Shown: positions 1-64,000 of the stretch, piece by piece
How the letters are laid out: every line of letters begins with the position of its first letter
Numbering within the stretch: position 1 is the first letter of the stretch
Origin: Sagittula stellata E-37
Lineage (GTDB): Bacteria > Pseudomonadota > Alphaproteobacteria > Rhodobacterales > Rhodobacteraceae
Direction: 5' to 3'
Length of the DNA stretch: 64,000 bases
Assembly: GCF_039724765.1 (NCBI RefSeq)
Contig: NZ_CP155731.1
Coordinates: 119,378-183,377 of the forward strand
Program-made: the position numbers and the translations under genes
The notes under the pieces: generated by a model
Seen by the model: the letters and a program-made list of their open reading frames with translations, nothing else
Database searches by the model: none
Told to the model about the DNA's origin: nothing

Positions 1-1
1 C

Positions 2-288
2 GTGTCGATCAAGGACGCCGACAAGGGCGACAGCGATTCCGTCGACGGACACACCCGCGTCGGCGCGCTTCTGGTGCACCGGCCCGGCGACGACAGGCTG
101 ATCGACCTGCCCGACGAACCCGGCCACCAGCAGCTTTGCGATGCCGAACAGGCCTTCCTGATCGAGGCCATCCGGAACGACACCGATCTCACCCGCCACA
201 TGCAGGAGGCGGTGGACAGCCTTGCGATATGCCTTGCCGCCGACCTCTCCATCCGCACCGGCCAACCCGTCAGACCGGGAGACGTGAC

Positions 289-292
<4 letters not shown>
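2..292 (+). CDS. C-terminal fragment, possible Gfo/Idh/MocA-family oxidoreductase (partial, runs off left end)
   Basis: The reading frame is open from the left edge, so only about the last 96 residues are visible; the GTG at position 2 is probably internal. The tail, with a motif like SLAICLAADLSIRTGQPV, resembles the C-terminal helix of Gfo/Idh/MocA NAD(P)-dependent sugar or inositol dehydrogenases, where a similar segment ends the protein. The stop codon overlaps the ATG of the next gene (ATGA), so it is co-translated with the ABC ATPase and probably closes a sugar-uptake operon lying to the left. Family assignment is tentative because the Rossmann fold is outside the window. Confidence 0.45.
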
Positions 293-1277
<985 letters not shown>

Positions 1278-1281
<4 letters not shown>

Positions 1282-1736
1282 CCCTGACGATCCGCCCCGC
1301 CACCCGCGCCGATCTTCCAACGCTCATCGCGCTCTATGCCGACGACGGACTGGGCAAGAACCGCGACGGGGGCGCGGTGGACGACGCCTACCTTCAGGCC
1401 TTCGAAGCAATCGACAAGGACCCCAACCACGTGCTTGCCGTGGGCGAAGAGGGGCAGGAAATCGTGGCCACCCTCCTCCTGTCCTTCCTCCCCGGCCTGT
1501 CGCGGCACGGCGCATGGCGCGCCCAGATCGAGGCGATGCGCGTCTCCTCCGCCCGGCGCGGTGAGGGCCTTGGCCGCAAGATGCTCGAATGGGCGGTTGC
1601 AGAAGCGAAACGCCGGAATTGTCGTCTCTTGCAGTTGACGTCCGACCGTCAAAGGGACGACGCTCATCGCTTCTACGAGCGTGCGGGCTTCACGCCCTCG
1701 CACCTCGGTTTCAAAATGACACTGGAGACAGAATGA
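1278..1736 (+). CDS. GNAT-family N-acetyltransferase
   Basis: A 152-residue single-domain GNAT protein that should transfer an acetyl group from acetyl-CoA to an amine. It begins TLTIRPATRADLPTLIALY, the usual first strand and helix, and carries the acetyl-CoA pyrophosphate loop RRGEGLGRKML near residue 95-105 and the closing segment HRFYERAGF. The start is a GTG overlapping the upstream stop (GTGA); the downstream stop overlaps the dipeptidase ATG. The tight coupling between an ABC ATPase and a dipeptidase suggests it modifies an amino compound or peptide taken up by this locus, but the substrate cannot be read from sequence. Confidence 0.85.
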
Positions 1737-2782
1737 CCAACTTCCCGGTCTTCGACGGCCACAACGATCTGGTGCTGCGCCTGTTGCGCGGCGACGTCAC
1801 GGCGCAAGGGGTGGCCGAGGGCCTCGACAGCGGCCACATCGACAAGCCCCGCGCGGTCAAGGGCGGCTTCGGCGGCGGCTTCTTCGCGATCTTCGTCCCC
1901 TCCCCCGGCAACAAGGCCGTGCGCTACGAAGAGATGGTGAAGCCGGAATACGACATTCCCCTGCCCGACCCGGTGCCGGAGAACGAGGCGCTCGACTGGA
2001 CGACTCGCGGCTTCGATGCGCTCGACGACCTCGCCGCGGCAGGCGCCGTGACGCTTTGCCGGACCGCCGACGACATCGCGGCCGCCCTGCCTAAGCCCGA
2101 AATGGCCGCCGTCGCCCACATCGAAGGCGCGGAGGCCGTCGACCGCGACTTTGCCCGCCTGCACGAATGGCACGCGCGGGGCCTGCGCTCCCTCGGGCCG
2201 GTCTGGAGCAGGCCCACCGTCTGGGGCGACGGCGTCCCCTTCCGCTTCCCCTCGTCGCCCGACACGGGCCCCGGCCTGACCGGCGCCGGCAAAGCGCTGG
2301 TGCGCGAGTGCAACGCGTTGAAGATCATGATCGACCTGTCGCACCTGAACGAGAAGGGCATGGACGACGTGGCCGCGATCAGCGACGCGCCGCTGGTCGC
2401 GACGCATTCCAACGCCCACGCCATCTCGCCGCATGCCCGCAACCTCACCGACCGGCAGCTTCACATGATCCGTGAAAGTGACGGAATGGTGGGCATCAAC
2501 TTCGCCAGCGCATTTCTCAGGCCCGACGGCCGCATGGAGTCGGACTTCGGGCTTGACATAATGCTCCGACATTTTGACCATTTGGTCGAAACCCTGGGCG
2601 AGGATCGCGTCGGCCTGGGATCGGACTTCGACGGCGCGCTTGTGCCCGACCCGATCCGCGACATCGCAGGGCTGCCCAATCTTCTGGCAGCGCTGAAGGA
2701 CCACGGCGTCGACGACGATCTCATGGCCAGGGTGACGCACCGGAACTGGTTGCGAGTCCTGCGCAAGACATGGAGCAACTGA
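1733..2782 (+). CDS. Membrane dipeptidase (peptidase family M19)
   Basis: A 349-residue zinc dipeptidase of the renal dipeptidase/AcdP family, which cleaves dipeptides, often accepting a D-amino acid at the C-terminal side. Zinc ligands are seen in order: the N-terminal HND in VFDGHNDLVLRL, the glutamate in HIEGAEAV, and histidines in IDLSHLNEKG and ATHSNAHAI; the aspartate of GLGSDFDGAL and the terminal HRNWLRVL are also typical. There is no signal peptide, so it probably acts in the cytoplasm. It starts at the ATG overlapping the GNAT stop and lies 42 bp before a complete dipeptide ABC transporter, implying import followed by hydrolysis. Confidence 0.9.
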   Translation: MTNFPVFDGHNDLVLRLLRGDVTAQGVAEGLDSGHIDKPRAVKGGFGGGFFAIFVPSPGNKAVRYEEMVKPEYDIPLPDPVPENEALDWTTRGFDALDDLAAAGAVTLCRTADDIAAALPKPEMAAVAHIEGAEAVDRDFARLHEWHARGLRSLGPVWSRPTVWGDGVPFRFPSSPDTGPGLTGAGKALVRECNALKIMIDLSHLNEKGMDDVAAISDAPLVATHSNAHAISPHARNLTDRQLHMIRESDGMVGINFASAFLRPDGRMESDFGLDIMLRHFDHLVETLGEDRVGLGSDFDGALVPDPIRDIAGLPNLLAALKDHGVDDDLMARVTHRNWLRVLRKTWSN

Positions 2783-2824
2783 CCGGTAACCAAGAACAAA
2801 GACAACAACAGGGAGTAAACTAAA

Positions 2825-4420
2825 ATGAAAACCAACTTCACGGCGGCCGTGGTGGCCGCGATCGTGGCCTTGGGCACAGCCGCCCCGGTCATGGCGGAAA
2901 CCCCGCCGAACATGCTGGTGATCGCGAACCGCATCGACGACATCAAAACCTTCGATCCGGCGGAAAGCTTCGAGTTCGCGGGCGCCGACGTGTCGCGCAA
3001 CGTCTACGAAAAGCTGGTGAACTTCGATCCGCTCGACCTCGACGCCGGCTACATGCCGCAGCTTGCCGAAAGCTGGGAGATCTCCGAAGACGGCAAGACC
3101 ATCACCTTCACCATGGCCGAGGGGCACGTGTTCTCGTCCGGCAACCCGGTGACGGCCAAGGACGCGGAATTCTCGCTCCGCCGCGCGGTGCTGCTCGACA
3201 AGACGCCCTCGTTCATCCTGACGCAGTTCGGCTTTACCGCCGATAACGTCGAGGAGACCATCAAGGCGACCGACGACAAGACGCTCGTCCTGACCCTGGA
3301 CAAGCCCTACGCGCTGTCCTTCGTGCTGAACTGCCTGACCGCCACCATCGGTGGCATCGTCGACATGGAAACCGCCATGGCCAACGAGGCCGACGGTGAC
3401 ATGGGCAGCGAATGGCTGCGCACCAACACCTCAGGTTCCGGCCCCTACAAGGTCGTGGACTGGAAGCCGAACGAAAGCGTCCTGATGGACCTCAACCCCA
3501 ACTATCACGGCGAGAAGCCGGCGATGGAGCGGGTGATCGTCCAGCACATCCAGGAATCCGCCACCCAGCGGCTTCAGCTCGAACGCGGCGACATCGACGT
3601 TGCCCGCAACCTCTCGCCCGAGGACGTGGCGGGCCTGGCCGATGTCGAGGGCGTCAAGGTCGTCGACGAACTGCGTGGCCGCCTGATGTACTGGTCCGCG
3701 AACCAGAAGGTCGAGATGCTGACAGACCCGAAAGTGCTGGACGCGCTCAAGTACGCCGTCGACTACGACGGCATGTCCGGCTCCTTCCTGAATGGCCAGT
3801 ACACCGTGCACCAGGCCTTCCTGCCGCTGACTTTCCTCGGCGCGCTGGAAGACAAGCCCTACAGCTTCGACATGGACGCCGCCAAGGCCGCCATGGCGGA
3901 ATCCGGCTTCCCGGACTGCGGACCGATCAAGATCTCCGTGCGCGACGCGCAGGAACGTCTGGATATCGCGCAATCGCTGCAGAACACCTGGGGCCAGCTC
4001 GGCTGCGACGTGGAACTGATCGTCGGCACCGGTGCGCAGACGCTCGACCGCTACCGCGCGCGCGAGCATGACATCTACCTCGGCGCCTGGGGCCCGGACT
4101 ATCCGGACCCGAACACCAACGCCGGCACCTTCGCCCTGAACCCCGACAACGCCGACGAGGCCGGCAACACCGGCTACCTCGCATGGCGGAACGCCTGGGA
4201 TCCGGGCGCGATGAATGACGAGACTCTGGCCGCCGTCGTCGAGAACGACACCGACAAACGCCGCGAGATGTATCTCGAACTTCAGCGCGAGCACCAGAAG
4301 GTCAGCCCCTTCGGCGTGATGTTCCAGCAGATCGAACAGAACGGCATGGGCGCGAGCGTCGAGAACTTCGTCGCAGGCGGCGCGACCACCGCGGTCTCTT
4401 ACTGGGTCATCACCAAGTAA
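2825..4420 (+). CDS. Peptide ABC transporter substrate-binding protein (family 5, DppA/OppA-like)
   Basis: A 531-residue periplasmic binding protein. A Sec signal peptide is visible (KTNF, a hydrophobic Ala/Val core, then PVMA-E). The mature part has the SBP_bac_5 pattern: PAESFEFAGADVSRNVYEKL near the start, the family signature LAESWEISEDGKTITFTM, and a C-terminal YWVITK. A GGGAG-type ribosome site (agggag) sits about 9 bases before the ATG. It is the first gene of the contiguous dppABCDF-type set and delivers di- or oligopeptides to the DppB/DppC permease. The exact ligand is unknown; family 5 proteins also bind nickel, heme or opines, but the neighbouring dipeptidase favours peptides. Confidence 0.92.
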   Translation: MKTNFTAAVVAAIVALGTAAPVMAETPPNMLVIANRIDDIKTFDPAESFEFAGADVSRNVYEKLVNFDPLDLDAGYMPQLAESWEISEDGKTITFTMAEGHVFSSGNPVTAKDAEFSLRRAVLLDKTPSFILTQFGFTADNVEETIKATDDKTLVLTLDKPYALSFVLNCLTATIGGIVDMETAMANEADGDMGSEWLRTNTSGSGPYKVVDWKPNESVLMDLNPNYHGEKPAMERVIVQHIQESATQRLQLERGDIDVARNLSPEDVAGLADVEGVKVVDELRGRLMYWSANQKVEMLTDPKVLDALKYAVDYDGMSGSFLNGQYTVHQAFLPLTFLGALEDKPYSFDMDAAKAAMAESGFPDCGPIKISVRDAQERLDIAQSLQNTWGQLGCDVELIVGTGAQTLDRYRAREHDIYLGAWGPDYPDPNTNAGTFALNPDNADEAGNTGYLAWRNAWDPGAMNDETLAAVVENDTDKRREMYLELQREHQKVSPFGVMFQQIEQNGMGASVENFVAGGATTAVSYWVITK

Positions 4421-5475
4421 TGACCGACACCAGCACTGGAGAAGGACGGCAGATGCCGTCCTTCCCCCCATGGGCCAAGAAGACCCTGGGGACCGTAGCC
4501 ACCGTTGCCGCGACCATCCTCGGTCTGCTCTTCGTGACCTTCATGATCGGCCGGGTGATGCCGATCGACCCCGTTCTGGCCGTCATCGGCGAACGGGCGA
4601 CACAGGCGCAATACAACGCCACCTATCTCGAACTCGGACTCGACAAGCCGCTGCTGGTGCAGTTCGGCATCTACGTGAACGACGTGCTGCACGGCGACCT
4701 CGGACGGTCGATCCGCACCGGGCAGGAAGTCACCACCGACATCGCCCGCGTCTTTCCCGCGACACTGGAACTGGCCACACTCGGCACGCTGCTCGGCGTC
4801 GTGCTCGGCGTGCCGCTGGGGGTCATCGCCGCCGTCAAGCGCGGAAGCTGGATCGACCAGCTCGCCCGGTTCGTCGGCCTCATCGGGTATTCCATGCCGA
4901 TCTTCTGGCTGGGCCTCGTCGGCCTTCTGGTGTTCTACGGCATCCTGGGCTGGGTCGCGGGCCCCGGACGGCTCGGCATCTTCTACCAGGGCATCGTCGA
5001 ACCGATCACCGGCATGCTGCTGATCGACTCGGCGCTACGCGGCGAATGGACCGTGTTCAAGGACGCCTTTTCGCACATCATCCTGCCCGCCTCGCTGCTG
5101 GGCTACTACTCCATGGCCTACATCAGCCGCATGACCCGATCCTTCATGCTGGAGCAACTGAACTCCGAATACGTGACCACCGCCCGCGTGAAGGGCCTGT
5201 CCGAACGCAAGGTGATCTGGGGCCATGCCTTCCGCAACATCCGCATCCAGCTGGTGACGGTGATCGCTCTGGCCTACGCCAATCTGCTCGAAGGCTCCGT
5301 GCTGACGGAAATCATCTTCGCCTGGCCCGGCATCGGCCAGTACATCACCACCTCGCTGCTCGCCAACGACATGAACTCCGTGCTCGGCGGCACCATCGTG
5401 ATCGGCACCATCTTCGTGGGCATCAACATCTTCTCCGACCTGCTCTACCGCTTCTTCGATCCGAGGGCCAAATGA
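4420..5475 (+). CDS. Peptide ABC transporter permease (DppB-like)
   Basis: A 351-residue inner-membrane permease. It has an N-terminal transmembrane helix, the DppB-type periplasmic segment containing GLDKPLLVQFGIYVNDVLHGDLG, several further helices, and the EAA-type cytoplasmic loop YVTTARVKGLSERKVIWGHAFRN that docks the ATPase. Its ATG shares one base with the upstream TAA (TAATG), so it is translationally coupled to the binding protein. The product is slightly longer at the N-terminus than typical DppB (extra TSTGEGRQMPSFPPWAKKT segment); a second ATG about 11 codons in could be the true start. Confidence 0.92.
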   Translation: MTDTSTGEGRQMPSFPPWAKKTLGTVATVAATILGLLFVTFMIGRVMPIDPVLAVIGERATQAQYNATYLELGLDKPLLVQFGIYVNDVLHGDLGRSIRTGQEVTTDIARVFPATLELATLGTLLGVVLGVPLGVIAAVKRGSWIDQLARFVGLIGYSMPIFWLGLVGLLVFYGILGWVAGPGRLGIFYQGIVEPITGMLLIDSALRGEWTVFKDAFSHIILPASLLGYYSMAYISRMTRSFMLEQLNSEYVTTARVKGLSERKVIWGHAFRNIRIQLVTVIALAYANLLEGSVLTEIIFAWPGIGQYITTSLLANDMNSVLGGTIVIGTIFVGINIFSDLLYRFFDPRAK

Positions 5476-6383
5476 CCGACACGACCCTCCGCGCATGGCT
5501 CCTGAGCGACGAGCCGACCTCCCGCCGGCAGGCCCGCTTCTCGTCGTGGTACAAGGGCTGGCTGACCTTCCGGTCGAACCCGCTGGCGATGCTGGGCCTG
5601 ATCGTGCTGGTGGTGCTGATCCTCGCCGCGATCTTCGCACCGCTGCTGGCGACGGACGATCCCTTTGCCCAGGACCTCGGCGCGCGCCTGCTTGCACCCG
5701 GAGAGCAGGGCCACATCTTCGGCACCGACAGCCTGGGCCGCGACATCTATTCCCGCCTGCTCTACGGCGCGCGGATCTCGCTCTACATCGTGCTGCTCGT
5801 CGCCATGGTGGCGCCGCTCGTCGGGCTGATCATGGGCACCGTTTCGGGCTATGCGGGCGGCTGGGTGGACGTGATCCTGATGCGGATCACCGACATCTTC
5901 CTCGCCTTCCCGCGGCTGATCCTCGCGCTGGCTTTCGTCGCCGCCCTCGGCGCAGGGATCGAGAACGCGGTGCTGGCGATCTCGCTCACCGCCTGGCCGC
6001 CCTACGCCCGCATTGCCCGGGCCGAAACGCTGACCATCCGCAACTCCGACTACATCCACGCCGTCCGCCTGCAGGGCGCGGGACCGTTCCGCATCGTCAC
6101 CAAACACATCTGGCCGCTCTGCATCTCGTCGCTGGTGATCCGGGTGACGCTCGACATGGCGGGCATCATCCTGACCGCCGCAGGTCTGGGCTTCCTCGGG
6201 CTCGGCGCGCAGCCGCCCTCGCCGGAATGGGGGGCGATGATCTCCGAAGGGCGCAAGTACATCCTCGATTACTGGTGGGTCGCCACGATCCCCGGCATCG
6301 CGATCTTCGCCATCTCGCTCGCCTTCAACCTGCTGGGCGACGGCCTGCGCGACGTGCTCGACCCGAAGGAGGGCAACACATGA
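5472..6383 (+). CDS. Peptide ABC transporter permease (DppC-like)
   Basis: A 303-residue permease forming the second half of the transmembrane channel. It contains the OppC-type N-terminal helix (NPLAMLGLIVLVVLILAAIF), the diagnostic HIFGTDSLGRDIYSRLLYGAR stretch, and the EAA loop YIHAVRLQGAGPFRIVTKHI. The start is the ATG overlapping the DppB stop (ATGA). A much longer frame is open upstream on the same strand but is out of register with DppB and carries no recognisable protein, so it was ignored. Confidence 0.92.
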   Translation: MTDTTLRAWLLSDEPTSRRQARFSSWYKGWLTFRSNPLAMLGLIVLVVLILAAIFAPLLATDDPFAQDLGARLLAPGEQGHIFGTDSLGRDIYSRLLYGARISLYIVLLVAMVAPLVGLIMGTVSGYAGGWVDVILMRITDIFLAFPRLILALAFVAALGAGIENAVLAISLTAWPPYARIARAETLTIRNSDYIHAVRLQGAGPFRIVTKHIWPLCISSLVIRVTLDMAGIILTAAGLGFLGLGAQPPSPEWGAMISEGRKYILDYWWVATIPGIAIFAISLAFNLLGDGLRDVLDPKEGNT

Positions 6384-7243
6384 CCGAAGCGCCCCTGCTC
6401 GACGTCGAAAACCTCTGGGTGAAGTTCCACACCCGCACAGGCATCGTCGATGCCGTGCGCGGCATCTCCTTCACGCTCGGCCGCGAACGGCTGGGCATCG
6501 TCGGCGAAAGCGGCTCGGGCAAGTCGATGACCGGCCGCGCCGTCCTGCGTCTGATCCACCCGCCGGGCCAGGTGACCGCCGACAAGCTGCAGGTGCACGG
6601 CGAGGACGTCATGACCATGCCGGACGCGCGCATGCGCCAGCTGCGCGGCGGGCGCGTGTCGATGGTCATGCAGGACCCCAAGTTCTCGCTGAACCCTGTG
6701 ATGCCCGTCGGCCAGCAACTGATCGAGGCGCTCCGCGCCCACGAGAAAGTGTCGAAGGCCGAGGCCCGCAAACGCGCGCTCGACATGCTGGACGAAGTCG
6801 CCATCCGCGACCCCGCCCGGGTCATGGACCTCTACCCGCACGAGGTCTCAGGCGGCATGGGCCAGCGGATCATGATCGCCATGATGCTGCTGCCCAACCC
6901 CGAAATCCTGATCGCGGACGAGCCGACCTCCGCGCTCGACGTCTCGGTGCAGCTTCAGGTGCTCGATATCATGGACAAGCTGGTGAAGGACCGCGGCATG
7001 GGCCTGATGTTCATCAGCCACGACCTGAACCTGGTGGCCAAGTTCTGCGACCGCATCGCGGTGATGTACGCCGGACGGATCGTCGAAACCTGCAAGGCGT
7101 CCGAGCTGCGCAACGCGCAACACCCCTACACGCTGGGCCTGCTGAACTCAGTGCCCGACCTCGAACACCCCCGCGACAGGCTGGAGGTGCTGAAACGCGA
7201 TCCCGCCTGGCGCGAGGCCGCTTCCGTGAGTGCCCGGACATGA
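6380..7243 (+). CDS. Peptide ABC transporter ATP-binding protein (DppD-like)
   Basis: A 287-residue ATPase. Motifs: Walker [10 protein letters not shown] near residue 40, Q-loop [10 protein letters not shown], signature [12 protein letters not shown] (Met in place of the common Gln), Walker [13 protein letters not shown], switch FISHDLNLV, and the oligopeptide-family C-terminal tail [14 protein letters not shown]. The Cys-rich iron-sulfur-like tail of some DppD proteins is absent. Start chosen at the ATGA overlap with the permease. It pairs with the following ATPase to form the nucleotide-binding heterodimer. Confidence 0.9.
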
Positions 7244-7992
7244 GCGCCATCGACATCCGCCACCTCGACGTCTGGTTCGGCACCGGCGCACAACGCGCCG
7301 ACGCGGTGAAGGACGTCAGCTTCCAGGTCGCCGACGGCGAAAGCTTCGGCCTGGTGGGCGAATCCGGCTCGGGCAAATCGACGATCCTGCGCGCCATCGC
7401 GGGCCTTGCGCCCACATGGTCGGGCGAAATGGCCGTGGCCGGCGAGACGCTCGGCCCGAGCCGCAGCAAGGACTTCTACCGCAAGGTGCAGATGGTCTTC
7501 CAGGACCCCTACGCCTCGCTGCACCCGCGCCACACCGTCGACCGGGTGCTGTCCGAAGCCATGACCCTGCACGGCGTGCCAGACATCGACACCCGCATCG
7601 GGCGGCTGCTCGACGACGTGGGCCTCGGCGCCGGCTTCCGCTTCCGCTTCCCGCACCAGCTGTCGGGTGGCCAGCGCCAACGCGTGGCGATCGCCCGCGC
7701 GCTCGCCTGCGACCCACAGATCCTGCTTCTGGACGAACCGACCTCCGCGCTCGACGTTTCCGTGCAGGCCGAGATCCTCAACCTCCTGGCCGACCTGCGC
7801 CGTGACCACGATCTGACATACGTGATGGTCTCGCACGATCTCGGCGTGGTGGGCCACCTCTGCGAACGCATCGCCGTCATGAAGGAAGGCCGTTTCGTCG
7901 AAGTGCTGGGCGTCGACGAAATGCGGCTGCTTGAGGCGCAGGACCCCTATACCCGCCATCTTCTCGAAAGCTCGGTACACTCCGTGCGTTGA
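7240..7992 (+). CDS. Peptide ABC transporter ATP-binding protein (DppF-like)
   Basis: A 250-residue ATPase, second member of the heterodimer. Walker [10 protein letters not shown] near residue 46, Q-loop [10 protein letters not shown], signature [15 protein letters not shown], Walker [13 protein letters not shown] and switch MVSHDLGVV are all present. It is shorter than usual DppF (about 320 residues): the C-terminal oligopeptide-binding extension stops soon after [10 protein letters not shown], so the Cys/His tail seen in the other dipeptide ATPase at the right end of this window is missing. Start is at an ATGA overlap. It is the last gene of the operon. Confidence 0.9.
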
Positions 7993-7999
7993 GGTATGT

Positions 8000-8042
8000 C
8001 GCCTTGCTGACGCAAGGCGATCCGTCGGGGGCTCCGCCCCCG
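8000..8042. terminator. Two tandem hairpins after the dpp operon
   Basis: CGCCTTGC/GCAAGGCG with a 4-base loop (8000-8019) is followed by CGGGGGC/GCCCCCG with a 3-base loop (8026-8042). They begin 8 bases after the dppF stop. Neither has a T-run, so this is a possible rather than typical intrinsic terminator. Confidence 0.4.
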
Positions 8043-8052
8043 GACCCCCGGA

Positions 8053-8115
8053 GGTATTTGGACCAAGATGAAGGATAAGGCGGCGCCCTGCCCCTTCATC
8101 TTGGTCATAAATACC
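8053..8115. repeat. Long inverted repeat between convergent genes
   Basis: Arms of about 22 bases face each other around an 18-base spacer: one arm contains GACCAAGATGAAGG (8061-8074), the other its complement CCTTCATCTTGGTC (8093-8106), continuing outwards into GGTATTT / AAATACC with one extra base. It lies between the convergent dpp operon and purU. I recall similar GGTATTT...GACCAAGATGAAG elements scattered between genes in Rhodobacteraceae genomes; here it could serve as a bidirectional terminator or RNA-stabilising stem. Confidence 0.6.
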
Positions 8116-8187
8116 TATCCTGGACCAGGTCAACCGGCGCGGCGGTGACATCCCTGGTGGAGGATCGACGCTTTACCACCTCTGCGA

Positions 8188-9072
8188 TCAGCCCATGCGT
8201 TCCGAGGAGTGGCTGCCGGGCGAGGAGGGGAAGACAACGGTCTTGTTCCCGTTCAGGAAAACCCGGTGGTGGGCATGGGCGTGAATTGCGCGGGCGAGCA
8301 CCTGGGCCTCCACATCCCGGCCGAGGGAGACGTAGTCGTCGGGCGACTGCGCGTGGGTCACACGGATGGTGTCCTGTTCGATGATCGGGCCTTCGTCGAG
8401 GTCGGCGGTCACGTAGTGCGAGGTTGCGCCGATCAGCTTCACGCCCCGGGCGAAGGCCTGCTTGTAGGGGTTGGCGCCCTTGAACGACGGCAGGAAGGAG
8501 TGGTGGATGTTGATGATCCGGCCCGACATCTTCCGGCACATCTCGTCGCTGAGGATCTGCATGTAGCGGGCCAGAACGATCAGGTCAGCGCCCGCGTCCT
8601 CCACCACCTGCATGATGGCGGCCTCCGCCTGCGGCTTGTTCTCCTTGGTGACCCGGATGCAGTGGAACGGGATGTCCTGGTTCACCACGGTCTTCTGGTA
8701 GTCCATGTGGTTGGAGATCACGGCCACGATCTCGATGGGCAGCGCGCCGATGCGGCAGCGGTAGAGCAGGTCGTTCAGGCAGTGGCCGAAGCGGCTGACC
8801 ATGACAACGACCTTCATCTTCGCCGCCTCGTCGTGGAAGGTGAAGTCCAGGTCCATGCCCTCTGCCACGCTCACGAAGGCCTGTTCGAGGGTGGCCAGGT
8901 CGGCGCCGGTTTCGGAGGTGAAGCTGGTGCGCATGAAGAACCTGCCCGTCTCCACGTCGTCGAACTGCGAGCTGTCGGTGATGTTGCAGCCGTGGTCCGC
9001 GAGGAAGGTGGCGATGCCGGCGACGATGCCGCGCTTCGACGCGCAGGACACGGTCAGGCAGAACTTGGTCAT
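8188..9072 (-). CDS. purU: Formyltetrahydrofolate deformylase
   Basis: A 294-residue protein with an N-terminal ACT domain (KFCLTVSCASKRGIVAGIAT...) and a formyltransferase-like hydrolase domain. It hydrolyses 10-formyl-THF to formate and THF. Catalytic features are visible: the asparagine of VISNHMDY, the histidine pair in NIHHSFLPSFKG, and the aspartate of YVTADLDEGPII. Start is the ATG at 9072; a longer frame upstream lacks family similarity. The C-terminal SSPGSHSSERMG tail is an extension. In methylotrophic and betaine-degrading bacteria PurU helps recycle C1-folates released by N-demethylation, which fits the gbcAB and demethylase genes nearby. Confidence 0.95.
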   Translation of the reverse strand: MTKFCLTVSCASKRGIVAGIATFLADHGCNITDSSQFDDVETGRFFMRTSFTSETGADLATLEQAFVSVAEGMDLDFTFHDEAAKMKVVVMVSRFGHCLNDLLYRCRIGALPIEIVAVISNHMDYQKTVVNQDIPFHCIRVTKENKPQAEAAIMQVVEDAGADLIVLARYMQILSDEMCRKMSGRIINIHHSFLPSFKGANPYKQAFARGVKLIGATSHYVTADLDEGPIIEQDTIRVTHAQSPDDYVSLGRDVEAQVLARAIHAHAHHRVFLNGNKTVVFPSSPGSHSSERMG

Positions 9073-9537
9073 TGAAGGCTCCGGTCTGGAAGGGCCGCGG
9101 CGTGCGGCGGGCTGGGGAGGAAGGCGTGAACTGGCCATTGCTCTGCATGTTCTGCATCGCGGCATCAAGACCGGGATGCGCACCTGCGACCACCGCCTTC
9201 ACGGATGCGACAGAGGCGCATTTCGGGACCCGAAAACCCACGTGGCAACAGGCCTTCCGGGCCGTCTCCCCCGCCCGGCGGCTTGGCGGCCGCACCCCTT
9301 CCGGGCGCGTGCACCCGGTTTTCCCGAAGGAAAAGGGTTTCCCCGATTCCCCCGCGTGCCGCCGATCCGAAACGCCTGCCCTGCAGGGGGACGGGATGCG
9401 CCGGTGCGGCCCGACGGCGGGCTTTGGCCCCCTGTCCGGTCCGCGCCCGCCCCCCCTATCCCGGCCCGATACCATGGTGCTGGTGCATGACGGCGCGCGG
9501 GATGGTACGCTTGCGGCGCATCGCTGGGGAGGACGGC
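9073..9537. other. 465-bp gene-free stretch between divergent purU and the Fis-family regulator gene
   Basis: Open frames here are only extensions or antisense shadows with no recognisable protein. It should hold the promoters of both flanking genes. A GC-rich stretch with repeated CCCG and GAAAAGGG-type words (about 9325-9355) is the only visible texture; I see no known riboswitch, operator or RNA gene. Confidence 0.5.
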
Positions 9538-11271
9538 ATGCGCGATCTGGATCATGTGGCCGAGATCGACCGGGTTCTGCGCGGGCAGGACACCGGGCGC
9601 GACAGCCTTGTCGCCGACAGCTGGCGGCGCTGCGTGGAAAGTTACGGCATGGACCCGACCCGCGCAGAGGCCGCCCATATCGTCACCGACGCCGAACTGC
9701 GCGCCCATCGGGAACAGTCGGAACGGCTGATTGCCACCGCGCGCTCCGGCCTTCAGGCGCTGTTCCGGCAGGTCGCGGGGCAGAACTACGTGCTGTTGCT
9801 GGCGGATGCGAAGGGCGTCTGCGTCGACTTCTTCGGCGATCCCCGGTTCGAGGACGATCTGCGGCAGGCCGGGCTCTACCTTGGCTCCAACTGGACCGAG
9901 GATCTCGCCGGGACCTGCGGTGTCGGCTCCTGCATCGTGACCGGCGAAGCTGTGACGATCCATCAGGGCGACCATTTCGGGCTGGCGCATACGCCGCTGT
10001 CCTGCACCTCCGCGCCGATCTACGACACCTGCGGCAAGCTGACGGCGGTGCTGGACATCTCGCTCTTGCGGTCGCCCTCGCCGAAATCCTCCCAGAACCT
10101 CGCGATGAACCTTGTCCGGGCGTCGGTGCGGCGGGTGGAGATGGCCAACCTCATGGCGATGACGCGGCGCGACTGGGTGCTCAGGGTCTCGGCCTCGCCC
10201 GAGTTCCTCGAGGTCGATCCGGAGGCGGCGGTCGCGCTCGACGGGTCGGGGCGCATCATCGGCATGACGCATGGCGCGCGCGACATCCTCGCCCCCGGCG
10301 GCGGGGCGCTGATCGGGCAGCGGATCGACGCGCTGATCGACCTGTCGGTGGACGACCTGCCCGACCTGATGCGCGGCCGCCCGTCCGAGGACCGGGTTTT
10401 GCGGTTGCGGGACGGGCGCGGGCTGTATGGTCACGCCATCGCCCCGCAGGCCGCGCGCGTGCCCCTGCGCCACCGCGACACCGCCCTGCCCGCCCCACTG
10501 GCGGGGTTCGCCGGGCCGGACCCGGTGCTGGACCCTCTGCTCAGGACCGCCGCGCGGCTGGCGCCGACCCGCGTGCCGCTGCTGCTGACCGGCGAATCGG
10601 GGACCGGGAAGGAGCGGCTCGCACGGGCCATCCACATGAGCGGCCCCGCCCGCGCCTTTCACGCCGTCCGCTGCGCCGGCGCCGCCTTCGACACGCTGGA
10701 GGACGCGGCGCCCGGCACGCTGTTCCTGCGCGGCATCGACGACCTCGACTCGAAGGCGCAGGCCGCGCTTCTGACGCTGATCGAACGGCGCGAGGATCTG
10801 CGGGTGATCGCCTCTGCCCGCATGCCGCTGGCCACCCGCCTGGCCGAGGGCAGCTTTCGCGACGACCTGTATTACCGCCTGTCGGGCGCCCGTCTCGACC
10901 TGCCGCCGCTGCGGCTGCGCCATGACACCGACTGGCTGATCGACCGGCTGATGCGCCCCTTCGCCGCCGACGGGATGCGCCTGTCGCCGCAGGCCCGCGC
11001 CGAACTGCTGGCCCGCGACTGGCCCGGCAACATCCGCGAGTTGCAGCACACGCTGGCCATTGCCGCCGCCGTGACGGAAGGACAGGTGATCGACCTGCCC
11101 GACCTGCCGCAACCTGCCCCCGCCACGACCGAGGACACCTCGGACGAGGATCTGCAATCGCTGCTGGACGCGTGTCACTGGAACATGGCGCGCGCGGCCC
11201 GGCGGCTTGGCGTCAACCGATCCACCATCCTGCGGCGCGTGCGCAAGGCCGGCCTCGCCCCGCCCGGCTGA
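9538..11271 (+). CDS. Fis-family (AcoR-like) transcriptional regulator with degraded AAA+ domain
   Basis: A 577-residue protein built like the acetoin-type sigma-54 activators: an N-terminal helical and GAF-like sensor (about 1-200), a PAS-like middle (about 215-310), an AAA+ region (about 325-500) and a C-terminal Fis helix-turn-helix (MARAARRLGVNRSTILRR). Walker A GESGTGKE is intact at 352-359, but Walker B reads GTLFLRGID, with Arg398 and Gly399 where Asp-Glu are expected, and only about 41 residues separate it from Walker A, so the segment with the GAFTGA loop is missing. RDDLYYRLSG and WPGNIRELQHTL are kept. Start is the ATG after GGGGAGGAC. It likely controls the monooxygenase gene downstream, perhaps through sigma-70. 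Confidence 0.85.
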   Translation: MRDLDHVAEIDRVLRGQDTGRDSLVADSWRRCVESYGMDPTRAEAAHIVTDAELRAHREQSERLIATARSGLQALFRQVAGQNYVLLLADAKGVCVDFFGDPRFEDDLRQAGLYLGSNWTEDLAGTCGVGSCIVTGEAVTIHQGDHFGLAHTPLSCTSAPIYDTCGKLTAVLDISLLRSPSPKSSQNLAMNLVRASVRRVEMANLMAMTRRDWVLRVSASPEFLEVDPEAAVALDGSGRIIGMTHGARDILAPGGGALIGQRIDALIDLSVDDLPDLMRGRPSEDRVLRLRDGRGLYGHAIAPQAARVPLRHRDTALPAPLAGFAGPDPVLDPLLRTAARLAPTRVPLLLTGESGTGKERLARAIHMSGPARAFHAVRCAGAAFDTLEDAAPGTLFLRGIDDLDSKAQAALLTLIERREDLRVIASARMPLATRLAEGSFRDDLYYRLSGARLDLPPLRLRHDTDWLIDRLMRPFAADGMRLSPQARAELLARDWPGNIRELQHTLAIAAAVTEGQVIDLPDLPQPAPATTEDTSDEDLQSLLDACHWNMARAARRLGVNRSTILRRVRKAGLAPPG

Positions 11272-11304
11272 CCCCGCCAGCCTGACGCCGGGACGTTGCA
11301 CGCC

Positions 11305-11318
11305 GTTGCGCGCGCAAC
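11305..11318. promoter_or_regulatory. Palindrome GTTGCGCGCGCAAC, candidate operator
   Basis: A perfect 14-base palindrome 34 bp after the regulator stop and 116 bp before the monooxygenase start, followed at once by another half-site (GCGCAAC, about 11319-11325) and preceded by GTTGCAC (11295-11301). Fis-family regulators bind such dyads near their target promoters, so this is a candidate site for the upstream protein. It could instead be part of a weak terminator. Confidence 0.4.
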
Positions 11319-11434
11319 GCGCAACTTGCCAAATTCCGTGCCGCCCCGCAGCATCCGTCCTTCGGCGTAGCCAGCCCGCCCCGGGCTTTGCCACGCTCGC
11401 CCACATAACAACCAAGACCAAGGAGGAGGACCAC

Positions 11435-13234
11435 ATGCTCGATTCGACATTGGCCAATGAAACCCAGGCCTTTCTGGACGACTTCGGCGATGCGCTGGCA
11501 CAGGGGGACATCGACCGCGCCACGGGGATGTTCCTGGACGACTGCTACTGGCGCGACCTCGTCACCTTCACCTGGAACCTGAAGACGGTCGAGGGCAAGG
11601 ACCAGGTGGCCGACATGCTGAAACACCAACTTGACACCACGAAGCCGCGCGGCTGGAAACTGGCCGACGGCGAGATCCCCACCGAAGAGGACGGCGTCGT
11701 CACCGCGTGGATCAGCTTTGAAACCGATCTGGCGCGCGGCTACGGCATGGTCCGCCTGAAGGAGGGCAAGATCTGGACCCTGCTCACCACCATGGTCGAG
11801 CTGAAAGGATACGAGGAAGCCAAGGGCTTCGCCCGTCCGCTTGGCGCCAAGCACGGCGCAGCCAAGAACCGCCCGACCTGGAAGGAAGAGCGGGAGCACG
11901 AGGCAAAGACGCTCGGCTACACCGAACAGCCCTACTGCCTGATCATCGGCGGCGGACAGGGCGGCATCGCGCTTGGCGCACGGCTGCGGCAACTCGGCGT
12001 GCCCACCATCATCGTCGAACGCAACGACCGCCCCGGCGATTCATGGCGCAAGCGGTACAAGTCGCTCTGCCTGCACGACCCGGTCTGGTACGACCACCTG
12101 CCCTACATCAAGTTCCCCGAGAACTGGCCCGTCTTCGCGCCGAAGGACAAGATCGGCGACTGGCTGGAGATGTACACCAAGGTCATGGAGCTGAACTACT
12201 GGACCAGGACCACCGCCAAATCCGCCACATTCGACGAGGCAAAGGGCGAATGGACCGTGGTCGTCGACCGCGACGGCGAAGAGGTCGTTCTGCGGCCCAA
12301 GCAGCTTGTCATGGCCACCGGCATGTCCGGCAAGAAGCGGATGCCCGACTTCTCCGGCATGGACAGCTTCAAGGGCGTGCAGCAGCATTCGTCCGAACAC
12401 GCGGGGCCCGACCAGTGGACCGGCAAGAAGGTGGTGGTCGTGGGCTCGAACAACTCGGCGCACGACATCTGCGCCGCCCTCTGGGAACACGATGCGGACG
12501 TGACCATGGTGCAGCGGTCCTCCACCCATATCGTGCGCTCCGACACGCTGATGGATATTGGCATGGGCGCGCTTTATTCGGAGCAAGCGGTCGCCAACGG
12601 CGTCACCACCGAGAAGGCCGACCTGATCTTCGCCTCCCTGCCCTACCGCATCCTGCACGAGTTCCAGATCCCCGCCTACGAGCAGATGAAGGAACGCGAC
12701 AAGGACTTCTACGAGGGGCTGGAAAAGGCGGGCTTCTGGCTCGACTGGGGCGATGACGGCTCCGGCCTGTTCATGAAGTACCTGCGGCGCGGCTCCGGCT
12801 ATTACATCGACGTGGGCGCCAGCCAGCTCATCATCGACGGCGAGGTCAAGCTGAAGCGCGGGCAGGTGGTCAGCGTGGACGAAACCGGCGTGAACCTCGA
12901 CGACGGCACGCACCTCGATGCCGACCTGATCGTCTATGCCACCGGCTACAACTCGATGAACGGCTGGGTGGCCGACCTGATGGGACAGGAGACCGCCGAC
13001 AAGCTGGGCAAGTGCTGGGGCCTCGGCTCCGACACCACCAAGGACCCCGGCCCGTGGGAGGGCGAGCAGCGCAACATGTGGAAACCGACGCAGGTCGAAA
13101 ACCTGTGGATGCATGGCGGCAACCTGCACCAGTCGCGGCACTATTCGCAGTACCTCGCGCTGCAACTGAAAGCGCGGATGGAGGGTTTGCCCACTCCGGT
13201 CTACGGCAAGCAGGAGGTGCATCACCTGTCCTGA
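11435..13234 (+). CDS. Flavin-dependent monooxygenase with N-terminal NTF2/SnoaL-like domain
   Basis: A 599-residue two-domain enzyme. Residues about 1-150 look like an NTF2/SnoaL-type cone fold (TQAFLDDFGDALAQGDIDRA, then DDCYWRDLVTFTWNLKT). Residues about 165-599 are a class B flavoprotein monooxygenase: FAD motif CLIIGGGQGGIALGARL, NADPH motif VVVVGSNNSAHDICAAL, and the late FATGY-like motif LIVYATGYNS. The monooxygenase part resembles YUCCA/CzcO-type proteins, which oxygenate small amines, acids or ketones; the substrate is unknown. An AGGAGGAGG ribosome site lies just before the ATG. A longer frame upstream overlaps the regulator gene and is not used. Confidence 0.85.
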   Translation: MLDSTLANETQAFLDDFGDALAQGDIDRATGMFLDDCYWRDLVTFTWNLKTVEGKDQVADMLKHQLDTTKPRGWKLADGEIPTEEDGVVTAWISFETDLARGYGMVRLKEGKIWTLLTTMVELKGYEEAKGFARPLGAKHGAAKNRPTWKEEREHEAKTLGYTEQPYCLIIGGGQGGIALGARLRQLGVPTIIVERNDRPGDSWRKRYKSLCLHDPVWYDHLPYIKFPENWPVFAPKDKIGDWLEMYTKVMELNYWTRTTAKSATFDEAKGEWTVVVDRDGEEVVLRPKQLVMATGMSGKKRMPDFSGMDSFKGVQQHSSEHAGPDQWTGKKVVVVGSNNSAHDICAALWEHDADVTMVQRSSTHIVRSDTLMDIGMGALYSEQAVANGVTTEKADLIFASLPYRILHEFQIPAYEQMKERDKDFYEGLEKAGFWLDWGDDGSGLFMKYLRRGSGYYIDVGASQLIIDGEVKLKRGQVVSVDETGVNLDDGTHLDADLIVYATGYNSMNGWVADLMGQETADKLGKCWGLGSDTTKDPGPWEGEQRNMWKPTQVENLWMHGGNLHQSRHYSQYLALQLKARMEGLPTPVYGKQEVHHLS

Positions 13235-13654
13235 TGCCCGTACCGCGCGGGCGCTGACGCCTGTGCCGACGGGGTTTCGCTGCCTGCGGCAGCGACCCGC
13301 CGGGGGCAAGCCCCCGGCACCCCGTCACATGAGAACCGGCACGGCGGCCTCCGACACCCCGGAGCGCCGCCTGCCCCCTGTCCGGCGGTGCCTTCCCCGG
13401 CCCTTGCCCGCCAACGAAGGACGCGCGCCCCACGCGTGACCGGAAATTCCGCCCCAGCCTCCGGCCCCCTGCCCCGGACCGCCACGGAAACGCCGTTGGC
13501 CTGCGCGCATCTTGCGCCGGGACGTCCTCCGGACGCCCCCTGCCCTGCAACGGCATGACAGACCTGCGGAAATCGCCGCCTCCGGTCCGATGGGGGTTGA
13601 GCGGCGCGCTCACGGGCTTATAACCGCATCGCGCAATCGCAAGGACCAAGCCAC
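13235..13654. other. 420-bp gene-free stretch before ilvD with GC-rich hairpin
   Basis: No credible gene: open frames on both strands are low-complexity Arg/Pro/Gly shadows. A perfect hairpin GCCGGGGGC/GCCCCCGGC with AA loop lies at 13299-13318, with a second small dyad CTGCC/GGCAG just before (13280-13292); together they may end the monooxygenase transcript, though no T-run follows. The last 60 bases should hold the ilvD promoter. I see no leader peptide rich in branched-chain residues. Confidence 0.5.
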
Positions 13655-15487
13655 ATGCCCTATTACAGATCCCGCCGCACCACCCACGGCCGCAACATGG
13701 CCGGCGCCCGCGGTCTCTGGCGCGCGACCGGCATGAAAGACAGCGACTTCGGCAAGCCGATCATCGCCGTCGTCAACTCCTTCACCCAGTTCGTGCCCGG
13801 CCACGTGCACCTGAAGGACCTCGGCCAGATGGTCGCGCGCGAGATCGAATCCGCCGGCGGCGTCGCCAAGGAATTCAACACCATCGCCGTGGACGACGGC
13901 ATCGCCATGGGCCACGACGGGATGCTCTATTCCCTGCCCTCGCGCGAAATCATCGCCGACTCGGTGGAATACATGGTCAACGCCCACTGCGCCGACGCCA
14001 TGGTCTGCATCTCGAACTGCGACAAGATCACCCCCGGGATGCTGATGGCCGCGATGCGCCTCAACATCCCCGTGATCTTCGTCTCCGGCGGCCCGATGGA
14101 GGCCGGCAAGGTCACGATCAACGACCTCGAAAAGGCCGTGGACCTCGTGGATGCCATGGTCGCCGGCGCCGACGACCAGTATTCCGACGCCGAGGTCGAC
14201 GCCTTCGAACAGAACGCCTGCCCGACCTGCGGGTCCTGCTCCGGCATGTTCACGGCGAACTCGATGAACTGCCTCGCCGAGGCGCTTGGCCTCGCGCTGC
14301 CGGGCAACGGGTCGATGCTGGCCACCCACGCCGACCGCAAGGCGCTGTTCCTCGAAGCCGGGCGCAAGATCGTCGACATCACCAAGCGCCACTACGAAGG
14401 CGAGGAGAAGGGCCTCCTCCCGCGTGAGATCGCGACTTTCGAGGCCTTCGAGAACGCCATGTCGCTCGACATCGCCATGGGCGGATCGACCAACACCGTG
14501 CTGCACCTGCTGGCCATCGCGCACGAGGGCGAGGTTGACTTCACCATGTCCGACATGGACCGCCTCAGCCGCAAGGTGCCCTGCCTGTCGAAGGTGGCCC
14601 CGGCCAAGGGCGACGTCCACATGGAGGACGTGCACCGCGCGGGCGGCATCATGGCCATCCTGGGCGAACTGAACCGCGGCGGCCTGATCCACGGCGACGT
14701 GACGACCGTGCACTCCGGCACCATGGCCGAGGCCATCGCCAAGTGGGACATTATGACGGCCAACGACGCCGACGTGGACAAGTTCTTCCGCGCGGCCCCC
14801 GGCGGCGTCCGCACCACGCAGGCCTTCTCGACCGATAACCGCTACAAGGAACTGGACCGCGACCGCACAAACGGCGTGATCCGCAACATGGAAAACGCCT
14901 TTTCGAAGGACGGCGGGCTGGCGGTTCTGTTCGGCAACATCGCCCTCGACGGCTGCATCGTGAAGACGGCGGGCGTCGACGACTCGATCCTGAAGTTCTC
15001 CGGCCCGGCCAAGGTCTTCGAAAGCCAGGACGACGCGGTGAAGGGCATCCTCACCGGCAAGGTGACCGAGGGCGAGGTCGTCGTGATCCGCTACGAAGGA
15101 CCGCGCGGCGGGCCGGGCATGCAGGAAATGCTCTACCCGACCTCCTATCTCAAATCGAAGGGCCTTGGCGCCAAGTGCGCGCTGCTGACCGACGGGCGCT
15201 TCTCGGGCGGGACCTCCGGCCTTTCCATCGGCCACGTCAGCCCCGAGGCGGAAGAAGGCGGCACCATCGGGCTGGTGGAGACCGGCGATCTGATCGAGAT
15301 CGACATCCCCAACCGCACGATCAACCTGGCCGTGGACGACGCCACGCTGGAGGCGCGCCGCACCGCCAAGGGCCCCCTGCCCTGGGGTCCGGCGGAACCG
15401 CGCCCGCGTGCGGTGACGAAGGCGCTGAAAGCCTACGCGATGCTCGCCTCCTCGGCTGCGAAGGGCGCGGTGCGGATCATTCCGTAA
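13655..15487 (+). CDS. ilvD: Dihydroxy-acid dehydratase
   Basis: A 610-residue IlvD/Edd-family enzyme converting 2,3-dihydroxy-3-methylbutanoate (or -valerate) to the 2-oxo acid in isoleucine and valine synthesis. Diagnostic segments are [20 protein letters not shown] at the N-terminus, the iron-sulfur cysteines in [11 protein letters not shown] and [20 protein letters not shown], and the C-terminal signature [23 protein letters not shown]. The length matches the E. coli-type (616-residue, [4Fe-4S]) enzyme. It is a single-gene unit followed by a strong terminator. Its presence beside a plasmid-type replication module is unusual. Confidence 0.97.
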
Positions 15488-15510
15488 CGCCGCCTTCCCG
15501 ATCAGAACGG

Positions 15511-15543
15511 AAAACGCCCGGGCCAGACCAGCCCGGGCGTTTT
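15511..15543. terminator. Rho-independent terminator, usable in both directions
   Basis: Stem AAAACGCCCGGGC / GCCCGGGCGTTTT with a 7-base loop, 24 bases after the ilvD stop and 28 bases before the end of gbcB on the other strand. The A-run on one side and T-run on the other make it a typical bidirectional terminator for these convergent genes. Confidence 0.92.
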
Positions 15544-15570
15544 GCTTTTCCGTGATCGCCCCCCCGGACC

Positions 15571-16635
15571 CTATGCTTCGATGGAGACCTTGCCGATGGG
15601 GTTCGAGCAACAGGCGAGGACATAGCCCTCTTCGATCTCTTCATCGGTGATGCCGCCGTTGTGGACCATGTGCACCTGGCCTTGGGTCTTCTTGACCTTG
15701 CAGGTTCCGCAGACCCCAAAGGTGCAGCCCGACGGGATCGACAGCCCGGCACCGCGCGCCGCGCCCAGAAGAGTCTCCGTCTCGGCGCATTCGACGGTCC
15801 TGCCGGACAGCAGGAACTCGATCTCCGCCTTGGCCTCGTCGTCCAGCGTGACGCCTTCGTCGTACTCGCCGGTCTCGCCCACGGGGGCGGAAAAGCTTTC
15901 CTGATGGTAACGGTCCATGTCGAAGCCGAGACCCTGCAGCGCCTCGCGCACCGCCGTCATGAACGGCTCCGGCCCGCAGCAGAACACTTCGCGGTCAAGG
16001 TAATCCGGCGCGGCAAGGCCCAGCAGAAGCTGGTTGAACGGCCCGCGGAAACCGGTCCAGGGCCGGTACGGGTCTGCGCGGTCCACCACCCAGGCCAGTT
16101 CGATCCCCGGCAGGCGCGAGGCCATCATTTCCATCCGCTGGCGGAAGATGATCTCGGACGGCAGGCGCGCGCAGTTGATGAAGACGATATCCGGTTCGCG
16201 GCCGGCATCGTACATGTAGGTCGTCATCGAGATCATCGGCGTGATGCCGGAACCCGCCGAGATGAACAGGTACTTCTCTGCCGGGTGGTTCATGAACGAG
16301 AACTGACCGCCCGGCCCGATGGCCTTCAGACGCACGCCGGGACGCAGGTGATCCAGCATCCAGCGCGTGCCCAGCGACCCGTCCTGCGCCTTGACGGTGA
16401 TCGTCAGAGAGGTCGGGCGCGAAGGCGACGACGAAATCGTGTAGGTCCGGTGCAGCGGTCCGCCCGGCACCGGCAGCTCCAGCGTGACGAACTGGCCCGG
16501 CTTGTAGCGGAACAGGGCACCCGACGGCGCCTGAAAGGTGAAGGTGACCGTGTTGGGCGCCTCGGGCAGGAAGGACACGCACTCCAGCGGCTCGTCGTCC
16601 GTCCAGAAGGCCAGGGTCGGGGTCATCGCAGTCAT
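15571..16635 (-). CDS. gbcB: Glycine betaine monooxygenase reductase subunit (ferredoxin reductase)
   Basis: A 354-residue electron-transfer protein. The N-terminal two thirds form an FAD/NAD(P)H module (FAD site HRTYTISSSP, nucleotide sites FISAGSGITPM and CCGPEPFM). The C-terminal third is a plant-type [2Fe-2S] ferredoxin with SGCTFGVCGTCKV plus the late cysteine in LACCSNP. It passes electrons from NAD(P)H to the Rieske oxygenase encoded 6 bp upstream. The pair matches the glycine betaine monooxygenase GbcAB, which converts betaine to dimethylglycine and formaldehyde. Alternative: the related proline betaine (stachydrine) demethylase system. Confidence 0.85.
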   Translation of the reverse strand: MTAMTPTLAFWTDDEPLECVSFLPEAPNTVTFTFQAPSGALFRYKPGQFVTLELPVPGGPLHRTYTISSSPSRPTSLTITVKAQDGSLGTRWMLDHLRPGVRLKAIGPGGQFSFMNHPAEKYLFISAGSGITPMISMTTYMYDAGREPDIVFINCARLPSEIIFRQRMEMMASRLPGIELAWVVDRADPYRPWTGFRGPFNQLLLGLAAPDYLDREVFCCGPEPFMTAVREALQGLGFDMDRYHQESFSAPVGETGEYDEGVTLDDEAKAEIEFLLSGRTVECAETETLLGAARGAGLSIPSGCTFGVCGTCKVKKTQGQVHMVHNGGITDEEIEEGYVLACCSNPIGKVSIEA

Positions 16636-16641
16636 TGCGCC

Positions 16642-18022
<1,381 letters not shown>

Positions 18023-18904
18023 ATGACGCGTCACTACGACCTTCCCTCGCTCACCTCGCTGGTCTGTTTCGAGGCAGCCGCCCGGAATCTCAGCTTCAAG
18101 AAAACCGCGGCCGAGCTAAACGTCACCCCCGCCGCCGTCTCGCACCAGATCAAGGCGCTGGAATCCGAGCTTGGCACAGCGCTCTTCCGCCGACAGCACA
18201 GGGGCGTCGACCTGACTGAAAGCGGCGCCTACCTGTTCGTCGCGCTCCAGCGCGGGTTCGAGGGGATCTCCGACGCCATCGCCGCCGTCCGCCCCGCCGA
18301 ATCCACCGAGGATGTGACCATCCAGGCGACCACCGCCGTCAGCGCCTTCTGGTTGACCCCGCAGATCACCGCCTTCTGGCAGGACGAGCCCGACATCGTG
18401 GTCAGCCAGATCGTCAGCGACGGCGCCTCCGCCGCGCGGACCGACCTCTCGATCCACTACGCCGCCCTGCCTGACGACGGCTCGGGCGAGATCCTGTTTC
18501 ACGACGACATCGTGGCGGTCGGTTCCCCCCGTTTCGCCGCGACCCACGGCGCCGCCACGGTGGACGCGCTGCGCGGTGTGCCGCTGATCCACGTCGTGAG
18601 CGAGGAGAACGACTGGACCACCTGGGCCGAATGGTTCGCCCACTTCGGCCATGGCGCGCCCACGGGTCGCCGCATCGCGGTCAACAACCACATGATCGCG
18701 CTCCAGATGGCACGCGACGGCGCGGGCGCGGTGCTGGGCTGGACCGGCCTCATCGGCCCGCTGCTCGACAGTTGGGACCTGACGCTGCTCGTGTCCGAAC
18801 GCATGCCCTCTCCCCACGTCTTCCACCTGCGCACCCATCCGCGCGCCTCGGCGCAGGCCCGGATCTTCCGCGACTGGCTGGTCGCGGCGCAGCGCGCGCC
18901 TTGA
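18023..18904 (+). CDS. LysR-family regulator (GcvA-like), divergent from gbcAB
   Basis: A 293-residue LysR protein of the GcvA subgroup: N-terminal winged helix SLVCFEAAARNLSFKKTAAE followed by LNVTPAAVSHQIKALESELG, then a two-lobed effector domain. It lies head to head with gbcAB 145 bp away, the usual position for an activator of the divergent genes. In pseudomonads betaine catabolism is controlled by the AraC-type GbdR, so a LysR regulator here would be a different arrangement; the assignment rests on position only. Confidence 0.88.
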   Translation: MTRHYDLPSLTSLVCFEAAARNLSFKKTAAELNVTPAAVSHQIKALESELGTALFRRQHRGVDLTESGAYLFVALQRGFEGISDAIAAVRPAESTEDVTIQATTAVSAFWLTPQITAFWQDEPDIVVSQIVSDGASAARTDLSIHYAALPDDGSGEILFHDDIVAVGSPRFAATHGAATVDALRGVPLIHVVSEENDWTTWAEWFAHFGHGAPTGRRIAVNNHMIALQMARDGAGAVLGWTGLIGPLLDSWDLTLLVSERMPSPHVFHLRTHPRASAQARIFRDWLVAAQRAP

Positions 18905-18926
18905 TTTGGCCACCGAAACCGCCTAT

Positions 18927-18946
18927 CTGTCCAGTTAGCTGGACAG
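18927..18946. promoter_or_regulatory. Palindromic operator of the toxin-antitoxin pair
   Basis: CTGTCCAG-TTAG-CTGGACAG: 8-base perfect arms with a 4-base centre, ending 10 bases before the antitoxin ATG and overlapping its AGGAG ribosome site (18945-18949). Phd/YefM-type antitoxins typically bind such a dyad to repress their own operon, so binding here would block both transcription and possibly translation. Confidence 0.65.
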
Positions 18947-18956
18947 GAGACCCGCC

Positions 18957-19208
18957 ATGCTTTCGCTTCAGGACGCCAAGAACCGCTTCAGCGCGGTGGT
19001 GGAGGCCGCGCTTGCCGGTCATCCGCAGGCCGTGTCGCGCCGGGGCAAACCCGCCGTGGTCGTCGTCTCCGCCGAGGAATACGCACGGCTGGTGCACGCG
19101 GCCCAGGCCAGCCGTGGCCGCTTTGCCGATCACCTGATGGCCATGCCCGACCCCGGCGACACCCCCCTGCCCCGCGCAAACGCCGCACCGCGCGACGTCG
19201 AGCTGTGA
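18957..19208 (+). CDS. Type II antitoxin, Phd/YefM family
   Basis: An 83-residue antitoxin. The N-terminal half is the DNA-binding Phd/YefM fold: SLQDAKNRFSAVVEAALAG, then the hallmark SRRGKPAVVVVSAEEYARL; the C-terminal part (from about residue 50, DHLMAMPDPGDTPLPR) would be the disordered toxin-neutralising segment. Its stop overlaps the GTG start of the PIN toxin (GTGA), so the two are co-translated. It likely autorepresses through the dyad just upstream. Confidence 0.9.
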   Translation: MLSLQDAKNRFSAVVEAALAGHPQAVSRRGKPAVVVVSAEEYARLVHAAQASRGRFADHLMAMPDPGDTPLPRANAAPRDVEL

Positions 19209-19615
19209 TCCACATCCTCGACACAAACATCATTTCCGCCGCCCGCCGCGCCGACCGCGCGCCGGACCTCTCGCGCTGGCTGACCGCACAGGACGAGGCC
19301 ACGCTTTTCCTCAGCGTCGTCACCATAGGCGAGATCGAGCGCGGCATCGCCCTTCAGGAACCGAAGAACCCGCCCTTCGCCCGCGACCTGCGGCACTGGA
19401 TGGACGGCATCCTGCGGCTGTTCTCCGACCGGCTTATCGACTTCACCGCCGAGGACGCCCGGCGCTGGGGCCGGCTGTCGGCGCAGCTTGGCCATCCCGG
19501 CGCGGACCTGATGATTGCCGCTCAGGCACTGAACCGCGACGCCACCGTCGTGACCCGCAACACGTCCGACTTCGCCCCGACCGGCGCGCGGCTTCTGGAC
19601 CCGCTAGACGTCTAG
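19205..19615 (+). CDS. PIN-domain ribonuclease toxin (VapC/FitB type)
   Basis: A 136-residue PIN-domain nuclease. Metal-binding acidic residues are visible: Asp6 in ILDTNIIS, the glutamate of VTIGEIERG, and the aspartates of HPGADLMIAAQAL and TRNTSDFAP. VapC/FitB-like toxins cleave RNA (often tRNA or rRNA) when the antitoxin is lost. Start is a GTG overlapping the antitoxin stop. Its last 12 bases are shared, on opposite strands, with the end of the TetR gene. Lying 3 kb from the replication module, it probably helps retain the replicon. Confidence 0.9.
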   Translation: MIHILDTNIISAARRADRAPDLSRWLTAQDEATLFLSVVTIGEIERGIALQEPKNPPFARDLRHWMDGILRLFSDRLIDFTAEDARRWGRLSAQLGHPGADLMIAAQALNRDATVVTRNTSDFAPTGARLLDPLDV

Positions 19616-20242
19616 CCCCGGATCCAGACCCAAACCCGCCCGAAACCGCGCCATTTCCCGGTCCGACGGCGCCTGCCCGCAGTAGGTCTTCACGTAGGCC
19701 GGGACGCGGGTCAGCCGCTCTTCCAGCGTCTCGCGCACCTGCATCGAGATATAGCCGATCTGCACGAGGTAGACGGTCCGCGCCCTCACGTCGGCCTCCG
19801 CCGCGTCGAAACCGAAGCGCAGGAACATGGCGCGGATCGCCTCAAGACGTGTCGCGTCGGCCTCGGCCACCCGGGCCTTCACCGGATCGGACTGATGCGC
19901 CCAGCCCCGGACCGCCATGTCGAACCGCGGCTGGAACCGGGTTTCGTCAAGAAACACGCTCAGCAGATTCAGCACCGCTTCCGAAATCGTCTCTGCATAG
20001 GCTGAACTGGCCCCGGTCAAAGCATGTGTGTTGGTTTCTTCCCAAAGCGCCAGCAGCGCTTCAAGCAGCGCGGCACGGTCCTTGAAGAACCAGTAGAAGC
20101 TGGTCCGCGACAGTCCCAGAGCAGCGCCCAGGGGCTGCACCTTCACCGCGTCGACGCCACCGTCGAGGAACGCGGCCTTGGCCGCCTCCAGCCAGACCTC
20201 GCGCGATCCGCGCCATCCCTTCTGATCCGCTCCGTCGTCCAT
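19604..20242 (-). CDS. TetR-family regulator of the divergent demethylase
   Basis: A 212-residue TetR protein: N-terminal helix-turn-helix (AAKAAFLDGGVDAVKVQPLG, then LGLSRTSFYWFFKDRAALL) and a helical ligand-binding domain. It is divergent from the flavoprotein demethylase gene 116 bp away and probably represses it until an N-methylated substrate is present. Its stop codon lies in the palindrome CTAGACGTCTAG that also supplies the stop of the convergent PIN toxin gene, so both proteins end in Leu-Asp-Val. Confidence 0.88.
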   Translation of the reverse strand: MDDGADQKGWRGSREVWLEAAKAAFLDGGVDAVKVQPLGAALGLSRTSFYWFFKDRAALLEALLALWEETNTHALTGASSAYAETISEAVLNLLSVFLDETRFQPRFDMAVRGWAHQSDPVKARVAEADATRLEAIRAMFLRFGFDAAEADVRARTVYLVQIGYISMQVRETLEERLTRVPAYVKTYCGQAPSDREMARFRAGLGLDPGLDV

Positions 20243-20303
20243 GGCGCGAAATTAGTCCCCTGCCCCACCTGCTGCAACCGGAAACGGACACCGGCGACGA
20301 TAA

Positions 20304-20316
20304 ACTTGACACAAGT
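20304..20316. promoter_or_regulatory. Dyad overlapping a perfect -35 box, candidate TetR operator
   Basis: ACTTG-ACA-CAAGT is a perfect dyad that contains TTGACA (20306-20311), a consensus -35 element oriented towards the demethylase gene. A second dyad ATTCC-GT-GGAAT follows at 20321-20332, where the -10 region would lie. A repressor bound here would block RNA polymerase directly. The adjacent TetR gene is the obvious candidate. Confidence 0.55.
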
Positions 20317-20358
20317 GCACATTCCGTGGAATCGCTGCGTAAGAAAGGGAGTCCGTCG

Positions 20359-22395
20359 ATGTCCAACGATCCGCTTTTCCAGCCCTACCAGCTCAAGCAC
20401 CTGACCCTGAAAAACCGCCTGATGATCACCAGCCATGAACCGGCCTACCCCGAGGACGGCATGCCCAAGGATCGCTACCGGGCCTATCACGTTGAACGCG
20501 CGCGGGCCGGTGTCGCCCTGACCATGACCGCCGGGTCCGCCTCGGTGGCCCGCGACAGCCCGCCGGTGTTCAACAATATCCTGGCCTGGAAGGACGAGGT
20601 CGTCGGCTGGATGAAGACGTTGACCGACGAATGCCACGACCACGGCTGTGCCGTCATGATCCAGCTCACCCACCTTGGCCGCCGCACCCGCTGGGACAAG
20701 GCCGACTGGCTGCCGGTCGTCTCCCCGGGGCATGAACGTGAACCCTCTCACAAGGCCTTCCCCAAGAAGACCGAGGACTGGGACATCGCCCGCATCATCA
20801 AGGACTACACCGATGCCGCCGAACGGATGCAGGCGGCGGGCCTCGACGGGATCGAGCTGCAGGCATACGGGCACCTCATGGACCAGTTCTGGTCGCCGCT
20901 GACCAACGATCTGGATGGCCCCTATGGCGGCAGCCTCGACAACCGGCTGCGCTTCACCTTCGATATCCTGTCTGAAATCCGCAAACGTTGCGGCTCCGAT
21001 TTCATCGTCGGCCTGCGATACACCGCGGATGAGGACATGCCCGGCGGCCTGACCAAGGAGGACGGGATCGAGATCTCGCGGCGCCTGAAGGACAGCGGCA
21101 TGGTCGACTTCCTGAACGTGATCAAGGGCCATATCGAGACCGATGCCGCGCTGACGGACGTGATCCCGGTGCAGGGCATGCGCAGCGCCCCGCACCTCGA
21201 TTTCGCCGGAGAGGTTCGCCGCGAAACCGGCATGCCGGTGTTCCACGCCGCCAAGATCCAGGACGTCGCCACCGCCCGCCACGCCATCGCCAGCGGCAAG
21301 CTGGATCTGGTCGGCATGACTCGCGCCCACATGGCCGACCCGCATATCGTGGCCAAGATCCAGCGCGGCGAAGAGGACCGCATCCGCCCCTGCGTCGGCG
21401 CCAACTACTGTCTCGACCGGATCTATCAGGGCGGCATGGCCCTGTGCCTGCACAACCCCGCGACGGGCCGCGAGCTGGAGCAGCCGCAGGAGGTCACCCC
21501 TGCCGACACCCGCCGCCGCGTGGTGGTGATCGGCGCCGGTCCGGCCGGATTGGAGGCCGCCCGCGTCGCCGCCGCCCGGGGGCATGAGGTCATCGTGCAC
21601 GAGGCCGCCAACGATCCGGGCGGGCAGGTCCGCCTGACAGCCCAGACCCCGCGCCGGGCCGAGATGATCCAGCTCATCCAGTGGCGCTTTTCCGAATGCG
21701 AGCGCATGGGCGTGACCTTCCACTTCAACAGCTTCGCCGACGCGGAAACGGTGCAGGCGGACAGCCCCGATGTGGTGATCGTCGCCACCGGCGGCCTGCC
21801 CCACACGGAGGTCCTGGCGGAGGGCAACGCGCTTGTGGTTTCGGCCTGGGACATCCTGTCGGGCGATGCCGCCTCCGGCGAGAACGTCCTGATCTACGAC
21901 GACGCCGGGGACTATGCCGCCCTTCAGGCCGCCGAGAAGATCGCCGCCACCGGCGCCCGGGTCGAGATCATGACCCGCGACCGCAACATCTCTCCGGAGG
22001 TCATGGCCATGTCCCTGACCCCGTCCATGCGCGAACTTCAGAAGCGCGACGTGACCTTCACCGTGACCTGGAAGCTGGACGCGGTGCGGCGGGACGGCAA
22101 CCGGCTGATCGCGCAGATCGGCAGCGATTACGGCGGCGTCATGCGCGAGCGGGAGGTGGATCAGATCGTGGTCAACCACGGCACCCGCCCGCTGGACGAT
22201 CTGTATTTCGAACTGCGGGACGGGTCCGCGAACTTGGGCGAGGTCGACTACGAGGCGCTTGTCGCGGGCACCCCGCAGACCGTGGTCCGCAACCCCGAAG
22301 GTGCCTACCAGCTGTTCCGGATCGGGGATGCGGTGGCGTCGCGGAACACCCACGCGGCGATTTATGACGCGCTGCGGCTGGTGAAGGTCGTCTGA
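20359..22395 (+). CDS. Old-yellow-enzyme-type N-demethylase (TMADH/DgcA/N-methylproline demethylase-like)
   Basis: A 678-residue flavoprotein. Residues 1-370 form the FMN TIM barrel (QITLTHLGRR-like MIQLTHLGRRTRW, MDQFWSPLTND, GGSLDNRLRF); from about 390 a Rossmann module begins (VVVIGAGPAGLEAARVAA). The family binds a [4Fe-4S] cluster with cysteines spaced C-x2-C-x2-C-x12-C; here Cys345, Cys351 and Cys363 are present but position 348 is alanine (CVGANYC). Likely role: demethylation of dimethylglycine, N-methylproline or a similar amine, giving formaldehyde. The ATG at 20359 with AAAGGGA upstream was chosen over a start 11 codons earlier. A TetR regulator is divergent. Confidence 0.85.
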   Translation: MSNDPLFQPYQLKHLTLKNRLMITSHEPAYPEDGMPKDRYRAYHVERARAGVALTMTAGSASVARDSPPVFNNILAWKDEVVGWMKTLTDECHDHGCAVMIQLTHLGRRTRWDKADWLPVVSPGHEREPSHKAFPKKTEDWDIARIIKDYTDAAERMQAAGLDGIELQAYGHLMDQFWSPLTNDLDGPYGGSLDNRLRFTFDILSEIRKRCGSDFIVGLRYTADEDMPGGLTKEDGIEISRRLKDSGMVDFLNVIKGHIETDAALTDVIPVQGMRSAPHLDFAGEVRRETGMPVFHAAKIQDVATARHAIASGKLDLVGMTRAHMADPHIVAKIQRGEEDRIRPCVGANYCLDRIYQGGMALCLHNPATGRELEQPQEVTPADTRRRVVVIGAGPAGLEAARVAAARGHEVIVHEAANDPGGQVRLTAQTPRRAEMIQLIQWRFSECERMGVTFHFNSFADAETVQADSPDVVIVATGGLPHTEVLAEGNALVVSAWDILSGDAASGENVLIYDDAGDYAALQAAEKIAATGARVEIMTRDRNISPEVMAMSLTPSMRELQKRDVTFTVTWKLDAVRRDGNRLIAQIGSDYGGVMREREVDQIVVNHGTRPLDDLYFELRDGSANLGEVDYEALVAGTPQTVVRNPEGAYQLFRIGDAVASRNTHAAIYDALRLVKVV

Positions 22396-22403
22396 GAAAA
22401 ACG

Positions 22404-22430
22404 GGGGAGGTTTCGCGGCGAAACCTCCCC
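22404..22430. repeat. 27-bp perfect palindrome with parS-like core between demethylase and rep
   Basis: A perfect 27-base dyad (13-base arms starting GGGGAGG around a central G) contains the 17-base core GGTTTCGCGGCGAAACC at 22409-22425. It lies 8 bases after the demethylase stop and 9 bases before the end of rep, which is convergent, and is followed by CTTTC. It is the longest of the repeated palindromes of this replication region, so it is probably a ParB-binding site; its stem could also end transcription from both sides. Confidence 0.7.
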
Positions 22431-22439
22431 TTTCAGCGG

Positions 22440-23657
22440 TCAACCCGCGTCGTCGAGATCGTCGAAGGCGCCCGGCGAGAGTTCCTCCCAGAAGGCCAGG
22501 ATCGCTTCGGCGTTCAGCGCCGACATCCAGCCGTGCCTCTCGAAATCGTCCCGCAGCGCGCCGTCCAGACGGGCGGTGAACAGCCGCCGGTCGGCGTCCC
22601 TCTGGGTGGGTTTGCGGGCGGCGGCAAGCTCCTGGATGCGGGCAAGGCGGCGGCCGCGCGAGGTGGCAGGTTTCGCGGCGAAACCTCCTCCACCCGAACC
22701 TTGGGGTTTCGCGGCGAAACCTCCCCCCGTTTCGTAGTCGTTCTTCAGGGCGGCGGTCAGGTAGCCCACGGGGTTTTTCACGCCGCCCTGCCCGGCCACG
22801 TAATCGAGCTTTGCCTTAACCGCATCTTCACCATGTTCGGCCATCCACTGCCGCGCCAGCCGGTCGGAGACGCCAAGCGCGCGCAGGCGGGGATAGACCT
22901 CCGACTTCCGCAGGCCTTCGCCGTCGTCCAGATCGAGGATCGAAAGCTGCGGGTTCTCGGCGATACGGAAGCGGATGCCGGTCACCTGCCGCCCCATCTT
23001 CTTCACTTCCGGCGTCACGACAATGTTCGACGTCTTGTTCACCTCGGCGACCGCCGGCTTGATGATCTTGGCGTTGAGGTGCTTGTAGACGTCGTAATAG
23101 GGGCTGTCGGCCACGCCCATCAGGCGGCGAAACAGGTCCAGAGACCACCAGCCGGTCGAACCGGTCCGCACGAAACGATAGCAGTTTTCATAAAGCGCGA
23201 GCGCGTGGCCAGAGGTGAAGCGCCGCTGGATGTTGAGGTTGATGAGGGCAAATACCTTCGGGTCGTGCAGCTTTTCGGCGAGGGCAGGGGAGTAGGCATA
23301 TTCGCACACCCCGCCCGACAGCTTGGCGTAGCTGAGCAGCGCCGAAACCCCCCATTCCTGCTGGCCCTTTTCGTCCAGCATGTCCCATTCGGCCACGGTT
23401 TCCGCCAGCCCCCGGAGCGAGGCCTTCAGCGTCTCCATGTCGTTCGAATTGTATCCGATCATCAGGCAAAGGGTGCGGGCGTCGATCTGGTGGCGGTTCT
23501 GCGAGGTCAGCGTGTCGTAGGCGTTCAGCAGCAGCACGTTGGACAATTTGCGCTGCAACAGGGTCAGTTTGCCCGAGATGTGGATCGCCGCGACGTGCTT
23601 TTTCACCGAGCCGCGCCGCAGCGGGCCGTTCAATTGGTCGCGGGGAATCTCGTCCAT
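22440..23657 (-). CDS. Plasmid replication initiator (Rep_3-like winged-helix)
   Basis: A 405-residue initiator. Residues about 20-240 look like the paired winged-helix domains of Rep_3-type proteins: VKKHVAAIHISGKLTLLQRK, then LSNVLLLNAYDTL, with YKHLNAKIIKPAVAEVNK as the second wing region. A C-terminal basic, low-complexity part (about 305-345) contains two GGFAAKP repeats encoded by palindromes. It should bind the iterons upstream and open the origin. The ATG at 23657 follows GAGGACAGT; the open frame extends further but through the iteron region, without family similarity. The divergent parAB arrangement matches rep modules of Rhodobacteraceae plasmids. Confidence 0.85.
   Translation of the reverse strand: MDEIPRDQLNGPLRRGSVKKHVAAIHISGKLTLLQRKLSNVLLLNAYDTLTSQNRHQIDARTLCLMIGYNSNDMETLKASLRGLAETVAEWDMLDEKGQQEWGVSALLSYAKLSGGVCEYAYSPALAEKLHDPKVFALINLNIQRRFTSGHALALYENCYRFVRTGSTGWWSLDLFRRLMGVADSPYYDVYKHLNAKIIKPAVAEVNKTSNIVVTPEVKKMGRQVTGIRFRIAENPQLSILDLDDGEGLRKSEVYPRLRALGVSDRLARQWMAEHGEDAVKAKLDYVAGQGGVKNPVGYLTAALKNDYETGGGFAAKPQGSGGGGFAAKPATSRGRRLARIQELAAARKPTQRDADRRLFTARLDGALRDDFERHGWMSALNAEAILAFWEELSPGAFDDLDDAG
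22669..22721. repeat. Two parS-like palindromes inside rep
   Basis: Two perfect copies of GGTTTCGCGGCGAAACC at 22669-22685 and 22705-22721, 36 bp apart, lie in frame in the rep coding sequence and encode FAAKP twice. They match the copies at 22409 and 24951 except for the central base. Confidence 0.75.
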
Positions 23658-24255
23658 ACTGTCCTCTGACCGCCGGGACCCGGCGTGCTGCCCTTGCCTT
23701 GTCCGGGATCGCGACGGTTTCGCGGCGAACCGCGAGTCGGCCCCGGTTGCCGGGTATTGTCCGGCAAAAGGTATCCGCTGACAAGTGGCGCGTTGGCACC
23801 TATGAAGCCATCCCGTAAACGGGTGCCGTTGCCGACAGGCGCCAGAGAAAGGTATCCGTCTACGGGAGAACAAGGTCCGGCCACACGCCGCTTTACGAAT
23901 CATCTGTGGGCGTACAGGCTCTGATACAGCGGAAAACCGGCGAAACCGTCCAATTATCCACAGACGTACCGCGAATCGGAGCCCTTGATCCCGGAAACAG
24001 GCACCTAAGACACCGCAAACGGATGCCCCTGAACCCGAATGCGGGCACCTTTTATTAAGTATGCGGCTGATGTGAAAGGGAAATTCCGGGGGTAAAGATT
24101 CTAAAAATCCAAAAAGACTCTCAAACAACGTTCGTGTCATTTTTGAATTTCAGGTTTGATAGAGACGGTTTCGCCGCGAAGATGATTCACTCGGGGCCAA
24201 ACATGTGCCATAGTTTCCATGATATCGCGGCAAACAGCGAACATGACGAGGCGAC
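23658..24255. other. Replication origin with iteron-like repeats and AT-rich segment
   Basis: This 598-bp gap between divergent rep and parA has origin features. Six 12-base repeats fit AAAMGGNNNCCG loosely: 23766-23777, 23817-23828, 23847-23858, 23995-24006, 24017-24028 and, inverted, 24042-24053. A perfect DnaA box lies at 23954-23962. An AT-rich stretch (about 24050-24165, with TTTTATTAAG and CTAAAAATCCAAAAAG) could be the unwinding element. Two degenerate parS-like copies flank it (23716-23731, one base short; 24167-24180, one arm only). The parA ATG is preceded by a weak ribosome site. No gene is supported inside. Confidence 0.75.
23954..23962 (+). promoter_or_regulatory. Perfect DnaA box
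   Basis: TTATCCACA matches the consensus DnaA binding site exactly and sits in the middle of the iteron region, as expected of a plasmid origin that uses the host DnaA together with Rep. Confidence 0.75.
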
Positions 24256-25668
24256 ATGGCACAGAAACCGACGACGAAACCGGACCTGCCCCCCTATTTC
24301 AACATCGACCCGGAGCAGGCCGCAAGCAAGCTGTCGAAGCCCATCGACACCGCGCGTTTCGCCAAGGCGGCCGCTTTTGCCATGCGGGGGCGCGACGATC
24401 TGGCCAAGCGGGGTTATGCGCCGGACGGGGCGAAACGGCTGAGGAAGTTTTCGACCTGGGAGGTGTGCAAGTACCTGATCCCGGTCAACCCCGCTCACCT
24501 GCGCCGCGTGCTGCGCCAGAACCCGGACCTGCCGCAGGGCGAAGGGGAGGGCGGCTCGAAGTGGTTCACGCTGGAAGAGATCCTGACGCTGCGCGACCAC
24601 TTCGCCGAGGAAGGCGCCAAGGACAAGGAGTACCGCGCGTGGCGGCCCGAGGGGTTGCCCGCCAAGGTCGTGGCGGTGGCGAACTTCAAGGGCGGGGTCG
24701 GCAAGACCTCGACCTGTGCGCACCTCGCCATGTCGGCGGCGCTGGACGGCTACAAGGTGCTGGTCATCGACCTGGATTCCCAAGGGTCGATGACCTCCAT
24801 CATGGGCGGCAAGGTGGAAGACGAATGGCAGACCGTCTTTCCCATGCTGGCACGGGATTATGCGCTGAAGCTGGTGGAGGAGAATCGCATTCGCGAGGCG
24901 GCGGGGCAAACTCCTTACCAATTGGATGAGACACTGACCGCCGCGTTAGAGGTTTCGCCGCGAAACCTCGTGCAGAAAACCCACTGGCCCAACATCGACC
25001 TGATCGGCGCGCAACTGAACCTCTACTGGGCGGAGTTCCAGGTGCCGGTGTGGCGGATGCAGATGCGCCAGTGGGCGCTGTGGGACGCGCTGATGAATGC
25101 GCTGGAGGAAGGCGGGATGCTGGACGACTACGACATCGTGCTGCTCGATACGCCGCCGGCGCTGGGGTATCTGACGATCAACGCGCTGTCGGCGGCGGAC
25201 ATTCTGCTGGTCCCCTTGGGGGCGTCGTTTCTGGAGTTCGATTCCACGGGCCGCTTCTTCGACATGATCTATTCGACCTTCGCGTCGATCGAGGAGGGGG
25301 AGAACCGGGCGCGGCGGTCGGGGGGCCTGCCGGAGATGCGGTTCGAATGGGATGCTGTGCGGGCGCTGGTGACGCGCTTCGACGCGGGCCAGCAGACGGA
25401 TCTGGCGAACGTGATCCAGGCCTATTTCGGCGACTTCATGACGACCTACCGGCAGGAGGTGACGGCCATGGTGGGGCAGGCCGGAGAGATGGTGTCGGGC
25501 ATCTACGAGACCGATTACCGCGACTTCAACCGCGACACCTACGTGCGCGGGCGGGAGACCTTCGACCGGACCTGGGCGGAGGTGAAGGAGGTCATCCTGG
25601 GCACCTGGTGGCGGGACCTGCAGATGGCGCAGGCAGAGAGCGGTACGGAGCAGGAGGTCGCTGAGTAA
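24256..25668 (+). CDS. parA: Plasmid partition ATPase ParA (type Ia)
   Basis: A 470-residue ParA. The long N-terminus (1-135) carries a MerR/HTH-like segment (FSTWEVCKYLIPVNPAHLRR) typical of type Ia proteins that also repress their own operon. The ATPase domain has the deviant Walker A KGGVGKT at 145-151, with LVIDLDSQGSMTS and the Walker B-like VLLDTPPALGYLT. It should form gradients on the nucleoid and move ParB-parS complexes. One perfect parS-like palindrome lies inside the gene near codons 232-238. The stop overlaps the parB ATG (TAATG). Confidence 0.95.
   Translation: MAQKPTTKPDLPPYFNIDPEQAASKLSKPIDTARFAKAAAFAMRGRDDLAKRGYAPDGAKRLRKFSTWEVCKYLIPVNPAHLRRVLRQNPDLPQGEGEGGSKWFTLEEILTLRDHFAEEGAKDKEYRAWRPEGLPAKVVAVANFKGGVGKTSTCAHLAMSAALDGYKVLVIDLDSQGSMTSIMGGKVEDEWQTVFPMLARDYALKLVEENRIREAAGQTPYQLDETLTAALEVSPRNLVQKTHWPNIDLIGAQLNLYWAEFQVPVWRMQMRQWALWDALMNALEEGGMLDDYDIVLLDTPPALGYLTINALSAADILLVPLGASFLEFDSTGRFFDMIYSTFASIEEGENRARRSGGLPEMRFEWDAVRALVTRFDAGQQTDLANVIQAYFGDFMTTYRQEVTAMVGQAGEMVSGIYETDYRDFNRDTYVRGRETFDRTWAEVKEVILGTWWRDLQMAQAESGTEQEVAE
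24951..24967. repeat. parS-like palindrome inside parA
   Basis: GGTTTCGCCGCGAAACC, extended to a 21-base dyad by GA/TC flanks (24949-24969). It is read as Glu-Val-Ser-Pro-Arg-Asn-Leu in ParA. Identical to the rep copies apart from the central base on this strand. Confidence 0.75.
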
Positions 25669-26738
25669 TGGCGAAGCGGAGAAAGCTGGAAGCGCCCACG
25701 GCAGAGGCCCTGCAGGCGCTGGAGGAGGAGGTCAGCCGGGACGTGGCGCGCGGGCCGATGTCCGCCCCCATCGCGCAGGTCGCGGCAGAGGCGGCGGGTA
25801 TGCACGACACCCGCACGCCGGCCGAACGGCAGGCGGCGGCGAAGGACCGGTCCGACGCGGAACGGCTGCGGGAGGCGGAGGCCTCGGGCCGGGTCATGCA
25901 GGAGATCCCGCTGGACCAGATCGACCGCAGCGCGCTGGTGCGCGACCGGGTGGTGATCGACCGGGAGTCGCTGGACGAGCTGAAACATTCGATCCTGCGC
26001 AGCGGGCTGCGTCTGCCGATCGAGGTGTTCCGGATGGAGGGCGGCGAGAAGCCTTACGGCCTTTTGTCCGGCTACCGGCGCATGATGGCGATGGAGGAGC
26101 TTTACAGCTACCTCGAACACGAGAAATACGCCTCGATCAAGGCGGTGGTGCGCGACCCGGAGACGATGGGCGGCACCTTTGCGGCGATGATCGAGGAGAA
26201 CGAGATCCGCGCCTCGCTCAGCCATTTCGAACGGGGGCGCATCGCGGTGATCGCGGCGCAGCAGGGCGCTTTCGTGAACACCGAAGACGCGGTCAACGCG
26301 CTGTTCCCGCAGGCGTCGAAAGCGAAGCGGTCGAAGATCCGGTCCTTTGCGCTGATCTTCGAGGAACTGGGCGACATGCTGGAGTTCCCCGACCTGATCA
26401 AGGAAAAGGACGGGCTGCGGATGGCGGCGGCGCTGCGGGAAGGCGGAGAGAGCATCCTGCGGCAGGCCCTGAGCGAAAGCCGCACGACCAGCGCCGACGA
26501 AGAGGCGCGGGTGCTGGAAGAGGCGCTGAAGCAGGTCGAGACCAAGGCCGATCCGAAGCGCGGCGGGCGTCCGAAGAAGGTGGCTTCGCCGCGAAACCTG
26601 TCCTCCGGTGTGCGCCTTCAGGCGGGCAACGACGACGACGGATGGTACATCCGTATCAAGGGGCGGCACGTGGACCGCGAACTTGTGGAGGTCGCCATGG
26701 CGGAGCTGGAGCGTTTGCTGGACGGTCCCGGCCGGTAA
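25668..26738 (+). CDS. parB: Plasmid partition protein ParB
   Basis: A 356-residue ParB/RepB-type centromere-binding protein. The N-terminal CTP/parS-loading domain shows IPLDQIDRSALVRDR and LLSGYRRMMAMEEL, where most ParBs have a GERRxRA box; the KorB-like helix-turn-helix follows (LSHFERGRIAVIAAQQGAF, then DAVNALFPQAS). The C-terminal 40 residues probably dimerise. One near-perfect palindrome lies at 26583-26599 within it. Co-translated with parA. Confidence 0.93.
   Translation: MAKRRKLEAPTAEALQALEEEVSRDVARGPMSAPIAQVAAEAAGMHDTRTPAERQAAAKDRSDAERLREAEASGRVMQEIPLDQIDRSALVRDRVVIDRESLDELKHSILRSGLRLPIEVFRMEGGEKPYGLLSGYRRMMAMEELYSYLEHEKYASIKAVVRDPETMGGTFAAMIEENEIRASLSHFERGRIAVIAAQQGAFVNTEDAVNALFPQASKAKRSKIRSFALIFEELGDMLEFPDLIKEKDGLRMAAALREGGESILRQALSESRTTSADEEARVLEEALKQVETKADPKRGGRPKKVASPRNLSSGVRLQAGNDDDGWYIRIKGRHVDRELVEVAMAELERLLDGPGR
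26583..26599. repeat. parS-like palindrome (one mismatch) inside parB
   Basis: GGCTTCGCCGCGAAACC differs from the perfect copies by one base. It encodes Ala-Ser-Pro-Arg-Asn-Leu, nearly the same peptide as the copy in parA. Confidence 0.6.
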
Positions 26739-26763
26739 GCCGGGACCGTGATCGCCGCCGACG

Positions 26764-27384
26764 TCAGCTGTGCTTTGCGACGTGGGTCGCGATGGCGTCC
26801 ATCAGCGGCGGGGAGAGACAGTCGTAAGGGGGCAGGCCGATCTCGCGCAGGCGGCCACGGATCTCGTCCATGCGCGCCGGATCGACACCGGATTCGATGA
26901 TCGACGACACGAAGGCGGCAAAGGTCGGCGCCGCCCAGCCGGTCTGGGGCGACAGCTCGGTATGCACGAAGTCGAGGCCAAAGAACGGATGTCCGTCGTT
27001 CTCGATCCGTCCGTACATGTGCGTGCCGCACCCGGTGCAGGCGTGGCGCTGGATCGCGGCGGACCGGTCGACGACCTCCAGCTTGTCCTCGTTCTCGGTC
27101 ACTTTCACCTTGTCGCGTCCGACGACGGCGATCTGGCTGAAGATGGCGCCGGACGGCTTCCAGCACTTCGTGCAACCGCAAACGTGGTTGTGTGCCGTCT
27201 GGTCCGAGATCTGCACCACCACCGGTTTCGAGCTGCACTTGCACTTCAGCGTGCCGCCGGAGAAACCTGCGGTTTCGCGCGGTATGCCGTTATCAACCTG
27301 TGGATGAATCTTTACATGGGTGTACTTCGGCGCAGAGCTCGATGCGCTGTCGCCGCTTTTGAAAAAGATATCGAGAATTCCCAA
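26764..27384 (-). CDS. gfa: Glutathione-dependent formaldehyde-activating enzyme (Gfa)
   Basis: About 206 residues. Gfa condenses formaldehyde with glutathione to S-hydroxymethylglutathione, the entry to formaldehyde oxidation. The family is clear from [11 protein letters not shown], the zinc cysteines in [18 protein letters not shown] and [15 protein letters not shown], and the C-terminal [17 protein letters not shown], close to what I recall of Paracoccus Gfa. No ATG fits well: a GGGAGG ribosome site lies 8 bases before a TTG at 27384 (another TTG at 27390), so TTG is my start; an ATG at 27462 would add 26 residues unlike the family. It suits a replicon that generates formaldehyde by N-demethylation. 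Confidence 0.9.
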
Positions 27385-27476
27385 ATCCAATTCCTCCCTG
27401 TTGCAGCGCACTTTTCGGTGTGCGCTTGCGTCAAGGCTGCGCCTGGCGCGGGATTCGGACAATGCAGCACTTCGTC

Positions 27477-28652
27477 TTAAGTGCGGGCGCGCAGAACGGC
27501 CGTGGCAAAGGCCCTGAGGTCGACTGCGCGCGTCTGGCGCCCGAAACGCGCCCGGTCGAACCCGTCGAGCAGATGCGATGTGGCGACTCCGTCCCGCCGA
27601 AGGATTGCCCGAGCGGCCCGGCGCGTGGCGGCGGCGTCACCGGCGCGTGCCGCCCGGCGCAGCGCGCGCACCTGCGGGTCGAGCAGCGGCAGGCGCCGCA
27701 GCAGCGCGCTCTGGTCGGCGCGCTGGCCCTTCAGCATCCACGCCAGCCCCGCGCCAAACGCGGCCAGTGCGGCCAGCACCATGGGCCAGCCGGGCAGGCG
27801 GGCGGGGTCCTCGGGCGGGGGAGGGGGCGGCAGCGCGGCCTCGTCGTAGGCGACCCGCTGCGCCGAGATCACCACCTCGCGCATCTCGCGCGAAACGGTG
27901 TCGAAGTAGCTGAAACCGATCGGCTCCACGATGGTGGAACGGTCGTTGGTGGGCCGGATCGTCCAGCGCCAGAAGACATAGGTCACCGGCCCCTCGGGCG
28001 AGAGCTGGATCAGCCGCTTTTCGGGGTGCGGAAAGATCATCGCCGAGGGCGAGGTGAGTTCCGGCATGGGCGGCACCATTTCCGGTGTCACGCCCACCGC
28101 TTCGACCCTGACAATGCGCAATACGCCTTCGCCCGCCGTCAACTGGTCGGGGGCGTTCGACCAGTTGTCGGCGACCTGGACCCGCCGCGCCGGGAACCAC
28201 CAGCCGCCATCGGGCAGGGCAGGGGCGGGGGCGACCTCGATGGTCACGGGGGCGGAGGTGATGTCGTGTTCGAACCAGTCGTCGCCTTCGTCCGTCAGGG
28301 TCAGGTGATGGGTGAAGGCGCCGATGGTCAGCGTGCCCGCGCGTTCGGGATACAGCGCCATGCGCCGTTCCAGCACCTTCACCTTCTGGCCGCGAATGCG
28401 TTCCTCGCGCCATGTGTCGGGGCCGAGCTGGGTCCAGTTGAAGCCGGGCAGATCGGGTTGTTCCAGCTTCTCCAGCGTGATGTGGCGCTTGTAGACGCCA
28501 CGGATGACGATCATCACCATCTCGCGCGCGTAGGGGATGTCGGCCTGTTCAAGCACGGTGACGGTGAGTTGCAGGTCGTCCGGGTCGACCGCGCGGGTCT
28601 GGGCGTGCAGCGTCAGCGGCCAGAGGAGCAGGAGCGCCAGCAAGGGTCTCAT
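27477..28652 (-). CDS. BatD-like oxygen-tolerance protein
   Basis: A 391-residue exported protein: signal peptide ([15 protein letters not shown]), a long beta-rich periplasmic part (about 20-280), a proline run, one transmembrane helix (about 285-305) and a basic cytoplasmic tail. The architecture and its place as last gene of a moxR-DUF58-VWA-VWA-TPR operon identify it as BatD-like. Its start overlaps the stop of the TPR gene (ATGA). Bat proteins are linked to aerotolerance and envelope stress, but the mechanism is unclear. Sequence similarity is weak, as usual for this member. Confidence 0.7.
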
Positions 28653-29326
28653 TGCGGGTCCTCCGGGTCCGGCGGGGCGAGGCCCAGTTTCTCGCGTCGC
28701 TTGCGTTCGTGGGCGATGCGCGCCTTCAGGTAGTCGCCCGGCACGTCGGTCAGTTGCGACAGCCAGCGTTCGTCGGCCAGCATGAAGCGGTCGTCGAAGA
28801 TCCTGCGGACCTTTTCCTGTCCGGTGGACTGGAGTTGCACGGTGCCCAGCATGGTGCTGGTGTTGTTCACCTCGTCCCCGGTGCCGGCGGCGCGGGCGTT
28901 GCCCCGGGCGACGAAGGACTCGGTGGTGGCGCCGTCGCGGCGCTTGCCGAAGAGGGCCAGCGCCTCGGGGTCGATGCCCAGGCCGGCGTAATAGGCGGCG
29001 ATCAGGTCGAAGTTGGCGCGGGCGTCGGCGTCGCCGCCGTGAATCACCAAGTCGTAGGTTTCGAGCGCCTCGGAGTACCGGCCAAGCCGCGCCTGCGCGG
29101 TCCCGAGGTTGTAGGTCGCGCCCGCCTTGGCGAAGGCCCGGGCCGCGTCCTCCATCCGCCCGGCGCGGTACAGCGCGGCGCCCTGCCAGTCGGGCCTGTC
29201 GAAGGTGAGCGCGGCAAGGCCGGGCAGACCGGCGGCCATGAAGACGCGGCCGAAGGCGGCACTGCCGTGCCCCAGCGCGAGGGCGATCACGGTCATGAGG
29301 ACGGTGAGCGTGGCCAGCAGCTTCAT
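28649..29326 (-). CDS. TPR protein, BatC-like
   Basis: A 225-residue protein with an N-terminal transmembrane or signal segment (LLATLTVLMTVIALALGHG) and at least two tetratricopeptide-like repeats (WQGAALYRAGRMEDAARAF, then ATYNLGTAQARLGRYSEALE). Bat operons encode such a TPR partner, thought to assemble the VWA proteins. A much longer frame is open upstream but overlaps the VWA gene and is Arg/Pro-rich. Start is the ATG overlapping the VWA gene stop. Confidence 0.75.
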   Translation of the reverse strand: MKLLATLTVLMTVIALALGHGSAAFGRVFMAAGLPGLAALTFDRPDWQGAALYRAGRMEDAARAFAKAGATYNLGTAQARLGRYSEALETYDLVIHGGDADARANFDLIAAYYAGLGIDPEALALFGKRRDGATTESFVARGNARAAGTGDEVNNTSTMLGTVQLQSTGQEKVRRIFDDRFMLADERWLSQLTDVPGDYLKARIAHERKRREKLGLAPPDPEDPQ

Positions 29327-30219
29327 GTCGCGCGCCTCCGGAACAGGAGGAGGAGGGGGAGGAGCGCGAGCGCCAGCAGGTAACGCCCGAAATCGCGCTG
29401 GAAGAGCAGGGGGAAATCCTGTGCCTCCAGCCGCGTGCGGGCGTCTTCCGACAGGAACCGGGCGAAGGCGTCGGTCTGGTCGAGGGTGAAGGTGCGGCCG
29501 TTTCCGACCCGCGAAAGCGTCTCTGTTTCCGCCGAAGGGGCGTTCAGGGTCACGACCGACAGGCGCGCGCCCCGGGCGGCGATGGCCTGCGCCTCGGCCA
29601 GCGTGTCGGGCCCGAGGCCGGCGCCGTCGGTGAACAGAACCACGTCGCCCGCCAGCACCTGTCCGTCTTCCAGCATCTGCGTGGCAAGCGCGAGGCCACG
29701 GCCCGGGCGGGAGCCCTTGTCGGGGACCGTCTCTGCGTCGATGACGGACACGGTCTGGCCCAGCTGGCGCAAGTCTCGGGTGAGATCGCTGGCGACATAG
29801 GCGTCCCCGGCATAGACGACCAGACCGCCGGGACGGGTGCCAAGCGCCGAGACGCCGAATCGGCCCATGGTCTGGAGTTGTGACCAGCGGTCTGACCCGG
29901 TGACGCTGGGCGAGGCGTCGATGACAAAGACGGCGCCGTCGAGGTTGCGGAAAGACACCGCGTCGCGGCGCTCCTGAGCGGGGCCGGAGAGGGCCAGGAT
30001 GCCGATGGCGGCGGCGCCGAGCGCGGCGAACAGCCCGGTGCCGCCCCGGCTGTGGCTGACACGCCCAAGGGCTGCCAGCGCTTGAAGGAGTGCCGGATTG
30101 GCGGCGCGTTCCCAGCCGCCGAGCTGCCCGCGCTGGCGGTGGAGCCACCAGCCGAGGCCCGCCAGAAGCGGCAGCAGCAGCAGCCATTCGGGGCGTAACA
30201 GGGTCACATAGGGTGTCAT
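29323..30219 (-). CDS. VWA-domain membrane protein (BatB-like)
   Basis: A 298-residue protein with transmembrane helices near residues 12-27, 60-80 and at the C-terminus (LLALALLPLLLLF) and a von Willebrand A domain between. The metal-ion site D-x-S-x-S is intact as Asp101-Ala-Ser-Pro-Ser, with a later VVLFTDGAGLG. It resembles BatB and probably pairs with the VWA protein encoded just upstream, by a 4-base overlap. Confidence 0.82.
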   Translation of the reverse strand: MTPYVTLLRPEWLLLLPLLAGLGWWLHRQRGQLGGWERAANPALLQALAALGRVSHSRGGTGLFAALGAAAIGILALSGPAQERRDAVSFRNLDGAVFVIDASPSVTGSDRWSQLQTMGRFGVSALGTRPGGLVVYAGDAYVASDLTRDLRQLGQTVSVIDAETVPDKGSRPGRGLALATQMLEDGQVLAGDVVLFTDGAGLGPDTLAEAQAIAARGARLSVVTLNAPSAETETLSRVGNGRTFTLDQTDAFARFLSEDARTRLEAQDFPLLFQRDFGRYLLALALLPLLLLFRRRAT

Positions 30220-31181
30220 CCGCGCGCCTCACGCCAACCCATCCAGAGGCAGAGGATCACCGCCAGCGACGCGGGCCAGATCCAGTGTTCGCGGAAGACC
30301 TCGGCGGCGAGACCGTCGCTGTCCGTCGCCTCCAGCCGGTCGAGCGCTTCGGTCACGGCGATCAGGTCCTCGGTGGTGCGGACGCGGAAGGTTTCGCCGC
30401 CCGAGACCTTGGATATCGCGTCAAGCGTTTCGGCATCGACCACGCCGCGTTCGCCTTCCTCCGCCTCGTCGACGGATTTCGGCCCCATGGCGATGGTGTG
30501 GACCCGGACCCCCATCTGCGCCGCAAGCTGCGCCACGCCGCGTGGGTTGGTGGCGCCCGCGTTGTTCGCGCCGTCCGACAGCAGGATCACCACGCGGGTG
30601 TCGGCGTCGGACCCGGCCATGCGTTTCAGGGCCAGGCCGAGCGCGTCGGAGATGTTGGTGGCGCGGCCCGAGATGCCGATGGTCGCCTCTTCGATCCGGC
30701 GGGCGATGGCCTCCGTGTCGAAGGTGAAGGGGGCGGCGTAATAGGCCTCGGAGCCGAAGACGATCAGCGCGACGCGGTCGCCTGCGCGGCGGCGGGCGAA
30801 TTCGGCGCCGACGGTGGTGACAGCCTCCAACCGGGTGATGGGCTGGCCGTCGAGGTAGAAGTCGTCGCGCACCATGGAGCCGGAGAGGTCGAGCGCGATG
30901 GCCAGATCGCGGCCCGAGACCCGCAGCGCCGGAACGGGTTCCAGCGTGCTCGGCCCGCTGAGCGCCAGGACGAACAGCGCCCAAGTCGCCCATGGCAGAA
31001 GTCTGCGCGCGCGTTCCAGAACGGCGGACCCGCCGCGCCCGCCCGCCGTCAAAAGCGCGGTGCCGATGCGGTCGGGCACGGCCAGTGCGGCGCCGCGTGT
31101 CTGCGCCGGGGGCAGGAGACGGGCGGCCAGCCATGGCAGTGGCAGGAGCAGCAGCGCAAGGGGGCTGGCCAGTTCAAACAT
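30216..31181 (-). CDS. VWA-domain membrane protein (BatA-like)
   Basis: A 321-residue VWA protein with an N-terminal helix, a second helix near 65-78, the VWA domain (about 88-280) and a C-terminal helix (WIWPASLAVILCLWMGW). The MIDAS motif DLSGS is intact at 98-102, with VVILLSDGANNAG and the threonine-bearing SGRATNISDAL. It overlaps the DUF4381 gene upstream by 8 bases. By analogy the MoxR ATPase would remodel a complex containing it. Confidence 0.88.
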   Translation of the reverse strand: MFELASPLALLLLPLPWLAARLLPPAQTRGAALAVPDRIGTALLTAGGRGGSAVLERARRLLPWATWALFVLALSGPSTLEPVPALRVSGRDLAIALDLSGSMVRDDFYLDGQPITRLEAVTTVGAEFARRRAGDRVALIVFGSEAYYAAPFTFDTEAIARRIEEATIGISGRATNISDALGLALKRMAGSDADTRVVILLSDGANNAGATNPRGVAQLAAQMGVRVHTIAMGPKSVDEAEEGERGVVDAETLDAISKVSGGETFRVRTTEDLIAVTEALDRLEATDSDGLAAEVFREHWIWPASLAVILCLWMGWREARG

Positions 31182-31533
31182 GGCGCGCCACCTCGGCCTG
31201 AAGCTCTGCCAGGTCGAGCGGTTCGGGGCGGTACAGAGACTGTTTCAGCGCCTCGAACCGGTCGGGGGCGTGGGTCTTCAACAGGGTCAGGAGCGCCACG
31301 CGACGGGCGTCTTCGGGCAGCGCGGCGATGCGGGTGAGGTCGGATTGCGGATCAGGTGGCCGTGCGCGCACGGTGGCCAACCGCATCCCCGCGCCCAGCA
31401 CCAGTGCGCCCAGACAGGCCAGCGCCAGCGTCGCGGCCAGTTCGGCGGCGAAACCGCCCGGTGCCTCCGACGGCAGGCGGATGTCGTGGAGGCTGGCTTG
31501 CAGCGTTTCTTCGGTGATCGCCTCGCCGGTCAT
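31174..31533 (-). CDS. Small membrane protein, DUF4381-like
   Basis: A 119-residue protein with an N-terminal LHDIRLPSEAPG segment, one transmembrane helix (about 27-49, LAATLALACLGALVLGAGM) and a basic cytoplasmic tail. DUF4381 proteins occur at exactly this place in moxR-DUF58-VWA operons; their role is unknown. Start overlaps the DUF58 gene stop (ATGA). Confidence 0.7.
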   Translation of the reverse strand: MTGEAITEETLQASLHDIRLPSEAPGGFAAELAATLALACLGALVLGAGMRLATVRARPPDPQSDLTRIAALPEDARRVALLTLLKTHAPDRFEALKQSLYRPEPLDLAELQAEVARHV

Positions 31534-32447
31534 GGGGCGCGGTCCGGCGGGAAAGCGGCGGCGAGGCGTCGGGCCATGTCCTCGACGCTTTGCCCGGCAT
31601 CGACCCTGAGCGCGCGGAAGCCTTCGACGTCGATCAGGTCGGGCGCCTCGGTCCCGGTGCCGTCCAGCGCAATGCGCAGGTGTCGGCCATCGGAGAGACG
31701 CACGGGGTAGTCGCCGCGTGGCAGGCGGGTGCCGTCGGCGTCGGTGATCGCCATGAGCCGGGGCACGCGGTCGCGGTCGAGCCGGGACAGCACGTCGCCA
31801 AAGCCGTCGCCAGGCGTGTCGAACCCAGAGGCGATGACCAGTTCGGCGCCGCGCGGGGCGATCCGGTCCGCGCGAGAAAGCGGACCGGCCAGCGGCGGAT
31901 CGGTCGTCTCGCCCGCCATCGCAGCCTGCAAAGCGTTGCGGTGGGCGCGGACCATGCCGCCGATCACGTCCAGCATCCCACGCGCCCGGCCCCTTGGCGG
32001 CACGATGACCGGCGGGCCGGAGGTGATCGCCAGCAGCCCGGTGCGCCCGCCGTCCTCCACCGCCTGCCAGCCGATCAGGGCCAGCGCCTCGGCGGCGGCG
32101 ACGGAACGGAAGGCGCGGGTGATCCCCCAGAGCATCGAGGGCCGGAAATCGGCCACGAGGATCGTGATGCGGTCGCGTTCCTCCTGGAACTGGCGGACGT
32201 GCAGCTCGCCGGTGCGGGCGGTGGTGCCCCGGTCGAGGTGGCGGATGTCGTCGCCCGCCACGTACTGCCGCACGTCGGCGACCTCCTGCCCGTGGCCCTT
32301 GCGGCGGGTGGCGAACCCGCCCGGCAGGTTGGCGAGCGCGGGCTCTCCCCTTGCCTTGAGCGTCACCTGCCGAAGCGCGATCAGCCCGTCCGGGGAAAGC
32401 GTGACCCCGGGCGTGTCGGGCAGGGGGCTTGTGGCGGCGGCGCTCAC
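31530..32447 (-). CDS. DUF58-domain protein of the moxR-bat operon
   Basis: A 305-residue DUF58 (VWA-related) protein. The typical segments are RRKGHGQEVADVRQYVAGDD, IRHLDRGTTARTGELHVRQF and the degenerate metal site ILVADFRPSM, lacking serines at the usual MIDAS positions. It starts with GTG overlapping the moxR stop (GTGA); a longer frame would extend into moxR. DUF58 proteins are nearly always encoded directly after moxR. Confidence 0.85.
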   Translation of the reverse strand: MSAAATSPLPDTPGVTLSPDGLIALRQVTLKARGEPALANLPGGFATRRKGHGQEVADVRQYVAGDDIRHLDRGTTARTGELHVRQFQEERDRITILVADFRPSMLWGITRAFRSVAAAEALALIGWQAVEDGGRTGLLAITSGPPVIVPPRGRARGMLDVIGGMVRAHRNALQAAMAGETTDPPLAGPLSRADRIAPRGAELVIASGFDTPGDGFGDVLSRLDRDRVPRLMAITDADGTRLPRGDYPVRLSDGRHLRIALDGTGTEAPDLIDVEGFRALRVDAGQSVEDMARRLAAAFPPDRAP

Positions 32448-33400
32448 AACGCTTCGACCTCTGCGAGGATGGCGGCGACCACGTCCCTTGGTTTGCGGCC
32501 CTCGGCCACCGCGCGCCACGTCAGCACCATGCGGTGCGCCAGCGCGTCGGGGGCCAGCGCCTCCACGTCCTCGGGCAGGGCGTAGTCGCGGCCCCGCAGG
32601 TAGGCGCGCGCCTTGGCGGCGGAGGCCAGCGCGAGCGAGCCGCGCGGCGAGACGGCATGTTCCACGTCCGCCGCTTGCGGGCCTTCGCGCGTCGCCACGA
32701 CGAGCCGGACGATGTAGTCGCGCAGTTCGGGCGAGAGGTGCACGGCCATGGCGGTCTTCTGCGCGTCCTGCAGATCGGCCAGCGGCACGGCGTTAACGGT
32801 CTTTGCGGGCTCGTGCTGTTCGGCTTCGACCAGGTCCAGGATCTGCCGTTCGGTTTCCGCGTCGGGCAGCGACAGGACGATGTGCAGCAGGAACCGGTCG
32901 AGCTGAGCCTCGGGCAGGGGGAAGGTCCCGTCGTGCTCGATCGGGTTCTGGGTGGCGACCACGAGAAAGGGGGAGGGCAGGGGCCAGGTGTCGGACCCCG
33001 CTGTGACCTGCCGTTCGGCCATCGCCTCCAGCAGCGCGGACTGCACCTTGGGCGGGGCGCGGTTGATCTCGTCCACCAGCACGAGGTTGTGGAACACCGG
33101 GCCTTTGACGAACTCGAAACTGCCGGTTTGCGGGCGGAACACCGGGGTGCCGGTGAGGTCCGAGGGCATCAGGTCCGGTGTGCACTGGATGCGGGCAAAG
33201 CTACCTTCCGTCGCCTGAGCGAGCCATTTGACCGCGCGGGTCTTGGCGAGGCCGGGCGGACCTTCGACCAGCACGTGGCCACCGCTGAGCAGCGCCACGA
33301 GCAGCCGTTCCACCAACGCCTCCTGCCCCACCAGCCCCTGGCCCAGATGGTCCCGGAGGCTTCGCATGGCCCCGGTCGGGCCTGCGGTTTTCGCGTCCAT
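32444..33400 (-). CDS. moxR: MoxR-family AAA+ ATPase
   Basis: A 318-residue AAA+ chaperone-like ATPase. Walker A GPPGLAKT is at 47-54, Walker B LVLVDEINRAPPKVQSALLE near 108-127, sensor 1 VVATQNPIE, and the arginine region EAQLDRFLLHI. MoxR proteins help mature metal- or VWA-containing complexes. It is the first gene of a seven-gene operon (moxR, DUF58, DUF4381, two VWA, TPR, BatD-like) in which every junction overlaps. A GGGAGG ribosome site precedes the ATG. Confidence 0.93.
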   Translation of the reverse strand: MDAKTAGPTGAMRSLRDHLGQGLVGQEALVERLLVALLSGGHVLVEGPPGLAKTRAVKWLAQATEGSFARIQCTPDLMPSDLTGTPVFRPQTGSFEFVKGPVFHNLVLVDEINRAPPKVQSALLEAMAERQVTAGSDTWPLPSPFLVVATQNPIEHDGTFPLPEAQLDRFLLHIVLSLPDAETERQILDLVEAEQHEPAKTVNAVPLADLQDAQKTAMAVHLSPELRDYIVRLVVATREGPQAADVEHAVSPRGSLALASAAKARAYLRGRDYALPEDVEALAPDALAHRMVLTWRAVAEGRKPRDVVAAILAEVEAL

Positions 33401-33500
33401 GTATCCTCCCTGACCCGCGTTTCGGCGGTTTTTGGAAGGAGTCTAGCGAAACCGGGGCGCGCCGCCGATTCAGTCTAAGGTCGCAATGGACAGCGTAAGG

Positions 33501-35867
<2,367 letters not shown>

Positions 35868-36095
35868 CGGATGCCTCCTGTCCTGCCGGTTCGGGCCGGG
35901 CCGCAGCCCGGAGACCCCGTTTAGAGCCTTGCGGGGGGGTGCGCCAAGAGGTGAAATGCCGTCGGGCAAAGAGTTGCGGACCGGGTTCCGGCGACGTTCA
36001 ATCAAAGAAAGTGATGTGTGGGCTTGCTCGGCACGCGAAATGCTACACATAACGTGGATCAGTGTAGCGCACGTGCAAGGGACCCACTGGACGGA

Positions 36096-36632
36096 ATGAG
36101 TAGCGACATTCTGCCTGCTAAGTTGCAGGCGTATATCGAGAAGTCGGGGATCGCATTGTCCCTTTCGACGCAGGGCGGCGACGTGCCGCTTGCGTTGGTC
36201 AACGACGGATTCACCAAGCTGACGGGCTACGCGCCGGAAGAGGTGGTCGGGCGCAACTGCCGTTTTCTGCAGGGCGAGGAAACCTCGGCCGAGCAGAAGC
36301 AGGCGCTGCACGATTTCGTCCATGACCTGTCGCAGGACAGCGGGCGCTTTCCCGTTTCGAACTACCGCAAGGACGGATCGTTGTTCCGAAACTTCGTCCT
36401 GATGACACGGCTGCGCGACAGCGCGGGACAAACGCGGTTCATCCTCGCGTCGCAATTCGACATGACCAGAGCGCAGCAGCGTCAGGAACTGGTGGAGCAC
36501 GATGCCCGCCTGAGGCGCAACCTCAGCGATATCGAGGTCATGGGGCAGGAATTCGGACTCGCGATGCAGGGATCGGCCCAGTCTATCGCGGATTCCATCG
36601 CCCTTATTGCAAAGCTGTATCTCGATGAATGA
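36096..36632 (+). CDS. Short LOV-domain blue-light receptor
   Basis: A 178-residue single-domain flavoprotein. Residues about 14-130 form a LOV/PAS fold with the hallmark GRNCRFLQG, where Cys55 should form the photo-adduct with FMN; NYRKDGSLFRNFV and the glutamine in ILASQFDMT are the other flavin contacts. A helical C-terminus (about 130-178) could dimerise or dock a partner. It has no output domain. It ends 8 bases into the histidine kinase gene, so the two are translationally coupled, suggesting the LOV protein feeds light information to that kinase. Start: ATG at 36096; a start 26 codons upstream is possible but lacks similarity. Confidence 0.9.
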   Translation: MSSDILPAKLQAYIEKSGIALSLSTQGGDVPLALVNDGFTKLTGYAPEEVVGRNCRFLQGEETSAEQKQALHDFVHDLSQDSGRFPVSNYRKDGSLFRNFVLMTRLRDSAGQTRFILASQFDMTRAQQRQELVEHDARLRRNLSDIEVMGQEFGLAMQGSAQSIADSIALIAKLYLDE

Positions 36633-39600
36633 GGGCAGGGCCGTGGATCAGGACGTAGAGCAGCAGCAGGGCCCCATCGAAGGAGAGACGTTGTTTGTCG
36701 TGGGCGTCGGCGCCTCGGCCGGCGGGCTGGAGGCGCTGCGCGACATGCTGAGCACCGCCGGACAGGACTGCCGGCTGGCCTTCGTGGTGATCCAGCACCT
36801 CGATCCCAACCACGAAAGCCTTCTGGCCGAGCTGCTGGGCCGCCACACCACGCTGGAGGTGCGCCAGACCGAAGATGGCGAACGTGTGCGCCCGGGCTGC
36901 GTGCACATCATTCCGCCGGGCCACGGGCTGTCGATTCACAAGGGTGTGCTGAATCTGACGGATTTCGCGCAGCCGCGCGGTCTGAGGCGACCAATCGACG
37001 ATTTTTTCGAAAGCCTTGCACAGGACATGGGCCGCGATGCCGCCTGCGTGATCCTGTCGGGCACCGGCGCGGATGGCAGTGCCGGGCTGAGGGCGATCAA
37101 GGAACACGGCGGGCTGTGCGTCGTGCAGGATCCGGCGACGGCCAAGTACGACGGGATGCCGACATCGGCCCAGTCCACGGGGCTGGTGGACTTCGTCCTG
37201 CGGCCCGGGGAAATCGCCGAGACCATCCAGCAGTTCTTTGCCAAGTCGGTCTCGAACGGGGCGGAAGGCGAACTGGCGCGGACCGTCGAAGAGACGCTGG
37301 ACGACATCTGTGCGGTGGTGCGGAAGACCGCCGGACACGACTTTTCCGGCTACAAGAAATCGACTCTGTCGCGGCGGGTGCAGCGGCGCATCCAGGTGCT
37401 CGACCTCAACGACGCCAATGCCTACCTGCGCTACATTCGCTCCACGCCCGACGAATGCGAGATCCTTTTCCGCGAACTGCTGATCAACGTGACCCGGTTC
37501 TTCCGCGACCCGGCGCATTTCGAGGTGCTTCGGCAGAAGGTGGTGAAGCCGCTGGTGCGCAACTCCAGCAAGGAAGAGATCCGCGTCTGGGTGCCGGGTT
37601 GTTCCAGCGGCGAAGAGGCCTACACCATCGCGATGATCTTTGCCGAGGAAGTGCGCGAGCAGCGGCGGACCATCGACATCCAGGTCTTCGCGACCGATAT
37701 CGACGAACAGATGCTGCGGATTGCGCGCAACGGTCTGTATCCCAACGCTGCCATGGCGGACATCCCCGAGGAAATGCGCGAGATGTACACCATCGCGCGG
37801 GACGGCAAGTTCCAGGTCAGTTCGCGCATCCGCGAGATGATCCGTTTTTCGGTGCACAGCGTCGTCCGCGATCCGCCGTTCTCCAGTATCGACCTGCTGT
37901 CCTGCCGCAACTTGCTGATCTATTTCGGCGACCAGTTGCAGGCGGCTGTCATGCCGATCTTCCATTATGCGCTGCGCCCCGGCGGGGCGCTGTACCTCGG
38001 CCCGTCCGAGACGCTGGGTCGCCACGATCGTCTGTTCCAAACCATCGACGCTCAGGCACGGATCTTCGAACGCAACGACGCGCGTCCGGAGTACCCCCTT
38101 CACCTGCGCCACCAGCCTCAGCGAAGTGACCGTCGGCGGCAGCCCGACGAGGACACCAACCGGAACGCCACGCGCGTCGACTGGTCCGACAGCACCGTGA
38201 CCGAACGCATTCTGGACGTCTATGGCCCGGCCACGCTGCAGGTGACGCGCGAAGGCGAGGTGCTTCGGTCCACGGGACGACTGGGCCGATATCTTGAGAT
38301 GCAGCCGATGCGCCAGTCGTCGACGCAGTTCGCGTCGTCGCTCGCTCTGCCCGGCGTGCGAGAGGCGATTTCGGCCATCGTGCGGCAGGTCGCGCAGTCG
38401 GGAAAACGCACGATCAGCCGTGATCTGACCGCAAATTCGGAGTTCGGCAAACAGCGCTTCGATCTGATAGGCGATCCTCTGGCCGACGGCACCGTTCTTC
38501 TGGTCTTCCGCGAGCGTGACCGCTTCGACCCCGGGGCCGAGGACGAGCTTCAGGACGTCGACGCCGCCGACAGCCATGTGCAGAGCCTCGAAAACGAGCT
38601 GCGCTCCACCCGGGCGCGACTGCACACCACGGTCGAGGAACTGGAGACCGCGAACGAGGAGCTCAAGAGTTCGAACGAAGAAATGATGTCGATGAACGAA
38701 GAGCTCCAGTCGACCAACGAGGAGCTTGCGACCGTCAACGATGAACTGAAAGACAAGGTCGACGAGCTGTCTGTCGCCAGCGCCGACTTGTCCAACTTCT
38801 TTGCCTCCACCTCGTTGCCGCTGGTGGTGCTGGATGCCGAAGGCTGCATCCGGAATTTCACCGACGCGATCCAGTCTGTCTACCCGCTGCGCCATGGCGA
38901 CCGCGGGCGCCCGCTGTCGGAAATGACCAGCCGCATCGGCGAGGATGCAAAGGTGCTGGCCGCGATCGAGACAGTGATGGAGCAGGGCGACGTCGCGGCC
39001 GTGACGGTGATGGCCCCGGACTCTCTCAGGACATGGTCGCTGCTGGTCACGCCCTACCGCAACCGCGACGATCGGATCGACGGGGTGACGCTGGTCTTCT
39101 CCGAACTGACGGAGGCGCTTGCCCTCGAGGACGAGCTGAAGGCAGAGGGCGAACGCCTGCGCATGGCGCTGGACGTGGCCGGTCTGGGCGTCTGGGAACT
39201 GTCGAGCACCGGGGACACGATCCGTTTCGATACCATTGGCGCAAAGCTATTGGGGGTCGGAGACGAGGAGATGCCGGTCGGTGAATTCCTCGGTCACCTT
39301 CCGGAAGAAGATTGGGCTGACGCGGAGGAGGCGCTGGACAACAGCGACACCCGCTTGCCGTTCTCGCTGACCTTCAACCTGCCAGGGTCCGAAAATGAGC
39401 AGGCTCGATCCGTGCAGCTTGTCGGGCGGCGTCTGAACCGGAGCCAGGGTCTCCGGACCCTCGGTGTGATCTTCGACGTCACCGAGGAGGAAGAGGCGCG
39501 GCAGGTCCGCGAGGTGATGCTGCACGAGATGAACCATCGGGTGAAGAACCTGTTCTCGATCATCTCGGGCATGGTGCGGATTGCCGGGCATTCGGCGCAA

Positions 39601-40086
39601 TCCGTCCCGGACCTCGTGGAGGGCGTGACGGCGCGGATCGGGGCGCTGGCGGTTTCCCACAACCTGACTCACCGTGCTCCGGCGGGTACGCCGCTGAAAC
39701 TGAGCGACGCGGTCGAAAGCGCGGTGGAACCCTATGCCGGTCATGCGTCCCTGACGGTGCAGGGGCCGGTCGTGCCCCTGACGGCGGAAACGCTGACGAC
39801 ATTGTCGCTGATGTTCCACGAACTGGCGACGAACACCGCGAAGTACGGAGTGCTGGGAGCCGTGGACGGCAGCCTGTCCGTCACGTGGTCTTTGGAGCAC
39901 GATACCGAAGTCGTGCTCGAATGGACGGAACGATATGACGCCCCGGCGGTTGAACTTCCGCAAGACAAGAAGGGGTTCGGCTCCACGCTGATGCAAATGT
40001 CCGCCGCACAACTGGACGGACGCATCGAAGTGGAACAGACCGAATGGATGCGCAGGACACGGCTGATTTATGAAAACAAGAAATGA
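36625..40086 (+). CDS. CheB-CheR-PAS-HWE histidine kinase fusion
   Basis: An 1153-residue protein. Residues about 20-205 are a CheB methylesterase with catalytic Ser31 (GASAGG), His58 (QHLDPN) and Asp150 (GTGADGS) intact but without a receiver. About 225-500 is a CheR methyltransferase (SAM site VPGCSSGEEAYTIAM). A coiled coil of TNEELxS-type repeats spans about 650-730, then two PAS domains (about 735-850 and 860-960), then an HWE kinase: phospho-His candidate His971 in HEMNHRVKNLFSII, and HELATNTAKYGVL plus VVLEWTERYD. No chemotaxis genes are nearby. Overlaps the LOV gene upstream and the receiver gene downstream. An internal GTG at 36643 has a better ribosome site. Confidence 0.93.
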   Translation: MNEGRAVDQDVEQQQGPIEGETLFVVGVGASAGGLEALRDMLSTAGQDCRLAFVVIQHLDPNHESLLAELLGRHTTLEVRQTEDGERVRPGCVHIIPPGHGLSIHKGVLNLTDFAQPRGLRRPIDDFFESLAQDMGRDAACVILSGTGADGSAGLRAIKEHGGLCVVQDPATAKYDGMPTSAQSTGLVDFVLRPGEIAETIQQFFAKSVSNGAEGELARTVEETLDDICAVVRKTAGHDFSGYKKSTLSRRVQRRIQVLDLNDANAYLRYIRSTPDECEILFRELLINVTRFFRDPAHFEVLRQKVVKPLVRNSSKEEIRVWVPGCSSGEEAYTIAMIFAEEVREQRRTIDIQVFATDIDEQMLRIARNGLYPNAAMADIPEEMREMYTIARDGKFQVSSRIREMIRFSVHSVVRDPPFSSIDLLSCRNLLIYFGDQLQAAVMPIFHYALRPGGALYLGPSETLGRHDRLFQTIDAQARIFERNDARPEYPLHLRHQPQRSDRRRQPDEDTNRNATRVDWSDSTVTERILDVYGPATLQVTREGEVLRSTGRLGRYLEMQPMRQSSTQFASSLALPGVREAISAIVRQVAQSGKRTISRDLTANSEFGKQRFDLIGDPLADGTVLLVFRERDRFDPGAEDELQDVDAADSHVQSLENELRSTRARLHTTVEELETANEELKSSNEEMMSMNEELQSTNEELATVNDELKDKVDELSVASADLSNFFASTSLPLVVLDAEGCIRNFTDAIQSVYPLRHGDRGRPLSEMTSRIGEDAKVLAAIETVMEQGDVAAVTVMAPDSLRTWSLLVTPYRNRDDRIDGVTLVFSELTEALALEDELKAEGERLRMALDVAGLGVWELSSTGDTIRFDTIGAKLLGVGDEEMPVGEFLGHLPEEDWADAEEALDNSDTRLPFSLTFNLPGSENEQARSVQLVGRRLNRSQGLRTLGVIFDVTEEEEARQVREVMLHEMNHRVKNLFSIISGMVRIAGHSAQSVPDLVEGVTARIGALAVSHNLTHRAPAGTPLKLSDAVESAVEPYAGHASLTVQGPVVPLTAETLTTLSLMFHELATNTAKYGVLGAVDGSLSVTWSLEHDTEVVLEWTERYDAPAVELPQDKKGFGSTLMQMSAAQLDGRIEVEQTEWMRRTRLIYENKK

Positions 40087-40477
40087 TATGGCCGATGGGC
40101 AGCAGGGCGTCGTTTTGCTGTGCGAGGACGAAGCGATCGTCGCAATGGACATCCAGATGATGATCGAGGATGGCGGCTTCGAGGTTTGCGGACCGTTCTC
40201 CCGTGTGTCCGTCGCCCTCGACGCGCTTGAGGATGTCGTTCCGGTGGCTGCCGTTCTGGACGTGCGCCTGCGGGACGGCGATATCTTTCCGGTCGCCGAA
40301 CAGCTCGACCAGGCCGGTGTGCCGCTGATCTTCCATTCCGGCCACCTGATCGAGGATGAGGTCGTCGCGCGCTTTCCTCGCGCGCAGCACTGCCCCAAGC
40401 CGACCAACGCCCGCACACTGATGCAGGCACTCTCCCGCGCCGCGTCCGAATGTGTCCGCGAACGGGCAGCGGGCTGA
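40070..40477 (+). CDS. Single-domain response regulator
   Basis: A 129- to 135-residue receiver with no output domain. From the ATG at 40088 the phospho-acceptor is Asp58 (AAVLDVRLRDGD); the acidic pair CEDEA and the conserved lysine (HCPKPTN) are present, and the switch residue is in LIFHSGH. The outer start (40070) overlaps the kinase gene by 17 bases; the inner start is two bases after the kinase stop. Tight coupling makes it the likely phosphorylation target of the HWE kinase. Lone receivers downstream of HWE kinases often act as phosphate sinks or through protein contacts. Confidence 0.9.
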   Translation: MKTRNDMADGQQGVVLLCEDEAIVAMDIQMMIEDGGFEVCGPFSRVSVALDALEDVVPVAAVLDVRLRDGDIFPVAEQLDQAGVPLIFHSGHLIEDEVVARFPRAQHCPKPTNARTLMQALSRAASECVRERAAG

Positions 40478-40489
40478 CATCCTGTATGT

Positions 40490-40507
40490 CCCGACAGGCA
40501 TGTCGGG
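40490..40507. terminator. Hairpin after the receiver gene
   Basis: CCCGACA-GGCA-TGTCGGG, a 7-bp stem 13 bases after the receiver stop. No T-run follows, so it is only a weak candidate for ending the LOV-kinase-receiver transcript. Confidence 0.35.
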
Positions 40508-40589
40508 CGCGCTGCACATCCCTCTCACCATGATCGCAGTTGTATCGTGAGCGTCTTTTCGATACCTTTGGGGTCTGAGGGGGGATGTC

Positions 40590-41477
40590 ATGGAACTGCG
40601 CAGGCTTCGGTATTTTCTGGCGGTGGCCGAGGAACTGCACTTCGGCCGCGCCGCGTCGCGGCTGGAGATCGCCCAGCCTCCATTGTCCCGCCAGATCGCC
40701 GCGCTGGAGGCGGAGATCGGTGCCCAGCTTTTCGACCGCTCCCGCAGCCAGATCCGCAAGACGCAGGCGGGCGAGGTGCTGGAAAGGCACGCCCGCGCAT
40801 TGGTCGACCGGCTTGAAGCCGCCTACAAGGAAACCCGCCAGGTCGGTGAGGGCGGTGTCGGGCGGCTGCGCGTGGCCTTCGTCGGATCGGCGTCGCACGG
40901 GGTGCTGCCCAATCTCATAAAGTCTTATCGGTCCTTCTATCCCAAGGTGGAGCTTGCGCTGTCGGCGATGAACAATGCCGAGCTGCACTCCGCCCTGGTC
41001 CAGCGGGAAATCGACGTGGCCGTCGCCCGGCCCAGCCTGAAGGACGACGAACTGAAGCGCGAACCCCTCGCGCAGGAAGACCTGATCCTTGCCATCCCGG
41101 ACAGCAGCGAACTGGCGACGCGGGACAAGATTGTGTTTTCCGAACTGGGGAACCAGACCTTCGTGCTCTACCCGCGCAGACCGCGGCCCAGCTATGCGGA
41201 TTTCGTGCTGAGCTTTTGCCGGAAGGAGGGGTTCGAACCGGCGGCGCTGGAGCTGGCGCAGGATTATCAGACGGCGATCAGCCTCGTGTCGGTGGGGGTT
41301 GGGATCTCTGTCGTGCCGGAGAGCGTGTCGCGGACCTCGCGCCCCGGCGTTCTGTTCCGCAGCTACGAGGGCTACAACCCCGGGACCGCCCTGACCATCC
41401 ATGCCCGGCGCGACAACCAGTCGGCGCAGGTGGCACAGTTCTTCGACGTGGCGCGGAAGTTCAGGCGCGGGCGCTGA
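40590..41477 (+). CDS. LysR-family regulator
   Basis: A 295-residue LysR protein of the BenM/CatM-like type: ELRRLRYFLAVAEELHFGRA, then LEIAQPPLSRQIAALEAEIG as the DNA-binding part and an effector domain from about residue 90. It sits upstream of nadABC in the same direction, 176 bp away, and downstream of the receiver gene. It has no divergent partner, so its target cannot be assigned; a role in nad regulation is possible but unsupported beyond position. Confidence 0.85.
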   Translation: MELRRLRYFLAVAEELHFGRAASRLEIAQPPLSRQIAALEAEIGAQLFDRSRSQIRKTQAGEVLERHARALVDRLEAAYKETRQVGEGGVGRLRVAFVGSASHGVLPNLIKSYRSFYPKVELALSAMNNAELHSALVQREIDVAVARPSLKDDELKREPLAQEDLILAIPDSSELATRDKIVFSELGNQTFVLYPRRPRPSYADFVLSFCRKEGFEPAALELAQDYQTAISLVSVGVGISVVPESVSRTSRPGVLFRSYEGYNPGTALTIHARRDNQSAQVAQFFDVARKFRRGR

Positions 41478-41653
41478 CGACGCTTCGGCGCGAAACTGAC
41501 CAAAGCCGAAGACTGTCGGGATCGTGCTGTACGACCCGGGCCGCACATGAACTTGCCCTTGCGTTATGCATGGCCTAACACGGCCCCGCCGGACGCCTTC
41601 GGGCTGCGGACGATGTCCGCTGCGACCAGAAGTAACCTGAGGACCTTCCTGAA

Positions 41654-42706
41654 TTGCTCGACCAACTCGCGCTGCGCGCCGAACTCTCCGATCATTACGA
41701 TCTTGCCCCGTCGACCGACATCGCCGCCGCCACCGCCGACATATATGCGCGGATGGACCGTGTCGTGACACCGCCGGACTGGGCGATCCATGCGCCCTAT
41801 GTGGCAGCCATCAACACGCTCAAGAAAGAGCGCAACGCCGTCATCCTCGCGCACAACTACATGACGCCCGAGATCTACCACGGCATTGCGGATGTGGTCG
41901 GCGACAGCCTGCAGCTTGCCGTCGAGGCGACGCAGGTCGAAGGCGATGTGATCGTTCAGTGCGGCGTGCATTTCATGGCCGAGACGTCGAAGATCCTGAA
42001 TTCGTCCAAGACGGTGCTGATCCCCGACATGGCCGCCGGTTGCTCGCTTGCCGAAAGCATCACCGCCGAGGGCATCGCCGAGATGCGGGCGAAGTACCCC
42101 GGCGCTCCGGTCGTCACCTACGTGAACACCACGGCCGAGGTGAAGGCCGCGTCGGACATCTGCTGCACCTCGTCGAACGCGGCGCAGATCGTGCGCGCGA
42201 TGGACAGCGAGACGGTCATCATGACGCCGGACAAGTACCTGGCCCAGAACGTCGCGCGGCAGGTGCCCGAGAAGCGGATCGTCTGGTGGGACGGGTCGTG
42301 CATCGTGCACGAACAATACACCGCCCGCGATCTGCACGAGTTCCGCGAATGGAACCCGGGCACCCGCATCATCGCCCACCCGGAATGTCCGCCCGACGTG
42401 GTGGACGCGGCCGATTTCTCCGGCTCGACCGGGGGCATCATCGACTATGTCACCCGCGAGCAGCCGGAAAAGGCCATGCTGGTGACCGAATGCTCCATGG
42501 CGTCGAATATCGCGGACGCGCTGCCGGGCGTGGATTTTGTCGGGCCCTGCAACATGTGTCCCTACATGAAGAAAATCACGCTGGAGAAGGTGCTTTGGTC
42601 GCTGCACACCATGCAGGGCGCGGTCGAGGTCGACCCGGCCATCGCGGACCGGGCGCGGGTCGCGGTGCAACGCATGATCGATCTGTCGGCCCGGCTGAAC
42701 AGCTAA
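41654..42706 (+). CDS. nadA: Quinolinate synthase
   Basis: A 350-residue NadA, which condenses iminoaspartate with dihydroxyacetone phosphate to quinolinate using an oxygen-sensitive [4Fe-4S] cluster. Visible: NAVILAHNYMTPEIYHGIAD, VQCGVHFMAETSKILN, and cluster cysteines in FMAE-upstream QCGVH, AHPECPPDVV and GPCNMCPYMKK. The only start fitting the family is the TTG at 41654, with GAGGA about 10 bases before it. It forms an operon with nadB and nadC. Confidence 0.95.
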   Translation: MLDQLALRAELSDHYDLAPSTDIAAATADIYARMDRVVTPPDWAIHAPYVAAINTLKKERNAVILAHNYMTPEIYHGIADVVGDSLQLAVEATQVEGDVIVQCGVHFMAETSKILNSSKTVLIPDMAAGCSLAESITAEGIAEMRAKYPGAPVVTYVNTTAEVKAASDICCTSSNAAQIVRAMDSETVIMTPDKYLAQNVARQVPEKRIVWWDGSCIVHEQYTARDLHEFREWNPGTRIIAHPECPPDVVDAADFSGSTGGIIDYVTREQPEKAMLVTECSMASNIADALPGVDFVGPCNMCPYMKKITLEKVLWSLHTMQGAVEVDPAIADRARVAVQRMIDLSARLNS

Positions 42707-42710
42707 CGGA

Positions 42711-44282
42711 ATGACAGCGATCGACTCCGCCCGCGTGATCGTCGTGGGGGCCGGACTGGCTGCGCAATACGCCGCGCTCAGCCTGGCCCCGCATCCGGTT
42801 CTCGTGATTTCGCCCGACCCGCTTGGCGAAGGGGCGTCTTCGGCCTGGGCGCAGGGCGGTGTGGCGGCGGCGATGGGTCCGGACGACAGTCCCGAAGCCC
42901 ACGCCCGTGACACTGTCCGGGCCGGTGCGGGCACGGTCGATCCACGCGTCGCGGAAGACGTCACGGCCGAGGCGCGGGCGCATATCCTCGACCTGACGCG
43001 GATGGGGGCGCCTTTCGATCGGACCGCAAACGGCGGCTACGTGCTTTCGCGCGAAGCGGCGCACAGCTTTGCCCGCGTTGTCCGCGTGCGCGGCGATCAG
43101 GCCGGGGCAGAGATCATGCGTGCCCTGACCGCTCAGGTCCGCGAGGCCGCGCATGTTCAGGTGCTGGAAGGCGTACTGGCGACAAGGCTTTTGTCCGACG
43201 GCGGCGCGATCACGGGTGTGGAGGTCGCAGGTTGCGAGAACGGTCTGACCGCGCCGGTTGCCATCCGGGGCCGCGCGGTCCTGCTGGCCGGAGGCGGTTC
43301 CGGCGGGCTTTATGCGCTGACCACCAATCCGCCGCGCATCCGGGGACAGGTCATCGGCATGGCGGCACGTGCGGGCGCCGAGATCGCCGATGCGGAGTTC
43401 GTCCAGTTCCACCCCACGGCCATCGCCTGCGGCCTCGACCCCGCCCCGCTGGCGACAGAAGCCCTCCGGGGCGAGGGGGCGACCCTTGTCAACAATCGCG
43501 GCGAGCGGTTCATGCTGGCCATCCATCCCGACGCAGAGCTTGCACCGCGCGACATCGTGGCCCGCGCCGTCTATGCGCAGACGCAGGCCGGGCTTGCCCC
43601 GGCGCTCGACACGCGGGCGGCCATCGGCGCGCGGCTGTTGACGGATTTCCCGGCCGTGGCCGCCGCCTGCCAACGGGCCGGACTGGACCCTGTGGCGGAA
43701 ACGATCCCGGTCGCCGCAGCGGCGCATTACCACATGGGGGGCGTCAGGACAGACGCCTGCGGGCGAAGCTCCCTGCCCGGTCTCTGGGCCTGCGGAGAGG
43801 CCGCGTCCACCGGGCTTCACGGCGCGAACCGGCTGGCTTCGAACGGCTTGTTGGAAGCGCTGGTCTACGGTCGGCGCTGCGCCCTGTCGATCAGCCAGTC
43901 GTTGCGGTCCGTGGCGACAGTCGCAGCGCCTGTCGTGCTGCCGGACCGTCCCGGGGCCGTCGAACCGGCTTCCGCGCTTGTCGCCCGTCTGCGGCAGTCG
44001 ATGACGGATGGCGCGGGGGTGATCCGAAACGCCGACGGGCTGCAACGGACCCTTGCCGTTATCGCCAGGATCGAAGCCGCCCAACCGGACTGCGACGCGC
44101 TGCTCAACATGACGACCACCGCCACGCTGATCGCCGCTGCCGCGCTGGCGCGGCGCGAAAGCCGGGGCGCGCAGTTCCGGTCCGACTATCCGGAGCCGGC
44201 GGGCGTGACCGGCACCCGATCCGTCCTGACCCTGACGGAGGCGAAAGAGATCCGTTCCATGGCCCGAAAGGAACCCGCATGA
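42711..44282 (+). CDS. nadB: L-aspartate oxidase
   Basis: A 523-residue FAD enzyme oxidising L-aspartate to iminoaspartate, the first step of de novo NAD synthesis. The FAD motif is VIVVGAGLAAQYAAL, followed by SSAWAQGGVAAAM; the active-site stretch AEFVQFHPTAIA and ALRGEGATLVNNRGERF, and the late AAAHYHMGGVRTDACGRSS and LHGANRLASNGLLEALV are all typical. It starts 4 bases after nadA and its stop overlaps the nadC start. Confidence 0.96.
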   Translation: MTAIDSARVIVVGAGLAAQYAALSLAPHPVLVISPDPLGEGASSAWAQGGVAAAMGPDDSPEAHARDTVRAGAGTVDPRVAEDVTAEARAHILDLTRMGAPFDRTANGGYVLSREAAHSFARVVRVRGDQAGAEIMRALTAQVREAAHVQVLEGVLATRLLSDGGAITGVEVAGCENGLTAPVAIRGRAVLLAGGGSGGLYALTTNPPRIRGQVIGMAARAGAEIADAEFVQFHPTAIACGLDPAPLATEALRGEGATLVNNRGERFMLAIHPDAELAPRDIVARAVYAQTQAGLAPALDTRAAIGARLLTDFPAVAAACQRAGLDPVAETIPVAAAAHYHMGGVRTDACGRSSLPGLWACGEAASTGLHGANRLASNGLLEALVYGRRCALSISQSLRSVATVAAPVVLPDRPGAVEPASALVARLRQSMTDGAGVIRNADGLQRTLAVIARIEAAQPDCDALLNMTTTATLIAAAALARRESRGAQFRSDYPEPAGVTGTRSVLTLTEAKEIRSMARKEPA

Positions 44283-45127
44283 CCCAGTCTCCCTTGCCCG
44301 ACCTGATCCTTGAACCGCTCGTCCGGGGGGCCTTGATGGAGGATCTGGGCACCTACGGCGACATCACGACACGAACGGTCATCCCGCCGGGCACACGCTA
44401 TGCGGCGCGGCTGAACGCGCGTGAGGCCGGGGTTGTCTCGGGCCTGCAGATCGCGGCGCTGGCCTTTCGGTTGGTCGATCCGGCGTTGAAGGTATGCGCG
44501 CACCGCGCGGACGGGGATGCGATCCGCCCGGGCGACCTGCTGATGGAGATCGAGGGCGAAGCCGCGTCGATCCTGTCCGGCGAACGGGTGGCGCTGAACT
44601 TTGCCGGGCGCCTTTCCGGCATCGCCACGCTGACCGCCGCCTTCGTCGCGGAGACGAAGGGCACCGCCGCGCGCGTGACCTGCACACGCAAGACGACGCC
44701 CGGTTTGCGATTGGTAGAGAAACAGGCCGTTCTGCATGGCGGTGGGTTCAATCACCGGTTCTCCCTGTCGGACGCGATCCTCATCAAGGACAACCATATC
44801 GCTGCGGCTGGTGGCATTCGCCCGGTCCTGCAAGCCGTGAAGGCACATGCCTCGCATATGGTGCGCTGCGAGATCGAGGTCGACCGCCTGGATCAGCTGG
44901 CCGAAGTGCTGGACGAAGGGGGGGCCGACGTCGTGCTTTTGGACAACATGGACACGCCGACGCTGCGCGAAGCGGTCGCGATGACCGGAGGACGGCTGGT
45001 GCTTGAGGCCTCGGGCAACATGCGGCTGGATCGTGTGGCCGAAGTGGCCGGTACGGGCGTGGACTACATCTCGTCCGGTGCCCTGACCCATTCGGCGCGG
45101 ACGCTGGACCTTGGGCTGGATTTCTGA
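44279..45127 (+). CDS. nadC: Nicotinate-nucleotide pyrophosphorylase
   Basis: A 282-residue quinolinate phosphoribosyltransferase, converting quinolinate and PRPP to nicotinate mononucleotide. Typical segments: MEDLGTYGDITTRTVIP, LNFAGRLSGIATLT, TCTRKTTPGLRLVEKQAVLH, GGGFNHRFSLSDAILIKDNH, and the C-terminal GVDYISSGALTHSA. Starts at an ATGA overlap with nadB. The longer open frame upstream is out of register with nadB and is a shadow. Confidence 0.96.
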   Translation: MTQSPLPDLILEPLVRGALMEDLGTYGDITTRTVIPPGTRYAARLNAREAGVVSGLQIAALAFRLVDPALKVCAHRADGDAIRPGDLLMEIEGEAASILSGERVALNFAGRLSGIATLTAAFVAETKGTAARVTCTRKTTPGLRLVEKQAVLHGGGFNHRFSLSDAILIKDNHIAAAGGIRPVLQAVKAHASHMVRCEIEVDRLDQLAEVLDEGGADVVLLDNMDTPTLREAVAMTGGRLVLEASGNMRLDRVAEVAGTGVDYISSGALTHSARTLDLGLDF

Positions 45128-45278
45128 GGAGGCAAGGGGGCAGTCCTTGAGGTTCGCGTGCCGAACCGGGGATGTCCTGAGAATGGCTGAACGGGTCTGA
45201 CGAGGATCGAGCTTTGCCATAAGCGCCTTGGGCGGCTGTTCTTTCTCTTTCCGCACGTTGCCCAGCGAGGCAGAGGTC

Positions 45279-45295
45279 CATAGACCGTGTCTATG
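45279..45295. terminator. Small hairpin at the 3' end of the LacI gene
   Basis: CATAGAC-CGT-GTCTATG, a perfect 7-bp stem that includes the TAG stop of the LacI-family gene on the minus strand. It may mark the end of that transcript; no clear T-run on either side. Confidence 0.4.
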
Positions 45296-46316
45296 ACGTT
45301 GGCGCGTGCGCGACCGAGTCGCGCTCGATCCAGCGGGCCTTGTCGCAAACTTGCAGATCGGCCTCTGCTTCGCCGTTGAGCCGTCGCCGCAGCAGATCGG
45401 CGAGTGGGGCGGCGGCATCCCTCAGCGCCGTGTGAGTGACGGTCAACGGCGGGGCCAGCCCTTTTGTGTCCATTCCGGGCAACTCATCGTCATGCGCCAC
45501 TACCGAGATATCGGAAGGGACGTTCAGGCCTGCTTCGGCGACGGCCTCCAGAACACCCGCGGCGACAAGGGAATTGCAGCAGACGAAGCCCGTTGGACGG
45601 AGAGAAGATTCAAGCAACGCCCGCGCGGCGTCATGACCGAAGGCATGCGATGTATCGCCATGGCAGATCAGTTCGAGGGAGGGGGCAAGGCCGGCTTTGG
45701 CCAAGGCCGCCGTAAACGCCTGCGCACGTTCCCGCGACACCATCCAGCTTTCATCGCCGTTCAGAAGTGCGATCCGCCGATGCCCGTGACTGGCAAGATG
45801 CGACACCGCCATCGTCGTAAGGTCCGAGGTATCGACATCGAAGTAAGGGTAGTCCGGTGTCTCGACATGTTTGCCATGGACGACGAAGGGAACGCCCCTG
45901 CTGCGCAGGAAGTCCATGCGCGGATCGTCCGTCCGAGGGAACAGCACCACGAAGGCGTCGATCATCCCTTGTCCGATCAGCCGGTCGTAGGTCTTCAACG
46001 GATCTGAGTCGGTGGAAATGTGTAGAACGAGATCGAGACCCAGCGCGGCCATTTCCTGGGTTAGTGCGAAGGTGATTTCGAAGAAGTGTGCGGATTCGAA
46101 ACTGGCGGGCGGGGTGTCCAGGACAAGGCCCACGATGCCCGAACGCCCGGACACCAGCTTTCGCGCGCTGTGATTCGCCCGGTAGTTCAGCTTGCGCGCC
46201 ACCACCTGAACGCGTTCGCGGGTCGCCGGGGTGACATCGTCGAACCCCCGCAGGGCCCGGCTGACCGTCGTCGCCGAAAGCCCTGTGATCTTTGCAATGT
46301 CCTTGAGCGTTGCCAC
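45291..46316 (-). CDS. aglR: LacI-family repressor of the alpha-glucoside operon
   Basis: A 341-residue LacI protein. The N-terminal helix-turn-helix and hinge read TLKDIAKITGLSATTVSRAL and VTPATRERVQVVARKLNYRA; the rest is a periplasmic-binding-protein-like sugar sensor (GIVGLVLDTPP ... ISVVAHDDELPGM). It is divergent from the agl operon, with two operator-like dyads between. AglR-type repressors respond to alpha-glucosides such as sucrose, maltose or trehalose; the symbol is by context. Confidence 0.85.
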   Translation of the reverse strand: MATLKDIAKITGLSATTVSRALRGFDDVTPATRERVQVVARKLNYRANHSARKLVSGRSGIVGLVLDTPPASFESAHFFEITFALTQEMAALGLDLVLHISTDSDPLKTYDRLIGQGMIDAFVVLFPRTDDPRMDFLRSRGVPFVVHGKHVETPDYPYFDVDTSDLTTMAVSHLASHGHRRIALLNGDESWMVSRERAQAFTAALAKAGLAPSLELICHGDTSHAFGHDAARALLESSLRPTGFVCCNSLVAAGVLEAVAEAGLNVPSDISVVAHDDELPGMDTKGLAPPLTVTHTALRDAAAPLADLLRRRLNGEAEADLQVCDKARWIERDSVAHAPTS

Positions 46317-46462
46317 GTAACGTCAGTCCCTAAAGGCCCGTTTCAGATCGGAAATCACATTCAGGCTGAGCGCCGCCGACCATGGTTTCCGTCTTCCGAA
46401 AGAAAGGCAACGGCTGGGAAGGTCAACGCCTTTCCGCTCTCTCGCCCGATTTTTCGTTGTGT

Positions 46463-46496
46463 TTAGCGCTATCATCTGTAATCTTAACGTTAAGAT
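46463..46496. promoter_or_regulatory. Two LacI-type operators between aglR and aglE
   Basis: TTAGCGCTAT (46463-46472) and the perfect 16-base palindrome ATCTTAACGTTAAGAT (46481-46496) share the LacI-family layout, CG at the centre with TTA/TAA arms. Their centres are 21 bp apart, two helical turns, so two repressors could sit on the same face. The region is AT-rich compared with its surroundings and should contain both divergent promoters. Confidence 0.65.
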
Positions 46497-46612
46497 AAGT
46501 AAAAAGTCAGCGTTGAAAGCCTGCTTCGGGACATGCCGTTCCGGGGCGCAAGACCGGTGTGTCCGATGGCATGGCAAGCGCCAGCGACCGGCACATGTGA
46601 AAGGGAGGACCC

Positions 46613-47986
46613 ATGAAACCTGCATCTCGGACCGCAGTCCTTTGCTCCGCATCCATCATCGCAGCATCGTTCGGCTGTGCGGCCATGGCCGACGCCGATC
46701 TGCGCTTTCCCATCGGAGAGGGGCCGTTCGACTGGGCGGAATTCCAGACCTTTGCCGATAGCCACGACTTCTCGGGGCAGACGCTGGAAATCACCGGCGC
46801 GGGCACCGGTCGCGACGCCGATCTTCTGCGAGAGATCTTCGCTTATTTCGCCGAGGCCACGGGCGCCGAGGTGAAATACTCCGGCTCCGACAGCTATGAG
46901 CAGGACATCGTGATTGCCGTGCAGGCGGGAACGCCACCCGACGTGGCGCTGTACCCGCAACCGGGTCTCGCGGCGGACATGGCAAAGCGGGGCCACCTTG
47001 TGCCGCTCGCCGAGGGCACGCGGCAGTGGTACATCGACAATTTCGCAGCCGGGGAATCCTGGGCGGATCTGGCCAGCCCAAGGGGTCCGGACGGCACGCC
47101 GCATGTCTACGGGATCTTCAACGCCGTCGACGTGAAATCGCTGGTCTGGTATTCCCCGGAGGCCTTCGACGAAAACGGCTACGACATCCCGCAAAGCATG
47201 GAAGAGCTCAAGTCGCTCGCCGAGTCCATGGTGGACGATGGGCTGACGCCTTTCTGCCTGGGACTGGGGGCAGGGGCCGGGACCGGCTGGCCCGCCACCG
47301 ACTGGGTCGAGGACTTCATGCTGCGCACCCAGCCGCCCGAGGTCTACGACCAGTGGGTGAAAAACGAGATCCCGTTCACCGACCCGCGCGTCGTGGGCGC
47401 AATCGAGGAATACGGTTATTTCGCGCGGAACGACGATTATGTCGACGGAGGCTCCAGCGCGGCGGCCACCATCGACTTCCGTGATAGCCCGGACGGTCTG
47501 TTCGAATTCCCGCCGAAATGCATGATGCACCGGCAGGCCTCGTTCATCCCGACTTTCTTTCCCGATGGCGTCGCCGTCGGCGAGGACGCCGATTTCTTCT
47601 ATTTCCCGTCTTATGACAGCAAGGATCTGGGCCGTCCGGTTCTGGGGTCCGGCGGGCTGGCGACGATCATGCAGGACAAGCCCATTGCGCACGCCTTCAT
47701 GGCTTTTCTGCAGACCTCGCTGCCGCATGCGCTGACCGCCGCGCAGGGCAAGACCCTGACGCCGCATACGGGTGTCAGCCTCGACGCCTATGCGACAGAC
47801 ACAGGGCGGGCGCTGGCCGAGATCCTGCTGAGCGCGACAACCTTCCGCTTTGACGGGTCGGACCTGATGCCGGGCGAGATCGGCACGGACGCCTTCTGGA
47901 ACGCCATGGTGGAATACACCACCGGCAGCCTGTCCGCCGAAGAGGCCGCCGCCGCGATCCAGTCCCGATGGGACTCCATCCGCTAG
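46613..47986 (+). CDS. aglE: Alpha-glucoside ABC transporter substrate-binding protein
   Basis: A 457-residue periplasmic family-1 binding protein with a signal peptide (VLCSASIIAASFGCAAMA-DA). The mature part matches AglE-type proteins: LEITGAGTGRDADLLREIF near residue 60, VALYPQPGLAADMAKRGHL, and a C-terminal SAEEAAAAIQSRWDSI. A GGGAGG ribosome site precedes the ATG. It opens the operon aglE-F-G-K followed by two glucosidase genes and binds sucrose/maltose/trehalose-type sugars in the family's known members. Confidence 0.9.
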   Translation: MKPASRTAVLCSASIIAASFGCAAMADADLRFPIGEGPFDWAEFQTFADSHDFSGQTLEITGAGTGRDADLLREIFAYFAEATGAEVKYSGSDSYEQDIVIAVQAGTPPDVALYPQPGLAADMAKRGHLVPLAEGTRQWYIDNFAAGESWADLASPRGPDGTPHVYGIFNAVDVKSLVWYSPEAFDENGYDIPQSMEELKSLAESMVDDGLTPFCLGLGAGAGTGWPATDWVEDFMLRTQPPEVYDQWVKNEIPFTDPRVVGAIEEYGYFARNDDYVDGGSSAAATIDFRDSPDGLFEFPPKCMMHRQASFIPTFFPDGVAVGEDADFFYFPSYDSKDLGRPVLGSGGLATIMQDKPIAHAFMAFLQTSLPHALTAAQGKTLTPHTGVSLDAYATDTGRALAEILLSATTFRFDGSDLMPGEIGTDAFWNAMVEYTTGSLSAEEAAAAIQSRWDSIR

Positions 47987-48064
47987 GCGCAACCCGCACG
48001 AGCCGCGCGCCGCGTCACACTCGCGGCGCCACCCCAATCACGGAACCGACGGGAGGGCGGGCCG

Positions 48065-49045
48065 ATGAATCCCCTTATTCAGGGACTTGCGACAATCGTT
48101 CTGGGCGTGGGTGGCTGTGTCGCCTACTTCTACGCGTCGAACCTGCTGCTGGACAGGGTGCTGTACCCTGCCAAGGGGCCGAACATCGCGGCCAACATCC
48201 GGCGGGCGAACACCGTCCGGCCCTGGCTTTTCATCTTCCCTGCTCTTCTGGTCTTGGCGGTCTACCTGGCCTACCCGGTCGTGGGGTCCGCCTGGCGGTC
48301 GCTGTTCAACCGCTCAGGGGATGAGTTCATCGCGCTTGGCAACTACGTGGCGCTGTTTGAATCGCCCGATTTCCGCCGTTCCTTCCTCAACAACGCGCTT
48401 TGGGCGATCTTCGTGCCGGTAATGTCGGTGACCGCCGGCCTGATCGCGGCGCAGCTCAGCGATACGCTGAAGTGGGGCAACATCGCCAAGTCGCTGATCT
48501 TCATGCCCATGGCGATCAGCTTTGTCGGCGCTTCGCTGATCTGGAAGTTCGTCTATGCGGTCGACAGTGACATCGGCCTGATCAACGCCATGGTTGCGGG
48601 GCTGTTCGGGGCGGGGCCGGTCGACGTGATCCAGATCCCGTTCTGGAACAACTTCTTCCTGATGTTCATCCTGGTCTGGATCCAGACCGGCTTTGCCATG
48701 GTGATCCTGTCGGCGGCCCTGCGCGGCATCCCCGAGGAGACCATCGAGGCCGCCATCCTGGACGGGGCGAACCCGTTCCAGATCTTCTTCCGGATCAAGA
48801 TGCCGCAGATCTTCTCCACCATCGTGGTGGTCTGGACGACGATCACCGTGGCGTCGCTGAAAATCTTCGACATCGTCTACGCGATGACCGGCGGCAATTT
48901 CGGCACCGAGATCCTGCCCAGTTACATGATGAGCTTCATGTTCCGCGACGACGGCCGCGCGACCTCGGTGGCGCTGGTCATCATGATCATCGTCCTGCCG
49001 GTGATGATCTCGAACATCCGCCAGGCGCAGCAAGAACTTCGGTAG
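48065..49045 (+). CDS. aglF: Alpha-glucoside ABC transporter permease (AglF)
   Basis: A 326-residue CUT1-type permease with an N-terminal helix, a second near residue 55-75 and four more. The EAA loop EETIEAAILDGANPFQIFF, docking site for AglK, is near residue 236. It starts with a GGGAGG site 8 bases upstream and ends 11 bases before aglG. The long N-terminus with YPAKGPNIAANIRRANTVRP is typical of AglF/ThuF relatives. Confidence 0.9.
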   Translation: MNPLIQGLATIVLGVGGCVAYFYASNLLLDRVLYPAKGPNIAANIRRANTVRPWLFIFPALLVLAVYLAYPVVGSAWRSLFNRSGDEFIALGNYVALFESPDFRRSFLNNALWAIFVPVMSVTAGLIAAQLSDTLKWGNIAKSLIFMPMAISFVGASLIWKFVYAVDSDIGLINAMVAGLFGAGPVDVIQIPFWNNFFLMFILVWIQTGFAMVILSAALRGIPEETIEAAILDGANPFQIFFRIKMPQIFSTIVVVWTTITVASLKIFDIVYAMTGGNFGTEILPSYMMSFMFRDDGRATSVALVIMIIVLPVMISNIRQAQQELR

Positions 49046-49056
49046 GAGGACAGGTC

Positions 49057-50208
49057 ATGGACAATATCGCAGGAAAAACACCCGCGCTGAGCTGGGCCAA
49101 GAACATCGCCATGGCGGCCATGGTCCTGATCTGGGTCATACCGACGCTCGGCCTTTTGGTATCGTCCTTTCGGGATCGCGACCAGATCTCGGCCACGGGC
49201 TGGTGGCAGGCGATGCTGCCGGTGGAGCTGACGGCACGGGCGCGCACCGTCACCGAGGCCGTCGCCGATGGACCGCTGTTCCGGGTTGAGGGCGATATCT
49301 TCGACGATGAAGAGGCGCGGTCGTACTTTTCGGGCATGCCCGGGGACATCTCGGCCTTTGGCACACGCGGGGCAGAGCCCACCGCCTATCCGCCGGGCAC
49401 GACGGCCGATCTGGGCGATGGCGAGACACTGACCGTGAACGCCGACGGCTCCTACATCTGGATCACGCCGGAAGAGCCGGGCAGTCGCGGACAGCGGGTC
49501 TATTTCGCCGCCGAAAGCCCGCCCAAGCTGACGCTGGACAACTACCGGACAGTGCTGTCGGGCGACAACATGGGCCGCGCTTTCATCAACACGCTCACTG
49601 TGGCCATCCCGGCGACGATCATCCCGATCCTGATCGCCGCTTTCGCCGCCTATGCGCTGGCCTGGATGGAGTTCCCGATACGCGGGCTGCTGATCGCGGG
49701 CATCGTCGGGCTACTGGTGGTGCCGATTCAATTGGCGCTCGTGCCGGTGCTGAACCTGCACAACGACATCGGCGTGGGGCAGAGCTTTGTCGGCATCTGG
49801 CTGGCGCATACCGGCTTCGGGATGCCGCTCGCCGTCTACCTCTTGCGCAACTACATGGCGGGGCTGCCGCGCGACATCATCGAATGCGCGCGAGTGGACG
49901 GGGCGACGGATTTTCAGATCTTCATCAAGATCATCCTGCCGCTGTCGCTGCCCGCGCTCGCCTCCTTCGCGATCTTCCAGTTTCTCTGGACCTGGAACGA
50001 CCTGCTGGTGGCCAAGGTGTTCCTGCCCTCGGCAGACGAGGCCAAGGTCATGACGGTCAAGATCGCCGACGACCTCCTGGGGTCTCGCGGCGGCGATTGG
50101 GGCATTCTCGCGGCAGCGGCCTTTGTGTCCATCGCCGTTCCGCTGGCCGTGTTCTTCAGCCTGCAGCGGTTCCTCGTGCGCGGTCTGCTGGCGGGTTCCG
50201 TCAAATGA
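49057..50208 (+). CDS. aglG: Alpha-glucoside ABC transporter permease (AglG)
   Basis: A 383-residue CUT1-type permease. After the first helix (NIAMAAMVLIWVIPTLGLLV) there is a periplasmic insertion of about 120 residues (about 45-165) before the remaining helices, which is longer than in MalG and is shared, as far as I recall, with AglG of rhizobia. The EAA loop is PRDIIECARVDGATDFQIFI. It forms the channel with AglF. Confidence 0.9.
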   Translation: MDNIAGKTPALSWAKNIAMAAMVLIWVIPTLGLLVSSFRDRDQISATGWWQAMLPVELTARARTVTEAVADGPLFRVEGDIFDDEEARSYFSGMPGDISAFGTRGAEPTAYPPGTTADLGDGETLTVNADGSYIWITPEEPGSRGQRVYFAAESPPKLTLDNYRTVLSGDNMGRAFINTLTVAIPATIIPILIAAFAAYALAWMEFPIRGLLIAGIVGLLVVPIQLALVPVLNLHNDIGVGQSFVGIWLAHTGFGMPLAVYLLRNYMAGLPRDIIECARVDGATDFQIFIKIILPLSLPALASFAIFQFLWTWNDLLVAKVFLPSADEAKVMTVKIADDLLGSRGGDWGILAAAAFVSIAVPLAVFFSLQRFLVRGLLAGSVK

Positions 50209-50255
50209 CATCCGGCGCTGGACCGCAGCCGCCGACAGAGAAAAGGGAGAGGAAA

Positions 50256-51389
50256 ATGGCCAATCTGACACTGACGAATGTGAAGAAGACCTATGGCGGT
50301 GCCGTCACCGTCCTTGAGGATATCAACCTTGAGATCGAGACCGGAGAACTGATCGTCTTTGTCGGTCCCTCGGGCTGCGGCAAGTCCACCCTTTTGCGCA
50401 TGATCGCAGGGCTGGAAAGGATCACCGGCGGTGACCTTGAAATCGACGGAATGGTGGTCAACGATGTGCCGCCCGCGCAGCGCGGCATCGCGATGGTGTT
50501 CCAGTCCTACGCGCTTTATCCGCACATGACGGTGCGCGACAACATGGCCTTCGCGCTGAAGATCGCCAAGATGCCCAAGACAGAGATCGACCAGAGGGTC
50601 GACCGCGCCGCAAAGATCCTGCAGCTTGGCGATTATCTCGACCGCCTGCCCAAGGCGCTGTCGGGGGGTCAACGGCAGCGGGTGGCGATCGGACGCTCCA
50701 TCGTGCGCGACCCGAAGGTCTATCTGTTTGACGAGCCGCTCTCGAACCTTGACGCGGCATTGCGCGTCGCCACCCGGATCGAGATCGCGCAACTGAAAGA
50801 GTCGATGCCGGATTCGACGATGATCTACGTCACCCACGACCAGGTCGAGGCGATGACACTGGCGACTCGGATCGTTGTCTTGGCGGGTGGCGGTATCGCG
50901 CAGGTCGGCACGCCGCTTGAACTTTACGAGACGCCGGAAAACGAATTCGTCGCGCGGTTCATCGGCTCGCCGGCCATGAACCTGATCCCGGGCAAGATCG
51001 TCCGGACCGGCGCCGAGACGCATGTCCGGACCAAGGACGGCGGAGAGGCGATTTCAACCGTGCCGACCCTGCCAGAGGACATGGGAAAGACCGTCAATAT
51101 CGGCGTGCGCCCCGAAGATCTCGTCGCCACGGCGGAAGGCGCGCCATTCCTCTATCACGGCCGCGTCGACATTACCGAGGCATTGGGAGAGGTGACCATC
51201 CTTTATTTCCACCCGGACGCCGAAGGCACCGATCCGGTGATCGCCAAACTGCCCGGCATTCACAAGGACATGCGCGGCATCGACGTCAAGGTGACCGCCG
51301 ACCCGTCAAAGGTGCACATCTTCGAAGACGGCCAGTCGCTGGTCTACCGCGACCGTCCGAAGAAACGCATCGTCGCAGGCCTGCACTGA
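50256..51389 (+). CDS. aglK: Alpha-glucoside ABC transporter ATP-binding protein (AglK)
   Basis: A 377-residue MalK-type ATPase: Walker A GPSGCGKST near residue 36, [21 protein letters not shown], Walker B VYLFDEP, YVTHDQVEAMTLA, and a C-terminal regulatory (TOBE) domain from about 240 with NIGVRPEDL. Start is the ATG after GGGAGAGG; the upstream open frame overlaps aglG and is a shadow. Confidence 0.92.
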   Translation: MANLTLTNVKKTYGGAVTVLEDINLEIETGELIVFVGPSGCGKSTLLRMIAGLERITGGDLEIDGMVVNDVPPAQRGIAMVFQSYALYPHMTVRDNMAFALKIAKMPKTEIDQRVDRAAKILQLGDYLDRLPKALSGGQRQRVAIGRSIVRDPKVYLFDEPLSNLDAALRVATRIEIAQLKESMPDSTMIYVTHDQVEAMTLATRIVVLAGGGIAQVGTPLELYETPENEFVARFIGSPAMNLIPGKIVRTGAETHVRTKDGGEAISTVPTLPEDMGKTVNIGVRPEDLVATAEGAPFLYHGRVDITEALGEVTILYFHPDAEGTDPVIAKLPGIHKDMRGIDVKVTADPSKVHIFEDGQSLVYRDRPKKRIVAGLH

Positions 51390-51481
51390 CGCCGGTTGTC
51401 GCAACGGGGTTCCCTGACCCTGAACCATGAAACAGCTCTGCCAGAGCGGCGGAGGACCATCTACAAAGGGACACTCAAACG

Positions 51482-53083
51482 ATGAACAAGCAAGCCATCC
51501 GCACTGTTACGCACACCGCCCAGGAATGGTGGAAGACCGGCATCATCTACCAGATCTACCCGCGCTCGTTTCAGGACAGCGACGGCGACGGGGTCGGCGA
51601 TCTGAAGGGTATCGAGGGCCGCCTCGACTACCTCGTCGATCTTGGCATCGACGCGATCTGGATTTCTCCGATTTTCCCGTCGCCTATGGCCGACTTTGGC
51701 TATGACGTCTCGGACTACCGCGGCATCGACCCGATGTTCGGGACGCTGGAGGACTTCGACCGTCTGGTCGCCGCCACCCATGGGCGGGGGATGAAGCTGA
51801 TCCTCGATTTCGTGCCCAGCCACACGTCGGACCAACACCCCTGGTTCCTCGACGCGCGATCTTCTCGGACAAGCGCAAAGCGCGACTGGTATGTCTGGCG
51901 GGACGCCAAGGCAGACGGCAGCCCGCCGACCAACTGGATCAGCGAATTCGGCCGACCTGCCTGGACCTGGGACGAGGGCACGGGGCAGTATTACCTCAAC
52001 ATCTTCCTCTCGGAACAGCCGGCGCTGAACTGGCGCAATCCGGAGGTGCAGGCGGAAATGCTGGACACGCTGCGCTTCTGGTACGCACGTGGAGTGGACG
52101 GATTCCGCGTGGATGCCATCACCCATATCGCGCCCGACCCCGACAAGGGCGACCATCCGGACGACCCCGACTGGCGCGAGCACATGGACCCCTCCTACCG
52201 CTATCTCAAGGTGCATTCGAAGCATCAGCCGGACGGGCTGGATTTCGTGCGGATGATGCGGCGGGTCACCGACGAATTCCCGGACCGTGTCCTGATCGGC
52301 GAGACCGACGGCAAACTGCACGATGTCATGGCTTACTACGGCGAAGACTTCGACGCGTTCCACCTTCCGTTCAACTTCACCTTGCAAGGTGCCCCTTGGG
52401 AGATGCCGGAGATCGTCCGCCGGGTCGAGGCCTACGAAGCCGCGCTGCCCGGTGGTGCCTGGGGCAACTGGGTGCTGGGCAACCACGATTGTACCCGCAT
52501 TGCCAGCCGGGCCGGACCCGCGCAGGCCGCCGTGGCCGCAACTTTGTTGCTGACATTGCGCGGGACGCCGACGCTGTATCAGGGCGATGAGCTGGGGATG
52601 GAAAGCGCCGTCATCCCCCCTGAGGCCGTGCAGGACCCATGGGAAAAGCAGGTGCCCGGTCGCGGCCTGGGCCGCGATCCCGCGCGCACGCCGATGCCAT
52701 GGGGGCCGGGGCAGGCCCACGGGTTCAGCGAGGGAGACCCTTGGTTGCCGGTTTTCGTCCCTGCAGCGGGGGATGCAACGACGCAGCGCGCCGAGGTCGG
52801 ATCGCTGCTCAACTACGTCCGGGCGCTGATCGCGTTGCGCCGCGACACGCCCGCGTTGACGCTTGGCAGCTACGAGACCGTCACGGCGCAGGACGGTGTC
52901 TACGTCTTCGCGCGCCGTCTCGATGGCGACAGCTATCACGTGTGTCTGAACTTCTCTGGCGAGACCAAGCCCTGTGCGGTGGCGGGCGAATTCGTCCTGT
53001 CCAGCTTTGACAGCCAAGGCAACGGTACAGGCCAACTGGACCGGATCGCCCCGAATGGCGCTGTCATCGTCAAGACAGGCTGA
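51482..53083 (+). CDS. Alpha-glucosidase, GH13 (first copy)
   Basis: A 533-residue cytoplasmic glycoside hydrolase family 13 enzyme. Region I is DFVPSHTSD, the catalytic nucleophile Asp is in GVDGFRVDAITHI, the acid/base Glu in LIGETDGKLH, and the stabilising Asp in LGNHDCTRI; the N-terminal WWKTGIIYQIYPRSFQDSDG and calcium-type loop DSDGDGVGD are typical of oligo-1,6-glucosidase/sucrose-isomerase relatives. It should split imported alpha-glucosides to glucose and a second sugar. An AglA-type enzyme; substrate range differs among relatives. Confidence 0.93.
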   Translation: MNKQAIRTVTHTAQEWWKTGIIYQIYPRSFQDSDGDGVGDLKGIEGRLDYLVDLGIDAIWISPIFPSPMADFGYDVSDYRGIDPMFGTLEDFDRLVAATHGRGMKLILDFVPSHTSDQHPWFLDARSSRTSAKRDWYVWRDAKADGSPPTNWISEFGRPAWTWDEGTGQYYLNIFLSEQPALNWRNPEVQAEMLDTLRFWYARGVDGFRVDAITHIAPDPDKGDHPDDPDWREHMDPSYRYLKVHSKHQPDGLDFVRMMRRVTDEFPDRVLIGETDGKLHDVMAYYGEDFDAFHLPFNFTLQGAPWEMPEIVRRVEAYEAALPGGAWGNWVLGNHDCTRIASRAGPAQAAVAATLLLTLRGTPTLYQGDELGMESAVIPPEAVQDPWEKQVPGRGLGRDPARTPMPWGPGQAHGFSEGDPWLPVFVPAAGDATTQRAEVGSLLNYVRALIALRRDTPALTLGSYETVTAQDGVYVFARRLDGDSYHVCLNFSGETKPCAVAGEFVLSSFDSQGNGTGQLDRIAPNGAVIVKTG

Positions 53084-53120
53084 CCGCTCCCGCCTCGCAT
53101 CAATCCGACGGAAGACAAAT

Positions 53121-54779
53121 ATGAACGATACTCTCAAGGACCCCGCCCCGTGGTGGCAAAGCGCTACGGGCTACCAGATCTACCCCCGCAGCTTTTGCGA
53201 CTCGAACGGCGACGGGATCGGCGACATTCCCGGTATCGTCTCCAAGCTCGACCATTTGCGCGAACTCGGCATCGGCTTCATCTGGCTGTCGCCGGTCTAC
53301 CGCTCGCCGATGGCCGACAATGGCTACGACATCTCGGACTATCGCGACATTGCCCCGGAATTCGGCACTCTGGAGGATTTCGACCTGTTGGTGGCCGAGG
53401 CAAAGGCCCGGGACATCGGGATCGTCATGGATCTGGTGGTGAACCACAGTTCTTCGGACCACGCCTGGTTTCACGCCGCGCGGACCTCGCGCACGGCACC
53501 GGAGCACGACTACTACGTCTGGCGCGACGCGGCGCCGGATGGCGGCCCGCCAAGCGACCATCAGGCGGCCTTTGGCGGGTCTGCCTGGACGTGGGTGCCG
53601 GAGGTCTTGCAGTACTACCTCGGGCACTTCAGCCCGCACCAGCCCGATCTCAACTGGCAGAATCCCGCGCTGCGGCGCGAGATCTACGACATGATGATCT
53701 GGTGGCTGGACCGTGGCATCGCGGGTTTCCGCATGGATGTCATCAGCCTGATCGGCAAAGACGTGGACGCCGGTGTCTATGAAGAAGGCCCCTACCTCCA
53801 CGGATTCCTGCAAGAGATGCACCGCGAGGTGCTGGCGGGACGGGACATCGTTACGGTGGGGGAGAGCTGGTCGGTCAGCACCGGGACGGCGCCGCTCTAT
53901 TGCGGACGCGGCCGGGACGAGCTGAACATGGTGTTCCAGTTCAACCACGTGGTCGAGGGCTGGGACCCGGTCCACGGCAAGTGGAAGCCGAAACCCTTCG
54001 ATCTGGTCGCCTTCAAGCAGGTGTTGAACGACTGGCAGGCGGCGCTGGCGGACGATGGCTGGAATTCGCTGTTTCTGTCGAACCACGACCTGCCCCGGCA
54101 GGTGTCGAAGTACGGCGATGACGGCGAATACCGCGTGAAATCGGCCAAGATGCTGGCGACTGTCACCCATCTGATGAAGGGTACGCCCTTCGTCTATCAG
54201 GGCGAGGAAATCGGTATGACCAACACCGCTTTCACACGCATCGACCAGTTCCGTGACCTTGAGACTCTGGGCCATTATGCCGAAGAGATCGCGCGCGGTG
54301 TGACGCCGGAGGACTTCATCGCCGGCGCCAATGCCAACGGGCGCGATAACGCGCGCACACCGATGCAATGGAGTGCCCGGGCCAATGCGGGCTTCACGAC
54401 CGGCACACCGTGGATAGAAGTGAACCCGAACCATTCCACGATCAATGTGGAGGCAGACCGCGCGGACCCGGATGGCGTCCTTGCGCACTACAAACGCCTG
54501 ATTGCACTGCGCAAAACCTGGCCGGTCGTGGTACATGGCATCTACGTCCCGGTCGCGGAGGAGAACGATGCGATCTTTGCTTACGTGCGCGAGCTCGATG
54601 GTGTTCGTCTCGCGGTCGTTGCGAATTTCACGGCTGAGAAAGCGCGTTTCGACGTGCCTGAGCACCTTGCCGGTGCGGGCCGGTGCCTGATCGCAAACGC
54701 CATGGCGCGGGACCGGCTGCAAGGCCAGATCACACTCGAACCTTTCGAGGCGTTCGCGATGGTCATGTCCTCCGGATAG
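53121..54779 (+). CDS. Alpha-glucosidase, GH13 (second copy, AglA/oligo-1,6-glucosidase type)
   Basis: A 552-residue GH13 enzyme, 37 bp after the first. Motifs: QIYPRSFCDSNGDGIGD, DLVVNHSSSDH, nucleophile Asp in GIAGFRMDVISLIG, acid/base Glu in TVGESWSVS, and SNHDLPRQVSKYG. It retains the long domain-B and linker segments typical of 550-residue oligo-1,6-glucosidases and rhizobial AglA, whereas the first copy is shorter. The two share only part of their sequence, so they are diverged paralogues that probably split different linkages. Confidence 0.93.
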   Translation: MNDTLKDPAPWWQSATGYQIYPRSFCDSNGDGIGDIPGIVSKLDHLRELGIGFIWLSPVYRSPMADNGYDISDYRDIAPEFGTLEDFDLLVAEAKARDIGIVMDLVVNHSSSDHAWFHAARTSRTAPEHDYYVWRDAAPDGGPPSDHQAAFGGSAWTWVPEVLQYYLGHFSPHQPDLNWQNPALRREIYDMMIWWLDRGIAGFRMDVISLIGKDVDAGVYEEGPYLHGFLQEMHREVLAGRDIVTVGESWSVSTGTAPLYCGRGRDELNMVFQFNHVVEGWDPVHGKWKPKPFDLVAFKQVLNDWQAALADDGWNSLFLSNHDLPRQVSKYGDDGEYRVKSAKMLATVTHLMKGTPFVYQGEEIGMTNTAFTRIDQFRDLETLGHYAEEIARGVTPEDFIAGANANGRDNARTPMQWSARANAGFTTGTPWIEVNPNHSTINVEADRADPDGVLAHYKRLIALRKTWPVVVHGIYVPVAEENDAIFAYVRELDGVRLAVVANFTAEKARFDVPEHLAGAGRCLIANAMARDRLQGQITLEPFEAFAMVMSSG

Positions 54780-54822
54780 GGTGTTTGCCAAGTGCTCCGG
54801 CGTGCGCCGCCGAACTGCGGTT

Positions 54823-55545
54823 TCAAGCCCTTTTGCGCGTTGACTGCCAGCGGTCGAAATCGCGTTGTGCGGTTTCCAGTGTCTCGATGTTCAGGGTGCG
54901 CGTGACCAGCGCCCGGTTGAGCGCCCGTACCCGCTTGTTCAGCGGCATGGCGTCGGAGGCTTCGTCATCGACGCCCAGCTTTTCGTAGAGCGACAGCAGC
55001 CGGTTTTGCACCGTGCGCAGGGACATGCCGCGTCGTTCCGCGATGATGCGGTCCTGAAGACCGATGGCGAGGTCCAGCAGCACGGCGAACTCGCTGTCGT
55101 CGAGCGTGTTCCGGGGCGATGCCGCGCGGCGTTGCAGCCGGTGGATTTCCCGGTCGACCATGATCTGCCCTTCGACGAGCACGGCGCGCAGCGCCAGTTT
55201 CAGCCGGTCGCGGGGCGCGGTCTTCAACAGGTAGCCGTAGGCGCTGTCCTCGGGCACGATGGTGGCGATGCCGCGCAGGTAGGCCTCGTCGGCGTAGTTC
55301 GACCAGAAGAGGATGCGGGTCTCGGGCCGTTCCATCCAGAGGGTGCGTGCGGCGTCGATCCCGTTTCGACGGGACATGCGCAGGTCCATCACGACGGCAT
55401 CGATGGTAAGGGCGCGGGCCTCGTGCTCTGCCTCTTCGCCATTCATCGCGTGGAAGATTTCAGTGACTTCGGGAAGGGTCTCGGCCAGCACGTCCTCCAT
55501 GTAGGAGGCGTGGAACTGGTCGTCCTCGACAAGCAGAACCCTCAT
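54823..55545 (-). CDS. NarL/LuxR-type response regulator
   Basis: A 240-residue regulator: receiver domain with acidic pocket Glu7-Asp8-Asp9, phospho-acceptor Asp54 (AVVMDLRM) and lysine in YLLKTAPRD, followed by a LuxR-like helix-turn-helix (about 150-205: LLDLAIGLQDRIIAERRG, MSLRTVQNRLLSLYEKLGV) and a short basic tail. Its ATG overlaps the kinase stop (ATGA). It probably binds the tandem CCCGCAA dyads upstream of the divergent sugar transporter. Confidence 0.9.
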   Translation of the reverse strand: MRVLLVEDDQFHASYMEDVLAETLPEVTEIFHAMNGEEAEHEARALTIDAVVMDLRMSRRNGIDAARTLWMERPETRILFWSNYADEAYLRGIATIVPEDSAYGYLLKTAPRDRLKLALRAVLVEGQIMVDREIHRLQRRAASPRNTLDDSEFAVLLDLAIGLQDRIIAERRGMSLRTVQNRLLSLYEKLGVDDEASDAMPLNKRVRALNRALVTRTLNIETLETAQRDFDRWQSTRKRA

Positions 55546-56708
55546 GCCCCGGTCCTCAGCGTGACCCGGACGACGGTGCCGCGATCCGCCTCGATGTCCA
55601 GCCCGGCCGAGATCAGACGTGCGCGGGTGCGCATGTGCATCAGGCCGGACTTGCGGGCGGGCGCGACAGGTATCCCGCAACCGTCGTCCCGCACGGTGAT
55701 CGTCAGAATGGCAGGGGCGGGATGGTCGACGGTCACGGAGATCCGGCTTGCCCCGGCGTGGCGGGTGGCATTGTTGATGGCCTCCTGCGTGATGTGGAAC
55801 AGCGCGGTGCGGACCGTGGGGTCAAGCGCGTCCGGCGCGCCGTCCGTCAGATCCTCGACCTCCAGCAGCGTGCCGGTTTCGCCGGAGGCGCGCTCAAGGT
55901 GCACGCGGACGGCATGGGCAAAGCCGAAGAGTTCAAGCAGCGTGGGTACGGCGGTGTCGATGATCCGGCGGAGGTCGTCGATGGTCTGTCGCAGGCGTGA
56001 CGCCAGCATGTCGCGGGGCAGGGACTGGTCGCCTGTCGCCTCGCGCAGGAGGCGGGACAGATCGGCCAGCGTCTGGTCGTGCAGGTCCATGCCGACGCGC
56101 TGGCGCTCGGCCTCCAGCGCGCGGGTCAGTTCCAGAGCGCCGCGGCGCAGGCCTTCGTCCCCGGTGGCGGAGCGTGGCATGCGCCGCGCCCTGTCGGACC
56201 GGTGCAGGATGTGGAACCACGGCGAGAGGACGTCGGCGATCTGCTGAGCGAGGTCCACCGTTTCCGTGTCATACAGGCCGCGCGTCGAATGGGACAGGTT
56301 CAGCGTGCCGATGATCTCTCCGCGCACGCGCATCAGCACGTTTACCCGGGCGCGCAGCTTGTGGTTCAGGATCGGCTCGCAGGTGGCGCCGGGGAAAGTG
56401 TAGCGCGGGTCCTGCGTGGCGTCCTCGGTCAGCATGACCGTGCACTGGCCAAGCAGCAGGTCGCGGATCGGTGCGTGGTCGATCCGGCCCGAGGCGCGCG
56501 ACCAGCGGGTGCGGATGCCGACCTCGTGGCTGACCACCCAGCCGGGACGGTCGAGAAGGCAGATGTCGCAATGGGTGAAGGGGATCAGCGCGGCGATGTC
56601 ACCGGCGACGGCCCCCAGCGCGCCGGTGATGTCCGTCACGCCGGTCAGACGCCGCGCGATGTCGAGCAGCGCCACGCCGCTGCGCGGCTCGCCGAGGATG
56701 TCGGCCAT
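55542..56708 (-). CDS. GAF-domain sensor histidine kinase (NarX/DesK class)
   Basis: A 388-residue soluble kinase: a GAF sensor (about 15-165), a HisKA_3 dimerisation helix with phospho-His210 (RQRVGMDLHDQTLADL), and a C-terminal ATPase (TQEAINNATRHAGASRI; DDGCGIPVA; GLMHMRTRARLI). There is no membrane segment, so the signal is probably cytoplasmic, perhaps a sugar metabolite or redox cue sensed by the GAF domain (Cys47, Cys50, Cys89, Cys110 present). A GGGAGG site precedes the ATG. Confidence 0.9.
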   Translation of the reverse strand: MADILGEPRSGVALLDIARRLTGVTDITGALGAVAGDIAALIPFTHCDICLLDRPGWVVSHEVGIRTRWSRASGRIDHAPIRDLLLGQCTVMLTEDATQDPRYTFPGATCEPILNHKLRARVNVLMRVRGEIIGTLNLSHSTRGLYDTETVDLAQQIADVLSPWFHILHRSDRARRMPRSATGDEGLRRGALELTRALEAERQRVGMDLHDQTLADLSRLLREATGDQSLPRDMLASRLRQTIDDLRRIIDTAVPTLLELFGFAHAVRVHLERASGETGTLLEVEDLTDGAPDALDPTVRTALFHITQEAINNATRHAGASRISVTVDHPAPAILTITVRDDGCGIPVAPARKSGLMHMRTRARLISAGLDIEADRGTVVRVTLRTGA

Positions 56709-56757
56709 GTGTCCTCCCTTGCCCGTGCGGTGCGGATTGGTCCTGCGATGCGCGGTT

Positions 56758-56839
56758 CCGCAACTCTGACCCCGTTGCGGGAGAATTGGAACACCTGAAC
56801 CCGCAAGTTGTCTGCGGGTTCCCGCAACAGGTCTGCGGG
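56758..56839. promoter_or_regulatory. Cluster of three dyads, candidate operators of the response regulator
   Basis: Two near-identical 19-base dyads, CCCGCAAGTTGTCTGCGGG (56800-56818) and CCCGCAACAGGTCTGCGGG (56821-56839), repeat with a 21-bp period. A third dyad with the same half-site, CCGCAAC/GTTGCGG around 9 bases, lies at 56758-56780. They sit in the 241-bp gap between the kinase gene and the sugar-binding protein gene, so they are good candidates for binding of the NarL-type regulator. Confidence 0.65.
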
Positions 56840-56949
56840 CGACAGCCTTTACAGGTTCGATGGCGATAGTCACCATTCCCGTCGCCGACCGGGTGGAGAG
56901 AGCCGGCCGGTCAAAGGGAAGTGCGGGATACGCACAGGGAGGAAAATCC

Positions 56950-57969
56950 ATGAAGACGTTTCTGACGGGCGCGGCGACGCTGGCCCTGCTGGCCGGTGCC
57001 GCCCATGCGGAAAGCCATCTGGCGGACACCTCGGACAAGCGGATCGCGCTGTCCAACAACTACGCGGGCAACTCGTGGCGGCAGGCGATGCTACAGACCT
57101 TCGAGGAGACGGCGGAAGCCGCCGTGGCCGACGGGGTCGTGGGGGCCGCGGATGCCTTCACCACCTCGGAGAACCAGGCGACGGAGCAAGCCGCGCAGAT
57201 CCAGAACATGATCCTGCAGGGCTATGACGCCATCGTGCTGAACGCCGCATCGCCGACCGCCCTGAACGGCGCGGTGGCCGAGGCATGCGGTGCCGGGCTG
57301 ATCGTGGTGAGCTTCGACGGCATCGTGACAGAACCCTGCGCCTGGCGGATCGCGGTGGATTTCGCCGCGATGGGCAAGGAAGAGGTCGATTATCTGGCGA
57401 CGCGCCTGCCCGAGGGCGGCAACCTGCTGGAGATTCGTGGCTTGGCCGGGGTCTTCGTCGATGACGAGATCTCCAAGGGCATTCAGGAGGGCGTGGCAGA
57501 GCACGACCAGTTCGAGATCGTCGGGTCCGTGCATGGGGATTGGGCGCAGGACGTGGCGCAGAAGGCGGTTGCAGGCATCCTGCCCTCGCTGCCCGAGGTC
57601 GTCGGCGTGGTGACGCAGGGCGGCGACGGCTACGGCGCGGCTCAGGCCTTCGAGGCCGCGGGCCGCGACACGCCGCTGATCGTTCTGGGCAACCGCCAGG
57701 ACGAGCTGAAGTGGTGGGCGGAACAGCGCGACGCCAACGGCTACGAGACGCTTTCGCTGTCGATCGCGCCCGGTGTCGCCTCGCTGGCGTTCTGGGTGGC
57801 GCAGCAGATCCTTGCGGGCGAAGAGGTGCCGAAGGACCTGACCGTGCCGTTCCTGAAGATCACGCAGGACGATCTGGACGGCGCGCTGGAAAGCACGCCC
57901 GAAGGCTCTGTCGCCAACGTCAGCTACACGCTGGAAGACGCGCAGTCGGTGATCTCCGACGCAAAGTGA
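56950..57969 (+). CDS. Ribose-type sugar ABC transporter substrate-binding protein
   Basis: A 339-residue periplasmic-binding protein of the RbsB-like class (PBP type 1): signal peptide FLTGAATLALLAGAAHA-ES, then KRIALSNNYAGNSWRQAML, a lobe hinge with IQNMILQGYDAIVLNAASP, and VVGVVTQGGDGYGAAQAFE. A GGGAGG ribosome site lies just before the ATG; an upstream in-frame extension lacks a signal sequence. It feeds the permeases encoded downstream. The ligand is a pentose, hexose or sugar derivative; the operon's lactonase suggests one that is oxidised to a lactone. Confidence 0.9.
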   Translation: MKTFLTGAATLALLAGAAHAESHLADTSDKRIALSNNYAGNSWRQAMLQTFEETAEAAVADGVVGAADAFTTSENQATEQAAQIQNMILQGYDAIVLNAASPTALNGAVAEACGAGLIVVSFDGIVTEPCAWRIAVDFAAMGKEEVDYLATRLPEGGNLLEIRGLAGVFVDDEISKGIQEGVAEHDQFEIVGSVHGDWAQDVAQKAVAGILPSLPEVVGVVTQGGDGYGAAQAFEAAGRDTPLIVLGNRQDELKWWAEQRDANGYETLSLSIAPGVASLAFWVAQQILAGEEVPKDLTVPFLKITQDDLDGALESTPEGSVANVSYTLEDAQSVISDAK

Positions 57970-57981
57970 CGTAGGGGCATG

Positions 57982-58018
57982 CGCGCCCCGCACCGCCGTC
58001 CGGCGGGGGCGGGGCGCG
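57982..58018. terminator. Strong hairpin between binding-protein and ATPase genes
   Basis: CGCGCCCCGC/GCGGGGCGCG stem with a second stem inside the loop, 12 bases after the binding-protein stop and 30 bases before the ATPase start; only TTTCC follows. In ABC operons such stems often partially stop transcription or protect the upstream message, giving more binding protein than ATPase. Confidence 0.6.
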
Positions 58019-58048
58019 TTTCCTGACTTGTCCTGACATGGGGACCTG

Positions 58049-59461
58049 ATGACCGACCAAGACCATACGCCTGCAGTCGCGCTGACGCAGGCGGCGAAAC
58101 ACTTCGGCCCGGTGCGAGCCCTCGACGGGGTCAGCCTGCGGGTCGGGCCGGGGGATTGCCTCGGGCTCGTGGGGCACAACGGCGCGGGCAAATCGACGCT
58201 GGTGAACCTGATCAACGGCACCTTCGGACCGAGTTCCGGCGAGGTGGCGTTTCCGTCGGGGACGGAGGGCGTGCGATCCGTCTTCCAGGAGCTGTCGCTG
58301 TGTCCGAACCTGACGGTGGCCGAGAACCTACGGGTGTCGCATCCGGGCCTCAGGGGCATCGGATGGCGACGGCAGGCCCGGGCCGAGATCCTCGCCAGCC
58401 TCGACGCGGTGTTTCCCGGCCATGGTATCGACGCCGACGCGGAGGTCGATCAGCTGAGCATCGCGGAGCGGCAGATGGTGGAGATCGCCATCGGCTTTGC
58501 ACCGCGCGGCGGGCAGGCGCGCCTGGTGATCCTCGACGAGCCGACAAGCTCGCTGGACGAAGGCATCGCGCGGCAGTTGCTGGACCATGTGAAGGGGTTC
58601 TGCGCGGCGGGCGGGGCAGTGATCTTCATCAGCCACATGCTGGGCGAGATCTTTGCCGTTGCAAGCCGCATCGTCGTGCTGAAGGACGGTCGTGTCGTGG
58701 CGGACAAGCCTGCGACAGAGTTCACGCGCGCCGGGCTGGTGGATGCCATGGGCCACGTCGCGACAGAGGCGGTGGCCCAGCAGGCGGCACGGTCGGCACC
58801 GGGCGAGATGGTCATCCGCACGCCCGAGGGGCTTGAGGCGCGCCGCGGCGAGGTCGTGGGCCTGTCGGGTCTGGCGGGCCACGGGCAGGCGGCGGCGCTG
58901 GCGCGGCTTTACCTGTCCCAGTCGTCGGACTGGCGGGCGGGCCGCGCGGCGAAGGCGGTCTTCGTCGCAGGCGACCGGGCGCGCGACGGCGTTCTGCCGC
59001 TGTGGTCGATCCTGCGCAACATCTCGATCTCTGTCCTGCAGCGCGATGCGCGGCGGGGACTGGTGGACCGTGGCGCCGAACGCGCGCTGGCAGACGACTG
59101 GCAGCGGCGCATCGGCATCCGCACCGAAGATCTGACGAACCCGATCCTGTCGCTTTCGGGCGGCAACCAGCAGAAGGTGTTGTTCGCACGGGCGCTGGCC
59201 TCCGACGCGGAGGTGGTGGTGATGGACGATCCCATGCGCGGGGTCGACGTAGGCACCAAGCAGGACGTCTATGCCATGATCCGGTCCGAGGCCGCACGCG
59301 GCCGCACCTTCCTGTGGTATTCGACCGAGACCGAAGAGGTCTGCCAGTGCGACCGGGTCTTCGTCTTCCGTGACGGCCGGATCAGTGCCGAACTGACCGG
59401 CGACCAGATCACCGAGGAGCGCATCCTCGAAGCGTCCTTTGAAATGCAGGAGGCCTCCTGA
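58049..59461 (+). CDS. Ribose-type sugar ABC transporter ATP-binding protein (two-domain)
   Basis: A 470-residue RbsA/MglA-like protein with two ATPase halves. The first has Walker [10 protein letters not shown] near residue 45, signature [12 protein letters not shown] and Walker [13 protein letters not shown]. The second (from about 250) has a degenerate Walker [14 protein letters not shown], with [15 protein letters not shown] and [15 protein letters not shown] weak second site is usual in this family; the total length is somewhat shorter than the usual 500. Stop and next start overlap at 59461. Confidence 0.9.
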
Positions 59462-60384
59462 TGCCACAGCGTTACCGGATCCTGCTGCCGGTCGTGTCGC
59501 TGGCCGTGCTGCTGGCGCTGACCTTCTGGATGCAGCCGAGAGCGATGAGCTACTTCGGCCTCAACCTGCTGTTCAACCTCGCGGTGCCGATCGCGCTGGC
59601 GACCATTGCGCAGATGATGATCATCATGGTGAACGACATCGACCTGAGCCTTGGCGCCTTCGTGAGCCTCGTGGCCTGCGTGACGGCCACATGGCTGAAC
59701 GACGCGCCCATGACGGGGCTGCTGATCCTCATGCTGCTGGTGCTGTCCTACGCGGCGATGGGCGCTGTGATCCACGTGCTGGAGCTGCCGGCCATCGTGG
59801 TGACGCTGGGCATGTCCTTCGTCTGGGGCGGGCTGGCGCTGTTCATCCTGCCGACGCCGGGCGGGGCCGCTCCGGGCTGGTTGAGGACGCTGATGACGGT
59901 GAAACCGCCGCTGATGCCCATGGCCGTTGTGGCCGCCATCCTGATCGCCGCCGTCACGCATGTGATCGTGATGCGCTCCGGGCTGGGCACGGTGCTGCGC
60001 GGGCTTGGCGGCAACGCCCGGTCGGTCGCCCGCGCCGGGTTGAACGTCACCCTGCTGAAGGCCACGGCCTACGGGCTTGCCGGGCTTTTCGGAGTGCTGG
60101 CGGGCATGGCGCTGGTCGGGCTGACGACCTCGGCGGATGCCAACATCGCGTTGCGCTACACGCTGCTGAGCATCGCGGGCGTGATCCTCGGTGGCGGAGA
60201 GTTCATCGGTGGCAAGGTGAGCCCGGTGGGCGCGGTGATCGGTGCGCTGACGCTGACGCTTGCGGCCTCCTTCCTGTCCTTCCTGCGGCTGTCGCCCGAC
60301 TGGCAGATCGGCGCGCAGGGCGCGATCCTGATCCTTGTCCTGACGGCACGGCTGCTGTTCTCGCGGCGGGGGGCTGCGGCATGA
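59461..60384 (+). CDS. Ribose-type sugar ABC transporter permease, first
   Basis: A 307-residue RbsC-family permease with eight or more hydrophobic helices and the family segment NDIDLSLGAFVSLVACVTA, plus LGGNARSVARAGLNV as the cytoplasmic coupling region. Its ATG shares the last base of the ATPase stop. Together with the next gene it forms a heterodimeric channel, unlike the ribose system which uses one permease. Confidence 0.92.
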   Translation: MPQRYRILLPVVSLAVLLALTFWMQPRAMSYFGLNLLFNLAVPIALATIAQMMIIMVNDIDLSLGAFVSLVACVTATWLNDAPMTGLLILMLLVLSYAAMGAVIHVLELPAIVVTLGMSFVWGGLALFILPTPGGAAPGWLRTLMTVKPPLMPMAVVAAILIAAVTHVIVMRSGLGTVLRGLGGNARSVARAGLNVTLLKATAYGLAGLFGVLAGMALVGLTTSADANIALRYTLLSIAGVILGGGEFIGGKVSPVGAVIGALTLTLAASFLSFLRLSPDWQIGAQGAILILVLTARLLFSRRGAAA

Positions 60385-61322
60385 CCCTTAACCTGAATGT
60401 GAAACCCTGGCTTTGGGCGTGGCTGGCCGCCGCGCTGGCCTTTGCCGCGACGCTTGGCCTGACCTCCGGTCGCGGGGCAGGGGAACTGGCCTATGCCGCC
60501 ATGAGCTTTGGCGCCTTCGCCGCCATCGTCGGGCTGGGGCAGATGCTGGTCATCACGCTGGGGCCGGGCAACGTCGACCTGTCGATTCCCGCAACCATGA
60601 CGCTGGCGGGCACGCTGGCGCTGAAGATGATGGGCAGCGACCCGGGCACCGCCTGGCTGGGGCTGGCTGTGGCGCTGGCCACGGGTCTCGGCGTCGGGCT
60701 TGCGAACTTTGCGCTGATCTTCCTGCTGCGGCTGCCGCCGATCATCGCCACGCTGGCCGCCTCGCTGATCTACCAGAGCCTTGCGATCTGGTCGAACCGG
60801 GGCCTGCGGATCAAGCCGCCCGAGGGGTTGGCCGACTTCGCGACCGGGCGCCTGTTGGGCGTGCCGAACGTCGCATGGGTGGCGCTGGTGCTGGCCGTGG
60901 TCACATGGGTGCTGTTGGAGCGGTCGGTCTGGGGGCGCTGGCTTCAGGCGTCGGGCCAGAACCTGCGCGCCGCGCGGCTGGCAGGCGTGCCCGTACAGGC
61001 GGTCCGGGCGGCGACCTACATTGCCGTCGCTGTCTTCGCGGCGCTGGCGGGCTACCTGCTGTCGAGCTTTTCCGGCGGCGCGGCGCTGAACATGGGGGCG
61101 GAATACCTGCTGATGTCCATTGCCGTGGTGGTGATCGGCGGCAGCTCCATCGCCGGGGGCAATTCCAACGTGCCGGGTGTCCTCGGGGCCGCGCTGTTCA
61201 TGTTCCTCGTTGTCTCAATGCTCAACAGTTACGGTGCAGGGGCAGGCGTGCGCAACGTCATGACCGGCGCCATCATCATCGGTATCGTCATTGCCGCCAG
61301 CGCCCGGAGGAGCCGCCCATGA
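60381..61322 (+). CDS. Ribose-type sugar ABC transporter permease, second
   Basis: A 313-residue RbsC-family permease with LGPGNVDLSIPATMTLAGTL, ASGQNLRAARLAGVPVQAVR as coupling loop and IGGSSIAGGNSNVPGVLGAA near the end. Starts at an ATGA overlap; the in-frame extension into the preceding gene is a shadow. Confidence 0.92.
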   Translation: MTLNLNVKPWLWAWLAAALAFAATLGLTSGRGAGELAYAAMSFGAFAAIVGLGQMLVITLGPGNVDLSIPATMTLAGTLALKMMGSDPGTAWLGLAVALATGLGVGLANFALIFLLRLPPIIATLAASLIYQSLAIWSNRGLRIKPPEGLADFATGRLLGVPNVAWVALVLAVVTWVLLERSVWGRWLQASGQNLRAARLAGVPVQAVRAATYIAVAVFAALAGYLLSSFSGGAALNMGAEYLLMSIAVVVIGGSSIAGGNSNVPGVLGAALFMFLVVSMLNSYGAGAGVRNVMTGAIIIGIVIAASARRSRP

Positions 61323-62248
61323 TCACTTTCCCCCCGCACATCGAGGTCCGGGACGAGAGGTTCCGCGGGCTTGTGCACCCAATGGGCAAGCTGGAGAAGA
61401 TCGCCGGGGACTTCACCTGGACCGAAGGGCCGGTGTGGTTCGGTGACCGCGACTGCCTGCTGTTCTCCGACATCCCGTCGCGCCGGATCATGATGTGGTC
61501 CGAAGCAATCGGCGTCACCCTCTACCGTGGGGACAGCGGCTTCAACAACGGCAACACGCGCGACCGGCAGGGCCGGTTGATCGGCTGCCGTCACGGCGCG
61601 CGTGACGTGGTACGCACCGAGCATGACGGCACGCTGACGGTGCTGGCAGATCGGTTCGAGGGCAATCGGCTGAATTCGCCCAACGACGTTGTTGTGAGCA
61701 GCGACGGCACGGTGTGGTTCACCGATCCGACCTACGGCATCATCTCGGACTTCGAGGGATACCGGGCGGAGCCGGAGCAGGTTTCGCGCAACGTCTACCG
61801 CCTGTCGCCGGAGGGTGTGCTGACGGTTGCCGTGTCGGATTTCGCCCAGCCGAACGGGCTGTGCTTCTCGCCCGACGAGGGCACGCTCTACATCGCCGAA
61901 AGCGGATCGAGCCATGACGACAGCGTGGCGCCGGTGATCCGCCAGTTCGCTGTGGAAGACGGTAGGCTGAAGGACCGGGGGGTCTTTGCCACCATCGACA
62001 CCGGGCTGCCGGACGGCATCCGCTGCGACACCTCGGGCAACCTCTGGTCCTCGGCGGCGGATGGGGTGCACTGCTTTGCCCCGGACGGCACGCTGCTGGG
62101 CAAGATCCTCGTGCCGGAGGTCGTGTCGAACCTGTGTTTCGGCGGGTCGGACGGGCGGCGCATGTTCATCACCGCCACCCGCACGGTCTACCGCATCTTC
62201 GTCGATGCGGCGGGGGCCGAACCCTGGACGCGGGGACGGTTGTCCTGA
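61319..62248 (+). CDS. SMP-30/gluconolactonase-family lactonase
   Basis: A 309-residue six-bladed beta-propeller hydrolase. Family marks: FTWTEGPVWFGDRDCLLFSD (metal glutamate), NRLNSPNDVVVSSDGTVWFT, QPNGLCFSPDEGTLYIAES, and LPDGIRCDTSGNLWSS (metal aspartate). It would open an aldonolactone formed from the imported sugar. It starts at an ATGA overlap with the permease gene and ends 13 bp from the convergent carboxypeptidase gene. No sugar dehydrogenase or aldonate dehydratase is in the window. Confidence 0.9.
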   Translation: MITFPPHIEVRDERFRGLVHPMGKLEKIAGDFTWTEGPVWFGDRDCLLFSDIPSRRIMMWSEAIGVTLYRGDSGFNNGNTRDRQGRLIGCRHGARDVVRTEHDGTLTVLADRFEGNRLNSPNDVVVSSDGTVWFTDPTYGIISDFEGYRAEPEQVSRNVYRLSPEGVLTVAVSDFAQPNGLCFSPDEGTLYIAESGSSHDDSVAPVIRQFAVEDGRLKDRGVFATIDTGLPDGIRCDTSGNLWSSAADGVHCFAPDGTLLGKILVPEVVSNLCFGGSDGRRMFITATRTVYRIFVDAAGAEPWTRGRLS

Positions 62249-62261
62249 GAAGGTCAGGGGG

Positions 62262-63737
62262 TCAGGCGTACCTGTCCCCCAGATGTGCGAGGTATGCGGC
62301 GGGGTCGGTCGGACCGCCGGTCATCTCGGCCCGCGTGCGCGACCTTCCGTGCCGCCAGACCCGGTCGGCCAGCGCCGCGCGCAGGGGGCCGTAATCGGCG
62401 CGGTCGAGCGCGGGTCCCACGGTCTGATCGGCCCGGATCTGAGCAAAGAGCATCGCGGCGGTGACGTTCCCGACCGTGTAGGTGGGGAAGGAACCGAAGT
62501 AGCCCGACGACCAGTGCACGTCCTGCAGGCAGCCCGCGCCGTCGTCCGGCACCTCCAGCCCCAGATCCTCGCGCATCGCGGTGTTCCAGGCCTCCGGCAC
62601 ATCGGCGGCCTTCAGCGATCCGTCCATCAGCGCCATCTCGATCCGGACGCGTAACATGATGTGCAGGTCGTAGGTCAGTTCGTCCGACTCGACGCGGGTC
62701 AGGCCGGGCTGGGCGTGACGGATTGCGGCCAGCCACTCCTCGACCGTCACGTCGCCCAGTTGATCGGGGAAGGCGTCGCGCAGCGTGGCAAAGTGGCGAT
62801 CCCAGAATGCGGCAGAGCGGCCCACGTGGTTCTCGATCAGCCGCGACTGGCTTTCGTGCATCCCGAAACTTGTCCCGCCCACGGCATAAAGGAGCCGGAG
62901 GTCGGTGGCGTGGACGCCGCGGGTGAAGGCCGGGTCAACGCCCTGTTCGTACAGCGCGTGTCCGGTTTCGTGCAGAGTCCCGAAGATCGCCATGGGCAGG
63001 TAATCGGGCCGCCAGCGCGAGGTGATGCGCACGTCGTTGCGGGTCATGCTGACCTCGAACGGATGCACGGTGGTGTCGAGCCTGCCGCGGTTGAAGTCGT
63101 AGCCCATGGTTTCGGCGAAGCCGTGGCAGACCCGCTGCTGGGTGGCCACGTCAAAGGTCCGAAACAGGAAGTCGCGGCGCGGGGCAGGGCGGCCCCGGAC
63201 CGTGTCGAGCAGCGGCAGGATGCCGGCGCGAAGGGTGTCGAACAGCGAGGCCAGAGAGGCGGCGGTTTCGCCGGGCTCGTAGAGGTCGGCCATGGCGTCG
63301 TAGGGGTGGTCGGCGTACCCCAGCGCCTCCGCCTGTTCGCGGGCGAGGTCGACGGCCTCTTCGAGGTAGGGCCGGAAGAGCGCGAAATCCGCGGTGCGGC
63401 GCGCCTCTGCCCAGGCTTTCCCGGCCGGGGCGCCCTGTTCGGTCTGCGCCTGAAGCAGCCGGGCCGGGATCGCCGCGTGGTAGTCGCGTGCGTCCAGCAC
63501 GGCTTGCGCGGCGCGGCGGTCGGCTTCGGTCGCGGCGTCGAGCAGTGTGGCCTCGGCGGCGTCGCGCAGGGCGGGGTCGAGGATCATCTCGCGCGCCAGC
63601 CCCTTGAGCGTGGCAATCTGCTGTCCGCGTGTCGCCGCGCCACCGGAGGGCATGGTCACGCGGGCGTCCCATTGCAGCAGGTTGACGCTGCAGAGAAGAT
63701 CGTTGATCCGGCCGACCCGGGTCGAAAAGTCGGTCAT
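62262..63737 (-). CDS. Metallocarboxypeptidase, family M32 (Taq type)
   Basis: A 491-residue zinc carboxypeptidase. The HExxH motif is HETGH at 256-260, with the third ligand in MHESQSRLIENHVG; the N-terminus NDLLCSVNLLQWDARVTMPS and late GCLQDVHWSSGYFGSFPTY are typical of the family. It removes C-terminal residues from short peptides in the cytoplasm. It overlaps the stop of a dipeptide ABC ATPase gene (ATGA), so it should act on peptides imported by that second transporter. Confidence 0.95.
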   Translation of the reverse strand: MTDFSTRVGRINDLLCSVNLLQWDARVTMPSGGAATRGQQIATLKGLAREMILDPALRDAAEATLLDAATEADRRAAQAVLDARDYHAAIPARLLQAQTEQGAPAGKAWAEARRTADFALFRPYLEEAVDLAREQAEALGYADHPYDAMADLYEPGETAASLASLFDTLRAGILPLLDTVRGRPAPRRDFLFRTFDVATQQRVCHGFAETMGYDFNRGRLDTTVHPFEVSMTRNDVRITSRWRPDYLPMAIFGTLHETGHALYEQGVDPAFTRGVHATDLRLLYAVGGTSFGMHESQSRLIENHVGRSAAFWDRHFATLRDAFPDQLGDVTVEEWLAAIRHAQPGLTRVESDELTYDLHIMLRVRIEMALMDGSLKAADVPEAWNTAMREDLGLEVPDDGAGCLQDVHWSSGYFGSFPTYTVGNVTAAMLFAQIRADQTVGPALDRADYGPLRAALADRVWRHGRSRTRAEMTGGPTDPAAYLAHLGDRYA

Positions 63738-64000
63738 GCCGCCGCATCCTGTCCGGTGCCGCCGTCATTCAGATGACACGCGACCTGCCCAGTGGGGGCG
63801 CTGCCAAGGCGCGGCACCTCGGCCTTGCAACGCGGCCCGGCGAAGGGGCAGCGCGGGTGGAAGGCGCAGCCCGAAGGCGGCGACAGCGGCGAGGGGATTT
63901 CCCCCTTGATCGGCTGGAATGCGGCGCGGCCCGTGCCCAGCGTCGGGACAGAGGCGAGAAGCGCCTTGGTGTAGGGGTGCTGGGGCGCGGCATACAATTC
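63734..64000 (-). CDS. Peptide ABC transporter ATP-binding protein, C-terminal part (partial, runs off right end)
   Basis: Only the last 88 or so residues are visible, with no start in the window. They are the oligopeptide-family tail of DppD/DppF/OppF: HPYTKALLASVPTL, then GEIPSPLSPPSGCAFHPRCP and a later CKAEVP and CHLND, which carry the conserved cysteines. It is followed by the M32 carboxypeptidase gene and implies a second peptide transporter operon beyond the right edge. Confidence 0.9.
   Translation of the reverse strand, partial: ELYAAPQHPYTKALLASVPTLGTGRAAFQPIKGEIPSPLSPPSGCAFHPRCPFAGPRCKAEVPRLGSAPTGQVACHLNDGGTGQDAAA

Follow-up and report, generated by a model that had tools for sequence, protein, structure and literature searches.

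The window, a 64,000-nucleotide stretch of the Sagittula stellata E-37 genome, carries three overlapping genes at 36096-40477, which ORF and domain analysis identified as a LOV protein, a kinase that lacks any LOV domain, and a lone receiver. We consider it probable (roughly 0.7) that they form a two-component system for blue light in which the sensor domain is not part of the kinase but a protein in its own right, the signal passing from the LOV protein to the HWE kinase and on to the lone receiver, with adaptation through CheB and CheR. In the best reading the LOV protein would be a detachable light subunit of the kinase, and the kinase would phosphorylate the receiver. The genes, their intact active-site residues, the conserved linkage and the matching divergence of LOV and kinase are established. 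An earlier sequence-only reading had proposed such a split path from sensor to kinase to receiver; at the level of sequence, the proposal is strongly supported by gene order, by two LOV-paired kinase clades and by the matching divergence. A LOV domain fused to an HWE kinase with a lone receiver is already known; the present locus varies this with a separate LOV protein beside a CheB-CheR-PAS-HWE kinase. No description of a module of LOV, CheB-CheR-HWE kinase and receiver was found in the excerpts of open-access literature examined.

Genes, domains and active-site residues

The first gene (36096-36632, + strand) encodes a short LOV photoreceptor of 178 aa with an RsLOV-like fold, an N-cap and two C-terminal helices, as judged from the ORF, Pfam, an AF2 model and a fold search. 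The photoactive Cys55 (codon 36258-36260, + strand) lies in the motif GRNCRFLQ of the translation. Cys55, Asn89, Asn99 and Gln120 were unvarying across 16 aligned short LOVs, and the adduct cysteine was present in all 13 rows of a further short-LOV comparison. The protein therefore resembles a photoactive LOV by its sequence, having GXNCRF(L)Q with the adduct Cys and the flavin-contacting Asn, Asn and Gln, and it probably binds FMN and forms a blue-light adduct. The earlier description of a LOV protein with a photoactive Cys55 and no output domain was upheld, the motif and flavin residues being intact and the single LOV being joined to no effector. The AF2 model had a mean pLDDT of 85, with 64-84 across the 50 C-terminal residues, and the top five matches in the fold search were all RsLOV chains, aligned over the full length with TM 0.76-0.80 and rmsd 3.9-4.4. 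The modelled structure suggests an RsLOV-type protein, in which one LOV carries an N-cap and is extended at the C-terminus by helices, with no effector domain.

The stop of the LOV gene lies inside the kinase gene, with an overlap of 8 nt (ATGAATGA, 36625-36632, + strand), and the reading frames of kinase and receiver overlap by 17 nt. The annotated overlaps in Sagittula sp. MA-2 were identical (8 nt and 17 nt). These ORFs and domains match the earlier account of three genes overlapping end to end, with LOV as a separate subunit. No EcfG-like GGAAC-N16/17-CGTT site was found in the window by motif scan, and scans for sigma-70 promoters and terminators gave output close to the shuffled-sequence level. 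A 7-bp inverted repeat upstream of the LOV gene was conserved only in part within Sagittula.

The kinase gene (36625-40086, + strand, likely start ATG 36625) encodes a CheB-CheR-coil-PAS-PAS-HWE histidine kinase of 1153 aa according to Pfam and NCBIfam; its domains all lie on the + strand. Pfam detected CheB, CheR_N, CheR, PAS_10 and HWE_HK, the last with 50.1 bits against a cut-off of 22.8. The CheB methylesterase domain (36700-37227; Pfam, alignment) carries Ser31, His58 and Asp150, and is followed by the CheR N-terminal and SAM-binding methyltransferase domains (37297-38058; Pfam, alignment). The CheB Ser/His/Asp and CheR Glu331, Asp358, Arg428 and Asn429, which we take to be the catalytic residues, were kept in 37 of 37 kinases, and the CheR SAM motif showed a single Gly to Ala change among the 37. 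The claim of complete CheB and CheR parts held for the active-site residues examined, but Pfam finds no receiver domain on CheB. The PAS_10 domain (38788-39108) was a Pfam match; for a second PAS domain (residues about 850-951, 39172-39477), the Pfam matches were to homologues and the window protein gave none. A possible extra PAS-like domain (residues 523-630, 38191-38514) is suggested by the secondary structure predicted in a low-confidence model and by a weak match to PAS at the corresponding position of a single homologue (L123). The AF2 model of the kinase was poor (mean pLDDT 58.7, pTM 0.30, five sequences), and only its helix/strand pattern was used, as weak evidence. No LOV motif was found in the kinase by translation, Pfam or homologue comparison, in keeping with the giant kinase with PAS domains but no LOV that had been described. 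The HWE dimerisation and ATPase part (39526-40059; Pfam, alignment) includes the phospho-acceptor His971 (39535-39537). His971, Asn1070, Trp1100 and Glu1102 were kept in 37 of 37 kinases, so that the His, the N-box Asn and the WxE of an HWE kinase are all present.

The third gene (40070-40477, + strand; ORF, Pfam, NCBIfam) encodes a single-domain receiver of 135 aa, confirming a lone receiver without output domain. Its phospho-acceptor had been numbered Asp58, which is right when counting from the second ATG (40088); from 40070 the residue is Asp64 (codon 40259-40261). The Pfam match was weak (22.5 bits, where the cut-off is 30.2), and NCBIfam response-regulator models matched with E down to 2e-13, yet below the model cut-offs. 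A receiver stood behind the kinase on the same strand in 26 of 37 kinase loci and on the opposite strand in two; nine had no adjoining receiver.

Conservation of the neighbourhood

The kinase-homologue survey (P0002) gave 83 matches in 295 family genomes, with two candidates scored per genome. A short LOV gene adjoined 17 of the 24 top-scoring kinase homologues; of the other 59, which were lower-scoring CheB-CheR homologues, 29 were examined and none had one (Fisher p = 1e-8, relatedness between genomes being uncorrected). The other seven best kinases had no LOV in the stretch examined, three of these stretches being short on one or both sides. Of 120 plasmid records, the 12 best, from three orders, all had the genes in the order LOV-kinase-receiver (12 of 12), an arrangement found in Sagittula, Sphingobium, Sphingomonas, Novosphingobium, Rhizobium and Neorhizobium. 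It therefore recurs widely, and the case that would have counted against the sequence-only reading, an order unique to this genome by chance, is settled: it is not unique. The distance from LOV stop to first possible kinase start was at most 134 nt in 18 of 20 same-strand pairs.

In the kinase tree, the 20 same-strand-paired kinases formed one clade (99/98) and the 11 divergently paired kinases another (100/100), neither with an unpaired row within it; the tree as drawn did not place the two together as sister groups. A separate group (100/97) was made up of LOV kinases and DsLOV-like rows. Fourteen of the 31 paired kinases had been found via their LOV and 17 via the kinase alone, and a LOV neighbour was present in 17 of 17 members of both clades found by the latter route. 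Distances between LOVs correlated with those between kinases (Mantel r 0.89 and 0.77, 0 of 5000 permutations, species relatedness not removed). Fourteen of 40 loci fetched by LOV match were without such a kinase (eight solitary RsLOV-like, four shorter, L057 and L228); because of these, and of the seven best kinases without LOV, short LOV and kinase can each occur by themselves. Cereibacter ovatus has a broken kinase gene but still carries LOV and receiver.

The glutamate-pair coil and competing explanations

The best-conserved stretch of the kinase lies in the coil behind CheR (residues 671-709, 38635-38751, + strand; alignment, shuffles), where glutamate pairs recur at intervals of seven; this coil is a candidate methylation helix. 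At least three acidic or amide pairs in register were found in 37 of 37 kinases and 29 of 29 lower-scoring homologues; three in-register pairs arose in 2 of 2000 shuffles. The AF2 model predicted a helix at 651-728 with low confidence. Glutamate pairs spaced by seven mark the methylation helix of chemoreceptors (MCPs), and the kinase coil appears MCP-like in this respect. Four of five fused CheR proteins in the window genome had the coil; the fifth, L248 (895 aa), did not. An MCP match was absent from eight of 37 kinase-carrying genomes (five of 31 with a LOV pair), and a ninth had one below the family cut-off. Given the strongly conserved coil and the eight genomes that show no chemoreceptor, CheB and CheR may methylate the kinase itself, which is perhaps their likely substrate rather than chemoreceptors. 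We tentatively suggest, at somewhat short of even odds, that the LOV subunit switches the light-sensing kinase in trans while the kinase's own CheR and CheB methylate and demethylate the glutamate-pair coil, a chemoreceptor-like adaptation without chemoreceptor. The coil result offers a concrete role for CheB-CheR fusion kinases, for whose substrate no description was found in the excerpts of open-access literature examined; if self-methylation is true, many CheB-CheR fusion proteins would be a general class of self-methylating sensors.

CheB and CheR might instead act on ordinary chemoreceptors, the module coupling light to the flagellar pathway as an adaptor for phototaxis. The 11 MCP matches in the window genome, and at least one in 29 of 37 carriers, would fit this, as would the MCP genes that immediately precede the module in Rhizobium rhizoryzae, the separate CheR, CheB and response regulator genes upstream of it in Rhizobium sp. 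CC-CFT758, and the chemotaxis genes among those affected by RsLOV (excerpts of PMC4335406). Against it stand the carriers lacking an MCP match and the separate, ordinary CheR encoded in the window genome, and we consider it quite improbable.

A less remote but still unlikely alternative is that LOV acts on another target, such as a repressor, and is merely co-regulated with a kinase and receiver that answer a different cue. A Pseudomonas short LOV is an anti-repressor of the adjacent regulator (PmSB-LOV/PmlR2; excerpts of PMC9758184), at L042 LOV and kinase are separated by a Crp/Fnr regulator gene, with a similar 246-aa gene at L221, and short LOVs occur also without the kinase. However, it is this CheB-CheR-HWE kinase that recurs as the partner in three orders and in either strand arrangement, and co-regulation alone poorly explains why every tree row in the two kinase clades is paired with a LOV. 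The possibility that unrelated genes came together here by chance had no finding in its favour and was rejected, with a negligible probability, given the linkage conserved in dozens of genomes of three orders and the Fisher result against lower-scoring CheB-CheR homologues. Photosynthesis was rejected as the reason for the module because a reaction centre was shown in only 12 of 37 carrier genomes, and in neither the window genome nor 24 others. The preferred reading, a light-switched kinase, faces counter-evidence of its own: the top-scoring kinases without a LOV, the LOV loci without such a kinase, the broken kinase of Cereibacter ovatus and the kinases with no receiver beside them or with one on the other strand. 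In addition, effects in the RsLOV mutant include photosynthesis and photo-oxidative genes (excerpts of PMC4335406), while 25 of 37 genomes show no reaction centre.

Proposed mechanism and comparison with known systems

For flavin binding, LOV-kinase contact, the direction of the light effect, phosphotransfer, methylation and output, we propose the following. The RsLOV-like protein would bind FMN, and blue light would form the Cys55 adduct and alter the oligomeric or helical state. LOV would bind the kinase, most likely near the coil or PAS domains, and so set HWE kinase activity; the kinase would phosphorylate the co-encoded lone receiver. CheB and CheR would reversibly methylate glutamates, most likely in the kinase's own coil, setting sensitivity (adaptation). 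The receiver would pass phosphate on or drain it, with the PhyR general stress network as a plausible destination. Lone receivers in Caulobacter and Sphingomonas feed or drain phosphate of that network, and PhyR was found in 37 of 37 kinase-carrying genomes.

Short LOV proteins attract much research and serve as tools in optogenetics. For a family of such proteins the conserved neighbour kinase is one candidate partner, with the co-encoded receiver as readout, and a detachable light subunit would suit making an HWE kinase light-controlled without fusion. Blue-light LOV sensing is coupled to an HWE-type kinase, as proposed here, in LovK, Brucella LOV-HK, EL346 and RT-HK, going by literature excerpts. 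LovK is encoded with the lone receiver LovR (PMC5964349, in excerpt), and the window system would work like the LovK-LovR type, but with LOV in trans. LOV-HWE/HisKA2 kinases hold LOV and kinase in one polypeptide, whereas in the window LOV is a separate gene and the kinase, a second protein, has CheB, CheR and PAS. Alphaproteobacterial CheB-CheR fusion kinases (cheBR) share the CheB-CheR order and the glutamate-pair coil; a short LOV was near none of the 29 lower-scoring homologues examined.

According to excerpts of PMC9758184, PmSB-LOV of Pseudomonas mendocina works through the product of an adjacent gene, as proposed for the window LOV; its partner is a MerR-type repressor (PmlR2), whereas the neighbour of the window LOV is a kinase. 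LdaP (Dshi_1135) and DsLOV of Dinoroseobacter shibae are also LOV proteins of a marine rhodobacterium (excerpts of PMC10890935 and PMC4335406). LdaP is a fused LOV-kinase-like antirepressor, unlike the separate LOV here, and DsLOV is without the C-terminal extension (PMC4335406, in excerpt). L054, L055, L056 and L058, called DsLOV-like by length (about 125 aa) alone, adjoin no such kinase. RsLOV of Rhodobacter sphaeroides (PDB 4HIA, 4HJ3, 4HJ4, 4HJ6, 7OB0, 7OBZ) was the best full-length fold match of the modelled window LOV, with a sequence identity of about 24% across the whole chain. Its subunits are reported to dissociate in light, and it had no known binding partner as of 2022, by the excerpts of PMC9758184. 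A kinase and receiver of the present type adjoin L052, a close homologue of RsLOV that aligns to 7OBZ with 310 bits across 174 residues; the LOV gene of L052 is divergent from its kinase, whereas the window LOV precedes its kinase on the same strand.

Layout of the module and its conservation in Sagittula

The module consisted of three plus-strand genes placed end to end, with tex (minus strand) on one side and LysR (40590-41477, Pfam) on the other; the window is the terminal part of a 183-kb contig in the 5.3-Mb genome. The short LOV gene (36096-36632, +) encoded 178 aa with a single LOV domain and the motif GRNCRFLQ containing Cys55, and the receiver gene (40070-40477, +) encoded 135 aa comprising a receiver domain alone; both proteins lacked an output domain, as the sequence-only reading had held. 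The kinase gene between them (36625-40086, +; 1153 aa) carried CheB (residues 26-201), CheR_N (225-273), CheR (288-478), PAS_10 (722-828) and HWE_HK (968-1048) domains in Pfam. A second PAS ahead of the kinase part was seen in its relatives, and a weak structural model suggests an additional PAS-like fold at residues 523-630. A perfect inverted repeat, GCTACAC-N13-GTGTAGC, lay at 36042-36068, ending 27 bases ahead of the LOV start; it was only partially conserved in two Sagittula plasmids.

The LOV/kinase and kinase/receiver overlaps were identical in the annotated Sagittula sp. MA-2. Two Sagittula plasmids carried the module with 86-89% protein identity, tex before it and LysR after it as in the window, and one 6-kb stretch was common to G465, a genome of this genus, and the plasmid of Sagittula sp. 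P11. The LOV-kinase pair was present in all four genomes surveyed from the genus (G000, G262, G465, G466). In P11 (locus L249, 7530-11381) kinase and receiver formed one 1283-aa frame, two genes in the close relative MA-2, which may be a true fusion or a sequencing slip.

Recurrence and ancestry of the LOV-kinase pair

The gene order was not a chance arrangement unique to this genome, a doubt raised earlier, since it recurred in family genomes and on plasmids. Matches to the window LOV protein at E <= 1e-10 occurred in 60 of 295 family genomes; a homologue of the window kinase adjoined the LOV in 12 of 20 places fetched, which were selected mainly by short open frames. With at most two candidates scored per genome, the kinase gave at least 83 matches, spread over 71 of these 295. 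The proposed search for this order in other Rhodobacteraceae found a short LOV beside 17 of the 24 top-scoring kinase matches (7 same strand, 10 divergent) and beside none of the 29 examined among 59 lower-scoring ones (1.4 to 6 kb viewed each side; Fisher p = 1e-8, genomes treated as independent of kinship). The seven top matches with no adjoining LOV were in G134, G185, G280, G286, G230, G170 and G065; the kinase of G280 ran off its contig, the stretch covered about 2 kb a side in G185, and in G134 one flank was shorter than 1 kb.

A further set of 244 genomes from the order, overlapping in part with the first, yielded 20 new places: 13 same-strand pairs, one divergent pair, five solitary short LOVs and one LOV within a 927-aa frame. 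Named genomes contained at least 80 loci of LOV relatives. Among the 80 listed, divergent pairs occurred in Frigidibacter oleivorans, Tropicimonas sp. IMCC34011, Loktanella fryxellensis and one Rhodobacteraceae MAG, and Cereibacter ovatus had a LOV and a receiver but its kinase was broken; a full-length kinase of this type was not found at the other 75, six of which gave partial kinase matches above 90 bits. In C. ovatus JA234 (L129, about 4558-6528) the LOV and receiver frames were open and the kinase between them was in fragments, a locus that could show whether the LOV functions without a kinase. Short LOV genes of this broad family also stood alone (L222-L226, L046, L047, L051), with no such kinase within the fetched stretch.

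A relative of the window LOV was found in 120 plasmid records, and all 12 best loci examined read LOV, kinase, receiver on one strand: two in Sagittula, four in Novosphingobium (two from one species) and one each in Sphingobium yanoikuyae, Sphingomonas sp. R1, S. parapaucimobilis, Rhizobium rhizoryzae, Neorhizobium sp. NCHU2750 and Rhizobium sp. CC-CFT758, where the kinase was split into frames. By contrast, plasmid hits 17 and 20 were LOV proteins 366-378 aa long that had no CheB-CheR kinase. Immediately upstream, the module was preceded by chemoreceptor genes in R. rhizoryzae (L252, 1497-5732) and by stand-alone CheR, CheB and response regulator genes in CC-CFT758 (L253, 2600-5548).

In a kinase tree of 42 rows (37 examined kinases of this type and five of the 29 lower-scoring homologues), 20 same-strand-paired kinases formed one clade (99/98) and 11 divergently paired kinases another (100/100), neither with an unpaired row within; their closest neighbours were unpaired kinases. 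Of the 31 paired rows, 14 were located through their LOV and are therefore no test of pairing; the 17 located through the kinase were all paired. LOV and kinase distances correlated (same-strand r 0.89, n = 20; divergent r 0.77, n = 11; 0/5000 permutations), a correlation that still partly includes common species history. In a 72-row LOV tree, LOV kinases and DsLOV-like rows formed a separate group (100/97), and three solitary LOVs fell inside the same-strand group. The pairing had either two origins or one origin followed by loss. Among the unpaired nearest neighbours of the two kinase clades, L094 (genome G230; 9138-11687 and 5466-8855), on a long branch, had a bacteriophytochrome (PAS_2-GAF-PHY-HWE-receiver) upstream of the kinase in the LOV's place, possibly a swap of blue-light sensing for red.

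The LOV protein and its relation to RsLOV

The AF2 model of the window LOV (35 sequences) had a mean pLDDT of 85.4, and its top PDB matches were chains of RsLOV, the short LOV protein of Rhodobacter sphaeroides (TM 0.76-0.80, about 24% identity); the match spanned the full length, C-terminal helices included. A closer RsLOV homologue, in genome G051 (L052; 310 bits over 174 residues to 7OBZ), was adjoined by a divergent kinase and a receiver. PMC9758184 states that no binding partners had been identified for PpSB1-LOV, PpSB2-LOV, RsLOV or DsLOV; PMC4335406 reports stronger pigmentation in an RsLOV mutant and effects of RsLOV on photo-oxidative stress, chemotaxis and carbohydrate genes. A 246-aa gene stood between LOV and kinase in L042 (8129-8869) and L221 (7330-8070); that of L042 was a Crp/Fnr-type regulator (Pfam).

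The glutamate coil and the proposed signalling chain

The inspected CheB, CheR and HWE residues were conserved in all 37 kinases, except for a single Gly-to-Ala change within the SAM motif. The 25 most conserved residues lay outside the active sites, in a coil at 677-701, where the majority residue averaged 96%, compared with 80% in the best segment anywhere else in the protein. Its unit, Glu-Glu-Leu/Met, recurred every seven residues; at least three in-register repeats (Glu, Gln or Asp permitted) were present in 37/37 kinases and 29/29 lower-scoring CheB-CheR proteins, and in 2 of 2000 shuffled window kinases. A coil-only search of 31 genomes (E <= 1e-6) found 14 places, all immediately preceded by CheR; in six, neither a PAS nor an HWE part was found within the 3.1 kb covered. 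The window genome had the coil in four of five fused CheR proteins; the fifth and the stand-alone CheR lacked it. Two genes on its contig C1 (L237/L247 and L240/L245) encoded CheR proteins of about 850 aa with a glutamate-pair coil, in which no PAS or HWE part was found. Because such CheR proteins also have the coil, it is tied to CheR, not to the kinase.

Chemoreceptor methylation sites are glutamate pairs at seven-residue spacing. No MCP match was found in eight of the 37 carrier genomes, five of them with a LOV pair; a ninth (G149) had one match below the cut-off, and 28 had clear MCPs. At least in those eight, CheB and CheR would therefore need another substrate, for which the kinase coil would be the obvious candidate.

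Judging from the parts and their conserved association, a chain from light to receiver is most likely: blue light would form the LOV adduct, the LOV protein would bind to or be released from the kinase, kinase activity would change, the receiver would then be phosphorylated, and coil methylation would reset sensitivity. Such working would resemble LovK-LovR; however, LOV is fused to the kinase there, and here that defining fusion was tested and absent, so the window kinase is not a LOV kinase and the LOV is a separate protein, as first proposed. No description of the module was found in the open-access literature searched, the two RsLOV papers lying outside that set.

A receiver followed the kinase on the same strand in 26 of 37 cases and lay on the opposite strand in two; none lay within 400 nt in the other nine. 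PMC5964349 and PMC5898713 describe lone receivers of Caulobacter and Sphingomonas that shuttle phosphate between PhyR and either kinases or phosphotransferases, so the module may plausibly be linked to the stress response. PhyR was present in all 37 carrier genomes.
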